Position numbers and translations under genes: made by a program
Notes under the pieces: model-generated
Told to the model about the DNA's origin: nothing
Seen by the model: the letters and a program-made list of their open reading frames with translations, nothing else
Database searches by the model: none
Part shown: in pieces, positions 1 through 55,180 of the stretch
Layout of the letters: each line of letters starts with the position of its first letter
Position numbering within the stretch: position 1 is the stretch's first letter
NCBI RefSeq assembly: GCF_003143775.1
Contig: NZ_QFRJ01000017.1
Span: 1 to 55,180 of the forward strand
Direction of reading: 5' to 3'
DNA length: 55,180 nucleotides
From: Brumimicrobium oceani
GTDB lineage: Bacteria > Bacteroidota > Bacteroidia > Flavobacteriales_D > Crocinitomicaceae

Positions 1-557
1 AATACTAGTATACAATCCATTCAGGATTTAACCTTTCAAACCATCTCGGAATTCTCCTATGCCAAGAAGTTACGATTTTCTGTATCCCTTGGTATTCCTC
101 ACTCTAAAGGTTTTTAACGGTTAATAACCGATAATTATCAGTTAAATGAAAGAAGGAATACTGATTTTTAAATTAGACTACTTTCTGTAAATCTTGCTAC
201 ACTTGAGTGTTCCCTTTAATACTAGTATACAATCCATTCAGGATTTAACCTTTCAAACCATCTCGGAATTCTCCTATGCCAAGAAGTTACGATTTTCTGT
301 ATCCCTTGGTATTCCTCACTCTAAAGGTTTTTAACGTAATAACCGATAATTATCAGTTAAATGAAAGAAGGAATACTGATTTTTAAATTAGACTACTTTC
401 TGTAAGTCTTGCTACCCTTGAGTGTTACCTTTAATGCTGGTTAACAATCCATTCAGGATTTAACCTTTCAAACCATCTCGGAATTCTCCTATGCCAAGAA
501 GTTACGATTTTCTGTATCCCTTGGTATTCGCCACTCTAAAGGTTTTTAACGGTTAAT
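1..557. repeat. Tandem array of ~216-bp non-coding units (2.6 copies)
   Basis: Three copies start at 1, 218 and 433 (periods 217 and 215). The third breaks off near 557. Copies are nearly identical, differing by single substitutions and a 2-base deletion in copy 2. Each full unit holds a nested palindromic block: CGGTTAATAACCG runs directly into GATAATTATC, inside outer arms TTAAC/GTTAA. The 2-base deletion in copy 2 destroys the first palindrome. No long open frame crosses the units. The array touches the window edge, so it may continue leftwards. It fills most of the space before the first gene; I see nothing else in 558-698. Confidence 0.9.
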
Positions 558-698
558 TGAATTGATAAATTAGAACTGTTTGTCTTGCTAAATTGATTGT
601 TGAGACCAGAGATGATGATTTTAAATTTCAAGCGAAGGATTTGAATAGAATTCTTTTGAAGAAGTTGAAAATATCGAAATTTCTATTAAATTTAGCTT

Positions 699-1457
699 AT
701 GACACTACAATACTGTTCCGACCTCCACATCGAATTTCCAAGGAATAGACAGTTCCTACAAGAAAATCCAATTATTCCAATGGGAGATATTTTGATCTTG
801 GCAGGAGATATTGCTCCTTTCCGTATAATGGAACAACACAAAGATTTCTTTAAATTTTGTTCTGATAATTTTAAGGAGACTTTCTGGATTCCAGGGAATC
901 ATGAGTATTACGGGTTTGATATTACACAGAAAAGTGGGGGTTTTCATGAAAATATAAATTCCAATGTTCATCTGTTAAACAATCAAATTGTAGAATTAGA
1001 AAATGTTCGGCTGATTTTGTCTACACTTTGGACAAAAATAAATCCAGCAAACCAATGGCAAATTGAAAGAGGAATGAATGATTTCAGGACTATTCGATAT
1101 GGAAAATATCTACTTTCTGCCGATAGAGTCAATGATTTGTACCGGGAAAACTATGGGTTCCTCGTGAAAGCATTAAAGGAAAATACACAAGAAAATAGAA
1201 TTGTGGTCACTCACCATGTTCCTACATTTCAAAATTATCCAAAGCAATATAGAGGAAATGTGCTCAATGAGGCTTTTGCCGTTGAATTAACAGATTTAAT
1301 TGAAGAATACAAACCCAATTATTGGATTTATGGACACCACCATGAAAATATTCCTGAGTTTAAGATTCATGAAACCACTATGTTGACCAACCAATTGGGA
1401 TATGTTGAAATGGGTGAGCATAGAGGTTTTAATTTCGAGAAAACACTTAAGTTTTAG
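699..1457 (+). CDS. Calcineurin-like metallophosphoesterase
   Basis: Predicted cytoplasmic two-metal phosphoesterase of the calcineurin-like superfamily. All signature blocks are present in order: D8-x-H10 near the N-terminus, GD at 36-37, GNHE at 66-69, THH at 171-173 and GHHH at 212-215. These supply the metal ligands and catalytic His of the family. At 252 aa it is typical of the small stand-alone members. There is no signal peptide or membrane segment. ATG start; no clear Shine-Dalgarno, as is usual in Bacteroidota. The substrate cannot be told from sequence: members act on nucleotides, phosphoproteins or nucleic acids. It appears to be a single gene, preceded by the tandem repeat array. 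Confidence 0.9.
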   Translation: MTLQYCSDLHIEFPRNRQFLQENPIIPMGDILILAGDIAPFRIMEQHKDFFKFCSDNFKETFWIPGNHEYYGFDITQKSGGFHENINSNVHLLNNQIVELENVRLILSTLWTKINPANQWQIERGMNDFRTIRYGKYLLSADRVNDLYRENYGFLVKALKENTQENRIVVTHHVPTFQNYPKQYRGNVLNEAFAVELTDLIEEYKPNYWIYGHHHENIPEFKIHETTMLTNQLGYVEMGEHRGFNFEKTLKF

Positions 1458-1600
1458 TCCTGTTTGCTAGAATTAAATTGGGGTATCTCTTCGATTACCT
1501 TTGGATGACAAATTATTCAGTGGGTGAAGATACAGCTGATTTAATCATTTCAAAAAACGCGTTTAAAAAATACCCGTATTATCAAAAACAGAAAAAATAA
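1451..1600 (+). pseudogene. Possible short gene remnant or micro-ORF
   Basis: An open frame of 49 codons runs from just after a TAA at 1448 to a TAA at 1598, with an ATG at 1505 (31 aa if used). Its composition looks protein-like (acidic-hydrophobic stretch, then a Lys/Tyr-rich end) rather than random AT-rich DNA. I recognise no family and there is no supporting promoter. It could be the tail of a lost gene, or chance. The rest of 1458-1721 shows nothing. Confidence 0.2.
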
Positions 1601-1721
1601 GGAATATTGGAGCTGAATAAAGCTTTATGCTTTCGAGCCATAAACCTTTTTCTAATTCTTTCGAATATAAGGGATGGGCTAATTATAGCTTCAGAGAAGA
1701 GGGGTAAAACAATGGATAAAT

Positions 1722-2405
1722 CTACTCTTCCAGAATAAAGTCCACCGCTAATTGGACATGTAAACCGGTCGTGTCAATCAATTGAAAATCCGTTTCTTTT
1801 TGTTTAATGAGAATAGGCAGCTCAGTGCATCCCATAATCATAGCGTCTGCGCCTTTTTCTTGTAAAGACTTCATTTGATCTAAAAAGTAACTTTTAGCTT
1901 CATCAGAAAAGATTCCTTGTGTTAATTCTTTCGATATATAGTGATGTATGGTGTCTATTTGTTCTTCATCTGGCAGAGTGATGTCTAGTGGATAATTTGC
2001 TTTGATGAACTTCTCTAAAAATCCTATTTTAACAGTTGGTTTTGTACCTAATAGACCAAGATTTTTAAAATTGTTTTTTACCGCAAAATCTCCAATGGCT
2101 TTTCCAATGTGAAGGATAGGAACCTCAACTTTAGCCTGAACAAACTCATAAACCATGTGTGGCGTGTTGGCGCAGATTAAAATTCCTTCTGCTCCAATGG
2201 AAATAAGTTCTTTTGAAATTCTTAAATATTCTTCTTGAATTTTTTCACGATCTCCAGAGCGCATTAAAGCAATGTTTAAACTGTACAAAAGCAACTCAGG
2301 ATTTTGATCATGACCAATTTTATCTCCTACTTTTTCATTAATCATTCTGTAATAATCTATCGTAGAATGATAGGACGTTCCTCCAATTAAACCCAGTTTT
2401 TTCAT
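1722..2405 (-). CDS. Aspartate/glutamate racemase family protein
   Basis: PLP-independent amino-acid racemase of the Asp/Glu/hydantoin racemase superfamily, 227 aa. The N-terminal GGTSYHST block matches the family's substrate-binding loop. The two catalytic cysteines stand in the expected contexts: Cys78 in an ICANTPH motif and Cys193 in MGCTELP. That pair is what a two-base racemase needs, so activity is likely. The exact amino acid (aspartate, glutamate or other) is not resolved. Cytoplasmic; ATG start. It lies downstream of the DUF3365 lipoprotein gene on the same strand, but 124 bp including a palindrome separate them, so co-transcription is uncertain. Confidence 0.88.
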   Translation of the reverse strand: MKKLGLIGGTSYHSTIDYYRMINEKVGDKIGHDQNPELLLYSLNIALMRSGDREKIQEEYLRISKELISIGAEGILICANTPHMVYEFVQAKVEVPILHIGKAIGDFAVKNNFKNLGLLGTKPTVKIGFLEKFIKANYPLDITLPDEEQIDTIHHYISKELTQGIFSDEAKSYFLDQMKSLQEKGADAMIMGCTELPILIKQKETDFQLIDTTGLHVQLAVDFILEE

Positions 2406-2435
2406 TTCTAATTAATTATTTTTTCTTACGGCGAG

Positions 2436-2515
2436 TGTTTTTCGTTAACAATTAGCCAAGATGTTACCGCGAGTGCTACTGCGAGTTTCGAAACTCGTGG
2501 TAATACCTCGCATTA
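2436..2515. repeat. REP-like palindromic intergenic element
   Basis: The perfect 16-base palindrome CGAGTTTCGAAACTCG lies at 2482-2497, embedded in repeated GCGAG words (2437, 2470, 2481). Related palindromes occur near 13052 and 55021. No T-tract follows, so it is not an ordinary terminator. Confidence 0.6.
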
Positions 2516-2529
2516 ATAATTTTCAATCC

Positions 2530-3168
2530 TTACTTCTCAAAAATAATACTCCAAATTCCTCTTACTTCATTGTCTCCGTAACCCGTTGCTTTGTCTTCAG
2601 GGTACAAATCTGCTAACATCGCCAAGGTAGCTGGTTTTACTTGTTCTTCCTTTGTTCCATGGCATTGCAAGCACATTTCATTGGTGATAATTGGATAATA
2701 AAACTGAACTTTGTCTCCCTTCATTTTAACATTCGGAGTGATTTCTTTACCTGTTTTCCCTTCTGCAATTAGTCCTTTATAATATTCAATTTGCTCCAGT
2801 TCCTCAGCATTAGCTTGGTTATTTTGATTTCTCGGCTTGTCACTCACACGGGTTATTTTGGCATTGTGCTCCTGGCTCATACTGTCTGTAAGTGTCATGG
2901 CTTGAACGTTACAAAACTCTAATGCATGTTCTGTTCCTTTCTCCATTATTGCGCCCATCAAGTTCTTACCTAATGTTGCTTTCGTTGTGGAGGCGTACTT
3001 AAAGCCAATGTCACTATATTTTTGAATTTCGGCTTCCTGTTTTTGTTGCTCCACCAAAACCAGTGAATCTTGTGTTGCTTGTTCTTTTTCCGCCAATTCT
3101 TGCTCGTTTGGAGATGAACATGCCACGAAAAGAGATCCAGTAATCATTAGGAATGCTAGTTTTTTCAT
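2530..3168 (-). CDS. DUF3365 (Tll0287-like) haem-binding lipoprotein
   Basis: Predicted envelope lipoprotein of 212 aa. The signal peptide ends in a lipobox with Cys17. A Glu/Gln/Lys-rich helical linker (about 21-50) follows, then a DUF3365/Tll0287-like domain (about 55-212). A single CxxCH haem-c attachment motif at 166-170 (CLQCH) is preceded by the family's conserved Phe-Cys-Asn segment at 85-87. DUF3365 domains are c-haem modules with a PAS-like fold, often used as redox or gas sensors. Here no kinase is fused, so a stand-alone periplasmic redox or sensing role is an inference. The ATG start gives a good signal sequence. Single gene with a possible promoter at 3201-3208. Confidence 0.85.
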   Translation of the reverse strand: MKKLAFLMITGSLFVACSSPNEQELAEKEQATQDSLVLVEQQKQEAEIQKYSDIGFKYASTTKATLGKNLMGAIMEKGTEHALEFCNVQAMTLTDSMSQEHNAKITRVSDKPRNQNNQANAEELEQIEYYKGLIAEGKTGKEITPNVKMKGDKVQFYYPIITNEMCLQCHGTKEEQVKPATLAMLADLYPEDKATGYGDNEVRGIWSIIFEK

Positions 3169-3200
3169 TGTTTCAGTTTTAATGATGTTATAAAGTAAGA

Positions 3201-3208
3201 CAAATATA
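3201..3208 (-). promoter_or_regulatory. Candidate -7 box for the DUF3365 lipoprotein gene
   Basis: The minus strand reads TATATTTG, a full match to the Bacteroidota -7 box TAnnTTTG, 33 bases before the ATG. No TTG sits at the usual spacing, so the call rests on one box. The rest of the 3169-3489 gap holds only a degenerate repeat copy (3327-3412). Confidence 0.4.
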
Positions 3209-3326
3209 AATGTAAGGTTTTTAAATTAATGATACAAAAGTCACAGTGAAAGACTTTGATCTTTGTCTCTTAAAACTATTCACCTTTTCATCCTTAAGAA
3301 AATAAAAAAATCCCAGTTTATCTCTT

Positions 3327-3412
3327 CCGCATGATCTTGTCAGTTCAACGCTTAATCACATACTTGAATAGATAGGTTTGCTGGTGAAGTTTAGGGTAGG
3401 TACTATGTTTTA
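3327..3412 (+). repeat. Dispersed intergenic element, degenerate copy D
   Basis: Shares the core GATCTTGTCAGTT and GCTTAATCACAT with copy A (5517-5689), followed by a diverged TTTGCTGGTGAAG segment matching that copy's TTTACTGGTAAAG. Alignment by eye only. Confidence 0.5.
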
Positions 3413-3489
3413 AAGTCTCAAATACGCTCTATTGCAAACAATCAATTGACAAATGACATTTAATAGGTGATAATTCGTAATTTTGAATT

Positions 3490-4152
3490 ATGACGGAAGA
3501 CGAACAACAAATCTATCTAAAAGTGACACCAATTCTTGAAGTAAATCACGAAAGTACAAAGCATTTAATTGCAGATATTGATACTTCACAGTCGAAGAAG
3601 CAACAAGCGATTGATTTATATTTAAAAGTGCGTGATGGCTTTATTTATAATCCTTATCACCTAGATTTACGTCCTGAAAAATTGAGGTCAAGTGTGGTTT
3701 TGCAGAAGAGTAGGGCTTGGTGTGTTGAGAAAGCTATTGTTTTGGCGACTGGGTTGCGTGCTTTGGGAATACCTTCGAAATTAGGTTATGGAATTGTGGT
3801 GAATCATATTGGAGTGGAGAAATTGACGGCAGCTTTGCGCAGGGAAGAAATTGTTTTTCATGGTTATGTTTCTGCCTTTATCGATGGAAAATGGGTAAAA
3901 TCTACTCCGGCTTTTGATCCATTGATTTGTAAACTCTCTGGTGTTGAACCTTTGGAGTGGGACGGCGAAACAGACTCTTTATTTCAAGCGTATAAAGGCG
4001 ATCAGAAATTCATGGAATACAAGCATTTTTATGGAGAATTTGAAGATGTTCCTGTGGAATTAATGAACGCGGAAATGAAAAAATATTATCCTCACCTTTT
4101 TGAAGAAGAACACAATTCTCGTAGTTTTTCATTCTTTCATTTAGATTCTTAA
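3490..4152 (+). CDS. Transglutaminase-like cysteine protease-fold protein
   Basis: Cytoplasmic protein of 220 aa with a transglutaminase-like core. The catalytic triad can be read directly: Cys78 in AWCVEKA, His124 in FHGYV and Asp143 in PAFDP, in the order and spacing of the superfamily. Bacterial members are mostly peptidases or amidases rather than cross-linkers; the substrate here is unknown. No signal peptide is present. It is followed 11 bases later by the SRAP gene on the same strand, so the two probably form an operon, which hints at a stress or repair setting. ATG start. Confidence 0.85.
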   Translation: MTEDEQQIYLKVTPILEVNHESTKHLIADIDTSQSKKQQAIDLYLKVRDGFIYNPYHLDLRPEKLRSSVVLQKSRAWCVEKAIVLATGLRALGIPSKLGYGIVVNHIGVEKLTAALRREEIVFHGYVSAFIDGKWVKSTPAFDPLICKLSGVEPLEWDGETDSLFQAYKGDQKFMEYKHFYGEFEDVPVELMNAEMKKYYPHLFEEEHNSRSFSFFHLDS

Positions 4153-4163
4153 TTTCTACCCTT

Positions 4164-4796
4164 ATGTGTTACAATGTTCAACAGAAAGCAACATTAAAAG
4201 AACTGACCGAAAAATTTAATGCACAGTTTGAAATGCCAGCGCTCTACACTCCCCAAAACCTAGTGAATGGTTTTAATTTCCCTTTACTTCCTGTTTTAAA
4301 GACGGATTCACCCCAGACCTTTCAATTTCTTAATTGGGGACTAATTCCGCATTGGGCAAAAAACGAGGATATTCGAAAACACACTTTAAACGCGAAATTG
4401 GAAACCATTGGCGAGGTGGCTTCTTTTCGAGATATTAATGAGCAACGCTGTATTTTGCCAGTGACCGGATTCTATGAGTGGAAATGGTTGGACAGTAAAG
4501 GAAAACGTAAGGAAAAGTATTTGATTCAATTGGAAAAGCAGACTGTTTTTGCTTTGGCAGGACTTTATAGTTCATGGACAAACCCTAAGAATGGAGAAGT
4601 CGTTGATTCGTTTTCTTTGCTAACTACAGAAGCCAATGAAGTGATGGCTGAAATTCATAATATAAAAAAGCGAATGCCTTTAATTATGGACGACAAGCAG
4701 GCAAAGAAATGGCTATCCGAAGGGAATTTAGCGCTGAACCATGATTTAAAAACGCAATGCATAGAAAATGATGGTCAATTGGACTTGTTTTCGTAA
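4164..4796 (+). CDS. yedK: SRAP family abasic-site DNA-protein crosslink protein (YedK/HMCES)
   Basis: SOS-response-associated-peptidase family protein of 210 aa. The family forms a covalent thiazolidine link between Cys2 and abasic sites in single-stranded DNA and so shields them. All active-site elements are visible: Cys2 directly after the initiator Met, Asn76 in LNAKLET, Glu105 in GFYEW and His165 before RMP (170-172). Because Cys2 must become the N-terminus, the ATG at 4164 is well fixed. A three-residue insert separates His165 from the RMP motif compared with the E. coli protein, a form I associate with Bacteroidota homologues. It is probably co-transcribed with the transglutaminase-like gene 11 bases upstream. 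Confidence 0.92.
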   Translation: MCYNVQQKATLKELTEKFNAQFEMPALYTPQNLVNGFNFPLLPVLKTDSPQTFQFLNWGLIPHWAKNEDIRKHTLNAKLETIGEVASFRDINEQRCILPVTGFYEWKWLDSKGKRKEKYLIQLEKQTVFALAGLYSSWTNPKNGEVVDSFSLLTTEANEVMAEIHNIKKRMPLIMDDKQAKKWLSEGNLALNHDLKTQCIENDGQLDLFS

Positions 4797-4910
4797 TGTA
4801 TCTGACAATTAATGGCTTTCACCTAGACTTGATTTGCTTTTGATATGGTTTTTTCATAGTTTTTAGGAAAGTTACAATAGTGTAACTAATCAAACTAAAA
4901 TAAATCTATT

Positions 4911-5342
4911 ATGTTAAAACGTTCAAACGCAATAAAAAATGGTTTAATTCTTTTCGTAATGCTCGGGATTTACTTCCTTATACTTGATGCATTAGGATGG
5001 GCTGATAACACATTTTTAAGATTAGGGAATTACATATTCGTGGTACTAATGATTAATAGTTCGCTCAAAAAAGCAACTCAAAACGGAGAGGACTATTTGA
5101 GTAAAATGGCCGTTGGTGTGGTTACGGTGGCCATTGCAATGACGCTAGGTGCTATATCTTTATTTGCGTATTTAATGATTCTTCAACCTGATATTGAGCG
5201 CTACATTAGTCCAGTTATCGCCGCCAATAGCTACTCAGGTTTGAGTATAGCACTTTTTATACAAAGTATAGCCTCATCTGTGATTTTGGTTTTTATAATG
5301 TCACAAATGTACAAAAACAAAAAGTCCACTGAAGTAGTTTAG
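4911..5342 (+). CDS. Small DUF4199-like integral membrane protein
   Basis: Membrane protein of 143 aa with four hydrophobic segments (about 10-28, 36-50, 66-90, 108-130) and short polar ends. The layout, with a charged N-terminus leading straight into helix 1 and a helix 2 that ends in Lys-Lys, resembles DUF4199 proteins, a Bacteroidota family of unknown function. A clearer DUF4199-type protein follows rho at 29496. No catalytic motif is visible. The gene stands alone, and an inverted repeat GTTAC/GTAAC lies just before it (about 4873-4887). Assignment to the family is by pattern only. Confidence 0.6.
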   Translation: MLKRSNAIKNGLILFVMLGIYFLILDALGWADNTFLRLGNYIFVVLMINSSLKKATQNGEDYLSKMAVGVVTVAIAMTLGAISLFAYLMILQPDIERYISPVIAANSYSGLSIALFIQSIASSVILVFIMSQMYKNKKSTEVV

Positions 5343-5382
5343 TGTCACGTTATTTTTAAGGGTTGGCTTACTATATTCTTTT

Positions 5383-5454
5383 GAATGCTTATCAGGAACC
5401 TTGTCAGCTATTTAATATGCTACAATAAAAAGTACTCTCTTTAGCTAGGTCAAA
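5383..5454 (+). repeat. Dispersed intergenic element, left module (copy A)
   Basis: Aligns by eye with 27189-27268: both begin AATGCTT, then GAAC, CAGC, TTTAATA, TACAATA and a TCTC-TTTA block in the same order and spacing. Each copy runs straight into a hairpin. Confidence 0.6.
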
Positions 5455-5494
5455 TCTTTCCAGCGTTGAAAATTAAGATTTTCAACGCTGGAAA
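5455..5494. repeat. Perfect 18-bp inverted repeat (hairpin)
   Basis: Arms 5455-5472 and 5477-5494 are perfectly complementary around a 4-base loop, TAAG. No T-tract follows on either strand, so a simple intrinsic terminator is unlikely. It sits between the left and right modules of the dispersed element, where the 27-kb copy has its own imperfect hairpin. Confidence 0.9.
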
Positions 5495-5516
5495 GGATGA
5501 TAGTTGTGGGTGCTTT

Positions 5517-5689
5517 TGCTTTTTCCCTTTCACTTGAAATATAACCTTAGCTCAATTTCATCCTGAAGTGGATTTCTTTATTCAACTGGTTGGAAATAGA
5601 AATTTGTAAAGGATCTTGTCAGTTTACCGCTAAATCACATTATTGCTGGGTTGGATATATTTACTGGTAAAGTATCGGATTGGTATTTT
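5517..5689 (+). repeat. Dispersed 173-bp intergenic element, copy A
   Basis: Matches 16167-16339 over the full 173 bases at roughly 80 percent identity by eye, with very few indels. Strong shared blocks are CTTGAAATAT, GGATTTCTTT, TTCAACTGGTTGGAAATAG and TTTACTGGTA. Partial copies lie at 3327 and 27461. The whole gap 5343-5730 is repeat-derived. Confidence 0.8.
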
Positions 5690-5730
5690 CTTTTGAATTA
5701 TTTCTTATTTTTAAGAGATAATCCAAAGAA

Positions 5731-6534
5731 ATGATAGATTTTAAGAATAAAACAACTTTAATAACTGGTGGTGCGTCAGGAATTGGGAAAATAATGGCAA
5801 GATTACTTCTTGAAAGAGGAGCTAAGGTTATTTTATGGGATATCAATACTCAAGGTATAGCGGATGTTATTGCGGAGTTTAAAGAGAAAGGGGAGATTTG
5901 TGGTTACACCGTGGATATTTCGGATCAAGAACAAGTTAAATCTTCTGCAAAAGAAGTGAAGAAAGAACAAGGTGTCGTAGATATTTTGATCAATAATGCT
6001 GGGATAATTGTTGGTAAATATTTTCATGAACATTCCACAGAAGAGATTTCTGCAACGGCAGCTATTAATGCCAACGCGCCAATGATTATTACCAGTTGTT
6101 TCATAAAAGATATGATGGACCAAAACTTTGGCTCGGTTTGTAATATAGCTTCTTCTGGCGGACTTATTTCTAATCCAAAAATGTCGGTTTATGCAGCGAG
6201 TAAATGGTCTTTAATTGGCTGGTCGGATAGTGTGAGATTGGAAATGAGTCAACTCAAGAAAAACATCCATTTTACGACCATAATGCCCTATTACATCAAT
6301 ACAGGAATGTTTGACGGAGTGAAATCTAAAATTCCTATTCTGGATCAAGAAGCAGCTTCCTTAACGATAATAAAGGCAATTGAAAAAAAGAAAGTAATGG
6401 TAACCTTACCCGGTTGGATTTATAGAGTTACACGATTGGGACAGGCGGTAATGCCTATTAAAATGTTTGATTGGTTTGCTGGGAGTATTATGGGGATTTA
6501 CAAAACCATGGAGAATTTTATAGGTAGAAAATAA
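5731..6534 (+). CDS. Short-chain dehydrogenase/reductase (classical SDR)
   Basis: NAD(P)-dependent oxidoreductase of 267 aa with a Rossmann fold. Visible are the nucleotide-binding TGGASGIG at 12-19, the structural NNAG at 88-91, the catalytic Ser at 141-142 and the Tyr154-x3-Lys158 active-site pair. Asp37 at the end of strand 2 (LWD) suggests NAD(H) preference. The C-terminal region (about 200-260) carries hydrophobic stretches, as in membrane-associated SDRs acting on lipids or retinol-like substrates, but the substrate is unknown. Single gene downstream of a dispersed repeat element. ATG start; no nearby partner suggests a pathway. Confidence 0.92.
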   Translation: MIDFKNKTTLITGGASGIGKIMARLLLERGAKVILWDINTQGIADVIAEFKEKGEICGYTVDISDQEQVKSSAKEVKKEQGVVDILINNAGIIVGKYFHEHSTEEISATAAINANAPMIITSCFIKDMMDQNFGSVCNIASSGGLISNPKMSVYAASKWSLIGWSDSVRLEMSQLKKNIHFTTIMPYYINTGMFDGVKSKIPILDQEAASLTIIKAIEKKKVMVTLPGWIYRVTRLGQAVMPIKMFDWFAGSIMGIYKTMENFIGRK

Positions 6535-6860
6535 TAGATAATCAGCAATTCATAATCGGGGGTACTCGCGCCCCAGCGAAAATGGAAAGCTTGATGAAAT
6601 GATTTGTATCAGCTATTCAATAAAACAAAGCGACTTTAGGAGCTCTTGGAGGATTGATGATAGCGTAACAAACTCATGAAACAACTTGGAAGTGCAGATG
6701 GATTAAGGCGCCCAGAAATAATTACTAATGGATGAATTACAAATTACGAATTAATGGCGAGCGGCATAGCTATCGAATGCGTTGATTACGAATTGGAAAT
6801 CAAAAAAACAATAATACCTTACTAAAAACCAAGCTGTAACATGAAATAGTCCCGACCAGC
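6535..6860. other. Gene-free AT-rich spacer
   Basis: I find no convincing gene or RNA. It contains scattered short words that recur elsewhere, such as forms of AATTCGTAATT (here and near 3473 and 13093), and a GC-richer patch at 6555-6570. The stretch looks like decayed repeat DNA. Confidence 0.5.
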
Positions 6861-6867
6861 GCCCCTG

Positions 6868-6897
6868 TTAAACATTAAATTAATGATTAATGTTTAA
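6868..6897. repeat. Inverted repeat of the TTAAACATTAA box
   Basis: Arms TTAAACATTAA (6868-6878) and TTAATGTTTAA (6887-6897) are perfectly complementary around an 8-base loop. The same box is repeated in the array that follows. Confidence 0.75.
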
Positions 6898-6956
6898 TTA
6901 TTAATGGTTAACGCCCAGGGTATTGAATTTCAACCGTGTTGAAATTGACGTCCAGC

Positions 6957-7119
6957 GCAACCCTCGTTAAACATTAAACCTTAACAATTAAACATTAGAA
7001 ATACAGCGCAACAACATCACCGCAACCCTCGTTAAACATTAAACCTGAAAAATTAAACATTAGAATATAGCGCAACAACATCACCATCGTTAAACATTAA
7101 ACCTTAATAATTAAATATT
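6957..7119. repeat. 65-bp tandem repeat with TTAAACATTAAACC boxes (2.5 copies)
   Basis: Units begin at 6957 and 7022 (period 65): GCAACCCTCG, then TTAAACATTAAACC, an AATTAAACATTAG half-box and CAGCGCAACAACATCACC or a close variant. A third partial unit covers 7086-7119. A further box lies at 16849-16862. The array sits immediately after the Mrp operon's last stop codon. Confidence 0.85.
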
Positions 7120-7130
7120 AAAAATTAATG

Positions 7131-7517
7131 TTAGTCCTCTGCCTCTGGTTTTTCTTCTTCCTCAAAACCACTCATCAGATCATGAGTTTTGGTGTTGTAC
7201 ATTCCTTTAAGATCGTCAATTTTTGTTTTTTTCCACATTGGAACACCTACAAAATAGGCTGCTCTCCCTATCACATGGGCACTGATGGGGGCGGTGAGTA
7301 GAAGAAATACAATAATGGCAATAACACGTGTTGTGATGGAAGTTTCCATGTAGTAAAGGGCTAGTCCCAATAGAATTAGTCCTACTCCCAGGGTAGCTGC
7401 TTTGGTCGTTACCGACATTCTCAGGTATAAATCAGGCATACGTAATAAACCTATGGCTGCGAGGAGAATGAAAAGTGTTCCAAGTGAGATGATTATCATT
7501 ATTAAAATATCATTCAT
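7131..7517 (-). CDS. mrpG: Mrp Na+/H+ antiporter subunit G
   Basis: Smallest-class accessory subunit (128 aa) of the multi-subunit Mrp/Mnh cation-proton antiporter in the inner membrane. Three hydrophobic helices are visible (about 4-24, 38-58, 62-85), with the family motif GLLRMPDLYLRM in the first loop and a PISAH segment in helix 3. The acidic, Glu-rich tail (about 108-128) extends past the usual core. It is the last gene of the operon. Its ATG overlaps the end of mrpF by 8 bases, implying translational coupling. It is followed by a repeat array, and I see no clear terminator. Confidence 0.93.
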   Translation of the reverse strand: MNDILIMIIISLGTLFILLAAIGLLRMPDLYLRMSVTTKAATLGVGLILLGLALYYMETSITTRVIAIIVFLLLTAPISAHVIGRAAYFVGVPMWKKTKIDDLKGMYNTKTHDLMSGFEEEEKPEAED

Positions 7518-7785
7518 TTCTTTTTCTTTTTTCGAGGTAATATGAAAATGCTACGGTACTTAAAAATGCGATAAGAGCAAAAATCATTGCAATATCTAAA
7601 AATGAAGGTCTTTTGGTAACAATGCTATATACGGCTATAATTGAAATACCAATTGTGATCAATAAATCTAATGCCACAACCCTATCTGGCAGGGTAGGTC
7701 CCATTAAAAACCGAATGAATACCAACAAGGTTGAGGTGCTCAATAGGGGTAAAATAATGTATGTTAAATAATCTTCTATACTCAT
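7510..7785 (-). CDS. mrpF: Mrp Na+/H+ antiporter subunit F
   Basis: Subunit of 91 aa with three transmembrane helices (about 8-26, 36-56, 62-82). The conserved GPTLPDRVVALD segment at about 28-39 is diagnostic of MrpF/MnhF. It is needed for assembly of the antiporter complex in the family. It overlaps mrpE upstream by 4 bases (ATGA arrangement) and mrpG downstream by 8 bases, so the three small subunits are tightly coupled. The length is normal for the family. Confidence 0.93.
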   Translation of the reverse strand: MSIEDYLTYIILPLLSTSTLLVFIRFLMGPTLPDRVVALDLLITIGISIIAVYSIVTKRPSFLDIAMIFALIAFLSTVAFSYYLEKRKRNE

Positions 7786-8258
7786 CGTACTATATTCAAA
7801 ATTCGTTTTTCAAATCCATTTTTAATGCCATCGATAAACTCCTCTTTATCGTGAACATACATGGCGTGGATATACAATACTTTTCTATCGTCTGAAATGT
7901 CTAGGCTTAATGTTCCAGGCGTTAAGGTAATCACGTTGGCCAAGAGTGTTATTTCTAAGTCTGATTTCGCATTTAAAGGGTAGGCGATAATTCCTGGTTC
8001 CATGTAAAACTTTGGGGTGATTACATCAGCTGCTACCTGCAGGTTGGCTTTAATAAGTTCATATAAAAAGTAAAATGTAAAACTGATTAAGCGGGGGATT
8101 ATAATAAAGTATTTTTGTTTTTCTTGACTAGAGCTAATAAGCCAAAGTACTAAGAAACTCAATATAAATCCAAAAGTAAAATTAACCGCATTTATTGTAC
8201 CGGTAAGAAATACCCATACTATAGCCAATAAAATATTTAATAAAAATTGAACTTTCAT
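7782..8258 (-). CDS. mrpE: Mrp Na+/H+ antiporter subunit E
   Basis: MrpE/MnhE subunit of 158 aa. Two to three N-terminal helices (about 4-22, 26-43, 55-75) are followed by a soluble cytoplasmic domain. The family pattern is clear, with NVITLTPGTLSLDIS at about 109-123 and a late LYIHAMYVHD segment. MrpE supports complex assembly and activity. It lies 11 bases after mrpD and shares an ATGA overlap with mrpF. The length is usual. Confidence 0.93.
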   Translation of the reverse strand: MKVQFLLNILLAIVWVFLTGTINAVNFTFGFILSFLVLWLISSSQEKQKYFIIIPRLISFTFYFLYELIKANLQVAADVITPKFYMEPGIIAYPLNAKSDLEITLLANVITLTPGTLSLDISDDRKVLYIHAMYVHDKEEFIDGIKNGFEKRILNIVR

Positions 8259-8269
8259 GGTTTTGTAAC

Positions 8270-9781
8270 TTATTTAATTCCAAACACAGCATTATAATAA
8301 TGTTCTGTGTTCATTAATTCTTCCCCAATTCTCGCGGCCACCAATTGAAAGTGCTCGGCGAAAAAACTGTAATATAAAGTAACTCCTACCAAAATAATGA
8401 TAGGAACAACATAGGCCGCTTTTTCAGAAAAACTGAAATCTTCAAAATATTTAAAGGAAGATTTTCTTTCTAATTTGGGCGCATCTTTTGAAAAGCTTTT
8501 GTTCCACACTTTCGCGATGATCACCAATGTGATTAAACTGGCAAAAATAAACATCACCAGCATTGCTATTTCTCCAGCGGTGTAACTTGCGCTAAATAAG
8601 GACACTTTTGGCCAGAATCCGGAAAGGGGAGGAATACCCACTAATGCGAAAAGGGGAATGGCAAAGAGCAGAGAAAGGCGTGGATAATTATCCATTAATC
8701 CACCCATATTTCTCAATTTTGTAGAACCAAAAATACGGAACATCACTCCACCCATCATGTACAAGGTCGCTTTTACAATTATGTCATGGAACATATACAT
8801 TACGGCTCCCACAATTGCTACTTCAGTAAATAGACTGAGTCCTCCAACCATGAATCCGATGTGACAAATAATTAAATAGGAGAATACGCGTAGAATATCT
8901 TTTTGCACTAAAGCACCTATCCCTCCGAAGAACATGGTTAGTCCTGCAATGACCATTAAAATGATTTGATTCACTTCTCCCAGCGGGAATATTAAAGTAA
9001 AAACGCGGAGCATTGCATAAATCCCCACTTTGGTTAATAATCCGGCAAAAAGTGCTGAAACCGCCGCAGGTGGCGTGTGATAGGAGGCAGGTAGCCAGAA
9101 ATAAAGCGGGAAAACTCCTGACTTTACTCCAAATCCAATGAAGAAAACCAAAGATATTGTCTGAATTAATCCTTGATTCTCTATTTCTGGAATGATACGA
9201 GACAATTCGGCCATATTCAACGAGCCAGTAGCACCATAAACCATTGCTATTCCAGTAAGGAAAATGATGGAAGAGATCATGTTTAATGTAAAATACTTGA
9301 CTGCCCCTTCAATTTGTATTTTTCTTCCACCGATAGTAAGTAATACAAAGGAGGAGATGATAATTACCTCAAACCAAACATAGAGGTTAAACAAATCCCC
9401 AGTTAAAAATGCACCGCTCAAGCCCATGATTAAGAAATGGAAAATGGCATAATAACCAAATTTTACTCTTGATGAAACCATGTTTTCCGTAGAGTAAATC
9501 GCGAGTGCAAAGGCCACTATGTTGGTGAGTAATATTAAAGAAACAGCTAGCGTGTCTGCGACCATGCTAATTCCAAATGGCGCTTCCCAGTTTCCTAATT
9601 GTATGCTTTGAATTCCGCTACTCCATACTCTTTGAAATAGTAGTGCCGCGATTACAATTCCTACACCACCTCCAAGAATACTGATGTAACGTTGGATTTT
9701 AGGTTTCATCCAAAAGAACAACAATAATACTGCTGTTATTAAATGGACAATGATCGGATATATTATTAAATGTTCACTCAT
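8270..9781 (-). CDS. mrpD: Mrp Na+/H+ antiporter subunit D
   Basis: Large proton-channel subunit (503 aa), homologous to the NuoN/NuoM antiporter-like subunits of complex I. About 14 membrane helices are visible. The conserved helix-5 glutamate is Glu138 in the WFEV motif, and the proton-channel motif is visible in the LYFWLPASYHTPPAAVSALFAG region (about 225-246). MrpD with MrpA drives cation/proton exchange, usually Na+ export for pH and salt tolerance. It lies one base from mrpC and 11 bases from mrpE. Confidence 0.95.
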   Translation of the reverse strand: MSEHLIIYPIIVHLITAVLLLFFWMKPKIQRYISILGGGVGIVIAALLFQRVWSSGIQSIQLGNWEAPFGISMVADTLAVSLILLTNIVAFALAIYSTENMVSSRVKFGYYAIFHFLIMGLSGAFLTGDLFNLYVWFEVIIISSFVLLTIGGRKIQIEGAVKYFTLNMISSIIFLTGIAMVYGATGSLNMAELSRIIPEIENQGLIQTISLVFFIGFGVKSGVFPLYFWLPASYHTPPAAVSALFAGLLTKVGIYAMLRVFTLIFPLGEVNQIILMVIAGLTMFFGGIGALVQKDILRVFSYLIICHIGFMVGGLSLFTEVAIVGAVMYMFHDIIVKATLYMMGGVMFRIFGSTKLRNMGGLMDNYPRLSLLFAIPLFALVGIPPLSGFWPKVSLFSASYTAGEIAMLVMFIFASLITLVIIAKVWNKSFSKDAPKLERKSSFKYFEDFSFSEKAAYVVPIIILVGVTLYYSFFAEHFQLVAARIGEELMNTEHYYNAVFGIK

Positions 9782-9782
9782 G

Positions 9783-10136
9783 TTATTTAATATCGTCAGT
9801 TTTATTCATTGTATCAATATCGTCAGTTTTTAAGACTTTATATGCTCTTTTGATCAAAACGATGGCAAAAGATTGAAGTCCGAAGCTGATTACAATTGCT
9901 GTTAAAATCAATGCTTGTGGAACGGGATCTGCAAAAATACCTTCCAACATTTTTCCATCCTCAGCAATGAGTGGAGGTCTTCCTTTAACTAGGCCTCCCA
10001 TCAGGAAAATTAAAAGGTTTACACCATTTCCAAGTATGACAATTCCGATGATTAATTTCACTAAACTACGGCGAAGAATCAGATAGATTCCTGCTGCATA
10101 AAGTATTCCCGTCATTATCGCTAATAATATTTCCAT
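9783..10136 (-). CDS. mrpC: Mrp Na+/H+ antiporter subunit C
   Basis: NuoK-like subunit with three helices, 117 aa from the ATG at 10136. I prefer this start to an upstream TTG at 10181, because it removes a long overlap with mrpB and gives the normal family length, with helix 1 starting directly. Conserved features are the GNGVNLLIF segment in helix 2 and [13 protein letters not shown] in helix 3. MrpC is part of the proton path beside MrpA and MrpD. The gene starts 5 bases after the mrpB stop. Confidence 0.93.
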
Positions 10137-10141
10137 AATGT

Positions 10142-10555
10142 TTATACGCTTTCTGAAATAGTGAATATGATGGTTAAACAAACGCCAATGACTACAAGGT
10201 AAACTCCTGTATCAAAAAACAAAGCACTACCAATTTTACCAAGAATAGCAATGTCTTTTTCGTACCACAGCCCCGTCATTAGTGGGTCTCCCGTTAAAAT
10301 AATAGGAGCTAAGGCACTTAATATAGCGATGGATAAACCAATGGGGATTAAAAAACCTGGATGCATCCTTAATACTTTTCTTGTTTGTGTTAGTCCATTC
10401 GCAAAAGCGTGCAAAATAAAGGCAATGGCAGCAATTAGTCCCCCAATGAAACCTCCTCCTGGTAAATAGTGACCACGCAATAGCACAAAAACTGAAAATA
10501 AAATCAGCAAGGGCAAAAGTGTGGTTGAAACGGTTTTTAATATTAAACTTTTCAT
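10142..10555 (-). CDS. mrpB: Mrp Na+/H+ antiporter subunit B
   Basis: MnhB-type subunit, 137 aa, four helices. The diagnostic [15 protein letters not shown] segment lies at about 29-43. It is a separate gene here, not fused to MrpA, so this is the seven-gene group 1 type of operon. It begins one base after the mrpA stop codon. ATG start. Length and hydropathy match the family. Confidence 0.94.
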
Positions 10556-10556
10556 A

Positions 10557-12866
10557 TTATTTCTCGTGTTTCTTTAAATGTAATTTCAATAATGCAAAAA
10601 CGCCTATGGCTGCAATAGACAACACAACAATTTCTATCATGGTGTCAAATCCACGGAAGTCTACCAAGATAACATTCACAACGTTTTTTCCTTTGGCAAG
10701 GGTGTAAGCATTTTCTGCATAATATTGCGTGGTAGACTTTATAGGATTTTCATTCATTATTTCAATAATGGTTAATGCTAAGAATGTTCCAAAAGAAGTA
10801 GCGATAATTCCATCTCTTAACCTGTTGGTTCTGTTGGATAGTTTTAAATACTTAGGTAAACGGTAAAGCACTAAAACGAATAAAATAACAGTTAATGTGT
10901 CTATCGAAAATTGAGTCATTGCCAAATCGGGTGCTCCGTAAAACACGAAGATTAGACACATGGTGTAGCCCAAAACGCCCATTCCGGCAATTGCAGATAG
11001 TCGTGATTTTGTAAATACTGTGAAGATAATGGACACTAACATCATGGCTAAAATCACAATTTCGTTCCAGTTTAGTGCTTTGATTTCTTTTAATTCTAAG
11101 AAAATTCTTGGATTAATAAATACGTGAATTCCAAAGACTAAGGTGAGCAGAACCAGTATGATTAGTACATACCTTCGCAAATATCCATTTTGGAAGGTCC
11201 TGGTAAGAAAATAGGAAATTCTTTGAAATAAATCTGCAAATTTTAGTGCTAAACTCTTAGGAGCGAAGGCATCAAATTTGAGCATTCCGCTTTCTTTCTT
11301 GTGACTTGGTTTCCAAAAGAAGTAAATGGCAATACCTCCTAAAATGGTAATAGCACTCAGTAAAATGATTAAATTGAATCCGTGCCAAATAGCTAAGTGT
11401 GGACTCGCTTCTCCCGTTAGTAGCGGGGTAATGTTTTTTGTGAATAAGGCTTCAACCATTGCAGGGAATAAACCGAACAATAAACTTAAAGCTGCCAAAA
11501 TCATAGGCATGAACCACAATAAGAAATGTGGCTTTTTAATTTCACCTAATGCTTCTGGCTTTTTCCCAGAAAAAGGTTTTACTCCTACGAGTAGACCTGC
11601 AAATACCATTAAAATGTTGGTTAAAACAGCCATGGTGGTCAAGAGCGTTGGGTTTAAACCTCCGTTTAACGTTGCTTCATAAATCAGGTCTTTTCCTATA
11701 AAACCAATAGTTGGGGGGAATCCACCACTTGATAAGGCTGCGATAAACCCTGCAATTGCTAACGGCATTAACACTTTACGAAGTCCGCCCAATTGGGTCA
11801 CGTCACGCGTTCCTGCTTGGTGATCAATGGTTCCTGTAACCAAGAATAAACTTGCTTTGTAAAGTGCATGAACTACAATAAAAACAATGGCTGCAGTAAT
11901 TGAAGATGTGGTTCCAATTCCGATTAAAAACACCATTATTCCCAAAGCTCCAATTGTTGAATAAGCCAAAATTCCTTTTAAATCGGTTTTGAATAAGGTT
12001 TGAAAGGCTGCGTAAAGCATTGTTATTGCTCCAACAATTAAAAGCGTGGTAAAGAAATAGGAGTTATTTTGAAAGTGCGGAGTAAAACGCAATAGCAAAT
12101 AAATACCCGCTTTTACCATGGTTGCAGAGTGCAAATAAGTAGAAACTGGTGTTGGCGCTTTCATTGCTCCTGGCAACCAAAAATGAAAAGGAAATTGGGC
12201 CGATTTTGTAAATGCAGCCAAGAATATAAAAACCATTAAAATAACCGAATACTGATGATTGGCGAATACCTCAGGGGACTGAAGCATTTCGGAAATAGAC
12301 AGTGTTCCTGTGATCTGTGCTGCCAAAACAGCAAAAGCCAATAAGGCCAAACCACCTAAACCTGTTATCGTTAAAGCTATAATTGCCGATTTCCTTGATG
12401 GTGACTCAGTGTTATTGAAGCTAATCAAAAAGAATGAGCTTATACTCGTTAACTCCCAAAAAATAAATAAAGTGATGATGTTGTTTGAAGTAACTAATCC
12501 TAACATCGCTCCCATAAATATGGAAAGAAAAACGTAGAAACGCATCAGTTTTGGGTGGCCCTTCAAGTATTGCGTGGTGTACAAGAAGACTATACTTCCT
12601 ACACCTGTAATGAGCAATGTAAAGAGCAAGGCAAGATTGTCTAGCCTAAAGTCCAAGTTAATTCCGAGTGAGGGAACCCAAGAGGTGAAGAAATTGAAAA
12701 CTTCTCCGTCCATTATGGATCGAGCAAAACTCGAAAAATAGATGAATAATGAAATAGGCAATAAGGCTGCGAACCATGTCATTCTTTGAAATGTCTTTTG
12801 TCCAATGCCGAAAAGCAAAAGGGAAAATACGAATGATGAGAGTATAACGATTAAAAATACGGTCAT
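10557..12866 (-). CDS. mrpA: Mrp Na+/H+ antiporter subunit A
   Basis: First and largest subunit (769 aa), an inner-membrane antiporter-like protein related to NuoL. The N-terminal two-thirds contain the proton-antiporter M core, with Glu138 in FWELTS and the [16 protein letters not shown] motif near 227-242. The C-terminal part (about 610-769) corresponds to the MrpA C-terminal/MbhE region, including the [10 protein letters not shown] motif that MrpA shares with related subunits. It leads the complete mrpA-G operon; neighbours abut or overlap. The 275 bp upstream contain no strong promoter match; the best is TATATTTA on the minus strand near 12952, one base off consensus. Confidence 0.95.
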
Positions 12867-13051
12867 AATTATAAATTATTCAATTGCCAAGATATCTGAT
12901 TTTTCATAATCTAATTCTTAAACAACTTTTCAGCTTTTTGGTTTAGCGGATAAATATACGAAAATCCGCGTTTTTAGGCGCGGAGTAGCTAGGTTTTCGG
13001 ATTATTTTTAAGTTAAATTGTGTTTTGGTTTTTTCAAAACTAAAGTTAACG

Positions 13052-13083
13052 GAGTTCATCGGAACTCACACAAGTTTCGCAAC
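13052..13083. repeat. REP-like palindromic intergenic element
   Basis: GAGTTC (13052-13057) and GAACTC (13062-13067) form a 6-bp stem with loop ATCG, followed by AAGTTTCGCAACTC. The words resemble those of the palindrome at 2482-2497. A second short stem, TCCGCG/CGCGGA, lies at 12965-12984. Confidence 0.5.
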
Positions 13084-13141
13084 TCATGGGGTTTGAAATT
13101 CGTAATTTGAATAATCACTTACACATAGCAACAAAGAAGAA

Positions 13142-14461
13142 CTACTTTCTTCTTTTATTTTTTCTTTGCTTTTTACGTTCTATTTTTTTCTCAATCGGAC
13201 GAATATTTCTTCTCTCTCCAACTGCTGGGGCTTGGTTTTTCTCACCATCACCAATAGAATGTTTTGGGTTTAATACTGTAGGTCCGTCATGAATGTCGGG
13301 TGCTTCTTCTAAAGGAATAAGTAAAGTTGTTGCTTCAACCTCTTCTGGAAGAGAGGAAATTGGAATAGCCAAATTCATGAAGCTTTGAATTTCTTCAAAC
13401 ATTTTTTGATCAGATTCCTTGATAAACGAAATGGTATTTCCTTCCGCATCTGCACGACCAGTTCTACCAATTCTGTGCATGTATTGTTCTTTGTCGTCTG
13501 GTAAATCAAAATTAATTACGTGACTCACATTATCAATGTCAATTCCACGAGAAACAAGGTCGGTAGCTACAATTCCTTTCAGTTTGTTTTCTTTGAATTC
13601 ACTTACCATTCTTAGTCGGTAGTTCTGAGATTTATTACTGTGAATAACTCCGAATTGTTCTGGGAAATCTTCCTCGATTCTTGTATGAAGTAGGTCTGCA
13701 TAAACTCTTGATTGAACAAAAATAAAAGCCTTTTCAATAACATTATCTGATGTCAAAAGATGTTTTAAAAGATTGTATTTCGTATTGAAATTTTCTGTTG
13801 AATATGCTGTCTGATTAATCTTCTGCAATGGAGTTCCCGCAGGCGCAGCGATAATTCTCTCTGTTTTTCTAAAGAAAGTAGCTACCAATTCATCAACATC
13901 ATTAGTAATTGTTGCCGAAAACATTAAATTTTGTCGTTTGGTTGGCAAAAGATCAAAAATACGCTGAATTTGAGGCCTAAATCCTAAACTCAACATTTCG
14001 TCGCATTCATCAATAACTACTTTTTTAATATCTTTTAAACGCAATAATCCTGTCATAGCAATGTCGTATAGACGACCTGGTGTTCCGATAATTATATCAC
14101 AACCAGCATACACTGCTTTTTTCTGTGTGTTAATGTTGGTTCCGCCATAAACAGCAATTGTTCTTGTTGACATTGAGCCTGTCAATTTCTCTACTTCCGA
14201 AGCCACTTGTACTGCTAACTCACGTGTAGGGACAAGAATAAGAACCCTGGGGTGAGTAGAGTCTGTATATTTTAAATCACGTAAAATAGGCAATAAGTAA
14301 GCTAAGGTTTTTCCTGTTCCCGTTTGTGCGATTCCAATGACATCGCTTCCCGCTAAAACTTTTGGAATGGCTTTCTCCTGAATGGGAGTCATATCCACGA
14401 TTTCTTGCTCCTTAAGCGCTTTTAAAAGCTGCTTATTTAATTTTATATCTTCGAATTTCAT
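13142..14461 (-). CDS. DEAD-box ATP-dependent RNA helicase (RhlE-like)
   Basis: Cytoplasmic RNA helicase of 439 aa. The motifs follow in order: Q motif (MTPIQ, 24-28), motif I AQTGTGKT at 45-52, PTRELA at 78-83, GTPGR at 126-130, motif II at 151-154, SAT at 182-184 and HRIGRTGRA near 340. Motif II reads DECD instead of DEAD, a conservative change of the Ala that keeps both metal-binding acids. The tail (about 405-439) is strongly basic, as in RhlE-type helicases that bind RNA non-specifically. It lies 3 bases after tsaC, so both probably share a promoter. The likely role is rRNA or mRNA remodelling. Confidence 0.94.
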   Translation of the reverse strand: MKFEDIKLNKQLLKALKEQEIVDMTPIQEKAIPKVLAGSDVIGIAQTGTGKTLAYLLPILRDLKYTDSTHPRVLILVPTRELAVQVASEVEKLTGSMSTRTIAVYGGTNINTQKKAVYAGCDIIIGTPGRLYDIAMTGLLRLKDIKKVVIDECDEMLSLGFRPQIQRIFDLLPTKRQNLMFSATITNDVDELVATFFRKTERIIAAPAGTPLQKINQTAYSTENFNTKYNLLKHLLTSDNVIEKAFIFVQSRVYADLLHTRIEEDFPEQFGVIHSNKSQNYRLRMVSEFKENKLKGIVATDLVSRGIDIDNVSHVINFDLPDDKEQYMHRIGRTGRADAEGNTISFIKESDQKMFEEIQSFMNLAIPISSLPEEVEATTLLIPLEEAPDIHDGPTVLNPKHSIGDGEKNQAPAVGERRNIRPIEKKIERKKQRKNKRRK

Positions 14462-14464
14462 TGC

Positions 14465-15028
14465 TTATCGTATTACTTTTACACCATTGTCACTTCCTAC
14501 TTTAACAATAGAAGAGGGTTGGCGCATTACTTCTTCTAGTCGTTCGTTTAAAATTAAATCTACTCCAGTTTTAATTTCTTCACTAATTTCTGCATAACTT
14601 TCTGCATTTGGCTGGCCAGAAATATTTGCACTTGTGGAAACCAAAGGCTTTCTCAAGCGTTGAATGATCTTTTTACAATTCATGTCTTCAGTTACACGAA
14701 TAGCAATTGTTCCATCTGCTGCCAAAAGTGATTTGGGTAAATTGATGGGTTCATCATAAATTATGGTCAATGGCTTCACAGCAAAATCAATTAGGTCAAA
14801 GCAAACATCCGGAATATTGTTTACATAACGCTCTAACATAGCAACACTGTCTACCAATAAAATAAATGATTTTTCATTCGACCGATTTTTGATGTCAAAT
14901 ATTTTTTGAATGGCTTCCTCATTGCTGGCATCACACCCCAACCCCCAAACAGTGTCTGTAGGATAGAGTAAGGTTTTTCCAACTTTTAAACCTTCGGCTG
15001 CATCATGTATATTAACTAGCTTCTCCAA
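14465..15028 (-). CDS. tsaC: Threonylcarbamoyl-AMP synthase (Sua5/YciO/YrdC family)
   Basis: Makes threonylcarbamoyl-AMP from Thr, bicarbonate and ATP for the t6A37 modification of ANN-decoding tRNAs. The 187-aa single-domain form is TsaC-like and lacks the Sua5 extension. Key motifs are YPTDTVWGLG near 22-31, the KNRSNEKSF block near 47-55 and STSANISGQP near 131-140. The start is unusual: there is no in-frame ATG, an in-frame stop lies shortly upstream, and the only start giving the full domain is TTG at 15028. A candidate -7 box lies at 15045-15052. It is followed 3 bases later by the DEAD-box helicase. Confidence 0.93.
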   Translation of the reverse strand: MEKLVNIHDAAEGLKVGKTLLYPTDTVWGLGCDASNEEAIQKIFDIKNRSNEKSFILLVDSVAMLERYVNNIPDVCFDLIDFAVKPLTIIYDEPINLPKSLLAADGTIAIRVTEDMNCKKIIQRLRKPLVSTSANISGQPNAESYAEISEEIKTGVDLILNERLEEVMRQPSSIVKVGSDNGVKVIR

Positions 15029-15044
15029 TTCGATTCATTTTCGA

Positions 15045-15052
15045 CAAAAATA
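15045..15052 (-). promoter_or_regulatory. Candidate -7 box for tsaC-helicase
   Basis: The minus strand reads TATTTTTG, a full match to TAnnTTTG, 16 bases before the TTG start. No TTG is found at -33 spacing. Confidence 0.4.
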
Positions 15053-15073
15053 CAACACTCATTTGTATTGTCG

Positions 15074-15559
15074 TCACTCTTGGCTTCTTTTGTGGATATC
15101 ATTGTGACCTTCTTCTATTTCATCCTTCACATCTTTAATGATTCGGGTTAGAAAAAAGTACTCTTGTGTACTATTTTGATTCAACCAAGTAAATCCCTGA
15201 GGGTCACCGTCGACAGCTATGGCCATGTTGTAGAGCAAGGTAAAATTATTCTTTAAAAGCCAATTTGTAGCTTGCCTGTTTCCTTCGGCTGCATTAATGA
15301 AAGCCATCAAATGTGGATATCCATTTTTCATTAACCAAGTTCTTGCTTTTTCTTTTAGTCGAATGGCGTGAGTGGCCATTACCAATTCTTTGTAGCCATT
15401 ATTTAGTAAATAATTAAGTAATTCAGAATGTCCTTCTATTCCCTTTGCCCAAGCCAGAATGATTTTCGGATGATAATCAAAAGCTTTCATTTCAACTTTT
15501 GTTGCCTTTTGACGGGTGGCTCCCAAATCGTTTTTTTTGTTCTTATTGAATAATGCCAT
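15074..15559 (-). CDS. Helical-repeat protein of unknown function
   Basis: Protein of 161 aa that I do not recognise by name. It has a Lys/Asn-rich start (1-20) and then about four degenerate 32-34-residue repeats (about 28-140). Each follows the pattern small-helix Ala/Ile, Gly, then W/Y-L-x-x-N-G/N-[YF]. Examples are LLNYLLNNGY, ARTWLMKNGY, ATNWLLKNNF and FTWLNQN. This is the look of an alpha-solenoid or ankyrin-like scaffold, suggesting a binding rather than catalytic role. A charged tail follows. No signal peptide or membrane helix. It is divergent from the thioesterase gene, with candidate promoters between them. Confidence 0.75.
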   Translation of the reverse strand: MALFNKNKKNDLGATRQKATKVEMKAFDYHPKIILAWAKGIEGHSELLNYLLNNGYKELVMATHAIRLKEKARTWLMKNGYPHLMAFINAAEGNRQATNWLLKNNFTLLYNMAIAVDGDPQGFTWLNQNSTQEYFFLTRIIKDVKDEIEEGHNDIHKRSQE

Positions 15560-15591
15560 AAGTTAAAGTATACTTTTATTAACACCTTTCT

Positions 15592-15649
15592 CAAAGTTAA
15601 GTTTTTTCTCCGTATTTCCGAACACTCCATTTTAAATCGATTACTTTTG
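15592..15649. promoter_or_regulatory. Divergent candidate promoter pair
   Basis: The minus strand reads TAACTTTG at 15599-15592, 33 bases before the helical-repeat gene. The plus strand reads TACTTTTG at 15642-15649, 15 bases before the thioesterase ATG. Both match the Bacteroidota -7 consensus TAnnTTTG. The -33 elements are weak. Confidence 0.45.
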
Positions 15650-15664
15650 TAAAAAAGAATAAAG

Positions 15665-16102
15665 ATGATTGATGAGAGGGTATTGACGATGTACAAAGCT
15701 TCAAATAAATTTGGAGCATTTCTTGAAATGGAATTAGAGGTTTTAGAAGAAGGACAAGCGAAGTACATTATTGAAATCAAAGAGAAACATTTAGCAACTC
15801 CAATAGCGGCTCACGGTGGAGTAGTGGCCGGATTAATTGATGGAACCTTAGGCGTTGCTGCCTTAACAATTGCTGGTAAAAATAATAATGTGGTCAGTAC
15901 GGTTGAATTACAAGTTAATTATCTAAAACCAGTAAAGTTAGGAGATGTTTTAACTTCTGTAGGAAAAGTAATTTCTGCAGGAAAACGCTTGCTTTATGTT
16001 GAAGCAGGGGTGACCAATCAAGATGGAGTTTTGGTTGCGAAAGCAAGTGGAACATTTAACGCATATCCGGCGGAGAAAGCATTTAAATTGATTGAAAAAT
16101 AA
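15665..16102 (+). CDS. PaaI-type hotdog-fold thioesterase
   Basis: Acyl-CoA thioesterase-like protein of 145 aa with the single-domain hotdog fold. The family signature is present: AHGGVVAGLIDGTLG near 45-59, whose His-Gly-Gly and Asp lie at the active site. It is followed by the VNYLKPV beta-strand motif near 85-91, typical of PaaI/YbgC-like enzymes. Its substrate may be an aryl- or acyl-CoA, but there is no pathway neighbour. An alternative start at Met9 is possible. A -7 promoter box lies 15 bases before the ATG. It is followed by a dispersed repeat element. Confidence 0.88.
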   Translation: MIDERVLTMYKASNKFGAFLEMELEVLEEGQAKYIIEIKEKHLATPIAAHGGVVAGLIDGTLGVAALTIAGKNNNVVSTVELQVNYLKPVKLGDVLTSVGKVISAGKRLLYVEAGVTNQDGVLVAKASGTFNAYPAEKAFKLIEK

Positions 16103-16166
16103 ATTTTCCAGATATTTTAGTTGTAGAGAGGGCTTAGCGTGCGGGGGAGATGTTGGAGAAGGTGAA

Positions 16167-16339
16167 AGTTTTCCCTCTCTCTTGAAATATGACCCTAGCT
16201 TAATGCCGTCCTGATGCGGATTTCTTTTTTTTCAACTGGTTGGAAATAGAAATTTGCGAAGCATCTTGTCAGGTTACCGCTGAACGACATTATTGTTGGG
16301 TTAGATTTATTTACTGGTACTGTATCGGATAGGCATTTT
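16167..16339 (+). repeat. Dispersed 173-bp intergenic element, copy B
   Basis: Full-length partner of 5517-5689, in the same orientation, again downstream of a plus-strand gene. Unlike copy A it lacks the left module and the 18-bp inverted repeat. Confidence 0.8.
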
Positions 16340-16379
16340 AATTTTTAAATAAAATGACACGCTTGTTCATAATTAGGCG

Positions 16380-16848
16380 TTCCTCCACCAAGCTTTGCGA
16401 ATACCTAAGGAACCTTAGCTTCACAGTTCCACTCTTTCCTCTTCTCTGTGAAAAAATCTTTAAATGCCGTAGGCATGACTCTCTTTCCTCTGGGCATCTT
16501 TGCGTCTTTGCGAATCACATTCGGCAAGCTAATTGCGGTGCTCTGCGTAATTCTTCTCTTCCTCTGCGAAACCCTGCGCCTTTGCATAATTCTGCGTAAT
16601 TCTTTTCCCTCTCTTTTCCTCTTCTCTAAGAAACCCTACATCGTTGTAAATCACATTCGGCAGGCCAGTGCAGCGCTTAGCGTCATTCTTCAACTTTTCT
16701 TTTTTTCTCTGCGTACCTCTGCACCTCCGCGTGACTCTGCGTAATTCTTCTCTTCCTCTGCGAAACCCCGCGCCTTTGCATAACTCTGCGTAATTCTTTT
16801 CCCTCTCTTCCTCTTCCTCTTCCTCTTCCTCCTTCTCCTTCTCCTTCC
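16380..16848. repeat. CTCTGCG/CCTTTGCG-type low-complexity repeat cluster
   Basis: The pyrimidine-rich plus strand is built from short words such as CTCTGCG, CTTTGC, CGTAATTCTTC and TCTTCCTC. A 76-bp unit at 16541-16616 returns almost exactly at 16735-16810 (offset 194). AATCACATTCGGCA occurs at about 16512 and 16646. The stretch ends in CTTCCTCTT tracts at 16805-16846. Open frames here are low-complexity on both strands and I reject them as genes. Confidence 0.85.
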
Positions 16849-17760
16849 TTAAACATTAAACACCTCTCCATCCTCAGGAATAAAGACCTTTTCAAAAATA
16901 GCTTCCGCTTCTTCTTTGTGCAGTTCCATGGTTTTATACCTCGCAGAAAAATGACCTAGAATTAGCCTTTTAGCCTCTGATTTTAGAGCGATGGTAGCGG
17001 CTTGTTTAGCCGTAGAATGAAACGTTTCTGAAGCCCTTTCACTTTCCTTATCTAAAAATGTAGCCTCATGATAAAGTAAATTCACTCCTTTTATGGCATT
17101 TATAATTGGCGGATGATAAGCTGTATCAGAGCAAAATGCGTAAGATTTAGTTGGTTTTGGGGGGAAGGTAACATCTTCTGATTTTACGATTGTTCCTTCA
17201 TTGTCTATCACATCCTCTCCCGAAATCAATTTTTGAATGTAAGAGGTACTTATTCCAGTTTCATCAAAAGCTTCCTTATCCAAACCTCGTTTTCCAGGTT
17301 TTTCATTGATTCGGTAACCTTGAGTCGGAATGCGATGAGATAATGGAAAAGTTTTAATTTCTATGCATTTGTCTTCATATACCATAGCTTCGGTGTTTGG
17401 AGCTAATTCATGAAATTCAATGGGGAAACCGTTGTAATAACCAGAAATTTTGAATTGATTTAGAAGAAATTCTTTAATTCCGATTGGGCCAACTATTGTT
17501 ATGGCCTCTTTTCGACCCAATAGTTGCATTGTGCTGATTAAGCCTGCTAATCCAAATATATGATCTCCATGTAAATGTGAAATTAAAATAACTTGTAATC
17601 CTTGAAACTTTACTTTGAATTTACGCATTTGGATTTGCGTTCCTTCACCACAATCAATCAAAATGGAGCGCTGCTGACAATTTACAAATTGAGATGTTGT
17701 GCCCCTGCTTAAGGTTGGTACTGCAGCTCCAGAGCCCAAAATTGTAACAGTAAAACTCAT
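16849..17760 (-). CDS. rnz: Ribonuclease Z
   Basis: tRNA 3'-end processing endonuclease of the metallo-beta-lactamase fold, 303 aa. The zinc-binding HLHGDH motif is at 62-67, with the CSDTAY metal-ligand segment near 212-217 and LGHFSARY near 264-271. The early GSGAAVPT and IDCGEGTQ segments also match RNase Z. tRNA genes in this phylum, including the tRNA-His in this window, lack encoded CCA, so an RNase Z route is expected. It begins 3 bases after the STAS gene and is the last gene of the pyrR-pyrB-STAS-rnz cluster. Its stop codon lies inside a TTAAACATTAAAC repeat box. Confidence 0.95.
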   Translation of the reverse strand: MSFTVTILGSGAAVPTLSRGTTSQFVNCQQRSILIDCGEGTQIQMRKFKVKFQGLQVILISHLHGDHIFGLAGLISTMQLLGRKEAITIVGPIGIKEFLLNQFKISGYYNGFPIEFHELAPNTEAMVYEDKCIEIKTFPLSHRIPTQGYRINEKPGKRGLDKEAFDETGISTSYIQKLISGEDVIDNEGTIVKSEDVTFPPKPTKSYAFCSDTAYHPPIINAIKGVNLLYHEATFLDKESERASETFHSTAKQAATIALKSEAKRLILGHFSARYKTMELHKEEAEAIFEKVFIPEDGEVFNV

Positions 17761-17763
17761 GAT

Positions 17764-18102
17764 TTATTGAATTTCTTGTTCTGCTTCCTCTAATGTTTCT
17801 GTTATGCTCAGTACCCTGTGAAGTTGCGCAATTTCAATCATTTTTTTTACGTTGGCGTTGAGCCCTGTTAGAATAAACTGCCCATTTGAGTTTTTGCACA
17901 AACGATTAGCCGATAATAAAGCGCTTAAGCCTGATGAATCGCAATAAGACGTTGCTTTTAGGTCAATAATGATATTGCTAACATTCGCCTTATTGATTTC
18001 TAGAATTGTTGATTTTAATTCTGAAGCGTTTGATAAATTGAGCTTGTCAACTGCTGAAGAAATAATACTGTAATCTGCTTTATTTAAAACTTTAAAGTTC
18101 AT
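17764..18102 (-). CDS. STAS-domain anti-sigma-factor antagonist-like protein
   Basis: Single STAS domain, 112 aa, like SpoIIAA or RsbV. The phosphorylation-site motif CDSSGL is at 54-59 after strand-forming IIIDLKA, which is the normal context of the serine modified by an anti-sigma kinase. No anti-sigma kinase or phosphatase gene is nearby, so its partners are elsewhere. Spacing: 34 bases after pyrB, 3 bases before rnz, which suggests co-transcription. Its role in this organism is inferred only from the family. Confidence 0.88.
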   Translation of the reverse strand: MNFKVLNKADYSIISSAVDKLNLSNASELKSTILEINKANVSNIIIDLKATSYCDSSGLSALLSANRLCKNSNGQFILTGLNANVKKMIEIAQLHRVLSITETLEEAEQEIQ

Positions 18103-18136
18103 TCTGAATTCGTTTTATCAAAAATAACAAAATTTA

Positions 18137-19066
18137 TCAACGTTCAATCTTTGAAGCGAGTAAGTATATTACCGCCATTCTTATTGCCACGCCATTTTCC
18201 ACTTGGTTTAATATAATGGATTGCTTACTGTCGGCCACATCACTCGTTATTTCAACTCCTCTGTTGATTGGGCCTGGGTGCATTACCACTATTTTTTTAG
18301 AGAGACTATCCAGTAGTTTTTTATCTAATCCATACAACATGGTGTATTCTCTTAAGGAAGGGAAGTATTGAATATCTTGACGCTCTAATTGAATACGTAA
18401 CATATTGGCAACATCACACCATTCTAGCGCCTTTCTTAAATTGTGCTCCACTTTTACGCCTAATTCGTGAATGTGTTTAGGGATGAGTGTGGTAGGACCA
18501 CAAACCATTACTTCTGCTCCTAATTTTTGTAAAGCGTAAATATTAGATAAGGCTACACGAGAGTGTAAAATATCACCCACGATTACGACTTTTTTTCCCT
18601 TTACTTCGCCCAATTTCTCACGAATAGAGTAGGCGTCTAATAAAGCTTGGGTGGGGTGTTCGTGTGTTCCATCACCAGCATTAATTACTTTTGCATTAAT
18701 ACGTTCAGAAAGAAATTTTGCCGCTCCAGGATTTGGGTGACGCATAACCACCATGTCAACTTTCATCGAAAGAATGTTGTTTACGGTATCTACTAAGGTT
18801 TCGCCTTTTTTTACAGAGCTACTTGATGCACTAAAATTGACTACATCAGCACTCAATCTTTTTTCTGCTAATTCAAATGATAACTTTGTTCGGGTAGAAT
18901 TTTCAAAGAAAACATTAGCAATAGTTGTATCTCTTAATGACGGAACCTTCTTAATTGGACGATTGATTACTTCTTTGAAACGATCAGCTGTTTGAAAAAT
19001 TATTTCAATATCTCTTGTCGTGAGATGCTCGATTCCAATTAAATGGTCAACACTTAAATTATCCAT
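18137..19066 (-). CDS. pyrB: Aspartate carbamoyltransferase, catalytic subunit
   Basis: Transfers the carbamoyl group from carbamoyl phosphate to L-aspartate in pyrimidine biosynthesis. The length of 309 aa is standard. The carbamoyl-phosphate loop FENSTRTK (54-61), HPTQAL (135-140), the Lys-Lys-Gly-Glu segment near 86-89 and the C-terminal HPGPINRGVE block are all visible. No pyrI regulatory subunit gene is adjacent. It overlaps pyrR by 8 bases, so the two are translationally coupled. Confidence 0.96.
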   Translation of the reverse strand: MDNLSVDHLIGIEHLTTRDIEIIFQTADRFKEVINRPIKKVPSLRDTTIANVFFENSTRTKLSFELAEKRLSADVVNFSASSSSVKKGETLVDTVNNILSMKVDMVVMRHPNPGAAKFLSERINAKVINAGDGTHEHPTQALLDAYSIREKLGEVKGKKVVIVGDILHSRVALSNIYALQKLGAEVMVCGPTTLIPKHIHELGVKVEHNLRKALEWCDVANMLRIQLERQDIQYFPSLREYTMLYGLDKKLLDSLSKKIVVMHPGPINRGVEITSDVADSKQSIILNQVENGVAIRMAVIYLLASKIER

Positions 19067-19607
19067 TGTTCTCTTTGGTATATAATATCACTTTATCTTC
19101 TCCTTCTATTTCATTCCACTCTACAGAAACCCTTTCAGAAACCAGAGAATCTACTGTTTTTCCAATATAATCTGCTTGAATGGGTAGGTGACGCTTAAAT
19201 CTTCGGTCAACAAATGTGAGTAATTCAACATTGTTTGGGCGACCATAAGCGAGCATAGCATCCAGTCCAGCACGAATGGTTCTTCCGGTATACAAAACGT
19301 CGTCAATCAAAACAATTTTCTTGTTTTCTAGTGAGAAGTCAATATTTGTAACACTTGGGATGAGCGGAGTTTCGCGCCTTCGGAAATCATCACGGTGAAA
19401 AGTGATGTCTAAGCTGCCACATTGAATTTCCTTGTCTAAAATCTCTTCAATTAAGGTTTTTAGTCGATCCAATACACGTATCCCTCGGGGTTGTAAGCCA
19501 ATTAAAACCGTGTTTGAAAAATCATCATGATTTTCAATGAGTTGTCGACAGAGGCGTTGCAGGGTGAGATCAAACTGCTTTGCGTTGAGAATTACTTGGG
19601 TTTCCAT
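19059..19607 (-). CDS. pyrR: PyrR bifunctional pyr regulator / uracil phosphoribosyltransferase family
   Basis: PRTase-fold protein of 182 aa counted from the ATG at 19607. A TTG-started 202-aa version is possible but adds 20 unrelated residues. The PRPP-binding motif VLIDDVLYTGRT lies at 99-110 and the PyrR-type GLQPRG at 37-42. In Gram-positives PyrR binds a pyr mRNA loop to control attenuation. Here I see no such binding loop upstream, and a -7 box lies only 7 bases before the ATG. The protein may therefore act mainly as a uracil phosphoribosyltransferase, or regulate differently. Coupled to pyrB by an 8-base overlap. Confidence 0.93.
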   Translation of the reverse strand: METQVILNAKQFDLTLQRLCRQLIENHDDFSNTVLIGLQPRGIRVLDRLKTLIEEILDKEIQCGSLDITFHRDDFRRRETPLIPSVTNIDFSLENKKIVLIDDVLYTGRTIRAGLDAMLAYGRPNNVELLTFVDRRFKRHLPIQADYIGKTVDSLVSERVSVEWNEIEGEDKVILYTKENNG

Positions 19608-19613
19608 CGGGGT

Positions 19614-19621
19614 CAAAGATA
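19614..19621 (-). promoter_or_regulatory. Candidate leaderless promoter for pyrR-pyrB-STAS-rnz
   Basis: The minus strand reads TATCTTTG followed by ACCCCG and the pyrR ATG. A -7 box this close implies a leaderless or near-leaderless mRNA. The -33 element is unclear. Confidence 0.45.
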
Positions 19622-19796
19622 AAATTAAACTGCTAATAAATTGGAGCTTGTGAGAAGAAAATTTCAATCCCTTTGCCTTGCACTATTAATAATAAATGAG
19701 ACCAACACCCTTGGCCCTGAAATGTCGGGATGGCGTTTGCAGTGTTTGCCAATGGTAAAATCGGTTAAATTGTGAGCTGTGCTCTTAGATCTAGTG

Positions 19797-21191
19797 TTAT
19801 TTTCCGCTTCCTTTAAACACAATTACGACGGTGTAAAGCAAAATTTTAAGGTCTAGTGCTATCGACATATTCTTAAGGTAAAGTAAATCGAATTTCATGC
19901 GTTGTAGCATTTCGTCTACATTTTCTGCATATCCGAATTTCACTTGACCCCATGAGGTAATTCCTGGTTTTACTTTCGTTAGTTGAAGAAATTGAGGTTC
20001 GCGCTCGGCTATTTTGTCTATAAAAAATTGGCGTTCTGGTCTAGGGCCAACTAAGGACATTTCGCCCACAACAACATTCCAAAATTGAGGAATTTCATCT
20101 AAACGAACTTTACGCATAAATTTTCCTGTTTTCGTAATGCGTTTATCGTGAGTAGAGGAGAGTTGTGGACCAGACTTTTCGGCATCAACAACCATCGTCC
20201 TAAACTTTATAATATTAAAAGGTGCACCATTTTTTCCAATTCTTTCTTGTAGAAAAAAGATAGGACCTTTAGAAGAACTTTTTACAAGAATTGCTAAGAC
20301 GAGGTAGACAGGGGAGAGAATTAAAATCGCAAAAACGGATGCAACAAAATCTATTATTCGTTTAATTACAAATTGCCAATGCGGCATTATTTCGTCATTG
20401 ACTTCGATGAGTAGTGCTCCAAAAATATTGGTCATTTTAACGCTACCACTAAGTAGATCGTACATGTTTGCACTAATTTTTATTTTAATATCTCTTCCTT
20501 GAATGCGTGCAATTATGTTTTTTAATCTTTCATGTTCGGAGGAGTCAAGGGCGATAATAACTTCTTCTATCGCATTTTCGTCAATGATTCTCTCCAAATC
20601 GTCAATGTGTCCTAAATGAGGCATGAGGTTAGAGATATCATTGTCTATTCCATTTAAATTGATGAAACCAATAAAATTCGATCCAGTTGACTTGGGTAAT
20701 TCTTCTACTTCTTTATAAATGTCAACGGCTTTTGAGCTTCCTCCAATAAGTAGAGTCTTAAAGCCGTCTTTCTTATTGCGAATGTGCTGAACAATGTAGT
20801 TGGTGATTAGTAGTCTTGGGACTAAGGTGAGTAAAGAGTGAAAAATGAAAAGTGCTATTAGTAGGTTGTAATAATAGGTGTGGCTAGGGATTTCATCATC
20901 TAAGATGAGGAAGAAAAAAATAGCTAAAGTTCCCAGAATAAAGGCCCTCATAGAGAAGGAGAGTAAACGCATAAAATACATTCTCTTGAGATTGTTGTAG
21001 GTTCCGAGGAAGAAATAAACTGCAATCCAAAATAGAGGAATAATGACCATTCCTAAGTAAAACCGTTCTGAAGTTTGGAAAGGAACAGCTTCAACATATA
21101 CCTTTCTAAAATAAAAGAATATTGCCCATGCCATTGCAGCAGTGACCAGATCAAGAATAATGAAAATTGATTTTAAGCGCTTTTGATTCAT
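19797..21191 (-). CDS. Polyprenyl-phosphate sugar-1-phosphate transferase (WbaP/WcaJ-like)
   Basis: Inner-membrane initiating enzyme for surface polysaccharide synthesis, 464 aa. About four N-terminal helices (7-28, 45-64, 82-103, 112-132) are followed by a Rossmann-like nucleotide-sugar-binding domain (about 140-260, GGSSKAVDIYKEV). Next comes a re-entrant helix near 280-300 and then the bacterial sugar transferase domain. Catalytic-domain hallmarks are KFRTM near 325, KVRLDEIPQFWNV near 365-377, the MSLVGPRP motif near 382-389 and KPGITSWGQV near 410. It lies 9 bases after the lipoprotein gene, in an operon with a Gfo/Idh oxidoreductase that may modify the sugar. Confidence 0.94.
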   Translation of the reverse strand: MNQKRLKSIFIILDLVTAAMAWAIFFYFRKVYVEAVPFQTSERFYLGMVIIPLFWIAVYFFLGTYNNLKRMYFMRLLSFSMRAFILGTLAIFFFLILDDEIPSHTYYYNLLIALFIFHSLLTLVPRLLITNYIVQHIRNKKDGFKTLLIGGSSKAVDIYKEVEELPKSTGSNFIGFINLNGIDNDISNLMPHLGHIDDLERIIDENAIEEVIIALDSSEHERLKNIIARIQGRDIKIKISANMYDLLSGSVKMTNIFGALLIEVNDEIMPHWQFVIKRIIDFVASVFAILILSPVYLVLAILVKSSSKGPIFFLQERIGKNGAPFNIIKFRTMVVDAEKSGPQLSSTHDKRITKTGKFMRKVRLDEIPQFWNVVVGEMSLVGPRPERQFFIDKIAEREPQFLQLTKVKPGITSWGQVKFGYAENVDEMLQRMKFDLLYLKNMSIALDLKILLYTVVIVFKGSGK

Positions 21192-21200
21192 ATGGGTATG

Positions 21201-22064
21201 CTATGGATAAACAAGCTTGATATTGTCTATATAAAAGTAGCTCGAACTCAATTCTGGGTCAAGCACAAACTTAAATTCAGCATCGTTGAGTGGAGTTGTT
21301 TGTCTAAAAGAAACAATTTCTTTTAAATCGAGATAGGCATGCTTCCAAACAGCTTCTTCCTTGGTTTGGGGATTAATTAGGATGTATTCATCTACGAAAT
21401 ACTCATCATTCCCGTAAGAAATAACGCTTGTGAGCATAGAATTGGTGTTGATGTAGTCAAACTCTAGGTAGACTTCAGTCCCTAACTTTGGTAGAACAGT
21501 ACCAAATGTGGTTACAAAAGAAAGTTTGGAAGTTGAGTCTTTAAGAATGATTTCTCCATATTTATTTCCCCATTTTAAGAACTCAGGGTCATCGTTTCTG
21601 CCCAAAGTAGCAGTAGAAGAGGGTGCAACATCTACTTGCATGCTCGGACTTTCGAAATCCTCAATTAAAAATTTGATGGAATTATAGTATTGGGTCGTAG
21701 GGGTAAAGGAAACAGTATCGTTTCTTTTAATTTCAATAGATCCTTTGTATTGTTCTAAAAATGGATACCTTTTTTTTGTTGCACTGATACCGTTGTTTAC
21801 TACTCCGGGAATTAAAACAAAGTCATGCAGTCCATCTCCGATAATCGGTATTTTTGCCGGGAGCTCATAAGCACCTAAACTTTTACCATCCATGTTAACA
21901 AATACCTGAGATATATCATGTGACATTTCTCCTTGAGGGTTTTCCGCGTTTGGATTAGCGTTTAAAATCCATTTATCAATTTTTAGCCAGGCCACATCAG
22001 GCTGTTCTTTTGTACAGGATGAAACAAAAAGAGATAAAATAAATAATGTAATTATGTGTTTCAT
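21201..22064 (-). CDS. Lipoprotein of unknown function, polysaccharide-operon associated
   Basis: Protein of 287 aa with a clear lipoprotein signal: hydrophobic stretch 4-14 and lipobox ending at Cys17. The mature part is beta-rich with no membrane segment. It includes a carboxypeptidase-regulatory-like or PEGA-like early part (LGAYELPAKIPI, VNNGI) and a late jelly-roll-like stretch with alternating aromatic strands (LEFDYINTNS, SSSYFYIDNIKLVYP), as in carbohydrate-binding beta-sandwiches. I do not recognise a named family. It sits between Gfo/Idh and the sugar transferase, 41 and 9 bases away, so a role in polysaccharide export or attachment is an inference. Confidence 0.75.
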   Translation of the reverse strand: MKHIITLFILSLFVSSCTKEQPDVAWLKIDKWILNANPNAENPQGEMSHDISQVFVNMDGKSLGAYELPAKIPIIGDGLHDFVLIPGVVNNGISATKKRYPFLEQYKGSIEIKRNDTVSFTPTTQYYNSIKFLIEDFESPSMQVDVAPSSTATLGRNDDPEFLKWGNKYGEIILKDSTSKLSFVTTFGTVLPKLGTEVYLEFDYINTNSMLTSVISYGNDEYFVDEYILINPQTKEEAVWKHAYLDLKEIVSFRQTTPLNDAEFKFVLDPELSSSYFYIDNIKLVYP

Positions 22065-22105
22065 TTGGAATGATTTAAAAAGAGAACGTGAAATTTTACA
22101 GATTA

Positions 22106-23098
22106 TTATTTGTCCAGTATAGAACCATTCATCTTTAGTTTGTCGAGAATTTGCTCAGCTACGTGTAAAGCCAGCATTCCATCTTCTAAAGAAACTATTG
22201 GTGTTGTGTCATTTTTAATGCACTCCGCAAAAGTTCGAAGCTCTTCTTTTATGGCATTGGTAGACTCAATTTCAGGTTTGTCGAAAATAATCTTTTTAGA
22301 AGGTTTTCCGTTACCCATCTCCATTACCATGTCGTAAGGACCTGCTTCTCCTTCGAGTGTTTCCATTTGAACAACCTCCATTTCTTTTTCTAAGAAGTCT
22401 ACACTGATGTAGGCATTCTTTTGAAAGAAACGCGATTTACGCATATTTTTTAATGAAATTCTAGAAGCTGTTAAATTCGCCACGCACCCATTGTCAAATT
22501 CTATCCTTGCGTTGGCAATGTCTGGCGTGTCAGATACAACGGCAACACCAGAGGCTGAAATTTTACGAACACTTGAGTTAACAACACTCAAAATAGCGTC
22601 AATATCATGAATCATAAGGTCCAAAATAACCGGGACATCAGTTCCTCGGGGATTAAATTGAGCCAAACGATGTGTTTCTATGAACATCGGTTGATCAAAA
22701 TAAGGAATGGCTGCTCTAAATGCCGGATTGAATCTTTCCACATGTCCGACTTGCACTTTAACCTTAGCCTCTTCAGCCAGTGCAAAAAGTGCACGTGCTT
22801 CATAAGTGGTTTGCGTAACCGGTTTTTCTATAAAAACATGTGTTGAGCGTTTAATCGCTAAAGATGCTGTTTCAAAATGTGTAGTTGTGGGCGTAACAAT
22901 ATCTACACAATCAGATTCTTCTATCAAATCTTCGGCAGAAGAAAAGGCTTTACAACCAAATTCTTGCGCTACTGTTTCAGCATGTTCAAGGTTGCTGTCA
23001 AAAATCCCCACTAATTCATAAACGTCCGTTAATTCTTTAATTAAACGTAAATGTATTTTTCCTAAATGTCCTGCACCAATTAATCCAATTTTTATCAT
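22106..23098 (-). CDS. Gfo/Idh/MocA family NAD(P)-dependent oxidoreductase
   Basis: Sugar-type dehydrogenase of 330 aa. The N-terminal Rossmann domain carries GAGHLG at 8-13. The EKPV motif near 93-96 provides the conserved active-site Lys, and LMIHDIDAIL near 161-170 the catalytic His region. It resembles the UDP-sugar or nucleotide-sugar oxidoreductases found in polysaccharide loci. Being first in an operon with a polyprenyl-phosphate sugar transferase, it probably acts on a nucleotide-sugar precursor; the substrate is not determined. A -7 box TATATTTG lies 15 bases before the ATG. Confidence 0.92.
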   Translation of the reverse strand: MIKIGLIGAGHLGKIHLRLIKELTDVYELVGIFDSNLEHAETVAQEFGCKAFSSAEDLIEESDCVDIVTPTTTHFETASLAIKRSTHVFIEKPVTQTTYEARALFALAEEAKVKVQVGHVERFNPAFRAAIPYFDQPMFIETHRLAQFNPRGTDVPVILDLMIHDIDAILSVVNSSVRKISASGVAVVSDTPDIANARIEFDNGCVANLTASRISLKNMRKSRFFQKNAYISVDFLEKEMEVVQMETLEGEAGPYDMVMEMGNGKPSKKIIFDKPEIESTNAIKEELRTFAECIKNDTTPIVSLEDGMLALHVAEQILDKLKMNGSILDK

Positions 23099-23113
23099 CT
23101 CAACGATTTTTTA

Positions 23114-23121
23114 CAAATATA
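23114..23121 (-). promoter_or_regulatory. Candidate -7 box for the Gfo/Idh operon
   Basis: The minus strand reads TATATTTG, a full match to TAnnTTTG, 15 bases upstream of the ATG at 23098. The -33 region has no exact TTG. Confidence 0.45.
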
Positions 23122-23292
23122 CAGTATGTAGGCTAGTAATAATAGCCTTTTTCAGGATGTTATTAACACGTTATATACAATTCTGATTTCTTCAAGCTGC
23201 GTGGTATTTTTCTTTTAATACACAAGGCTTTGATTTACAGTGCTGTGATTAATTTGTGAGAAAAAAAATTAAAAAAAAGTAGAATTGAAGCG

Positions 23293-23322
23293 TTTGAGAT
23301 AAGTTTATTTTAGTTATATTTG
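23293..23322 (+). promoter_or_regulatory. Promoter of tRNA-His
   Basis: TTTG at 23293-23296, an 18-base spacer, then TATATTTG at 23315-23322 followed by CA: a full match to the Bacteroidota consensus. It predicts a leader of about 130 bases with two perfect hairpins (arms 23374-23380/23388-23394 and 23417-23424/23441-23448) before the tRNA. Confidence 0.7.
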
Positions 23323-23462
23323 CATCCGATTTGAGCGACGGCTGAAATTACGAAATTGAAATAATACATTTTTACAACCTTAGTTTTAGGTTGTTCAAAT
23401 TATAAAAGCATATAAAATATTTCTGAACTAATTCTTACGAAGAAATATATATAGTTTTAAAT

Positions 23463-23537
23463 GGTGGTTGTAGCTCAGTTGGTTAGAGCATTGGTTTGTG
23501 GTACCAAGGGTCGTGGGTTCGAATCCCATCTTCCACC
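23463..23537 (+). tRNA. tRNA-His (anticodon GTG)
   Basis: Cloverleaf read by eye: acceptor 23464-23470 with 23530-23536, D-arm GCTC/GAGC, anticodon stem TTGGT/ACCAA with loop TTGTGGT (anticodon GTG), and T-arm GTGGG/CCCAT with TTCGAAT. An extra G at -1 (23463) faces discriminator C at 23537, the identity feature of tRNA-His. CCA is not encoded. As written, acceptor pairs 5:68 and 6:67 are both U-U, an unusual tandem mismatch. Confidence 0.95.
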
Positions 23538-23539
23538 CG

Positions 23540-23573
23540 AAGGCTAGTCTATTCTTAGACTAGCCTTTTTTTT
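23540..23573 (+). terminator. Rho-independent terminator of tRNA-His
   Basis: Perfect 12-bp stem AAGGCTAGTCTA/TAGACTAGCCTT (23540-23551 with 23556-23567), TTCT loop, then a run of T. It starts 3 bases after the tRNA. Confidence 0.92.
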
Positions 23574-23647
23574 GGTTAATACTTTTTAATTATTTTTTTT
23601 TGATCAGTTAAAAAAAACACGAGCGCCAAGAGGTGACAAGTTAATAA

Positions 23648-23681
23648 TTTGGTTTTGAGAAATTCTGAGATATTATCTTTG
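23648..23681 (+). promoter_or_regulatory. Candidate promoter in the gap before the secreted-protein operon
   Basis: TATCTTTG at 23674-23681 matches the -7 box. Possible -33 words are TTTG at 23648 (spacer 22) and TTG at 23655 (spacer 16). It is about 330 bases before the ATG at 24015, so it implies a long leader or a separate short RNA. I see no gene elsewhere in 23574-24014. Confidence 0.4.
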
Positions 23682-24014
23682 AAGTAAGTTAAACTTTTGA
23701 CTTAGAGTGCAAGCCAATTTAATTGAGGTTTGCTTTGCATTTTTAGCGAGCGCAATAGAAATGTTTGATACGGTATTTTAAAGATTTTAAGTTCCCTATT
23801 TTCCCAGAGAGTTTTAATGAAGGCGTTAAGTTTCTGTTTTTTAGTGCGATGAAAACAATTTTGTTTTTTAGCATAAGGCTACAGAAAAACATTATTTTTG
23901 GCAACCTTTTCAAACTGGGTTTCGTTTTTTTAACAAGAAACTTATATTAAGGTTTGATTTAAGAGATTAATGCGGACCTGATTTTTTTAATTATTAACAC
24001 ATATAATAAAAGAC

Positions 24015-24428
24015 ATGAAAAAACTACTTCTTTCTTTATTCGCTCTAACGTTCTCTTTAGCGATTTTTGGACAGCAGAATTTATATTCTGACACAAAAGT
24101 CCAAGTTCAATTTACGGTCGAGCAATTTACTGATGCTGTAAATGACAATTTCTTTGAATATTACTCTTTTGAAATGACAAATATCTCTCAGCAGGATGTT
24201 TCTTTTACTCCTGATTTTATCTACGTTACGGAGACAGGAGATCAGCGGTCTTCAACAACACATGATGAGAATAATGTTATTCACTTGGCTCCTGGAGAAA
24301 CAGTAAAAGGGGATATTTCAGATCATGATAACTTAACCTTGTTTAAGCAGTTCTTAGTAGGAAACAGCGGTAAAAAAGCTGCCAATTCTACAATAACTGT
24401 TCAATCAGTATCTATTAACTATCAATAA
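24015..24428 (+). CDS. Small exported protein of unknown function
   Basis: Protein of 137 aa with a clean Sec signal peptide (hydrophobic 4-18, likely cut after Gly19 or Gln20). The mature part of about 118 residues is acidic and beta-rich, with no cysteines, membrane segment or type IX C-terminal signal. A central stretch (FFEYYSFEMTNISQQDVSF) and an LAPGETVKGDIS turn suggest an Ig-like beta-sandwich, which is an inference. It ends 8 bases before the CHU_C cargo gene, so the two are probably co-transcribed and may work together at the cell surface. Confidence 0.75.
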   Translation: MKKLLLSLFALTFSLAIFGQQNLYSDTKVQVQFTVEQFTDAVNDNFFEYYSFEMTNISQQDVSFTPDFIYVTETGDQRSSTTHDENNVIHLAPGETVKGDISDHDNLTLFKQFLVGNSGKKAANSTITVQSVSINYQ

Positions 24429-24436
24429 GAAACATT

Positions 24437-26746
24437 ATGAAAAAAATTATATTATTTATCGCCACTATTTTCACCGCGAATTTTGCTATTTCGCAATGTG
24501 ACATAGATATTAATACTGCCACAACTTCTATTGATTGTGGTAATACCTTTGTTTTAACCGCGGTTGGAACATCTCAAATATCATTATTAGATGAGAATTT
24601 TAATAATAGTACACTGGCATCAGGGTGGATTCCAAATCAGCCCGTTATGTTTAGTAATCCATGTGGTGCTCCGCCAGACGGATCACCTTCAGCATGGTTC
24701 GGTAATTCTCAGCCACATCCTCGGTTTTTAGAAACAACTGATTACGATGTGACCTGTGGTGGTGATATTTGTTTTATGATGAAGTATGCAACTCAAGGTG
24801 GCTCTGGGTCTTGCGAAGGACCCGAACTTACAAGTGAAGGTGTTGATTTGCAATATTCACTGAATTCTGGTGCCACATGGGTGAGTATAGCTTATCATCC
24901 ACCACTCAATGGTGGTTATGATGCTTATCAAACAACATGGAACCAATATTGTTATGCAATTCCTGCAGCTGCTCAAACTACTTCTACTAGATTTAGATGG
25001 ATTCAAGGTGGAAGCCATGGTGCCAATAATGACCATTGGGGTATTGATGATGTTCTGATATCTGCCTTGAATTGTGCTGTGTATTATTACGACTGGGCTG
25101 TTGATGGTACTCAGAATACTGCAGATACTGTTATTACGCAATCAGTAAACTCAAAGACCTATAATGTAATTTACACTAACGGTATCGATGATACATGTTC
25201 TGCTTCGATAACAATTGATGCCTCTCTTTCTCCTGACTTTGATTATTTCGCTCCTTGTGAAGGTGAACAGGTTACTTTTACTAACATCTCCACAGGTCCT
25301 TTTACGAACGCGAAGTGGATTTTCTTGAATGGAACAGACACAATTCAAGCTCCTAGTGCAACTTACACCTTCCCTCCAGGAAGTAATATGGATGTTGAAT
25401 TGTATATTGAGGATTCTGTAGGTTCGTGTACGGGAACCGTTACGAAAACGGTAGTTGAAACACCAAAATTACAATTGTCTGTTGATAATCAGGTGGATGT
25501 TACATGTAATGAAGGAGAGGATGGTATTGTGACAGTAGGTGTTTCTGAAGGAACTTCGCCTTATACTTATAGTTGGTCAAATTCAGTTTCTACAGGGGCA
25601 ACTGCCGATGATTTAGCATTTGGTCCAACGACGGTTACAGTAGTAGATTCTAATGGTTGTACAATTTCTGAAACAGTGAATATCGACCAACCAGAACCTT
25701 TAGTTATATCGAATGTATCGCCTGACACAGTTATTTGTATTGATGATCCTGTTGATCTATTTGCCGTGGGTTCAGGTGGAAGTACTGCCTATATTTATGA
25801 GTGGAGTGAGAACGGACAGGTGGTTGCCAACGGAAGTAATGTTACGGTTACGCCTACATCGGCATCTACCGAATATATGCTCGTGTTGAGTGAACAGTGT
25901 GGCTCTCCCCAGGATACAGCTTATGTTACTGTAAATTATCCAGATGAATTGATTCCTGCATTAACTCCAGATATCACAGGTGGTTGTTATCCTGTGGCAA
26001 TCGATTTTACAAACAGTACCAACACAAACGAGGTGATTGATTACACCGTATGGGATTATACCGATGGAAATATTGATACAATTGCTGGATCAGGAAATGC
26101 TGTTCATGAGTTTGATTTAGGAGTTTGGGGTGTAAATATGGAAATTGTTTCAGAAAGAGGGTGTAGGTATTTCCGATCGTATACCGACCTAATTGAAGGT
26201 TATCCTTATCCAGAGGCGAACTTTTATGTAAATCCGAACCCTGTTTCAATCTTTGAATCAACAGTGACGGCTTACGGAGAATCTAGTGGAGACATTGTTT
26301 CTTACCAATGGTTTGCTGAGGAAGCAGACCCTGACTATTCTTCCATTCAAAACCCAACACTTGAATACCCTTCAGAAATCAAAAACTATCCTTTAATACT
26401 TGTTGTTGAAAATGGTTATGGTTGTACGGATACCATTCAAAAGTTGGTTAGGGTAGAGAATGTGGTTACTATCTTTACTGCAAACACATTTACTCCTGAC
26501 GGTGATGGCTTAAATGATACTTGGAAGCCAAACTTATTAGGAATTGATACACAAAATTTCAGACTGGAAGTCTTTAACCGATGGGGAGAAACAGTTTTTG
26601 AATCTCAAGACCCTGATGGAGAGTGGGATGGGACATATGGAGGTAAGCTTGTAAAGGCAGGAACTTACATGTGGGTTATCCGTGTAAATGATTTTGAAAA
26701 TGATAATAAACATGAGTTTAATGGAAGTGTAAACGTGCTGAGATAA
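24437..26746 (+). CDS. Type IX-secreted multidomain surface protein (reelin-like, SprB repeat, CHU_C)
   Basis: Secreted protein of 769 aa. The signal peptide ends near residue 20. Residues about 45-210 look like a reelin-type jelly-roll subdomain, with SCEGPELTSEGVDLQYSLN, a GATWVSI turn, STRFRWIQGG and a WGIDDVLI end. PKD-like and SprB-repeat segments follow (about 275-420; TSPYTYSWSNS and GCTISETVNIDQPEP are typical), then further PKD-like units. The last 90 residues match the gliding-motility-associated CHU_C sorting domain: NTFTPDGDGLNDTW, EVFNRWGETVFES and AGTYMWVIRV. CHU_C domains direct export by the type IX system. The function is probably adhesion. It is followed by a strong terminator. 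Confidence 0.9.
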   Translation: MKKIILFIATIFTANFAISQCDIDINTATTSIDCGNTFVLTAVGTSQISLLDENFNNSTLASGWIPNQPVMFSNPCGAPPDGSPSAWFGNSQPHPRFLETTDYDVTCGGDICFMMKYATQGGSGSCEGPELTSEGVDLQYSLNSGATWVSIAYHPPLNGGYDAYQTTWNQYCYAIPAAAQTTSTRFRWIQGGSHGANNDHWGIDDVLISALNCAVYYYDWAVDGTQNTADTVITQSVNSKTYNVIYTNGIDDTCSASITIDASLSPDFDYFAPCEGEQVTFTNISTGPFTNAKWIFLNGTDTIQAPSATYTFPPGSNMDVELYIEDSVGSCTGTVTKTVVETPKLQLSVDNQVDVTCNEGEDGIVTVGVSEGTSPYTYSWSNSVSTGATADDLAFGPTTVTVVDSNGCTISETVNIDQPEPLVISNVSPDTVICIDDPVDLFAVGSGGSTAYIYEWSENGQVVANGSNVTVTPTSASTEYMLVLSEQCGSPQDTAYVTVNYPDELIPALTPDITGGCYPVAIDFTNSTNTNEVIDYTVWDYTDGNIDTIAGSGNAVHEFDLGVWGVNMEIVSERGCRYFRSYTDLIEGYPYPEANFYVNPNPVSIFESTVTAYGESSGDIVSYQWFAEEADPDYSSIQNPTLEYPSEIKNYPLILVVENGYGCTDTIQKLVRVENVVTIFTANTFTPDGDGLNDTWKPNLLGIDTQNFRLEVFNRWGETVFESQDPDGEWDGTYGGKLVKAGTYMWVIRVNDFENDNKHEFNGSVNVLR

Positions 26747-26773
26747 TTAGCCGAAACATAAATACAATTAGAA

Positions 26774-26808
26774 ATAGTCACTCTTTGAACAGAGTGGCTA
26801 TTTTTTTT
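26774..26808 (+). terminator. Rho-independent terminator after the CHU_C cargo gene
   Basis: An 11-bp stem ATAGTCACTCT/AGAGTGGCTAT with one G-U pair (26774-26784 with 26791-26801), loop TTGAAC and eight T. Confidence 0.9.
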
Positions 26809-26939
26809 GCCATGAGTTTGAAGAGGGAGTGTTGCTTGTTTTGTGTTAGCCTTATCTAATGGTCATTTAATATAAAGGATTCTCTTCAAAGGCGGAGGAT
26901 ATCTCTGGCTATCGACTGAATTTCTCCCGATTTTAAAAT

Positions 26940-26974
26940 GCTCTCTTTACCAAAATGATTGGAAAAAAGAGAGC
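26940..26974. repeat. Two-part hairpin in a long gene-free gap
   Basis: The outer stem GCTCTCTT/AAGAGAGC (26940-26947 with 26967-26974) encloses an inner CCAA/TTGG stem. No T-tract follows. The gap 26747-27686 otherwise holds the terminator above and dispersed element copy C; I find no gene in it. Confidence 0.6.
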
Positions 26975-27188
26975 TCATTGAAATCATTGACGAAGTATTT
27001 TTTTGATCTAATTTCTTCTGATTTGCTAACAACCGTTATATTCTTCAATTGGAGAGCATAGTTAACTTGTAAATTCGCTTATTACTTTTTTTCGACGAGT
27101 TTGTATTTCGTCCAATAATAATAGTAGAGCTAGCCTCTTAAGTCGCAGATTGTAAAAGCCTATTTTCTTCCCTACGAAATTTAAATTT

Positions 27189-27308
27189 AATGCTTGTCGA
27201 GAACTTTACCAGCAGTTTAATAAATTACAATAGAAAATTGTTCTCCCTTTAATTTGACTAGTCCCTTCCTTCAGGAGATAAATTGGTTTTTCTGAGGGAA
27301 GAGTCACT
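27189..27308 (+). repeat. Dispersed element, left module and hairpin (copy C)
   Basis: The left module 27189-27268 aligns with 5383-5454. It is followed by an imperfect hairpin (CTTCCTTCAG near 27275, CTGAGGGAAG near 27293) placed exactly where copy A has its perfect 18-bp inverted repeat. Conserved layout with diverged sequence suggests the hairpin is part of the element. Confidence 0.6.
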
Positions 27309-27460
27309 TTTAATCCATTTGTTATCAAAGTTCTTTACAAGAAAAGACAAATAGTGCTGGACATTAGTGCTTATTGCGATTTAAAAGGGTAGCCCTAAAA
27401 AATAAATATCCAGAAGTAAATTTCTATGTCAATTTTAGAGCTCAATAATCTGCTAAGTTT

Positions 27461-27535
27461 CTCACGAGATGATGGCTTAACCAGATGCTTAATAGGTTAG
27501 GAATATTTACTGGTAAAATGTCGGGTAGCCATTTA
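27461..27535 (+). repeat. Dispersed element, right end (copy C)
   Basis: Shares GATGCTTAATAGGTTAGGAATATTTACTGGTAAA-like sequence and the following TGTCGGGTAGCCATTT end with copies A and B, in diverged form. It lies 150 bases before rho. Confidence 0.55.
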
Positions 27536-27570
27536 AAAAATAATTGGTCTTAAATCTTTTTATATTTTAG

Positions 27571-27602
27571 TTGCATTTTACTAAAGAATATTTGTATTAT
27601 TG
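27571..27602 (+). promoter_or_regulatory. Possible rho promoter
   Basis: TTG at 27571-27573, a 21-base spacer, then TATTATTG at 27595-27602, one base off TAnnTTTG. It would give a leader of about 80 bases containing a short GCATCGC/GCGGTG hairpin. Confidence 0.35.
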
Positions 27603-27686
27603 TGGCATCGCAACTCTGCGGTGATCTCTATAAAGAAATATAACAAGCTTTTAGTTATCTCTTACAATATTATTTCATACAAGTAA

Positions 27687-29492
27687 ATGGAAAAAGACGA
27701 ATTAGCTGGGAAGAAACTCCCTGAATTGCGCGTTATCGCAAAAACACTTGGTATTAAGAAAGTTGAATCATTCAGAAAGTCAGAATTAATTGATATAATT
27801 AAGAAGGGCGGTCCATCAGACCAAAATACTTCGGCAAATGAGGATGCTAAGAATTCTGCAGAACCTGCAACAAAAGAAGTTGAACCAAAGGCAACTCAGC
27901 GAAAAAGAAAAGTGAAGGAAGCAGAGCCGATCGCGGCATCAGACAAAAAGAAGGAGTCCATAGAAACATCCAAAGAATCTCCAAAAAAGGAAGAAAGCAA
28001 TAATAACACATCGGCAGATGATTCGGAACCTAAGAAAACTAAAAAATCTGAAACAAGCGATTCTTCCGAAGCTACAAAACCTGTAAAAAGGGAACAAACC
28101 GACGCTAAGAGATTAAGAGAGATAAGAGAAAAAAGAAAAGCCAACAAAAATCCCTTAGACAAAAAGGGCCAAGATAAAAAGAACAGCGATAATAAAACTC
28201 AGGACACCAAGGGCTTTATAAAAGTTAATGGTGATAATGGAAAGGCGAAGGATTCCAAATCAAATAATCCACGCTCATCTAAAAATGATAACGCTAAAAA
28301 CCCTAGAAACGATAATCCTAACGCTAATCGTAAAAATGACAACCAAAAGGCAAGAGAAAAGAAATATGATCTTTCTGGAATTGTAGCTGCGGAAGGTGTT
28401 TTGGAAGTGATGCAAGATGGATTTGGTTTTTTACGTTCTTCAGATTATAACTATTTGTCTTCTCCTGATGATATATATGTTAGTCACAGTCAGATTAAAT
28501 TGTTTGGTTTAAAAACTGGAGATACGGTTTACGGAACAATCCGTCCACCTAAAGAAGGGGAAAAATATTTCCCACTGGTAAGGGTGGACTCTATTAATGG
28601 ACGTGACCCTGCATTTATTCGTGATCGTGTTCCTTTCCAATACTTAACACCTTTATTTCCTGATGAAAAGTTTAAGTTAACTGGTCATAGACAAGAAAGC
28701 ATGTCCACGAGAATTATGGACTTGTTTGCACCAATCGGAAAAGGACAACGTGGAATGATAGTAGCACAGCCTAAAACGGGTAAAACCGTTTTGCTAAAGG
28801 ATGTGGCCAACGCTATTGCTGCAAATCATCCAGAGACATATTTAATTATTTTACTAATTGATGAACGTCCTGAAGAGGTGACTGACATGGCAAGAAGTGT
28901 GAATGCAGAAGTTATTGCTTCCACCTTTGATGAGCCAGCAGAACAACACGTAAAAGTGGCGAACATGGTACTAGAGAAAGCCAAAAGAATGGTTGAATGT
29001 GGTCATGATGTTTGTATTTTATTAGATTCTATTACACGTTTAGCACGTGCTTATAATACAGTATCACCCGCCTCTGGTAAGGTGCTTTCAGGGGGAGTTG
29101 ACGCCAACGCCTTGCAAAAACCAAAACGCTTCTTTGGAGCTGCACGTAAAATTGAAAACGGAGGTTCACTTTCAATTCTGGCAACAGCATTAACGGATAC
29201 TGGTTCCAAAATGGATGAGGTGATTTTTGAAGAATTCAAAGGAACAGGAAATATGGAGCTTCAATTGGATAGAAAAATCGCAAATAGACGAATTTATCCA
29301 GCTATTGACATCTTGACTTCTGGTACAAGACGTGAAGATTTACTAATGGACAAAGAAACGCTTCAACGTGTTTGGTTGTTACGTAAAGTGGTAGCAGATA
29401 TGAACCCAATTGAAGCTATGGAATTCATGAAAAACAATATGAAGGACACAAAGAGCAATGAAGAGTTTTTAGTTTCAATGCATAATACATAG
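27687..29492 (+). CDS. rho: Transcription termination factor Rho
   Basis: Hexameric RNA-dependent ATPase that ends transcription. 601 aa against about 420 in E. coli. The N-terminal helical SAP-like Rho_N domain (1-42) is followed by a large low-complexity Lys/Asn/Ser/Glu-rich insert (about 43-225). Then come the cold-shock RNA-binding domain (about 228-305) and the ATPase core. Walker A QPKTGKT is at 361-367, Walker [12 protein letters not shown] at 441-451, the Q-loop region is near 463-476 and the R-loop [15 protein letters not shown] near 503-517. Such inserts are known in Bacteroidota Rho proteins and may aid RNA binding or condensation. A DUF4199 gene follows 3 bases after the stop. Confidence 0.97.
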
Positions 29493-29495
29493 AAT

Positions 29496-30068
29496 ATGAG
29501 ACCGGCATTAAAGATGGCGCTGTTGTTTTCCGGCGCATGGATTTTATTAAAATTAATCCTGTTATCCCTCGATATATTTCAAGAAGATGTTGTAAAACCT
29601 GGATTAGTGAATAATCTATTTCTTTTATTAGCGATAAGTGTTGGTCTTTATCTGGAAAAACAAAAGGAGGGTTTCGGAACGGGAACCCCCTTGTCTGATA
29701 TAAAGCGGGCGTTAACAGCAGGTGCTCCCTATGTATTGATCGTATCTGTTTTTATGTTTTTCTACTACGATACGATTAATCCGGATTTTATAGATAATAG
29801 AGTCACTGAAAGAATGGATGTTATCTATGATGAAGCCCAAGATGAAGCCTATGTGGATACGCTGCGTGTACACAATCCTGAGTTTAGAGTGATGACAACG
29901 GAAGAAATATTGCGCGATATTAAGTCAGATACAGAAAGCGCCTTATCTGCCAAAACCCTATTTGTCTTCTCACTCCTTGGATTAATGGTGATGGCGTTGA
30001 CTTACGCGATATTCGTCACATTAATCTATAGAAAAATTTTATTGAGAGATTACTACCCAAAGCGCTGA
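29496..30068 (+). CDS. DUF4199-type membrane protein
   Basis: Membrane protein of 190 aa of unknown function. Four hydrophobic segments (about 7-27, 38-54, 75-94, 155-177) with a long, acidic, extracytoplasmic or cytoplasmic loop (about 100-150) match the DUF4199 layout seen across Bacteroidota. No catalytic motif is visible. It starts 3 bases after rho and is surely co-transcribed; whether this reflects function is unknown. After its stop come about 340 bases of structured non-coding DNA before a terminator-like hairpin. Confidence 0.8.
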   Translation: MRPALKMALLFSGAWILLKLILLSLDIFQEDVVKPGLVNNLFLLLAISVGLYLEKQKEGFGTGTPLSDIKRALTAGAPYVLIVSVFMFFYYDTINPDFIDNRVTERMDVIYDEAQDEAYVDTLRVHNPEFRVMTTEEILRDIKSDTESALSAKTLFVFSLLGLMVMALTYAIFVTLIYRKILLRDYYPKR

Positions 30069-30089
30069 TTTTTTAAAAGCGTAGGCACA

Positions 30090-30440
30090 CGTTACACTTT
30101 ATCGCCTTATTGGCATTGCGTGTAATGTCTTGTCAATAAATAAGCTTTTTAAGCCCTTTTTACTGAGTAGAGCTCTGAAGATTAGAGCGTACTCCATGCT
30201 CTTTGTTTATTGACTAACGCGAAAAGGGCTGGGAGTTCGGACTTTGAATTTATCGAAACGTATCCCACCTTGTTATCTGGCCAACAGGAATAAACTTTCG
30301 AAGCAACTGATTCTGTCCTCGCTTTTTCCTGCTTTTTTTATAAATTACCTTTCTTTCCTTAGACCACGATAATAGGGTAGAATCAACTCAGGTTAAGGGA
30401 TTATCTTTGGGGTGCAACAAGTTTAGGTTGCACACTTTTT
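30090..30440 (+). ncRNA. Candidate structured RNA or long structured 3'UTR with possible pseudoknot
   Basis: Paired segments are strong. TTACAC/GTGTAA (about 30091/30119) encloses GCC/GGC. GTCAATAAATAAG (30132-30144) pairs with TTTGTTTATTGAC (30202-30214), 13 bp with two G-U pairs. Inside lies GAGTA-GCTCT/AGAGC-TACTC (30165-30194). AGCCCTTTT (30152-30160) pairs perfectly with AAAAGGGCT (30222-30230), which crosses the second helix. The stretch ends at a terminator-like hairpin. It is not tmRNA, SRP RNA or RNase P by motif; 6S-like RNA cannot be excluded. Expression is unproven. Confidence 0.4.
30412..30440 (+). terminator. Rho-independent terminator-like hairpin
   Basis: Perfect 7-bp stem GTGCAAC/GTTGCAC (30412-30418 with 30427-30433), 8-base loop, then ACTTTTT. 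TATCTTTG at 30402-30409 overlaps its foot and also matches a -7 box, so the site could be read two ways. Confidence 0.65.
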
Positions 30441-30509
30441 ATACTTAAACTGTGTTGAAAATAAGTTGGTATTTCTTAGAATAAAGCTCAAAATTAAAGC
30501 ATAGAGCGA

Positions 30510-31040
30510 TCAATTTAAGACAACAATTGCTAAGTTTAGTGCAGTAGCAAAGGAAACCCATAAAAGGTATGGAATTAATAAAAAAGCGGAAAGCCTATCT
30601 AATCTATAAAAGTGTCTAATCAGAATAATAATAAAGGCCAGAATTATAAAAATTATGGCTAGTGCTAGTCCTGGCATATGTAACCCGAAGAAAACTGGTG
30701 TCCATATCAGATTAAAAATAAGATGAATCAAAAAGATTACAATTCCTCTTTTAGCAAATTTTTTGATGGTTGGGTAGCGTCCAACTGAAACAATTTGCCA
30801 AATAATCGCCAAAGATCCTCCCATTAGAATATACAAAATTGACCAAGCAGGGCCGAATAACCAGTTTGGTGGGGTGAAAAAGGGCTTGTTTAGTCCATCA
30901 TACCATTCTTGGAATCCACCCATAGATGACAATCCACTGAATGTTCCTAAACCAAGAATTCCGAGTGAACAAATTAAGATTTTCCACCAAAGTCCACTTT
31001 TAAAAGAAGATGTGTTGTGCGGTCCTGAATGTATTTGCAT
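30510..31040 (-). CDS. tspO: TspO/MBR family tryptophan-rich sensory protein
   Basis: Five-helix membrane protein of 176 aa from the ATG at 31040; a TTG three codons upstream is the alternative. The family core is clear: FSGLSS early, the GLNKPFFTPPNWLFGPAW block (about 50-67), NLIWTPVFFGLH near 113-124 and aromatic-rich helices. TspO proteins bind porphyrins or sterol-like ligands and are linked to stress and photooxidative responses. It overlaps the end of the deacetylase gene by 41 bases, so translation is coupled. Convergent with the rho operon. Confidence 0.92.
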   Translation of the reverse strand: MQIHSGPHNTSSFKSGLWWKILICSLGILGLGTFSGLSSMGGFQEWYDGLNKPFFTPPNWLFGPAWSILYILMGGSLAIIWQIVSVGRYPTIKKFAKRGIVIFLIHLIFNLIWTPVFFGLHMPGLALAIIFIILAFIIILIRHFYRLDRLSAFLLIPYLLWVSFATALNLAIVVLN

Positions 31041-31902
31041 GTGCCTCAATTATATATTTAATTTCTTCAGAATATCCTCCCCCCATACTTACAACGATGG
31101 GTAAATTTAATTCTTTCGCTAAGTTTAGAACAATTTTATCTCTTTGTTTGCATCCTTCAATGCTTACTCCAAGTCGCCCTAGTTTATCTGTCTCAATGAT
31201 ATCGATTCCCGATTGGAAAAACAAAAAATCAGGAGCGAAAAATTTTAAAATTCGATCTAAGGATTGTTCTAATAGGTAAATATACTCATTATCTTTTATA
31301 CCGTCAGGTAAAGGGACGTCAAGATCAGAAGTTTCCTTTTTTAAAGGATAGTTATTTTCACCGTGCATACTAAAGGTGAAAACATTTGCATTGTTTCGAA
31401 ACACTTCTGCTGTTCCGTTTCCTTGATGAACATCCAAGTCAATGATTAATATTTTGCTTGCTTTGTTCTGGTCTAAAAGCCATTGAGCAGCAATAGCTTG
31501 ATCATTCAGTAGGCAAAATCCTTCACCGTGATCAGTAAATGAATGATGAGTTCCTCCAGCAATATTCATTGATACACCATGTTCTAGGGCGTATTCAGCA
31601 CATTGGCGTGTACCTTCCATGATTATTTGTTCCCTTAGAATTAAATCTTCATTGTGAACAAATCCTGTTTTTCTTTGTGCCCTTCGGTCTAACTTTAATT
31701 CTGTTAAGTTTTGAAAGTAGTCTGCATGGTGAATTGCTAGCACCTGTTCTTTGCTTATTATTCCTGGACTAAAGAAAGCATCTTCTTCAACTGTACCTTC
31801 CAAAAGTAGTTGCTTTGGAAGCAATTCATATTTTACCATAGGAAATCTGTGTCCTTCGGGTAAAGAATGAATATAATAATCGTTAAAAGCAATTTTTAGC
31901 AT
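31000..31902 (-). CDS. Histone-deacetylase-superfamily amidohydrolase
   Basis: Zn-dependent deacetylase of the HDAC/AcuC/acetylpolyamine amidohydrolase superfamily, 300 aa from the ATG at 31902. The TTG at 31920 would overlap the previous gene. In 306-aa numbering, the His-His charge-relay pair is at 125-126, the Zn ligands are Asp163, His165 (in DLDVHQGNGT) and Asp240 (SGID), and the transition-state Tyr283 lies in GGGY. All catalytic residues are present. The substrate is unknown (protein lysine, acetoin-type or polyamine). It lies between a DUF819 membrane protein and tspO in a compact three-gene unit. Confidence 0.93.
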   Translation of the reverse strand: MLKIAFNDYYIHSLPEGHRFPMVKYELLPKQLLLEGTVEEDAFFSPGIISKEQVLAIHHADYFQNLTELKLDRRAQRKTGFVHNEDLILREQIIMEGTRQCAEYALEHGVSMNIAGGTHHSFTDHGEGFCLLNDQAIAAQWLLDQNKASKILIIDLDVHQGNGTAEVFRNNANVFTFSMHGENNYPLKKETSDLDVPLPDGIKDNEYIYLLEQSLDRILKFFAPDFLFFQSGIDIIETDKLGRLGVSIEGCKQRDKIVLNLAKELNLPIVVSMGGGYSEEIKYIIEAHANTFRTAQHIFF

Positions 31903-31906
31903 GGAT

Positions 31907-33571
31907 CTACATTGGGGCAACCATTCTCATTAATTCGGCGGCCATAATTGCGCCAAAAGTTCCTATGAAATATCCAACAACGGCCATCAAAACTCCGACT
32001 GTTGTTAACGCAGGATGAAAGGCATTGGCAACAATAGGAGCAGAGGCAGCACCACCTACATTGGCTTGACTTCCCACAGCCAAGAAGAAAAAAGGTGCTT
32101 TAATTATTTTAGCTACAACGATTAAAAGTAAGGCATGGAATGCCATCCAGATAAGCCCCACAAAGATTAAGAGTGGCTTGTCAAAAATCATGGTAATGTC
32201 AACTTTCATACCGATGGTCGCCACCAAGATATATAAGAAAACAGACCCTATTTTTGATGCTCCTGCGCCTTCATAGTTTTTGGCTCTTGTAAAGCTTAAG
32301 ATTAGTCCATAAACAGTTGAGATAACAACCATCCAAAAGAACTGACTGGAGAATGTGTTTCCTTTTCCATAGTTTTCTAAAAAGAAACCAGAAAGATATT
32401 TTCCAGCAAAGTGTGCTAAGGCAACGCCTCCAAATACTAAACCTGTGATAACCATAAAGTCGGTAAGCGTTGTTTTTCTTTCTACTTTCTTCTGGAAATC
32501 CTCAACCTTTACTACTAATCTATCAATGGAGCTACTATCTGCTTTCAACCATTTATCGATTTTTGCTTTTTTACCAATTCCAAATAAGATCACCGCCATC
32601 CAAATATTGGCAACAACGATATCTACGAGAATCATTCCACCGAAAAGTGTTTCTTTGTATTTGTAGGTTTCGAGCATAGCAGTTTGATTTGCACCTCCAC
32701 CAATCCAAGATCCGGCTATTGTAGCCAAACCTTTCCAGGTCGCCTCATTTCCGCTTCCGCCCACTGTTTCAGGTGAAATAAATGTGAAGATCCATACCGC
32801 AAAGACTCCTCCCAATATAATTCCGATTGTTCCAGTGAAGAACATAATCAAACTTTTAGAACCTAATCCAATTAAACTTTTTATGTCAGCAGACAGTATG
32901 AGGAGAATCAAAGAACCTGGCAGCAAATAGCGACTAGCCATATAATATAGGTTAGTTGATTCAGGATCAATAATGTTGAATGAGGTTAAGGATGCGGGAA
33001 TCATGTAACACAAGAAAAGAGCTGGAATTATGGTGTAGAAACTTTTCCAAGCTTTACTTTTTAAACTTGCTGTAAAAAAGATGAGCGCAAGTACAACTGT
33101 TAAAATTCCCAATACAATTCTGTCATCTGTTACCAATGCATTTCTCGGAGCCTTGGCTAAAAAACTCACTTTAGTTTCTCCTTTATGTTCGTTGAAAGTA
33201 AGTTCTTCGTTGTTTTTATAGACTTTCAATCTTACTTTTATTAATTCATCTGGTCCAGGATTCTTAAAAAAGATGTTATTGATGCTATTGACTTTTATCG
33301 AATCTTCATTGAAGAAAACTTGAATTTCATCTGCGTTCTTTAAGACTCTTCTGTCGTCATCATCAAAGGAAATAATACCGTATGGAGATGTACTGTATAT
33401 TTTCTTTTCTTTTCCGAATTGGTAGGACTCCATTTTGTCCAAAACATTCTGTGGAATTTCATCTGTGGAAATGAGTAAACTATCTTTCCCACTTTTTAAA
33501 ACATGCTCTTGCGCATTTGTTTGTGAAATTGTTAAAAGAAAACCGATGATTAAAAAAAAGAATTTTTTCAT
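31907..33571 (-). CDS. DUF819 membrane protein with exported N-terminal domain
   Basis: Protein of 554 aa. A signal peptide (1-20) precedes a soluble domain (about 21-145) of alternating strands and charged residues. About ten membrane helices (about 152-554) with the DUF819 (YjcL-like) pattern follow: WIGGGANQTAML near 287-298, a central cytoplasmic charged stretch near 340-370, and VGGAASAPIVANAFHP near 503-518. DUF819 proteins resemble transporters of the bile-acid/CPA superfamily, but no substrate is established. The extracytoplasmic N-terminal extension is an addition to the usual family layout. It is the first gene of the DUF819-deacetylase-tspO unit, 4 bases before the deacetylase ATG. 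Confidence 0.88.
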   Translation of the reverse strand: MKKFFFLIIGFLLTISQTNAQEHVLKSGKDSLLISTDEIPQNVLDKMESYQFGKEKKIYSTSPYGIISFDDDDRRVLKNADEIQVFFNEDSIKVNSINNIFFKNPGPDELIKVRLKVYKNNEELTFNEHKGETKVSFLAKAPRNALVTDDRIVLGILTVVLALIFFTASLKSKAWKSFYTIIPALFLCYMIPASLTSFNIIDPESTNLYYMASRYLLPGSLILLILSADIKSLIGLGSKSLIMFFTGTIGIILGGVFAVWIFTFISPETVGGSGNEATWKGLATIAGSWIGGGANQTAMLETYKYKETLFGGMILVDIVVANIWMAVILFGIGKKAKIDKWLKADSSSIDRLVVKVEDFQKKVERKTTLTDFMVITGLVFGGVALAHFAGKYLSGFFLENYGKGNTFSSQFFWMVVISTVYGLILSFTRAKNYEGAGASKIGSVFLYILVATIGMKVDITMIFDKPLLIFVGLIWMAFHALLLIVVAKIIKAPFFFLAVGSQANVGGAASAPIVANAFHPALTTVGVLMAVVGYFIGTFGAIMAAELMRMVAPM

Positions 33572-33760
33572 GAAAGTATATCTTGTTTATTTGGAGCACC
33601 AAAATAATTAACAATTCTGAAATACACCTCTATTTATTGGTGTTTATTTCTAATTCTCTTTCATTATTTGGCTTTTGAGCTAAAATAAAAGCTTCTTTAC
33701 GATTTTGACCTGTTTTGTTTTTCAATGGTGCATGCTTTTGGTTAATACTGCATATCGTTG

Positions 33761-33796
33761 AAAAAAAGAAGGACCACAATAAACTGTAGTCCTTCT
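33761..33796 (-). terminator. Rho-independent terminator of the 17.6-kb envelope operon
   Basis: On the minus strand AGAAGGACTACA pairs with TGTGGTCCTTCT (12 bp with one G-U pair), loop GTTTAT, then seven T. It is placed 57 bases after the stop of the 2773-aa gene. The remaining gap to 33572 shows nothing further. Confidence 0.92.
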
Positions 33797-33852
33797 ATTC
33801 AATATTTATTATTGAATTTGTTTAGGGAGTAATTGGCTCCAGGAAATGTTCT

Positions 33853-36800
33853 TTAAAATGTTTTGGCTGTTTTGGTTATTTCTGTTGCACCAAGTTTGGT
33901 TAAAACAGCTTGTAGTCGATCTACCACATTTTGGTTGTTGTCAACATCTACAGCGTAGAAGTTGACCAGTAATTGATTTTTATTGGTTTGCATTTCCTTA
34001 ATTACTGGTGTGTTTAAAATAACCTCCATTAAGTCAGAATTTAAGTCTTCATTATTAATGGCCACTTCGAGATGGATTAAGTTACTTTCTGGATTTTCAA
34101 TTGCATTTTTACGATATGGAGTGCTTTCATTTATAATGGAGTAAGCATTATTGTACACCGAAACTTTTTCGAAATCTGCCATAAATTGTGATGAGATTAT
34201 ATCTCCATCAAATAAGAAACTTTGAATTTTTTGAGTTTTAGAATCATAATAAAACAGTTCGCCTTCCTCATTGTATCGGTTCAGCTCTTGAATTGGGAAT
34301 TCCGGATAGCTTTTTGTTGAAACAAGTAAGTTCTTGGTATTGCTGCTGTTTATGAATGCTTCCTGAGTTTCATTTGCAATGGACGTGACATTGTTATTGG
34401 CCATTTCATTCCTTCTTGGTTTAGGCATATTTGATTGTAATACTACGTCTCCTTGAGCTTTTAAAATAGCGTTTGCTTCTGAGGCTGTTATGCGTAATCC
34501 TTTATAATAGGCAACGATGTAAGCGTCTGATATTCCTTTTTCGACCACTTGATTTCTTTTAGGAATTGCTGCATCATAAGAATCAAATACACCAGAAGAA
34601 TAACGAATGAGTCCTGTAGGTAATCTCTTCGTAATTAATGGAGAAACATTACTTAACTGTTCCGACGTAGCTGGAGTATTATAAACACCAACTTGAACTG
34701 TGTAAAATAATCCCGCTTTGTTTTCAACCACATCAGCCTCCGCAGATCCAATGGTTTTGTTGTATGCGAATTCATCTAATTCATTCGATTTGGTGATCGT
34801 TGTAAGGGTTCTTGCTGTTGAGTCTGAATCGTTGTCTGTTTCAGCAATCAAGTCTTCATCATCATTGATCTCTGAAATACATGCCCCTGAGCTGGCTAAC
34901 TCTACGGCGCGATATACAGGTATTCTTTCACCATCACAATAAGCAACAATAAATGCATCTGAATATCCTAAAGCCCTAATTTTGTCTCGGGCATCTCCTG
35001 CAATTTCTCTGTCACCGAATAAACCAACGACATATTTTATCCAGCCTGAGCCAATATTATCACCCGAAATAGGGGAGAATTGATTGAAAGTCTCATTTGG
35101 AACAGGGTTTCTAAATGCTCCAATTTGAACTCGGTAAACTAAGCCAGACATTTGATCATTTACTTCACGGATAATCGGAATAGGATTTTCATCTGAATAA
35201 ATTGCTTTGGCTTTTTCACCAATGACCAAGCCTGTTTTCACTAAAGCCAAGCTAGAGGTTCTTATCGGCATGGCTTTCAGAGGTGCTACATCTCGTGCAA
35301 TCATGTTTTCTGTTTTGTAGCGTAGTTCTGCATCATTGGGCAAAGACATGGCAACGTCGTTTTGTTTGTTCTGCACATTTTCCCTCAATCGGGCTACATC
35401 ATTTTTAGTTTTACTAATTGCAGCAAGTTGTGTTTTGATTGCTTCTTTCTTCTCGTCAGTTAATCTTCCATTGGTTTTAACCTCGTCATAGATCTCTTTC
35501 AGCTCTGTTTGTTCGTCATTTAACTGCGCCTCTTTTATTCTTAATTCATATTGTGCTTGGGTTAAACGATTATTGTTTCTCAGTTGATCGATATATTCTT
35601 TCGATTGAGCAATTTCAACTTCTTCCTTGTAGGTCAAAGTGTTTTTTATGGCCTCCTTTGAAATTCCTTTATTGGCATCGGCCCTTTGTTGTTCTTCTAT
35701 TTTGTCTAGTGCTTTAGAATTCTCGTATAGTCTATTTTCGAGGCCTGTTTTAATAAGGTTCAATTGATTTATGTTGAATTCTATAGCGTTTTTATTTTGT
35801 CTATTGGCATTAATGACCATTGCATTTAACTCATTAATTTGCTCATTGAGGTTCACTAATTTTAGATTGAGCTGGTTTTGCTCTTTCATTATTTCATTCG
35901 CCGTAAGTGCTACCGTTTTAGTTTCTATATTTTCTAAGTTTAACTCCTCAACGGCTTGTGAAATATAGTTGTCAATTTGTTTTTGAGTTCTGGTATCTTT
36001 AATCAACTTTAGTGTCTTCTCTTGCTCATTAAATGCCTCAGAAAATAAGTTGTATAGTTCCACAGCAGATTTTTGCTCTCCAGACTTTTGAAGTATCTGT
36101 TCAATCTTTACAACACTTTGTTGGGCACTTAAAGATGAAATTTCGTCTGGTGATTTTTGAAGTAATTGATCAGATTTTCGAACTAAATCGGGATAGTTGG
36201 TAATTAATGAGTTTTGCAGTGCAATACTTAGCTCAGAAGCAATCTCATTTTCAATTTTATTCATTTTAGAACTGGTTTTTTTGTTTTCTGCTAAAGCTGG
36301 ATTAGCTTTTATTGCTAGTTCTAATTCTTCTTTTTCCTTGAATAATTTATTGATTTTTGATTGTGATTTATCCGTTAAAGAATTTTCAATCTTTCTTGGA
36401 ATATCTTCTTTTGAAATTGTACTGATGGATAAGACATCTTCGAAACTACTTTCAGTATTGTTGCTAGAAGCAACCAACTCATGACTTTCTAAATCATCGA
36501 TTTCTTGAACTATCTGGTTTTCTATAGTATTTATTGTTTTGAGTTTTTGTGCCACAATAGGAGTAGGGTTGATTTCTTCCTCTCTTAAAGTTTCGGATTT
36601 CACATCTCCTACATCAATTAAAACCTTGTATTTGCGTTTGATTAAATCTGAATTGGTTTTTGTGCCTTCTTGAATTCCTTGCTCAATTTGAGCAACTTCA
36701 CTTAAGTAATTCGGGTCAATAAGCTCCAATACACGCTCCGGATTGGAAACAGTAGCCATATCCTCAATAGTGATCTCATCATTTGCTTGCGTTTCCTCAG

Positions 36801-39800
36801 TTGATTCTTCATTGGTTTCTGCAACTAATTCATTTTCATTTGTGCTTTCGTTTTCTTCAGTTGCTTCCGCTTCGTTGTTCGCTAATTCATTGTTAACGCT
36901 TTCTACACTTGCGTTGTTTTCATTCGTCGCTTCTTTGGAGTTTTGAGTGCTCTCAGTGTTTTCACTGTTTTCCGCGATTTCAGAATTGTTTTCTGTCTCG
37001 GCATTTGCTTGACTTTCCTCAGCTGCTCCTTCATTGGTTTCTGCAACTAATTCATTCTCATTCGTGCTTTCGTTTTCTTCAGTTGCTTCGGCTTCGTTGT
37101 TCGCTAATTCATTGTTAACGCTTTCTATATTTGCGTTGTTTTCATTCGTCGCTTCTTCTGAATTTTGAGCATTCTCAGTGTTTTCAGCGATTTCAGAATT
37201 GTTTTCTGTCTCGGCATTTGCTTGACTTTCCTCAGCTGTTTCTCCGGTGGTTTCTGCAACTAATTCATTTTCATCTGTGCTTTCGTTTTCCTCAGTTGCC
37301 TCCGTCTCGTTGCTCGCTAATTCATTGTTCGCGCTTTCTATATTTGCGTTGTTTTCATTCATCGCTTCTTCTGAATTTTGAGCATTCTCAGTGTTTTCAG
37401 CGATTTCAGAATTGTTTTCTGTCTCGGCATTTGCTTGACTTTCCTCAGCTGTTTCTCCGGTGGTTTCTGCAACTAATTCATTTTCATTTGTGCTTTCGTT
37501 TTCCTCAGTTGCCTCCGTCTCGTTGTTCGCTAATTCATTGTTTGCGCTTTCTATATTTGCGTTGTTTTCATTCGTCGCTTCTTCTGAATTTTGAGCATTC
37601 TCAGTGTTTTCAGCGATTTCAGAATTGTTTTCTGTCTCGGCATTTGCTTGACTTTCCTCAGCTGTTTCTCCGGTGGTTTCTGCAACTAATTCATTTTCAT
37701 TTGTGCTTTCGTTTTCCTCAGTTGCCTCCGTCTCGTTGTTCGCTAATTCATTGTTTGCGCTTTCTATATTTGCGTTGTTTTCATTCATCGCTTCTTCTGA
37801 GTTTTGAGTGTTCTCTGTGTTCTCAGTGTTTTCAGCGATTTCAGAATTGTTTTCTGTCTCGGCATTTGCTTGACTTTCCTCAGTTGCTTCTTCGTTGATT
37901 TCAGCAACTAATTCATTCTCATTCGTGCTTTCGTTTTCTTCAGTTGCCTCCGCTTCATTGTTCGCTAATTCATTGTTAACGCTTTCTATATTTGCGTTGT
38001 TTTCATTCATCGCTTCTTCTGAGTTTTGAGTGTTCTTTGTGTTCTCAGTGTTTTCCGCGATTTCAGAATTGTTTTCTGTCTCGGCATTTGCTTGACTTTC
38101 CTCAGTTGCTTCTTCGTTGATTTCAGCAACTAATTCATTCTCATTCGTGCTTTCGTTTTCTTCTGTTGCCTCCGCTTCATTGTTCGCTAATTCATTGTTA
38201 ACGCTTTCTATATTTGCGTTGTTTTCATTCATCGCTTCTTCTGAGTTTTGAGTGTTCTCACTGTTCTCAGTGTTTTCCGCGATTTCAGAATTACTTTCTG
38301 TCTCGGCATTTGCTGGACTTTCCTCAGCTGCTTCTTCGTTGGTTTCTGCAACTAATTCATTCTCATTCGTGCTTTCGTTTTCCTCAGTTGCCTCCGTCTC
38401 GTTGTTCGCTAATTCATTTTCAGTATTGGTTTCGATTTCTGAGTTCTCATTCGTCTTGTTATTTTCAGCCAATAACTCCTCGTCTTCTTTAATGGCATTT
38501 TCTATTGTTTCAATTTCGCCATAAATTCGATTTTCGAGATTATTTAGCAGATCCACCTTCATTGCCAAATCTAGATCCTCTGGAGTTTGGGATAGGAGAG
38601 TAGTTGTCTTTTCTTTAGCCTCGTGAACTTTTAAAGCTGCCTGATATCTTCTTTTAATTAGCGCATTTCGGTCAGCGTTTCCTTGCTCTATATCTTTTTG
38701 GATTTGTGCAATGTCTTCTGTATAATCAGAGTCGATTTCTAATAAGGCTTTATTGATTGAATTGTCTGCTTCTTCCAATACAATATTGTTCAGTTGTTCG
38801 TTGCTTTCTAATTCTATAGCCTCGCTTACTTCCTTATTTTCAGCGATTAATTCTGCCTGAGTGCTGTCCGTTTCACTTGATTTTTCTTCGGTCTCATTAG
38901 CTGTGTTTTCTTCAGTGCTCTCTGTTGTTTCGCTAGCTAGTGCCTCTGCTATCATTTCATTTTCTGAAGCAATTTCTCTTTCCAGTTTTTCAACATCACT
39001 GATCAAGGATTGCTCTATGGAGCTCAATGCTTCAAGTGCTGATGTTAGCGCTTCATTTTGAGCTCCATCAACTTGTTTATCATTGACTTCTACTATTGCA
39101 TCTTTCACTTTAATAATTGCTTGGTTTTTCCTTGCAATTAGGGCCGTTTTATCAGTTTCACCTGAATTTACTGCTGCTTCTAACTGTGCGATATCTCGTA
39201 CATAATCGCTATCAATTTCAGCTAATGTTGGCAGAGAAACAGCCTTTGGAGTGCTAGGATTTTCGCTTTCTTCACCTTTGATTTCTTCAGTCTTCTCAGG
39301 ATCAGCTTCTTCATTAGCGGATGACATGTTTTTAGTTTCATTTTCTGCCAACTGCTCGCTTTCTTCATTCTCTGTTGTAGCAGCAATTATACCACTTTCA
39401 GCATCAATTTCCGTTTGTAGCACTGCCACCTCCGAAAGTAGTTTCTCCTCTAGTTTATTCAAGCTCAAATTAGTTCTCGACAGATTGATGTCTCCTGGGT
39501 TTTCAGCGGATTGCTCGGCAACAATTACTTGTGCTTCTTGAATTTTTGATATGGCTTGTGTTTTTCTTTCAACAAGCTGATTCTTGCTGCTTGAGCCATT
39601 TTCAATGTCCTTTTCTATTCGCGCTATATCATCTGCATATTCTGGATCTAAAACAAATAATGTAGGAATAACCGTAATTTGTTCTTCTGCTTGGTCATTA
39701 GATTCTTCCTTTTTATCTGTTTCTTCAACTGTATTTAAATCTGCAGATTCTTCCTGATTCTCAGCAATAATTTCGTTTTCTGAATTGTTCTCAGTTTCCT

Positions 39801-42174
39801 GCTCTGTCTCTGCGATATCCTTGCTTTCTGGCAGGGCATCAGCATTGTTTTCTATTTCATGAATATCTGCTAAAAGATTTTCAAATTCCTCTGCTAAGTC
39901 ATGCTCGGCAATCATGTCCTCCTTAATCGGACTTCTGCTAATTTGTGCTAAAGTTTGTTTCTGATCAGCAATTTTACTTTTCTCTGCAATTACTTCTTCC
40001 GTATATTTTATCTCATTTTCAAGTCCTTCTAGTCTTATTTCAGCCTTACTTAATTCGAAACTAATGTCTTCTTTTTCTCTTTTGGAAGCAGCGGCATATG
40101 CTCTTTCAAGTTTTGCAAGTTCAGTTTGTGTAGCTTGTTTGGCTCTGTTTAATGAATCTTTTGTGGAAATTAGATTATCTCTTAGACGTAACTCGTCATT
40201 GATTACGGCTAAATACTCAAAATATGCATTTGTTTTTGTCCTTACCAAAAGCTCTTCGCTTACAAATGTTGGGTATTTTGAAACAGCGTCAATAAGTCCC
40301 TTTGTATTGCTGGTTTTAAGGTCTTTTATGCTGTTATTTAGGTTTTTAGCGGTAGCCAATAGACTTTCTTTTTCGGCATAATCTTTTTCTAAGTGAGATA
40401 AAATGATTTGCGCATTAAGCATGTCTTGCTGAATGGCTTTAGATTTTTCAATTTCACGCGCAGATAGAGTTCTCCACCTTTCTTTTTGAGGATCTTCAGG
40501 ATTTTCTTTGCTCAGTTGCATAAGGGAGTCAGCTGATTTTACTGCCTTTTTAATTGCATCATTCCCATTTTGTACAATGTATCTCGATTTTAAGATCAAT
40601 GAATCGGTGCTGGTTTGTCTTAAGTATAAATCTTTAAATTTAGTTTGAATTAAATCTCTAATCTCTACATTGGTGTACTGTGCTAATCCTACTTGATCAA
40701 AAACTTTTTTCTGTTCTTGAATTTTATCTAAAGAATCTAAATTAAATAAATCCCTGTTAATATTCATTTTTGCTTTGGCTTCAATGGCTTCTGCTAATAT
40801 TTCGTCATAATTTTCAACTTTTTCGTTGAATAAATTATTGAAGACAACGAGATTTTCACCATCCTTTTCAATTTCTGTAATGGTTTGCTTTAATGGACGG
40901 AAGGAATTAACTTTAGGAATAGAAATAGTTTCCTTAAACTTTTTGTCGTTTTTGTCCAGTTTCACAACAAATTCATATTTTCCTTTTTTAGGTAATCGAA
41001 TGTTGTATTCTCCTTTGTTGTTGGAGGTAAATTTGCCTACTAAATCTCCTGTAGCATCATTCACTTCTATAGAGATTGTTTTATGAGTAGGGTTAATTTC
41101 TGAATTAAAATTTCCAGCTAAGACTACCATTTCCATTGGTAATCTTTCCAGTCTTACCTTATAAACATGAACCTTATTTGTTTCACTTTCCCTTTGGGAT
41201 GCGAAATAAGCATGTTTATCCAAGGAATCAACGATATATAGGAAGTCATTGTCCGGTGAAGAAATTGAAATATTCATGTTTTCTGGAATACCAAAAGTAT
41301 TGGTTGATTGATCGTATTCACTTCTGAAAACGTCGTAGCCTCCCATGCTTTTATGTCCTTCAGAAGAGAAATACAAGTATTTTCCGTTAGGGTGCATGTA
41401 AGGATAGTCTTCGTTATATGGTGTGTTCACATCACCAAGCACTGGACTTTCTTTCGACCATTCACCATTTGTTGTTCTGTATCTGAAATAAATATCCTTG
41501 TTTTCGGATCCAGATCCATAGCTAGAATAGTAAATATAATCTGAGTTTATAGGGAAGTGAATCAGGGGAGTGTGGTTGTTTTTTTTGTCTTGTTTACTTT
41601 GAAACTCCTCTGCAACAATTAGATTACCACCAATGTCTTTTAAATCATAAATCCTGAAGAAACTTTTTAAATCAATTTGGGTTTTCTCGAGAACTATAGT
41701 TTCCGTAATGTCGCTGAACTGTGTTTTTCCATTTCTACACATTTCAATTTGCCTGTCTACTTGCAGTTCCTCAAGTGCTCTTGCACCAGCTTTTTGTTTA
41801 TATAATTCGTAGTTTTTTATGGCTTTATTGAATCTGTAAGTGAGGTGATAGGCTTTCCCTAGATAATAATAAGCTTCTGCATCAACTTCACTGTCTTTTT
41901 GTATAGAATAATTTAAATACCTAAATGCTTCGGTGTTTTTATCTGCATTATAAAGAAGGCAGGTTCCATATTTATAGTTATAATTTGGATTCCTCGGCTC
42001 CAAGGACAAAAGCCTCAAGAAAAGAGGTGTGGCTTCTAGGTATTCACCTTTTCTAAAAAGTGCTTGTGCTTGTTTATCAATATCTTCCTTGGACTCTTGC
42101 GCGGTTACGAATAATCCACCAAAGATAAGTGTAAGCAATAAAAGGAAGTGTTTTAATCCCATTTGTAGTGACAT
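33853..42174 (-). CDS. Giant envelope protein: TPR, PD40 propeller, CRD, acidic repeats, two SPOR-like domains
   Basis: 2773 aa, exported (signal peptide ending near Ala25). Order: TPRs (about 32-130); PD40 propeller blades (about 205-335; DIYFRYRTTNGEWS and GGYDVFRSEYD are typical); carboxypeptidase-regulatory-like beta-sandwich (about 348-440); long coiled coils (about 470-780); four copies of a helical module of roughly 95 residues at about 837, 981, 1141 and 1814; an acidic Glu/Asn array (1252 to about 1797); more coiled coil; two SPOR-like domains near 2343-2430 and 2487-2575; a globular end. TPR-PD40-CRD is the architecture of PorE, the type IX accessory protein, but the OmpA-like end is missing and SPOR-like domains, which bind peptidoglycan, occupy the C-terminal region. 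Last gene of its operon. The role is inferred as a cell-wall-tethered outer-membrane scaffold. Confidence 0.88.
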   Translation of the reverse strand: MSLQMGLKHFLLLLTLIFGGLFVTAQESKEDIDKQAQALFRKGEYLEATPLFLRLLSLEPRNPNYNYKYGTCLLYNADKNTEAFRYLNYSIQKDSEVDAEAYYYLGKAYHLTYRFNKAIKNYELYKQKAGARALEELQVDRQIEMCRNGKTQFSDITETIVLEKTQIDLKSFFRIYDLKDIGGNLIVAEEFQSKQDKKNNHTPLIHFPINSDYIYYSSYGSGSENKDIYFRYRTTNGEWSKESPVLGDVNTPYNEDYPYMHPNGKYLYFSSEGHKSMGGYDVFRSEYDQSTNTFGIPENMNISISSPDNDFLYIVDSLDKHAYFASQRESETNKVHVYKVRLERLPMEMVVLAGNFNSEINPTHKTISIEVNDATGDLVGKFTSNNKGEYNIRLPKKGKYEFVVKLDKNDKKFKETISIPKVNSFRPLKQTITEIEKDGENLVVFNNLFNEKVENYDEILAEAIEAKAKMNINRDLFNLDSLDKIQEQKKVFDQVGLAQYTNVEIRDLIQTKFKDLYLRQTSTDSLILKSRYIVQNGNDAIKKAVKSADSLMQLSKENPEDPQKERWRTLSAREIEKSKAIQQDMLNAQIILSHLEKDYAEKESLLATAKNLNNSIKDLKTSNTKGLIDAVSKYPTFVSEELLVRTKTNAYFEYLAVINDELRLRDNLISTKDSLNRAKQATQTELAKLERAYAAASKREKEDISFELSKAEIRLEGLENEIKYTEEVIAEKSKIADQKQTLAQISRSPIKEDMIAEHDLAEEFENLLADIHEIENNADALPESKDIAETEQETENNSENEIIAENQEESADLNTVEETDKKEESNDQAEEQITVIPTLFVLDPEYADDIARIEKDIENGSSSKNQLVERKTQAISKIQEAQVIVAEQSAENPGDINLSRTNLSLNKLEEKLLSEVAVLQTEIDAESGIIAATTENEESEQLAENETKNMSSANEEADPEKTEEIKGEESENPSTPKAVSLPTLAEIDSDYVRDIAQLEAAVNSGETDKTALIARKNQAIIKVKDAIVEVNDKQVDGAQNEALTSALEALSSIEQSLISDVEKLEREIASENEMIAEALASETTESTEENTANETEEKSSETDSTQAELIAENKEVSEAIELESNEQLNNIVLEEADNSINKALLEIDSDYTEDIAQIQKDIEQGNADRNALIKRRYQAALKVHEAKEKTTTLLSQTPEDLDLAMKVDLLNNLENRIYGEIETIENAIKEDEELLAENNKTNENSEIETNTENELANNETEATEENESTNENELVAETNEEAAEESPANAETESNSEIAENTENSENTQNSEEAMNENNANIESVNNELANNEAEATEENESTNENELVAEINEEATEESQANAETENNSEIAENTENTKNTQNSEEAMNENNANIESVNNELANNEAEATEENESTNENELVAEINEEATEESQANAETENNSEIAENTENTENTQNSEEAMNENNANIESANNELANNETEATEENESTNENELVAETTGETAEESQANAETENNSEIAENTENAQNSEEATNENNANIESANNELANNETEATEENESTNENELVAETTGETAEESQANAETENNSEIAENTENAQNSEEAMNENNANIESANNELASNETEATEENESTDENELVAETTGETAEESQANAETENNSEIAENTENAQNSEEATNENNANIESVNNELANNEAEATEENESTNENELVAETNEGAAEESQANAETENNSEIAENSENTESTQNSKEATNENNASVESVNNELANNEAEATEENESTNENELVAETNEESTEETQANDEITIEDMATVSNPERVLELIDPNYLSEVAQIEQGIQEGTKTNSDLIKRKYKVLIDVGDVKSETLREEEINPTPIVAQKLKTINTIENQIVQEIDDLESHELVASSNNTESSFEDVLSISTISKEDIPRKIENSLTDKSQSKINKLFKEKEELELAIKANPALAENKKTSSKMNKIENEIASELSIALQNSLITNYPDLVRKSDQLLQKSPDEISSLSAQQSVVKIEQILQKSGEQKSAVELYNLFSEAFNEQEKTLKLIKDTRTQKQIDNYISQAVEELNLENIETKTVALTANEIMKEQNQLNLKLVNLNEQINELNAMVINANRQNKNAIEFNINQLNLIKTGLENRLYENSKALDKIEEQQRADANKGISKEAIKNTLTYKEEVEIAQSKEYIDQLRNNNRLTQAQYELRIKEAQLNDEQTELKEIYDEVKTNGRLTDEKKEAIKTQLAAISKTKNDVARLRENVQNKQNDVAMSLPNDAELRYKTENMIARDVAPLKAMPIRTSSLALVKTGLVIGEKAKAIYSDENPIPIIREVNDQMSGLVYRVQIGAFRNPVPNETFNQFSPISGDNIGSGWIKYVVGLFGDREIAGDARDKIRALGYSDAFIVAYCDGERIPVYRAVELASSGACISEINDDEDLIAETDNDSDSTARTLTTITKSNELDEFAYNKTIGSAEADVVENKAGLFYTVQVGVYNTPATSEQLSNVSPLITKRLPTGLIRYSSGVFDSYDAAIPKRNQVVEKGISDAYIVAYYKGLRITASEANAILKAQGDVVLQSNMPKPRRNEMANNNVTSIANETQEAFINSSNTKNLLVSTKSYPEFPIQELNRYNEEGELFYYDSKTQKIQSFLFDGDIISSQFMADFEKVSVYNNAYSIINESTPYRKNAIENPESNLIHLEVAINNEDLNSDLMEVILNTPVIKEMQTNKNQLLVNFYAVDVDNNQNVVDRLQAVLTKLGATEITKTAKTF
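36783..38421 (-). repeat. Tandem array of 213/222-bp coding repeats (7 full plus 1 partial)
   Basis: It encodes residues 1252-1760 as seven units of 74, 74, 74, 71, 71, 71 and 74 aa, then a partial eighth. Each unit reads NNELANNEAEATEENESTNE, continues through ELVAE and AETENNSEIAEN, and ends NENNANIESV, with few changes. The 71-aa units lack one TEN triplet. Near-identical DNA copies point to recent expansion by recombination or slippage. The opposite strand gives long spurious Cys/Phe/Leu-rich frames. Confidence 0.97.
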
Positions 42175-42212
42175 TTTAAATTAACAGAACGGTTCTAAGA
42201 AAAAGTATACGA

Positions 42213-42833
42213 CTATTTCTTAAAAAGGTTCATTTTATTCTCATTTCCTTGAATAAGGCGTTTAATATTCTGGTGGTGTAGAATAATTACAGCAGAAGAG
42301 AGAACAATACTAAAAACTGTAAGCGAAGTATTTTCATTTTTGAAAGCAAAAACAACAAGCAGTGGGAAAGCCAGAGATGATATTATTGCGCCTAAAGAAA
42401 CATAGTTAAAAATGATGAATACTGCAAGAAATAAAACAACACAGATTAATGCTGCTGGAGGGTGAATTCCTAGAATTACTCCCAATGAAGTGGCTACACC
42501 CTTTCCTCCATTAAAACTGGCAAAAACTGGAAATATATGGCCTAAAACAACCAAGATACCCGACACTATTTTAAGGTGGATTAAATGGTCGTTGTTCCAT
42601 AAATAATCATTTATTAAAAAAGGCAGAATTACAGCAAGAATACCTTTTAAGACATCTACTGAGAGTACTAAAATACCTGCATTTTTACCTAGAACCCTAA
42701 AAGTATTTGTTGCTCCAGCATTTTTACTTCCATGTTCTCTAATGTCTAAGTCATACTTCACCTTTCCCACCCAAACGGCTGTGGGTATAGAACCTAATAA
42801 ATATGCTATTAAACCGAATATTAAAAAATCCAT
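42213..42833 (-). CDS. plsY: Acyl-phosphate:glycerol-3-phosphate acyltransferase
   Basis: Inner-membrane enzyme of 206 aa that transfers an acyl group from acyl-phosphate to glycerol-3-phosphate, making lysophosphatidate, the first step of phospholipid synthesis. The three PlsY motifs are visible: SIPTA near 15-19, HGSKNAGATN at about 34-43, and GHIFPVFASFNGGKGVAT at about 97-114. Five membrane helices, usual length. It lies 10 bases after the 1534-aa protein gene and 38 bases before the giant protein gene. Confidence 0.96.
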   Translation of the reverse strand: MDFLIFGLIAYLLGSIPTAVWVGKVKYDLDIREHGSKNAGATNTFRVLGKNAGILVLSVDVLKGILAVILPFLINDYLWNNDHLIHLKIVSGILVVLGHIFPVFASFNGGKGVATSLGVILGIHPPAALICVVLFLAVFIIFNYVSLGAIISSLAFPLLVVFAFKNENTSLTVFSIVLSSAVIILHHQNIKRLIQGNENKMNLFKK

Positions 42834-42843
42834 TTTTAATTTA

Positions 42844-45800
42844 TTAATTAAATACCCTCAAGAATTGACTTTTGTAAGCCGAGTTCTGCGTTATATCATA
42901 AATGAACTTTCTTGATTTTTTCTTGTCAGCTTTTAATTCAGAGACTTCAGTGTTAAAGTCTTTGTCATCTGTCAATATATTCATAACTCCATCTTTTCTG
43001 TAATCGTAATCAATAAAGTACTCAAACCCTCCAGGAACATTCAAGAAAAGTCCAAGTCTGTCTCCCATGTTGGACCTTTGCTCTGCAAAAATACGCGTTG
43101 AAACATATTTCATCACAGGTTGATTAAATATATTTACAATTGCTGATTGTGTTGATGTTGTAAGCAATCCTTTTTGGTTGTCACCAGGTTTTGCATAAGA
43201 CGTCAGCTCAATGCCTGTAATAACAATAGCGTCCTCTAATTCTTTCGGAACATTTTTAAATTCCTTCTTTAGTGTAAAGTCAGATTTAATTTTATCCGCT
43301 GATTTACGGTTTACCCACTCTACAAGTGCTTGTTCCAAAGTACTATTGTTGAAGTCTGTGTCTTTTAAACCAGGCACTTCAATTATTTTAGCACCAATGT
43401 CTCTAAACGCTTTTGTTTCAACAGGTGCTCTAATGGCCATGGTAAGCTTTAGGTCTGTTTGTTCGCTTGCTTCATCATAGTTTACTTCTCCAATTGAAGT
43501 AACGTCAAGTGTTCCGAAATCCATACCTAAATTAATATCCCCGTCTCCATTGAGTGAGCAAGTTTCGGTGTGCAATGAAATATAGTTTCCTTTTTCATTT
43601 CTATTCACAAGCTTCTCTTTGTTCGAAATTTGATATTCCTTGGTTGAACCATTATACTGCAACAGCCCACTAGCAGAGAAAACTTCAGGATCCTCTTCAC
43701 CCAAAACCTGACTCAAGAAAGTTGGGTACAATCTTACTTCCTCTTTGTTTGTGGAGTTTCTCCATCGAATACCAACGGTGATTTTGTTTCCTTCTAAATC
43801 CACCATGTCTTCGCCCACTGGTATTTGAATTTTTTCTGGATCAATTGCCGTCTCAAATGCCATCCAACTTCTTTCAAAATTCTTACAATCATGATTAACT
43901 TTCGTTGCTCCTTTAAACAATAAATAAGGGTCTGCAGCTTTTAACCTTACATCTCCATAGAAGCTAAATTGTTCGCTCAATGCGAGTATGTTTTCTTGAT
44001 CTACTGCACCTACTGCAACAGTTTGGAAAGAAGTGTCTAATCTAATTTCTGAAAGATGAATTAATTGTTTTTCTTCTCCTTCTCTTCCATATTCATAGTC
44101 TCCAATTGCTGTGTACGCTCTTCTTGCTGTAACTTCAGCCTCCACGTTAACCATAGAGTGATACTTGGTAATGAAATTGGCTACAATTTTAGCATTTTCA
44201 AATTTATCAAGTTTGGCATTTTTCCGAACTACAACAACAGCGCTGTCTGGGAAAATTCTGGCATCTGCAATTTCTAAAAACTCTGTGTCATAAGCATAAA
44301 TTGTTCTCTCTTTCAAGCTGAACTTCGCTTTTGGAGACAAAAATTGTAGAGAATCTTGTTTGGGGTTTGTAGAGAAAAAGTTTGGGCCATCCAAGTCCAT
44401 ACCACTTTCTATGGCTAAATTGTCTTGCTCCTTTTTCTCTAAAGTCATCTCGTCTTGATCCATCTGCCAAGTAAATTGATCAATTTTACAGATGTACTGG
44501 TTTACAGGGAATTCTACAATCGAAATTCCTTTATTAGGTCTAAATATTCCTACCCTCTCTTTAAAATCAAGCTTTCCATTCACATTGTCCGTCTTAAAGG
44601 CGAGTGCGTCCTCAGTTAAATCTCCTTCTTTTTTATACTTATTGTTTAAGAGGAAAGATGCCGTGTCGGTTTCAGCTACCCACCTGGTAAAATCGAAATG
44701 TCTTGACCTAAGCTTGGCAGATGATAAGTCTAAACCTCCTCTTCCTGTCATTCCTTGGTGGTTTAAAACTGTAGAACCTTCTAGTTTAGCTTCTCCATTG
44801 AAAAACGCTATATCTTCTTTGTTTGATCTGGCTTTTAGCTGTTTTTCCCTCGGTAAAAAGGTGATAAAAGCGTCTGGACCATCTGCATCTGGATATTCAA
44901 CTCCCGCTTCTTGAGGTCTATTTATGAAGGTAGCCACTCCAATAGCTGAATCTGGAAGGAATGTAAATAATGATTTTGATGTGGATGAGGAATTGATAAA
45001 GTTAATGGTTCCTCCTCCTTGAAGTCCATTGTTAGAAAGTAAAATCTTGTTTTCATAGATGGCGTCCGTTCCATAAAACTCATAACCTTCCGATGGCACA
45101 TCTTGAGAAAAACCAAGGGAATAGTCTGCCATCACCTTAAGTTCATCTCGCATTTTTGGGAAAATACCGGCAGAAGTCAGCTCTCCTGGGAATCTAAGGT
45201 TTCTCTCATTGAATGTAAGTAAACTATCCAGTGTGAAGGGATCAACCTCAAAGTAAAAACGTTCTTTGTTGTAGGCTCCACGGTGTAATTGTTTTTGATC
45301 GTAATAGACACGTGTTTTTTCTTTAGAAACTAAAATGGGATATTCATCAAAGCCCTCGTTTAGTCCAGATCTGTTGCTTGTTGCGTCTACAATGATTTCT
45401 CCTTGTAGTCCGTTCAATACGGATTGGAGAGGAATAGCCCTTTTACCGTCTTCAGCTCTTAAAGGATTTGCGTTAAAATAGGCGACTTTTGAGTCATAAA
45501 CGTTAAACTTATTGCTTTCATAAACGTAGTCTCCTTTTTCAATTTTCACTTCCCATTTACCACTATTGATCCAGCCAGAAAATACAATATTCCTATTTTT
45601 CTTAATCACTACTTGGTTGCTGTCTGGAAAAATAGTTGTTCTTTTAATATCGGCAATTTTAATGAAATCTACGGCCTGAATATCCATATCCAAAGAGGAC
45701 AAATCCATTTTACCATATTGGTTTATTTGAGAACGCTCTAAGTTTCTTTTGCGTACTTTTTCTAAGTAGTCTTGATCTGTATTACCTTGTTCACTACGAA

Positions 45801-47448
45801 TGGGAGAAAGGTTGGAGGTGAATGAAATATTGTCGTAATCACTGGCCCTAGATTTCGACTTTACAAAATGCTCGGTTTTTGGATTCACAACTACCGTCTC
45901 TCGATCGGTATCATAACTAATAAAACCTAAGGCAGAAAGTTCTAGTAATTTTGGTTTTGCTTGTTCAATTGTTCGGTTTAATGCCGTAGCAGCTGTACCT
46001 TCATCCATATTAAACTTGTCGTACTTGTAGGCATATTTATAGAGGGCAACCAAAGGATGAAGTGCTTCAACTCCCTGAAGTCTTTGGTATAATCTTTCAT
46101 CATAATAACTGAAGGATTCAAATCTAGCATTTCGCTGTTGCTCGGATGTATTGATGTCGTACCCTAAAACAAGATCATTGGAGTTTTTATTCCAGATTAA
46201 CTCGTCTACATACATATTCATTTTGTGGAAACTGTTAATAAATGGAGCCTGAGAAATGGCGGCACTTCCCCTTGTCATTTTTAGCGATTCTGTTTCCTGA
46301 TTGTACGAAACATTAAGTCCTGTATGAGTTATAGAATCTCTAAGTCCAATAAACATGGTCATTTTTGCCATGTCAGTTCTTACACTTTTGCTGCTGACCC
46401 TAACTTGGTCTGATTGTGTGATGATGAATGGTTTACTTTTTCGGTAGTAAATTAACTCAGCTTGCATTTCATCATTTCCAACACCAACAAATTGGTCTCC
46501 ATTTAAAGAAAAACCTCCTTTGTAATCAACATCTTCAATGATGTTTTTTATTTCGAAATTGGCTTGATAGGAGCTAAATTGTGGGTAAACCATATCACGG
46601 TTTTCTCTGTAATTACCTTTTACGGCTCTGTCAATAATTCTTCCCGGAACGGGTCTAGATATGTAAGGCGTCTTTAATGAAACACTGTCGACCGTAAAAT
46701 TTGTTGATCGAAAAGAAACAGAGTAATTATTCAAAGTAGCTACGGTTTCATTTTTTGGTAAAAGTGCTTTTTCCCAAGTAAATTGACCTCCTTGCCCTTC
46801 CCATTTATTACTGGATAAATCTGCAATTCCCGAAGTGTTCTCTATTTTTACCGAGTCTGTAAAAGAAACGTCCTTCCAATTAGATGCTCTGTTGATCGTT
46901 TTGCAAACGATGGTTGTGTTTTCAACCCTAAGTTGAGGTGTTTTATCATTGATAAACTCAAACTCATTACCTGATAAGTACCATGTAAAATTAGGATCTT
47001 CGGCGATAATATTTTGGTATAAAAAAGAACGGGAGACAGCTAAAAACTCCTCTAATCTTCTTGTGTTTCTGTTTTTAATTAAGTCGTCTACAATGTTGTG
47101 CCAATTATCGAATTGAATACCTGTTTTTCCTCGTTTTACAAGTGAGTAAACCGAAACGACATAGTTGTGAAGGTGAGGGAAAGGTGTGATTTGCTTTTCG
47201 TTGAGTTGGTCTACGGTAGTTTGCATTTGTTGAAAACGTTCCTCAGGAAAAAAGTTTCCTCCCAGTAACATTGGACTAAGCTCATTGTCGATAAAGTCCT
47301 TGATTTCTTTTGCTCGTCCGGCTTCCATTGTACGGGAATAATCAGATATAAATTTTTCACGTTCTTCATTGGGCTTGTTTTTCTGACCAAAAGAATTGTG
47401 TACAGAAAGCAATAAAATAATGAATAAAAATAGAGCGGACGTTTTCAT
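42844..47448 (-). CDS. Very large exported protein of unknown function (1534 aa)
   Basis: A signal peptide (hydrophobic 5-19, cut near Gly21/Gln22) is followed by a long, mainly beta-rich body with no transmembrane helix and almost no low complexity. I recognise no named domain. One motif occurs twice: (I/L)-(K/E)-IAD-x(2-4)-(R/T)-IFPDS-x2-VV-x2-KN near residues 597-622 and 1057-1080, each starting a set of beta-strands. Repeated strand-turn patterns about reading out or summing fields (ATFINRPQEAGVEYPD, AFFNGEAKLEGSTVLN) recall beta-helix or OstA/AsmA-like envelope proteins, a loose resemblance only. The early region (about 25-160) is helical. It sits 2 bases after prmA and 10 bases before plsY, so it is firmly in the operon. 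Probably periplasmic or outer-membrane associated. Confidence 0.8.
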   Translation of the reverse strand: MKTSALFLFIILLLSVHNSFGQKNKPNEEREKFISDYSRTMEAGRAKEIKDFIDNELSPMLLGGNFFPEERFQQMQTTVDQLNEKQITPFPHLHNYVVSVYSLVKRGKTGIQFDNWHNIVDDLIKNRNTRRLEEFLAVSRSFLYQNIIAEDPNFTWYLSGNEFEFINDKTPQLRVENTTIVCKTINRASNWKDVSFTDSVKIENTSGIADLSSNKWEGQGGQFTWEKALLPKNETVATLNNYSVSFRSTNFTVDSVSLKTPYISRPVPGRIIDRAVKGNYRENRDMVYPQFSSYQANFEIKNIIEDVDYKGGFSLNGDQFVGVGNDEMQAELIYYRKSKPFIITQSDQVRVSSKSVRTDMAKMTMFIGLRDSITHTGLNVSYNQETESLKMTRGSAAISQAPFINSFHKMNMYVDELIWNKNSNDLVLGYDINTSEQQRNARFESFSYYDERLYQRLQGVEALHPLVALYKYAYKYDKFNMDEGTAATALNRTIEQAKPKLLELSALGFISYDTDRETVVVNPKTEHFVKSKSRASDYDNISFTSNLSPIRSEQGNTDQDYLEKVRKRNLERSQINQYGKMDLSSLDMDIQAVDFIKIADIKRTTIFPDSNQVVIKKNRNIVFSGWINSGKWEVKIEKGDYVYESNKFNVYDSKVAYFNANPLRAEDGKRAIPLQSVLNGLQGEIIVDATSNRSGLNEGFDEYPILVSKEKTRVYYDQKQLHRGAYNKERFYFEVDPFTLDSLLTFNERNLRFPGELTSAGIFPKMRDELKVMADYSLGFSQDVPSEGYEFYGTDAIYENKILLSNNGLQGGGTINFINSSSTSKSLFTFLPDSAIGVATFINRPQEAGVEYPDADGPDAFITFLPREKQLKARSNKEDIAFFNGEAKLEGSTVLNHQGMTGRGGLDLSSAKLRSRHFDFTRWVAETDTASFLLNNKYKKEGDLTEDALAFKTDNVNGKLDFKERVGIFRPNKGISIVEFPVNQYICKIDQFTWQMDQDEMTLEKKEQDNLAIESGMDLDGPNFFSTNPKQDSLQFLSPKAKFSLKERTIYAYDTEFLEIADARIFPDSAVVVVRKNAKLDKFENAKIVANFITKYHSMVNVEAEVTARRAYTAIGDYEYGREGEEKQLIHLSEIRLDTSFQTVAVGAVDQENILALSEQFSFYGDVRLKAADPYLLFKGATKVNHDCKNFERSWMAFETAIDPEKIQIPVGEDMVDLEGNKITVGIRWRNSTNKEEVRLYPTFLSQVLGEEDPEVFSASGLLQYNGSTKEYQISNKEKLVNRNEKGNYISLHTETCSLNGDGDINLGMDFGTLDVTSIGEVNYDEASEQTDLKLTMAIRAPVETKAFRDIGAKIIEVPGLKDTDFNNSTLEQALVEWVNRKSADKIKSDFTLKKEFKNVPKELEDAIVITGIELTSYAKPGDNQKGLLTTSTQSAIVNIFNQPVMKYVSTRIFAEQRSNMGDRLGLFLNVPGGFEYFIDYDYRKDGVMNILTDDKDFNTEVSELKADKKKSRKFIYDITQNSAYKSQFLRVFN

Positions 47449-47450
47449 AA

Positions 47451-48290
47451 TTATATGGTTTTGGTGAGCTTAATTACAGCCCAGGTTTCCTTTTGATAGG
47501 ATTCTAAGGTATCAAAGTTGTACAGTTTAGCATGAGCGGAAAGCTCCGAAATATCAGTTTCAAAGAATCCACTTAAGAAGAGTAAACCATTTTTCTTTGT
47601 AAGTTTTGCGTAAGCTTCCATGTGTCGCTTCAAAACATTCTTGTTGATGTTTGCAATGACAATGTCATACTTTTCATTTGGAACGAGATCAATATCACCT
47701 TTAATGATTTCGAAGTTCTTTACAGCATTGCGCTCACAATTTTCGATGGCATTTTCAACAGCTCCCTCTTCGATGTCTGTCCCAAAAACGGTTTCGGCAC
47801 CAAGCTTGGAAGCCAGAATACCTAAAACCCCAGTACCAGTGCCCACATCAAGGACCTTTTTTTCTTTAAAATCGACAGTTAACAGGTGTTTACTTAAAAG
47901 ATAGGTTGTTTGATGGTGACCCGTTCCGAAAGACATTTGTGGTTGAATTTCAATCGCCAACTCAAACGATGAGTCTGCTTTGTGAAAAGGGGCACGAATC
48001 AGTATTTTTTTATCTATGTTTACTGGTTCATAATCAGACTCCCAAACAGCATTCCAGTTTTGAGCGGGAATATGTTCTTTCTCAAATTTAATGGCTACTT
48101 TTTTTTGCCTATATTCCTCGATGAGAGCATTAAATTGATCCTCATTATAATTTTCTTCAGATACATAAGCCTGCAATGATTTATTTTCTTCGGTAAAACT
48201 ATCAAACCCAATAACTGCAAGTTCTTGGGTTAGGATTTCGGTCCAAGGCTTTATTGGTGCTATATTTAAGGTAATTTGAAAATAATTCAT
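47451..48290 (-). CDS. prmA: Ribosomal protein L11 methyltransferase
   Basis: SAM-dependent methyltransferase of 279 aa that methylates ribosomal protein L11. An N-terminal substrate-binding domain (about 1-100) precedes the Rossmann domain. Motif I is LDVGTGTGVLGI near 142-153, followed by the acidic GTDIEEGAVENA segment, and motif IV is IANINKNVL near 210-218. The MSFGTGHHQTT segment near 119-129 is diagnostic of PrmA. It lies 3 bases from tpiA and 2 bases from the next gene. Confidence 0.95.
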   Translation of the reverse strand: MNYFQITLNIAPIKPWTEILTQELAVIGFDSFTEENKSLQAYVSEENYNEDQFNALIEEYRQKKVAIKFEKEHIPAQNWNAVWESDYEPVNIDKKILIRAPFHKADSSFELAIEIQPQMSFGTGHHQTTYLLSKHLLTVDFKEKKVLDVGTGTGVLGILASKLGAETVFGTDIEEGAVENAIENCERNAVKNFEIIKGDIDLVPNEKYDIVIANINKNVLKRHMEAYAKLTKKNGLLFLSGFFETDISELSAHAKLYNFDTLESYQKETWAVIKLTKTI

Positions 48291-48293
48291 AGA

Positions 48294-49046
48294 TCAATTA
48301 TAGGTTGCTATTATTTTGAGAAAGTCTTCAGATTTTAAAGATGCTCCTCCGATGAGTCCACCATCAATATCTGATTGATTGAGTAATTCGGTTGCGTTTG
48401 AAGGTTTGCAACTTCCACCATATAATATGGAGGTATTCTGAGCAATTTCTTGTGTATAGGCGTGCTCTATGGCTTCACGTATACTTTTATGCATTTCGTT
48501 TGCCTGTTCCGGACTAGCAGTTTTGCCTGTTCCAATGGCCCAGATAGGCTCGTATGCAATCACAATCTTAGCGAATTCTTTTGAAGGCAAGTGGAATAGC
48601 GAGTTTTTCAATTGCTTGATTACAGTTTGCTTATATTGTCCAGATTCTCTTTCCTCAAGGGTTTCTCCACAACAAAAGAATACTTTTAGGTCTTCCTCCA
48701 ATGCTGCATCGACTTTTTCTTTCAACAAAATATCAGATTCATTGAACAGTTGACGACGTTCAGAGTGGCCAATTAAAACAGCTTTTGTGCCAATTCCGGA
48801 GAGCTGAGACATGCTTACTTCTCCAGTAAAGGCACCGTTTTTTGCTGGATAGCCGTTTTGCGATCCAACGTTTACTTTTTGATCACTTTCCAATAAAGTG
48901 CTTAAATATATGGAAGGAACAAAGTGGTACACTTCGCAATTAAATTCAGATGTTTCTAGGGCATCATTGATTTCAGAGTGAAGTGATTGAGCCTCCTCAA
49001 GAGACAAATTCATTTTCCAGTTTCCAGCTACTATTTTCTTTCTCAT
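48294..49046 (-). CDS. tpiA: Triosephosphate isomerase
   Basis: Interconverts dihydroxyacetone phosphate and glyceraldehyde 3-phosphate in glycolysis. TIM barrel of 250 aa with all catalytic residues: Lys11 (NWKMN), His94 (GHSERR) and Glu166 (AYEPIWAIGTG). The flexible loop 6 follows Glu166, and the phosphate-binding YGGSCKPSN and GGLIGGASL loops are near the C-terminus. It lies 3 bases after the BT_3928 gene and 3 bases before prmA. Confidence 0.97.
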   Translation of the reverse strand: MRKKIVAGNWKMNLSLEEAQSLHSEINDALETSEFNCEVYHFVPSIYLSTLLESDQKVNVGSQNGYPAKNGAFTGEVSMSQLSGIGTKAVLIGHSERRQLFNESDILLKEKVDAALEEDLKVFFCCGETLEERESGQYKQTVIKQLKNSLFHLPSKEFAKIVIAYEPIWAIGTGKTASPEQANEMHKSIREAIEHAYTQEIAQNTSILYGGSCKPSNATELLNQSDIDGGLIGGASLKSEDFLKIIATYN

Positions 49047-49049
49047 ATC

Positions 49050-50936
49050 TTATTCAACTATTAGTACGTTTTTCGTTAACCATTCCCAAGATGGTGTTGA
49101 GCGGAATGGGTATTTCCCTTTAACCACACTATTCGATAACACCATCAATGAAGGGTTGGAGCGTGTAATGGCTTTTATTTCAATTTCATCATTTTGTAAA
49201 GTTGGAATCATTAATCCAGTTTTCTCGCGGAATGCCATAACCTCCTCTTTTGAAGCTGTAGAAATCATAATCATTGAAATATTATGTTCTTTTGCTTTTT
49301 CAGCAATTTCTTTCAATCTAGATATTCTACTAAAGTTTCCATTATTTAAGTTTCTACTGAATATTAATATTACTTGCTCTTGATCTAAGATGTAATCCTT
49401 TAAACTAATGTCTGTTAAGGATTCGTCTAATCTTACAAGCGTGTCTCCGATGGAATACATTGCAGTGTCTATGTCTGGTAAATGGAAATCTGCAAGCGTC
49501 ATTGGGTAGCGATCACCCGTTTCTTTATCGATTACATCGATGTACTGTGCCTGATTGTTTTCTAGAATTGTGGAGATGGGTTCAAACTCTTTTTCCACTG
49601 TTGTTAAATTTTGAACAGGAATACTAGGATCAAATTGCTGAATAGCGTGAGGAATCGCAGCCTTTATTGTTTTGGTTTCTCTTTTCTCGAACTTCCATGT
49701 TTCAGTGTCCCCCCAAATGCTTTTAGTACTTTCGTCTAGGTTTGTAATCATGGTGTCTTTCTTTGTTTTAAGATTACTGTAAACCATGAAGTTTTCGTAA
49801 ATCCCATCTTCACCATCTTGCATTCGTTCCACTAAATTAGAACCAACATGGTAAGGCCTGTAATCTCTCATTGGAAGATACATTAGAACATAGGTAACAA
49901 AAATAGAGCACACAACGGTGAGAATAAGAATCATACCCCAATCATTTCCTAAAATTCTACCCCCAGTTCTTCTTATCCATAAAGCAAGAATAAGTGAAGC
50001 TAAGCCAAATATGATAGGGAAGGACCAAGTAAAAATAAAGGAGAAGAAGCTAATGAAAAGTGTACCAAAGACAATCATTACTATATTTTCTCGATTTGTG
50101 TTGTTTGTTATTTTTCTTCTTGAAATAAAAATTATTACTACCAAATAAAGTAATACTATATCTTTCCAAAAGCTTTCAGCAGGCGTTAACGACCGACCTA
50201 TTGAGCCTTTCATTGCGTCTCCAAAACAACCACAATCATCTACACATTGAGGTTTTTTTACTTCCTTAATGGTAACAAATTCCTGAGTCTGATTAAGTAT
50301 GGTAATGTTTTCATTGTTGATGGCTTGTGGAATTTTAGCATTTGCCGCGGTGGAATTGATTGCGTAGGTATCTACATCTGTGAAAGTAGTGTGAGGGTCA
50401 CATTCTTTTGTATGCCACGTTAAGAAGGTGAAAAACAACATCATGATCAGCATTAACCAAGAGGAGGATTTCATTTTTGCCCCCAAAAGAACAAGTGCTC
50501 CCAATACAATTTCAAATATACAGATCAAAACACTTAAAAGTAAAGCATGTTCAATAAGGTATTCCAAAGTGAACGTTTCCCAATTGAACCACTCTTTAAT
50601 TCTGTACGCTAAGGCTCCGTCTTCAAAGTATTCTTCAAGTTTATATGCAAATCCTTTGGGGTCATTCGCTTTAATTAAACCCGAAACGATAAATAAACCG
50701 CCCACAAGAACACGCGAAACATAAGCGAAAAGAAGCATACCTTGTAGGAGAAAAGTGGTCACAAGTGTGGCTGCCATTAAGCCGTAACCTAGTATTTTAT
50801 AGATAAAGGCATTGGCTTCAAAAGAAGGGTGATATCCCATGACTAAAAATGATAGTCCTAAAAGGTTTACCGCAATAAAAATAATGTTGAGTATCAGCGA
50901 TTTTCCAGATAACGAAAAATTAGTGTTGTTAAGCAT
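49050..50936 (-). CDS. BT_3928-type DoxX/MauE-like membrane protein with thioredoxin-like C-terminus
   Basis: Protein of 628 aa. The N-terminal half has two helices and a DoxX/MauE-like four-helix bundle (about 15-185), with GLIKANDPKGFAYKLEEYF near 86-104 typical of the family. A conserved QCVDDCGCFGDA cysteine cluster follows near 230-241, then further helices (about 250-370). The C-terminal part (about 490-628) has a thioredoxin-like outline (QVILIFSRNLNN, then KEIAEKAKEHNISMIMIS) but no CxxC, so it is probably not a classical thiol oxidoreductase. Function unknown; the cysteine cluster suggests redox or metal handling. It overlaps DUF1599 by 8 bases. Confidence 0.88.
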   Translation of the reverse strand: MLNNTNFSLSGKSLILNIIFIAVNLLGLSFLVMGYHPSFEANAFIYKILGYGLMAATLVTTFLLQGMLLFAYVSRVLVGGLFIVSGLIKANDPKGFAYKLEEYFEDGALAYRIKEWFNWETFTLEYLIEHALLLSVLICIFEIVLGALVLLGAKMKSSSWLMLIMMLFFTFLTWHTKECDPHTTFTDVDTYAINSTAANAKIPQAINNENITILNQTQEFVTIKEVKKPQCVDDCGCFGDAMKGSIGRSLTPAESFWKDIVLLYLVVIIFISRRKITNNTNRENIVMIVFGTLFISFFSFIFTWSFPIIFGLASLILALWIRRTGGRILGNDWGMILILTVVCSIFVTYVLMYLPMRDYRPYHVGSNLVERMQDGEDGIYENFMVYSNLKTKKDTMITNLDESTKSIWGDTETWKFEKRETKTIKAAIPHAIQQFDPSIPVQNLTTVEKEFEPISTILENNQAQYIDVIDKETGDRYPMTLADFHLPDIDTAMYSIGDTLVRLDESLTDISLKDYILDQEQVILIFSRNLNNGNFSRISRLKEIAEKAKEHNISMIMISTASKEEVMAFREKTGLMIPTLQNDEIEIKAITRSNPSLMVLSNSVVKGKYPFRSTPSWEWLTKNVLIVE

Positions 50937-51483
50937 TTTTTTCTTTTTTGAATGTTAAGTGAATTAAAGCAAAGACGGAATAGTTTAGCATGTCAAAATA
51001 ATTAGCATCAATTCCTTCGCTAATTAAAGTTTTTCCTTTGTTGTTTTCAATTTGTTTTACACGTAGTATTTTCATTAAAATTAAATCTGTTAATGAGCTT
51101 ACCCGCATATCTCTCCAAGCTTCACCGTAGTCATGGTTCTTTGTGATCATAAGGTCTAAAGCGTTTTTAGTGTATTTATCATAAAGCTTCTCCGCCTCCT
51201 CAGCATCCAGTTCTAAAGCTAAATTTTCACCCTCATGAAGCTGTATCAATGCCATTACGCAATAGTTAATTATCCCAATGAATTCATCTTCAATGTTTTC
51301 TCCGACTTTATTGTGTCCAGTTTCTTGAATTGTTCTTATTCTTTGGGCCTTAATGAAAATTTGATCCGTTAAGGAACTCGTGCGTAATATTCTCCAAGCG
51401 GTTCCATAATCCTTTGTTTTCTTTTGGAATATTTCGCGACACTTGGAAATAACTTTTGTATATTGTTCAACTGTTTCTGACAT
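50929..51483 (-). CDS. DUF1599 protein with internal duplication
   Basis: All-helical cytoplasmic protein of 184 aa made of two homologous halves. The first half has KTKDYGTAWRILRTSSLTDQ (about 22-41), the second KNHDYGEAWRDMRVSSLTDL (about 114-133). Each is followed by a K-x2-R-x2-x-IE/Q segment and an INYCVMALI/LNYSVFALI helix. The DYG-x-AW pattern and helical pairing recall MazG/dUTPase-like nucleotide pyrophosphatases, but I cannot confirm a complete metal site. It is the first gene of the tpiA-prmA-plsY operon. It is divergent from folP across only 57 bases, in which I see no perfect promoter. Confidence 0.85.
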   Translation of the reverse strand: MSETVEQYTKVISKCREIFQKKTKDYGTAWRILRTSSLTDQIFIKAQRIRTIQETGHNKVGENIEDEFIGIINYCVMALIQLHEGENLALELDAEEAEKLYDKYTKNALDLMITKNHDYGEAWRDMRVSSLTDLILMKILRVKQIENNKGKTLISEGIDANYFDMLNYSVFALIHLTFKKEKNA

Positions 51484-51540
51484 TATTTATGGTAAAAAGT
51501 TTTTGTAGTGGGGAAAGATAATAATTATGACTCAAAAAGT

Positions 51541-52362
51541 ATGAATATTAGAGGTGATAAATTATATGACCTTAATTGTCCCTTGATAATGGGGATAATA
51601 AATGTGACTCCGGATTCATTTTATAAAGAAAGTCGCATGGGTAATTCTAGCCAGTTGATGGATGAGGTTACCGCAATGATAGACGGTGGAGCGCATATTA
51701 TTGATGTTGGAGGAATCTCGACTAGGCCCGGAGCTGACTTAATGACAAATACAGAGGAGTTAAGTCGAGTTATTCCGGCGATTAAAGAAATTCGGGAAAA
51801 ATTTCCCAAAATACTAATTAGTGTAGATACTTTTAGGGCAGATGTCGCAAAGCAGGCTGTTTTGGTTGGAGCAAATATAATTAATGACGTGTATGGTGGT
51901 AGGTATGATGACAAAATGTTTGATACCGTGGCAGAACTCCAAGTGCCCTATATTTTAATGCACAGCCGGGGGGATGCCAGTAATATGAAAAGCCTTGATA
52001 ATTACAATGATGTAGCGGCAGATGTTTGTTTAGAACTGAGTGAAAACCTGTGGGAATTAAGAGCAAAAGGGGTAAAGGATATTATAATTGATCCTGGATT
52101 TGGCTTTGCTAAAAATGTGGAGCAAAATTACGAGCTCTTGAAACACCTTTCTGTACTAAATTTATTAGAATGTCCTGTTCTTATTGGAGTTTCGAGAAAG
52201 TCTATGATTTATAAATTGTTAAATTCAAGCCCGCAAGAAGCTTTAAATGGCACGAGTGTTTTGAATACGATAGGCCTAGTTAAAAATGCATCAATAATAC
52301 GAGTTCATGATGTTAAGGAAGCCAGTGAGGTAGCTAAAATTGTTAGAAACTTGATGAGATAA
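51541..52362 (+). CDS. folP: Dihydropteroate synthase
   Basis: Condenses p-aminobenzoate with dihydropterin pyrophosphate in folate synthesis; target of sulfonamides. TIM barrel, 273 aa from the ATG at 51541; a GTG at 51508 would add 11 residues of no family value. Diagnostic segments are MGIINVTPDSF near 17-27, IDVGGISTRPGA near 55-66, a DTFRADVAKQAV stretch and DPGFGFAKN near 185-193. The stop is 2 bases before the sensor kinase ATG, an unusual partner, implying one transcript. Confidence 0.95.
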   Translation: MNIRGDKLYDLNCPLIMGIINVTPDSFYKESRMGNSSQLMDEVTAMIDGGAHIIDVGGISTRPGADLMTNTEELSRVIPAIKEIREKFPKILISVDTFRADVAKQAVLVGANIINDVYGGRYDDKMFDTVAELQVPYILMHSRGDASNMKSLDNYNDVAADVCLELSENLWELRAKGVKDIIIDPGFGFAKNVEQNYELLKHLSVLNLLECPVLIGVSRKSMIYKLLNSSPQEALNGTSVLNTIGLVKNASIIRVHDVKEASEVAKIVRNLMR

Positions 52363-52364
52363 TT

Positions 52365-53879
52365 ATGGATTTTAAAAATGACTTATACGAAATACTTTTT
52401 GGGGCTATTCAAGAAGGCCTTATTTTAGTGAACAGTGAGGGTGTAATCATAGAACTAAATAAGACTGGAAATGAAATGTTCGGGTACGAGGAAAGTGAAC
52501 TTTTAGGACAGAAAATAGAGGTTTTGGTTCCAATGAAAGCAAGAGGTGAACACCAGAAACACAGAGATCAATATAATGAGCACCCAACTTCTCGTTCTAT
52601 GGGATCAGCTTTGAAGCTCGATGGGGTTAGAAAAGACGGTTCTGAATTTCCAGTTCAGGTTAGTTTAAACCCTTTTGAAAGTCAAACAGGGGAAAAGTTT
52701 GTTGTGGCTTTAGTTTCTGATGTAACGGAAAGAAGAGAAAATGAAAAAACTTTATTGAAACTCAGGGAGTCATTAGAGCAGAAGGTGAAAGAAAGAACAA
52801 AGGAGTTGAGAGAGAGTGAAAAGCTCTACAAGTCCATTGCTCGAAACTTCCCTAGTGGTGTAATTAGTATTTTTGATAAATCATACAGGTATTTGTTTGC
52901 AGAAGGACAAGGACTCTATGAATTAGGGATCGAGACCTCCGATTTAATTGGCTTGGATTATTTAAACCGTATAGACTCTAGAGCAAGGGTACTTGTAAAG
53001 CAGGAGTTAGACAAGGTGTTTAAAGGAGAATCAAAAAACTTTGAGGTAAATGTCGGTAAAAAAACTTATTCATTAAGCGCAGTTCCTTTATCTGATGCAG
53101 GTACCGAAGTGGATAGGATATTAGTTGTCGAAAAAAATATAACAGCCGAGAAAGAAGTTTCCAAAAAACTGGAGGAGACCCTCAAGCAGGAGAGAGAATT
53201 AACTGAAATGAAATCAAGATTCGTTTCAATGGCTTCTCATGAATTTAGAACCCCTTTAACGACAATCAATTCATCGGCTACATTGATAAAAAAATATCAT
53301 GAAAAGAAAAGTTATGATAAATTAGATAAACATACGGACAGAATTAAGAATTCCGTACGCAATTTAACAGCTATTTTAAATGATTTTCTTTCCTTTGAAA
53401 AACTAGAAGCGAATCAAATGAAAGCAAGTTTTGCGCAATGGTCCATTCCTAATATATTGCAGGAGACTTTCGAGGAAATAGCAGATATTATAATTGCCGA
53501 ACAAAAAATTGTCTATAAAGGTCCAAAAGAACTAATACTCTTAACGGATGGCCAATTGTTAAAGAATTCAATGTTAAACATGTTATCCAATGCAATAAAA
53601 TATTCGAAAGCGAAAGGTGAGATCATTGTGCGTTTAGAAGAAATGGAGGAGAAGATAGTTATTTCCATTCAAGATTTTGGAATGGGAATCCCCCTAAATG
53701 ATCAAAAGAACCTATTCACACGATTCTTTAGAGCAGGAAATGTAACGAACATAGAAGGAACAGGTTTAGGGCTAAATATAGTTGTTAGGTACCTTGATTT
53801 ATTGAAAGGGGAGATCTCCTTTAAGTCGAAAGAGGGAGAAGGAACAATATTTTTTATTACATTGCCAAAAGAAAAATAA
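52365..53879 (+). CDS. Cytoplasmic PAS-PAS sensor histidine kinase
   Basis: 504 aa with no membrane helix. PAS1 (about 8-122, FGYEESELLGQ typical) is followed by a coiled linker (130-155), a second, diverged PAS (about 155-260), a coiled segment and the HisKA domain with phospho-acceptor His292 in SHEFRTPL. The HATPase has its N box at about 402-413 (Asn409), G1 DFGMGI at 437-442, F box FTRFFRA and G2 GTGLGL at 465-470. A complete kinase that senses an internal signal; the ligand or cofactor is unknown. It is flanked by folP (2 bases) and the REC-Crp regulator (15 bases), its evident partner. Confidence 0.95.
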   Translation: MDFKNDLYEILFGAIQEGLILVNSEGVIIELNKTGNEMFGYEESELLGQKIEVLVPMKARGEHQKHRDQYNEHPTSRSMGSALKLDGVRKDGSEFPVQVSLNPFESQTGEKFVVALVSDVTERRENEKTLLKLRESLEQKVKERTKELRESEKLYKSIARNFPSGVISIFDKSYRYLFAEGQGLYELGIETSDLIGLDYLNRIDSRARVLVKQELDKVFKGESKNFEVNVGKKTYSLSAVPLSDAGTEVDRILVVEKNITAEKEVSKKLEETLKQERELTEMKSRFVSMASHEFRTPLTTINSSATLIKKYHEKKSYDKLDKHTDRIKNSVRNLTAILNDFLSFEKLEANQMKASFAQWSIPNILQETFEEIADIIIAEQKIVYKGPKELILLTDGQLLKNSMLNMLSNAIKYSKAKGEIIVRLEEMEEKIVISIQDFGMGIPLNDQKNLFTRFFRAGNVTNIEGTGLGLNIVVRYLDLLKGEISFKSKEGEGTIFFITLPKEK

Positions 53880-53894
53880 AATTACTTAGAGAAC

Positions 53895-54950
53895 ATGACT
53901 AAAATAGTGTTAATTGAGGATAATCACGAGATGAGAGAAAATATTCAAGAAATATTGGAACTTGCTGATTATCATGTTTTAACTGCTGAGAATGGAAAGG
54001 TAGGACTAGAAATGGTGAAGAGGGAAATTCCTGATTTGATCATTTGTGATATCATGATGCCGGAACTTGATGGGTATGGAGTTCTTTATTATTTGAGTAA
54101 GATTCCAGAAACGCGCGCTATTCCATTTATTTTTCTTTCGGCTAAAACTGAAAGAACAGATTTCCGGAAAGGGATGAATCTTGGTGCGGACGATTACATT
54201 ACAAAGCCATTCGAAGAAATGGAGCTGCTTGAAGCTATTGAATCCAGATTGTCAAAGAGAAAACGTTTTGAGGCTGTGCTGGAAGGGGAGGACAAGTGGA
54301 AAGGTTTCCAAGATGCGGTCTGTGATTTGACGGGATTAGATGATCTTAAAGACAGCGCTCAGATTAAATCTTACGGCAAACGAGAAGGAATCTACTTCGA
54401 AGGTGATACTCCAAAATGGCTCTACTATGTAAAAGAAGGGCATGTTAGAAATTATAAAGTAACAAAAGACGATAAAGAACTCGTAACAGGTTTGTTTGGA
54501 GTTGGGGATTTTTTCGGGTATATTGATTTACTCTCTCAAGGAACATATAATGAATATGCGGTGGCTCTGGAGGGTGCAAAACTCGCATTGATTTCAAAAG
54601 CCGATTTTGAGAATTTAATTCTTTCTAATAAAGATGTATCTATTAATTTTATTAAACTTTTGGCGGGTGATATTGTAGATAGAGAGAATGAATTGGTGAG
54701 TCTAGCCTACAACACTGTAAGAAAGAGAGTTGCTAACGCGTTAAGCAAACTTTACATTAAATATAAAGAAGGTTTGGCTGAACGAGTGGAGGTCACAGTG
54801 ACTAGAGATGAGCTCGCCAGTATGGTAGGAACAGCTACTGAATCGGTGATAAGAATTTTAAGTGAATTTAAAAAAGATGGTTATATAAAAACCAAAGGAT
54901 CATTGATTACAATATTGGATTACCCAGCATTGAGGGATTATAAGTTTTGA
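53895..54950 (+). CDS. Response regulator with REC, cNMP-binding and Crp-type HTH domains
   Basis: 351 aa. REC domain (1-120) with acidic pocket Glu8-Asp9, phospho-acceptor Asp52, Ser82 in place of the usual Thr/Ser switch and Lys104. A Crp/Fnr effector domain (about 135-260; FGVGDFFGYIDLL is typical) and a winged HTH (about 280-345; VTRDELASMVGTATESVIRIL) follow. This REC-Crp fusion is a recognised Bacteroidota arrangement. No Cys cluster for an Fnr-type Fe-S centre is evident. It probably acts as a phosphorylation-controlled transcription factor, with the kinase 15 bases upstream as partner. Confidence 0.94.
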   Translation: MTKIVLIEDNHEMRENIQEILELADYHVLTAENGKVGLEMVKREIPDLIICDIMMPELDGYGVLYYLSKIPETRAIPFIFLSAKTERTDFRKGMNLGADDYITKPFEEMELLEAIESRLSKRKRFEAVLEGEDKWKGFQDAVCDLTGLDDLKDSAQIKSYGKREGIYFEGDTPKWLYYVKEGHVRNYKVTKDDKELVTGLFGVGDFFGYIDLLSQGTYNEYAVALEGAKLALISKADFENLILSNKDVSINFIKLLAGDIVDRENELVSLAYNTVRKRVANALSKLYIKYKEGLAERVEVTVTRDELASMVGTATESVIRILSEFKKDGYIKTKGSLITILDYPALRDYKF

Positions 54951-54999
54951 TAGAATACCTTATATATAGTCTATTATTTTATTAGCACTCCTGCAAGTT

Positions 55000-55062
55000 T
55001 GCAAATCCCGATAGCTCCTGCGAGACGGTGTCTCGAGGTTCTAAGTTTTTTTTAAAAAACTT
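55000..55062. repeat. REP-like hairpin and adjoining A/T palindrome
   Basis: CGAGAC/GTCTCG (55021-55035, loop GGT) follows the words CTGCAAGTTTGC and CTCCTGCGAG. AAGTTTTTT/AAAAAACTT is a 9-bp inverted repeat at 55043-55062. It may help end the regulator transcript, although the T-run is 10 bases from the first stem. Confidence 0.5.
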
Positions 55063-55137
55063 TTCAATTTAAATCAAACATTTTAAGAGAGTTAAGCATT
55101 AATTTAAAAATACTTCAATAATAGTTTCCGAAAAAGC

Positions 55138-55167
55138 TTGGATATGGAAAAAAGCTCAGTATCTTTG
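55138..55167 (+). promoter_or_regulatory. Strong promoter reading out of the window
   Basis: TTG at 55138-55140, an exact 19-base spacer and TATCTTTG at 55160-55167, followed by CACCCC. This is the Bacteroidota consensus in full. The gene it serves lies beyond 55180, so its identity is unknown. Confidence 0.75.
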
Positions 55168-55180
55168 CACCCCGCAAACG

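Follow-up and report, generated by a model that had tools for sequence, protein, structure and literature searches.

A giant protein with a PorE-like head and a SPOR-domain end: a candidate wall tether co-inherited with a large secreted-type partner

The window, by which we mean the whole 55,180-nucleotide stretch of Brumimicrobium oceani DNA analyzed here, is an entire contig (C9). On its minus strand, a single open reading frame (33853–42174) encodes a protein of 2773 residues, in which a TPR–PD40–CRD head is joined by a long tether to SPOR domains. With moderate confidence, based on sequence comparison and structure models, we propose that this giant tethers an assembly on the outer-membrane side, probably including the operon partner c1, to denuded (septal) peptidoglycan. 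This explanation is supported because the SPOR pair keeps its contact residues, the head is PorE-like and c1 is co-inherited. The giant is a widespread variant built from known parts, not a new principle. No prior description of its architecture was found in the literature searched (SPOR with PD40, Flavobacteri and Bacteroidetes; mainly open-access, preprints excluded). In the same kind of literature, a SPOR domain was linked with type IX secretion only in another system.

Results

Architecture of the head

The giant starts with a signal peptide (residues 1–25, 42100–42174, minus strand, as are all features of the giant), which ends in LFVTAQ and has no lipobox Cys. It is followed by a TPR region at about residues 30–130 (41785–42087), an apparently shortened PD40 propeller region at about 160–345 (41140–41697) and a CRD-like region at about 346–440 (40855–41139). 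Signal peptides and lipoboxes were judged by eye and pattern, and no membrane segment or lipid anchor was seen by eye past the signal peptide. Among the 98 uncut giants with a full head, a loose lipobox pattern occurred in two, and in both the ordinary signal-peptide end lay after the Cys. By its sequence, the giant is a secreted-type protein that is probably exported to the periplasm.

The order of signal peptide, TPR, PD40 and CRD, which the first-pass annotation had recognized as that of PorE, was borne out, with weak support for the CRD. Pfam searches of the whole protein found TPR_2 at residues 35–62 (E 2.7e-4, 21.3 bits, under the curated 27), PD40 at 249–283 (24.3 bits against a cut-off of 20.9) and, weakly, CarboxypepD_reg, representing the CRD, at 368–408 (E 0.073). 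The TPR assignment also draws on a set of 32 heads; at E 1e-3, PD40 was detected in 25 of these, TPR_2 in 18 and CarboxypepD_reg in two, making the CRD the weakest element of the series. An NCBIfam scan of the giant yielded nothing beyond a weak TPR-type match.

Comparison with PorE

An excerpt of the published description (PMC7192894) gives PorE as an outer-membrane lipoprotein with TPR at residues 25–149, a propeller at 167–435, a CRD at 441–527 and OmpA at 534–668. The giant resembles PorE (PG1058 of Porphyromonas gingivalis) in the N-terminal succession of TPR, PD40-type propeller and CRD, and in ending with a domain of a type that binds peptidoglycan. Unlike PorE, it has no lipobox, an apparently shorter propeller region, a tether of roughly 1900 residues, SPOR in place of OmpA and a conserved operon with c1, and it coexists with a separate PorE-like protein.

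That protein was found by searching the same genome. G000:C23, of 673 residues, combines four PD40 stretches with an OmpA end and has, by eye, a lipobox-like LLIFTSC; its best PDB match was 6TOP, the OmpA domain of P. gingivalis PorE. With the own genome included, clear matches to C23 (E 1e-90 or better) were present in 53 of 59 genomes, and matches at E 1e-60 in 56; three of these 56 (G029, G040 and G058) had matches at the paralogue level only. The earlier suggestion that this lineage had swapped the wall anchor of PorE was rejected in view of the coexisting C23. Three more proteins of the genome combine PD40 with an OmpA end (C8, C32 and C35), TPR being weak in C8 and C32. The best PDB matches of C8 were 5WTP and 5WTL, with 6TOP in third and fourth place. 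Since C8 also reaches 6TOP, the assignment of C23 to PorE rests on architecture, lipobox and best match jointly.

The profile of the giant head matched C23 at 2.6e-38 across residues 329–519, which comprise the last blades and the CRD, so that the CRD-like region of the giant is aligned with that of C23. In this alignment, C23 shows three extra, weaker blade matches upstream. The propeller region of the giant extends over about 185 residues with one Pfam PD40 stretch, as against four in C23. When the genome was searched with the giant head, C23 was the best non-self match (2.2e-35). BLAST of the head returned C32 (6e-20) and C23 (2e-19), and also C8, C7, C12 and C35, indicating a likeness to a broad TPR–PD40 group. 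With no lipobox, no OmpA and an apparently short propeller region, the giant is, we conclude, PorE-like in its head, but it is not PorE.

One member of this group, C7 (L193:3467-5902, G000:C7; 811 residues), has TPR, PD40, a CRD-like region and a C-terminal SPOR domain (738–806). The stretch ahead of this domain is OmpA-like but degenerate (E 0.0076, below the cut-off). Compared with the giant, C7 is short, has one SPOR domain and no long tether, and it looks nearer to a literal exchange of an OmpA for a SPOR anchor.

SPOR domains and predicted wall binding

The two SPOR-like domains reported earlier at about residues 2343 and 2487 were recovered by the iterated profile, the Pfam set and AlphaFold2, and were placed at residues 2344–2418 (34921–35145) and 2488–2563 (34486–34713). 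A third SPOR-like fold (2699–2771, 33862–34080) was seen in the AlphaFold2 model but went undetected in the profile search of the window giant. In the whole protein, Pfam SPOR scored 23.3 bits at residues 2375–2410, over the cut-off of 21. Pfam SPOR also matched every one of the 28 members in the dual-SPOR alignment, the 238-residue stretch of the window giant at E 8.6e-9. OmpA (PF00691) was absent from the giant and from the contig; all 16 matches of the genome lie elsewhere.

AlphaFold2 modeling of residues 2331–2773 resulted in a mean pLDDT of 84 and a pTM of 0.44, a value at which the domain arrangement is not fixed. The model contains SPOR-type β-α-β-β-α-β units at about 2344–2413, 2489–2557 and 2699–2771, the first helix of the second unit being missed by DSSP. 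Foldseek returned 1443 matches for the C-terminus. No structure named SPOR was among the best 50; ferredoxin-like and ACT-type folds made up most of the matches listed, all of which fell short of E 1e-3. By sequence, the 443-residue C-terminus had no match in the PDB, and the sequence profile had a single one, the CwlC-type SPOR domain 1x60 (E 0.0092).

According to an excerpt of PMC6895207, Q270 and R309 of RlpA touch denuded glycan, the SPOR ligand that is enriched at septa. We mapped these residues onto the giants by motif alignment, by eye. Among 130 distinct largest ORFs, 125 had at least two SPOR domains, and the other five had none at the threshold used. At the position equivalent to Q270, Gln was kept by 123 of the 125 first domains, by all 125 second domains and by 23 of 73 third-and-later domains. 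The R309 position held Arg or Lys in 114/125, 125/125 and 5/73, respectively. The R311 position was mostly non-basic: Arg occupied it in seven of 28 first domains and in none of 28 second domains. The conservation of the contact Gln and Arg/Lys in both detected SPOR domains makes peptidoglycan binding credible. We predict that domains 1 and 2 are binding-competent with part of the RlpA basic patch, and that the third-and-later domains are mostly degenerate.

SPOR proteins such as RlpA, FtsN, DamX and CwlC usually carry one SPOR domain each. The giant shares with them the SPOR fold, and it has the Gln and Arg/Lys with which RlpA touches denuded glycan. It differs in having two SPOR domains with contact residues, mostly degenerate extra copies and a TPR–PD40–CRD head.

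The tether

The very long tether noted in the first pass was confirmed, with about 1900 residues between the head and the SPOR domains of the window giant. It contains four copies of a module of 82 residues that looks, by eye, like a helical hairpin; a module search placed the copies at residues 842–924 (39403–39651), 987–1069 (38968–39216), 1147–1229 (38488–38736) and 1819–1897 (36484–36720). Between the third and fourth copies lies a tandem array of 7.5 copies of a 222-bp unit (36780–38418), encoding acidic, Asn/Glu-rich units of 74 residues almost without Lys and Arg. The module was detected in 77 of 116 giants (duplicates between genome sets included) with 1 to 15 copies each, and 39 had no detected copy. 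In sister species, the gene of the giant holds arrays of other units, 180 bp × 6.0 (L034:9858-10934) and 372 bp × 6.2 (L035:7469-9760). The unlike units suggest independent recent expansions of the tether. The 98 uncut giants with a full head range from 1653 to 3621 residues (median 2238).

Distribution across genomes

The dual-SPOR end had matches in 53 of 59 genomes at E 1e-3, the own genome included, some of them to short proteins only. We surveyed 41 loci at the order level, namely the window and 40 picked for giant-type matches. The C-terminal match was present in all 41 and the head in 36; the five headless loci were all truncated by a contig end. In L057, the head is split across two ORFs. 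After removal of duplicates through the last 200 residues, head and SPOR domains were on one ORF in 102 of 125 distinct proteins. Of the 23 headless ones, 22 were cut by a contig end, and L117 was uncut.

The wider sample comprised 217 genomes, the own one included, of the class that we take to be Bacteroidia in the GTDB sense (the NCBI class of Brumimicrobium is Flavobacteriia). A dual-SPOR match of some kind was present in 177 of these and the giant type in at least 89. The giant-type set was judged by hand among the matches listed, and several members are ORFs well below 1400 residues (358 to about 1260) that were admitted on match strength. Twenty giants from outside the order of the window, hand-chosen from this set, were fetched; in all 20 the head was matched at E 1e-95 or better and two SPOR domains or more were present, and 18 had three. 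At the stricter E 1e-30, a phylum sample of unspecified class make-up gave matches in 3 of 148 genomes, all three belonging to the same order as the window. The architecture had first been taken as a trait of this lineage; its recurrence in the 20 extra-order giants and in many families across the class led us to reject a lineage-specific oddity.

Several smaller or neighboring forms were also observed. L202:1815-3947 and L203:1830-3953, in same-genus genomes, encode mini giants of about 710 residues, each having two SPOR domains and a head that is matched only weakly. In L066 (4166-4624) and L070 (5508-5948), an ORF of 146–152 residues matching the TPR of the head lies directly upstream of the giant. 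L199, L200, L201 and L204 encode proteins of about 700–770 residues with an N-terminus resembling an outer-membrane barrel (by eye) and 2–3 C-terminal SPOR domains; each of these genes adjoins a gene of 463–507 codons whose product also ends in SPOR. L100 (CP034120.1) is titled Glaciecola amylolytica, and its giant is near the Fluviicola type; the record or label seems wrong. Several MAG titles (Kuenenia, Actinomyces) also look wrong.

The operon partner c1

An annotation scan and the locus survey gave the gene order tpiA (48294–49046), prmA (47451–48290), c1 (42844–47448), plsY (42213–42833; glycerol-3-phosphate acyltransferase) and giant, all on the minus strand. In the window, plsY is separated from c1 by 10 bp and from the giant by 38 bp. 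Over the 41 loci, the neighbors were c1 in 31, prmA in 27, tpiA in 20, plsY in 19 and an M48-type protease in nine. These counts are lower bounds, as many loci end before the outer genes; of the ten loci missing c1, the giant was cut by a contig end in six. All three M48-type genes scanned were Peptidase_M48. No cell-division gene was recognized among the scanned neighbors.

The c1 product is a secreted-type protein of 1534 residues with a signal peptide (by eye) and 97 invariant columns in 27 sequences. It is mostly beta by prediction and matched no family in Pfam or NCBIfam. By sequence, it matched nothing in the PDB, and its profile returned three unconvincing rows (E 0.23–0.39).

In the class sample, c1 was present in 181 of 217 genomes. 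Among the matches listed, it occurred in all 89 giant-type genomes, and the giant type occurred in none of the 36 c1-negative genomes; G030, which is c1-negative and has a 743-residue dual-SPOR ORF, was left out of the giant count. Fisher's test of the association gave p 6e-10, uncorrected for relatedness; the genomes are related, so the counts are not independent. In the 88 giant-type genomes with coordinates, the two genes were at most 12 kb apart in 38, on the same contig at least 24 kb apart in four and on different contigs in 46. A further 92 genomes have c1 without the giant type (among the matches listed), so c1 does not need the giant. On these sequence comparisons, the two appear strongly co-inherited, and we consider the pair the most valuable lead of this work.

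Relation to type IX secretion

As the first-pass annotation had stated, a type IX cargo is encoded in the window: a T9SS type B sorting-domain protein (TIGR04131) at 24437–26746 on the plus strand. This gene and that of the giant are about 7 kb apart and on opposite strands, and in a genome having type IX secretion such proximity is weak evidence. The giant could be a PorE paralogue with an accessory role in type IX secretion, its head joining the machine on the PorE/PorKN side and tying it, besides PorE, to the septal or polar wall. The detectable homology of the head to C23 and this cargo gene speak for such a role, as does the marker SprA in 88 of the 89 giant-type genomes (among the matches listed; G109 is without). 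We nevertheless consider it unlikely. SprA is near-universal in the class (211 of 217 genomes), and its co-occurrence was therefore dropped as evidence either way. With the giant type in 89 genomes and 123 SprA-bearing genomes without it (among the matches listed), the giant is no general part of type IX secretion; a role confined to some lineages is conceivable. A PorE-like protein is present separately, the head likeness is shared by C32, C8, C7, C12 and C35, and no recognized type IX gene is among the conserved neighbors (prmA, tpiA, plsY and c1). The type IX link that had been drawn for the giant was thus not upheld.

Tol-Pal-like and delivery readings

Tol-Pal combines a propeller (TolB) with a wall-binding function (the OmpA domain of Pal) between the outer membrane and the septal wall, and PD40 repeats are also the propeller type of TolB. 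The giant likewise unites a propeller with a predicted wall-binding function. It differs in having neither an OmpA domain nor a lipid anchor, and TolB_N was not found: it was detected in 0 of 59 genomes (own included), while three of 14 controls were positive, a Bacteroides among them. This absence leaves room for a Tol-Pal-like role of the giant. In such a module, the propeller head and septal glycan binding would pull in the outer membrane when cells divide, in a lineage that has no TolB. The affinity of SPOR for septum-enriched glycan (excerpt of PMC6895207) is in line with this reading. We hold it to be improbable, somewhat more so than the type IX role, since the giant shows no lipid anchor or membrane segment past the signal peptide by eye, and 13 OmpA-domain matches over the cut-off exist in the genome, some of them possibly Pal-like. 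TolB_N is also missing from genomes without a dual-SPOR match, and hence its absence does not show that the giant replaces TolB.

A third reading starts from c1. AlphaFold2 modeled residues 60–1255 of c1 as mostly beta (pLDDT 85, pTM 0.58), and Foldseek matched the model to LptD (E 6e-6, probability 0.97) and to LptA/LptC-type structures (probability 0.95–1.00, TM by target about 0.5). If c1 formed a long Lpt-like beta bridge for glycolipid or lipoprotein delivery, the giant could be its wall anchor, and the adjoining M48 protease of some families could provide quality control; the M48-type gene in nine loci and the adjacency of plsY in 19 would fit. The LptD match, however, has a TM of about 0.12–0.16 and an rmsd over 40 Å, the LptA/LptC matches have E values of 0.01–0.4, and teneurins, with low probability, took the first three places in the Foldseek list. 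Moreover, c1 has no Pfam family or convincing PDB sequence match, and a separate OstA_2 protein exists. The model therefore suggests a weak Lpt-like resemblance only, and we find delivery as doubtful as the Tol-Pal-like module.

Discussion

We favor the reading in which the giant tethers an outer-membrane-side assembly to the wall. The giant would be exported to the periplasm, where its SPOR end would bind peptide-stripped glycan, enriched at the division septum. The head would dock on an envelope assembly to which the co-inherited c1 most likely belongs, and the tether would span the gap and hold this assembly close to the wall being split or remodeled. The giant would act alongside PorE, not replace it. 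Septal placement is plausible by analogy, from SPOR biochemistry. A role in coordinating the outer-membrane or envelope assembly with division, following a Tol-Pal-like logic, would be a further step, prompted by the lack of TolB_N matches in the 59 genomes.

A bolder version of the tether proposal, which we regard as unlikely, is that an undescribed machine spanning the envelope has the giant and c1 as its two large parts, with c1 as an Lpt-like conduit or bridge of about 1500 residues and the giant as its leash to division-site peptidoglycan. If true, outer-membrane delivery would be steered to where the wall is split.

If our reading of the head is right, heads of the PorE-like kind serve as a general module of the envelope, and a head by itself is not enough to call a protein PorE. 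If the tether proposal is right, much of a major bacterial class possesses a giant wall tether that has no name yet, and c1 is its unnamed 1500-residue partner, distributed even more widely than the giant. The giant–c1 pair would then offer a handle on how the outer membrane is coupled to the wall at division where no TolB was found.
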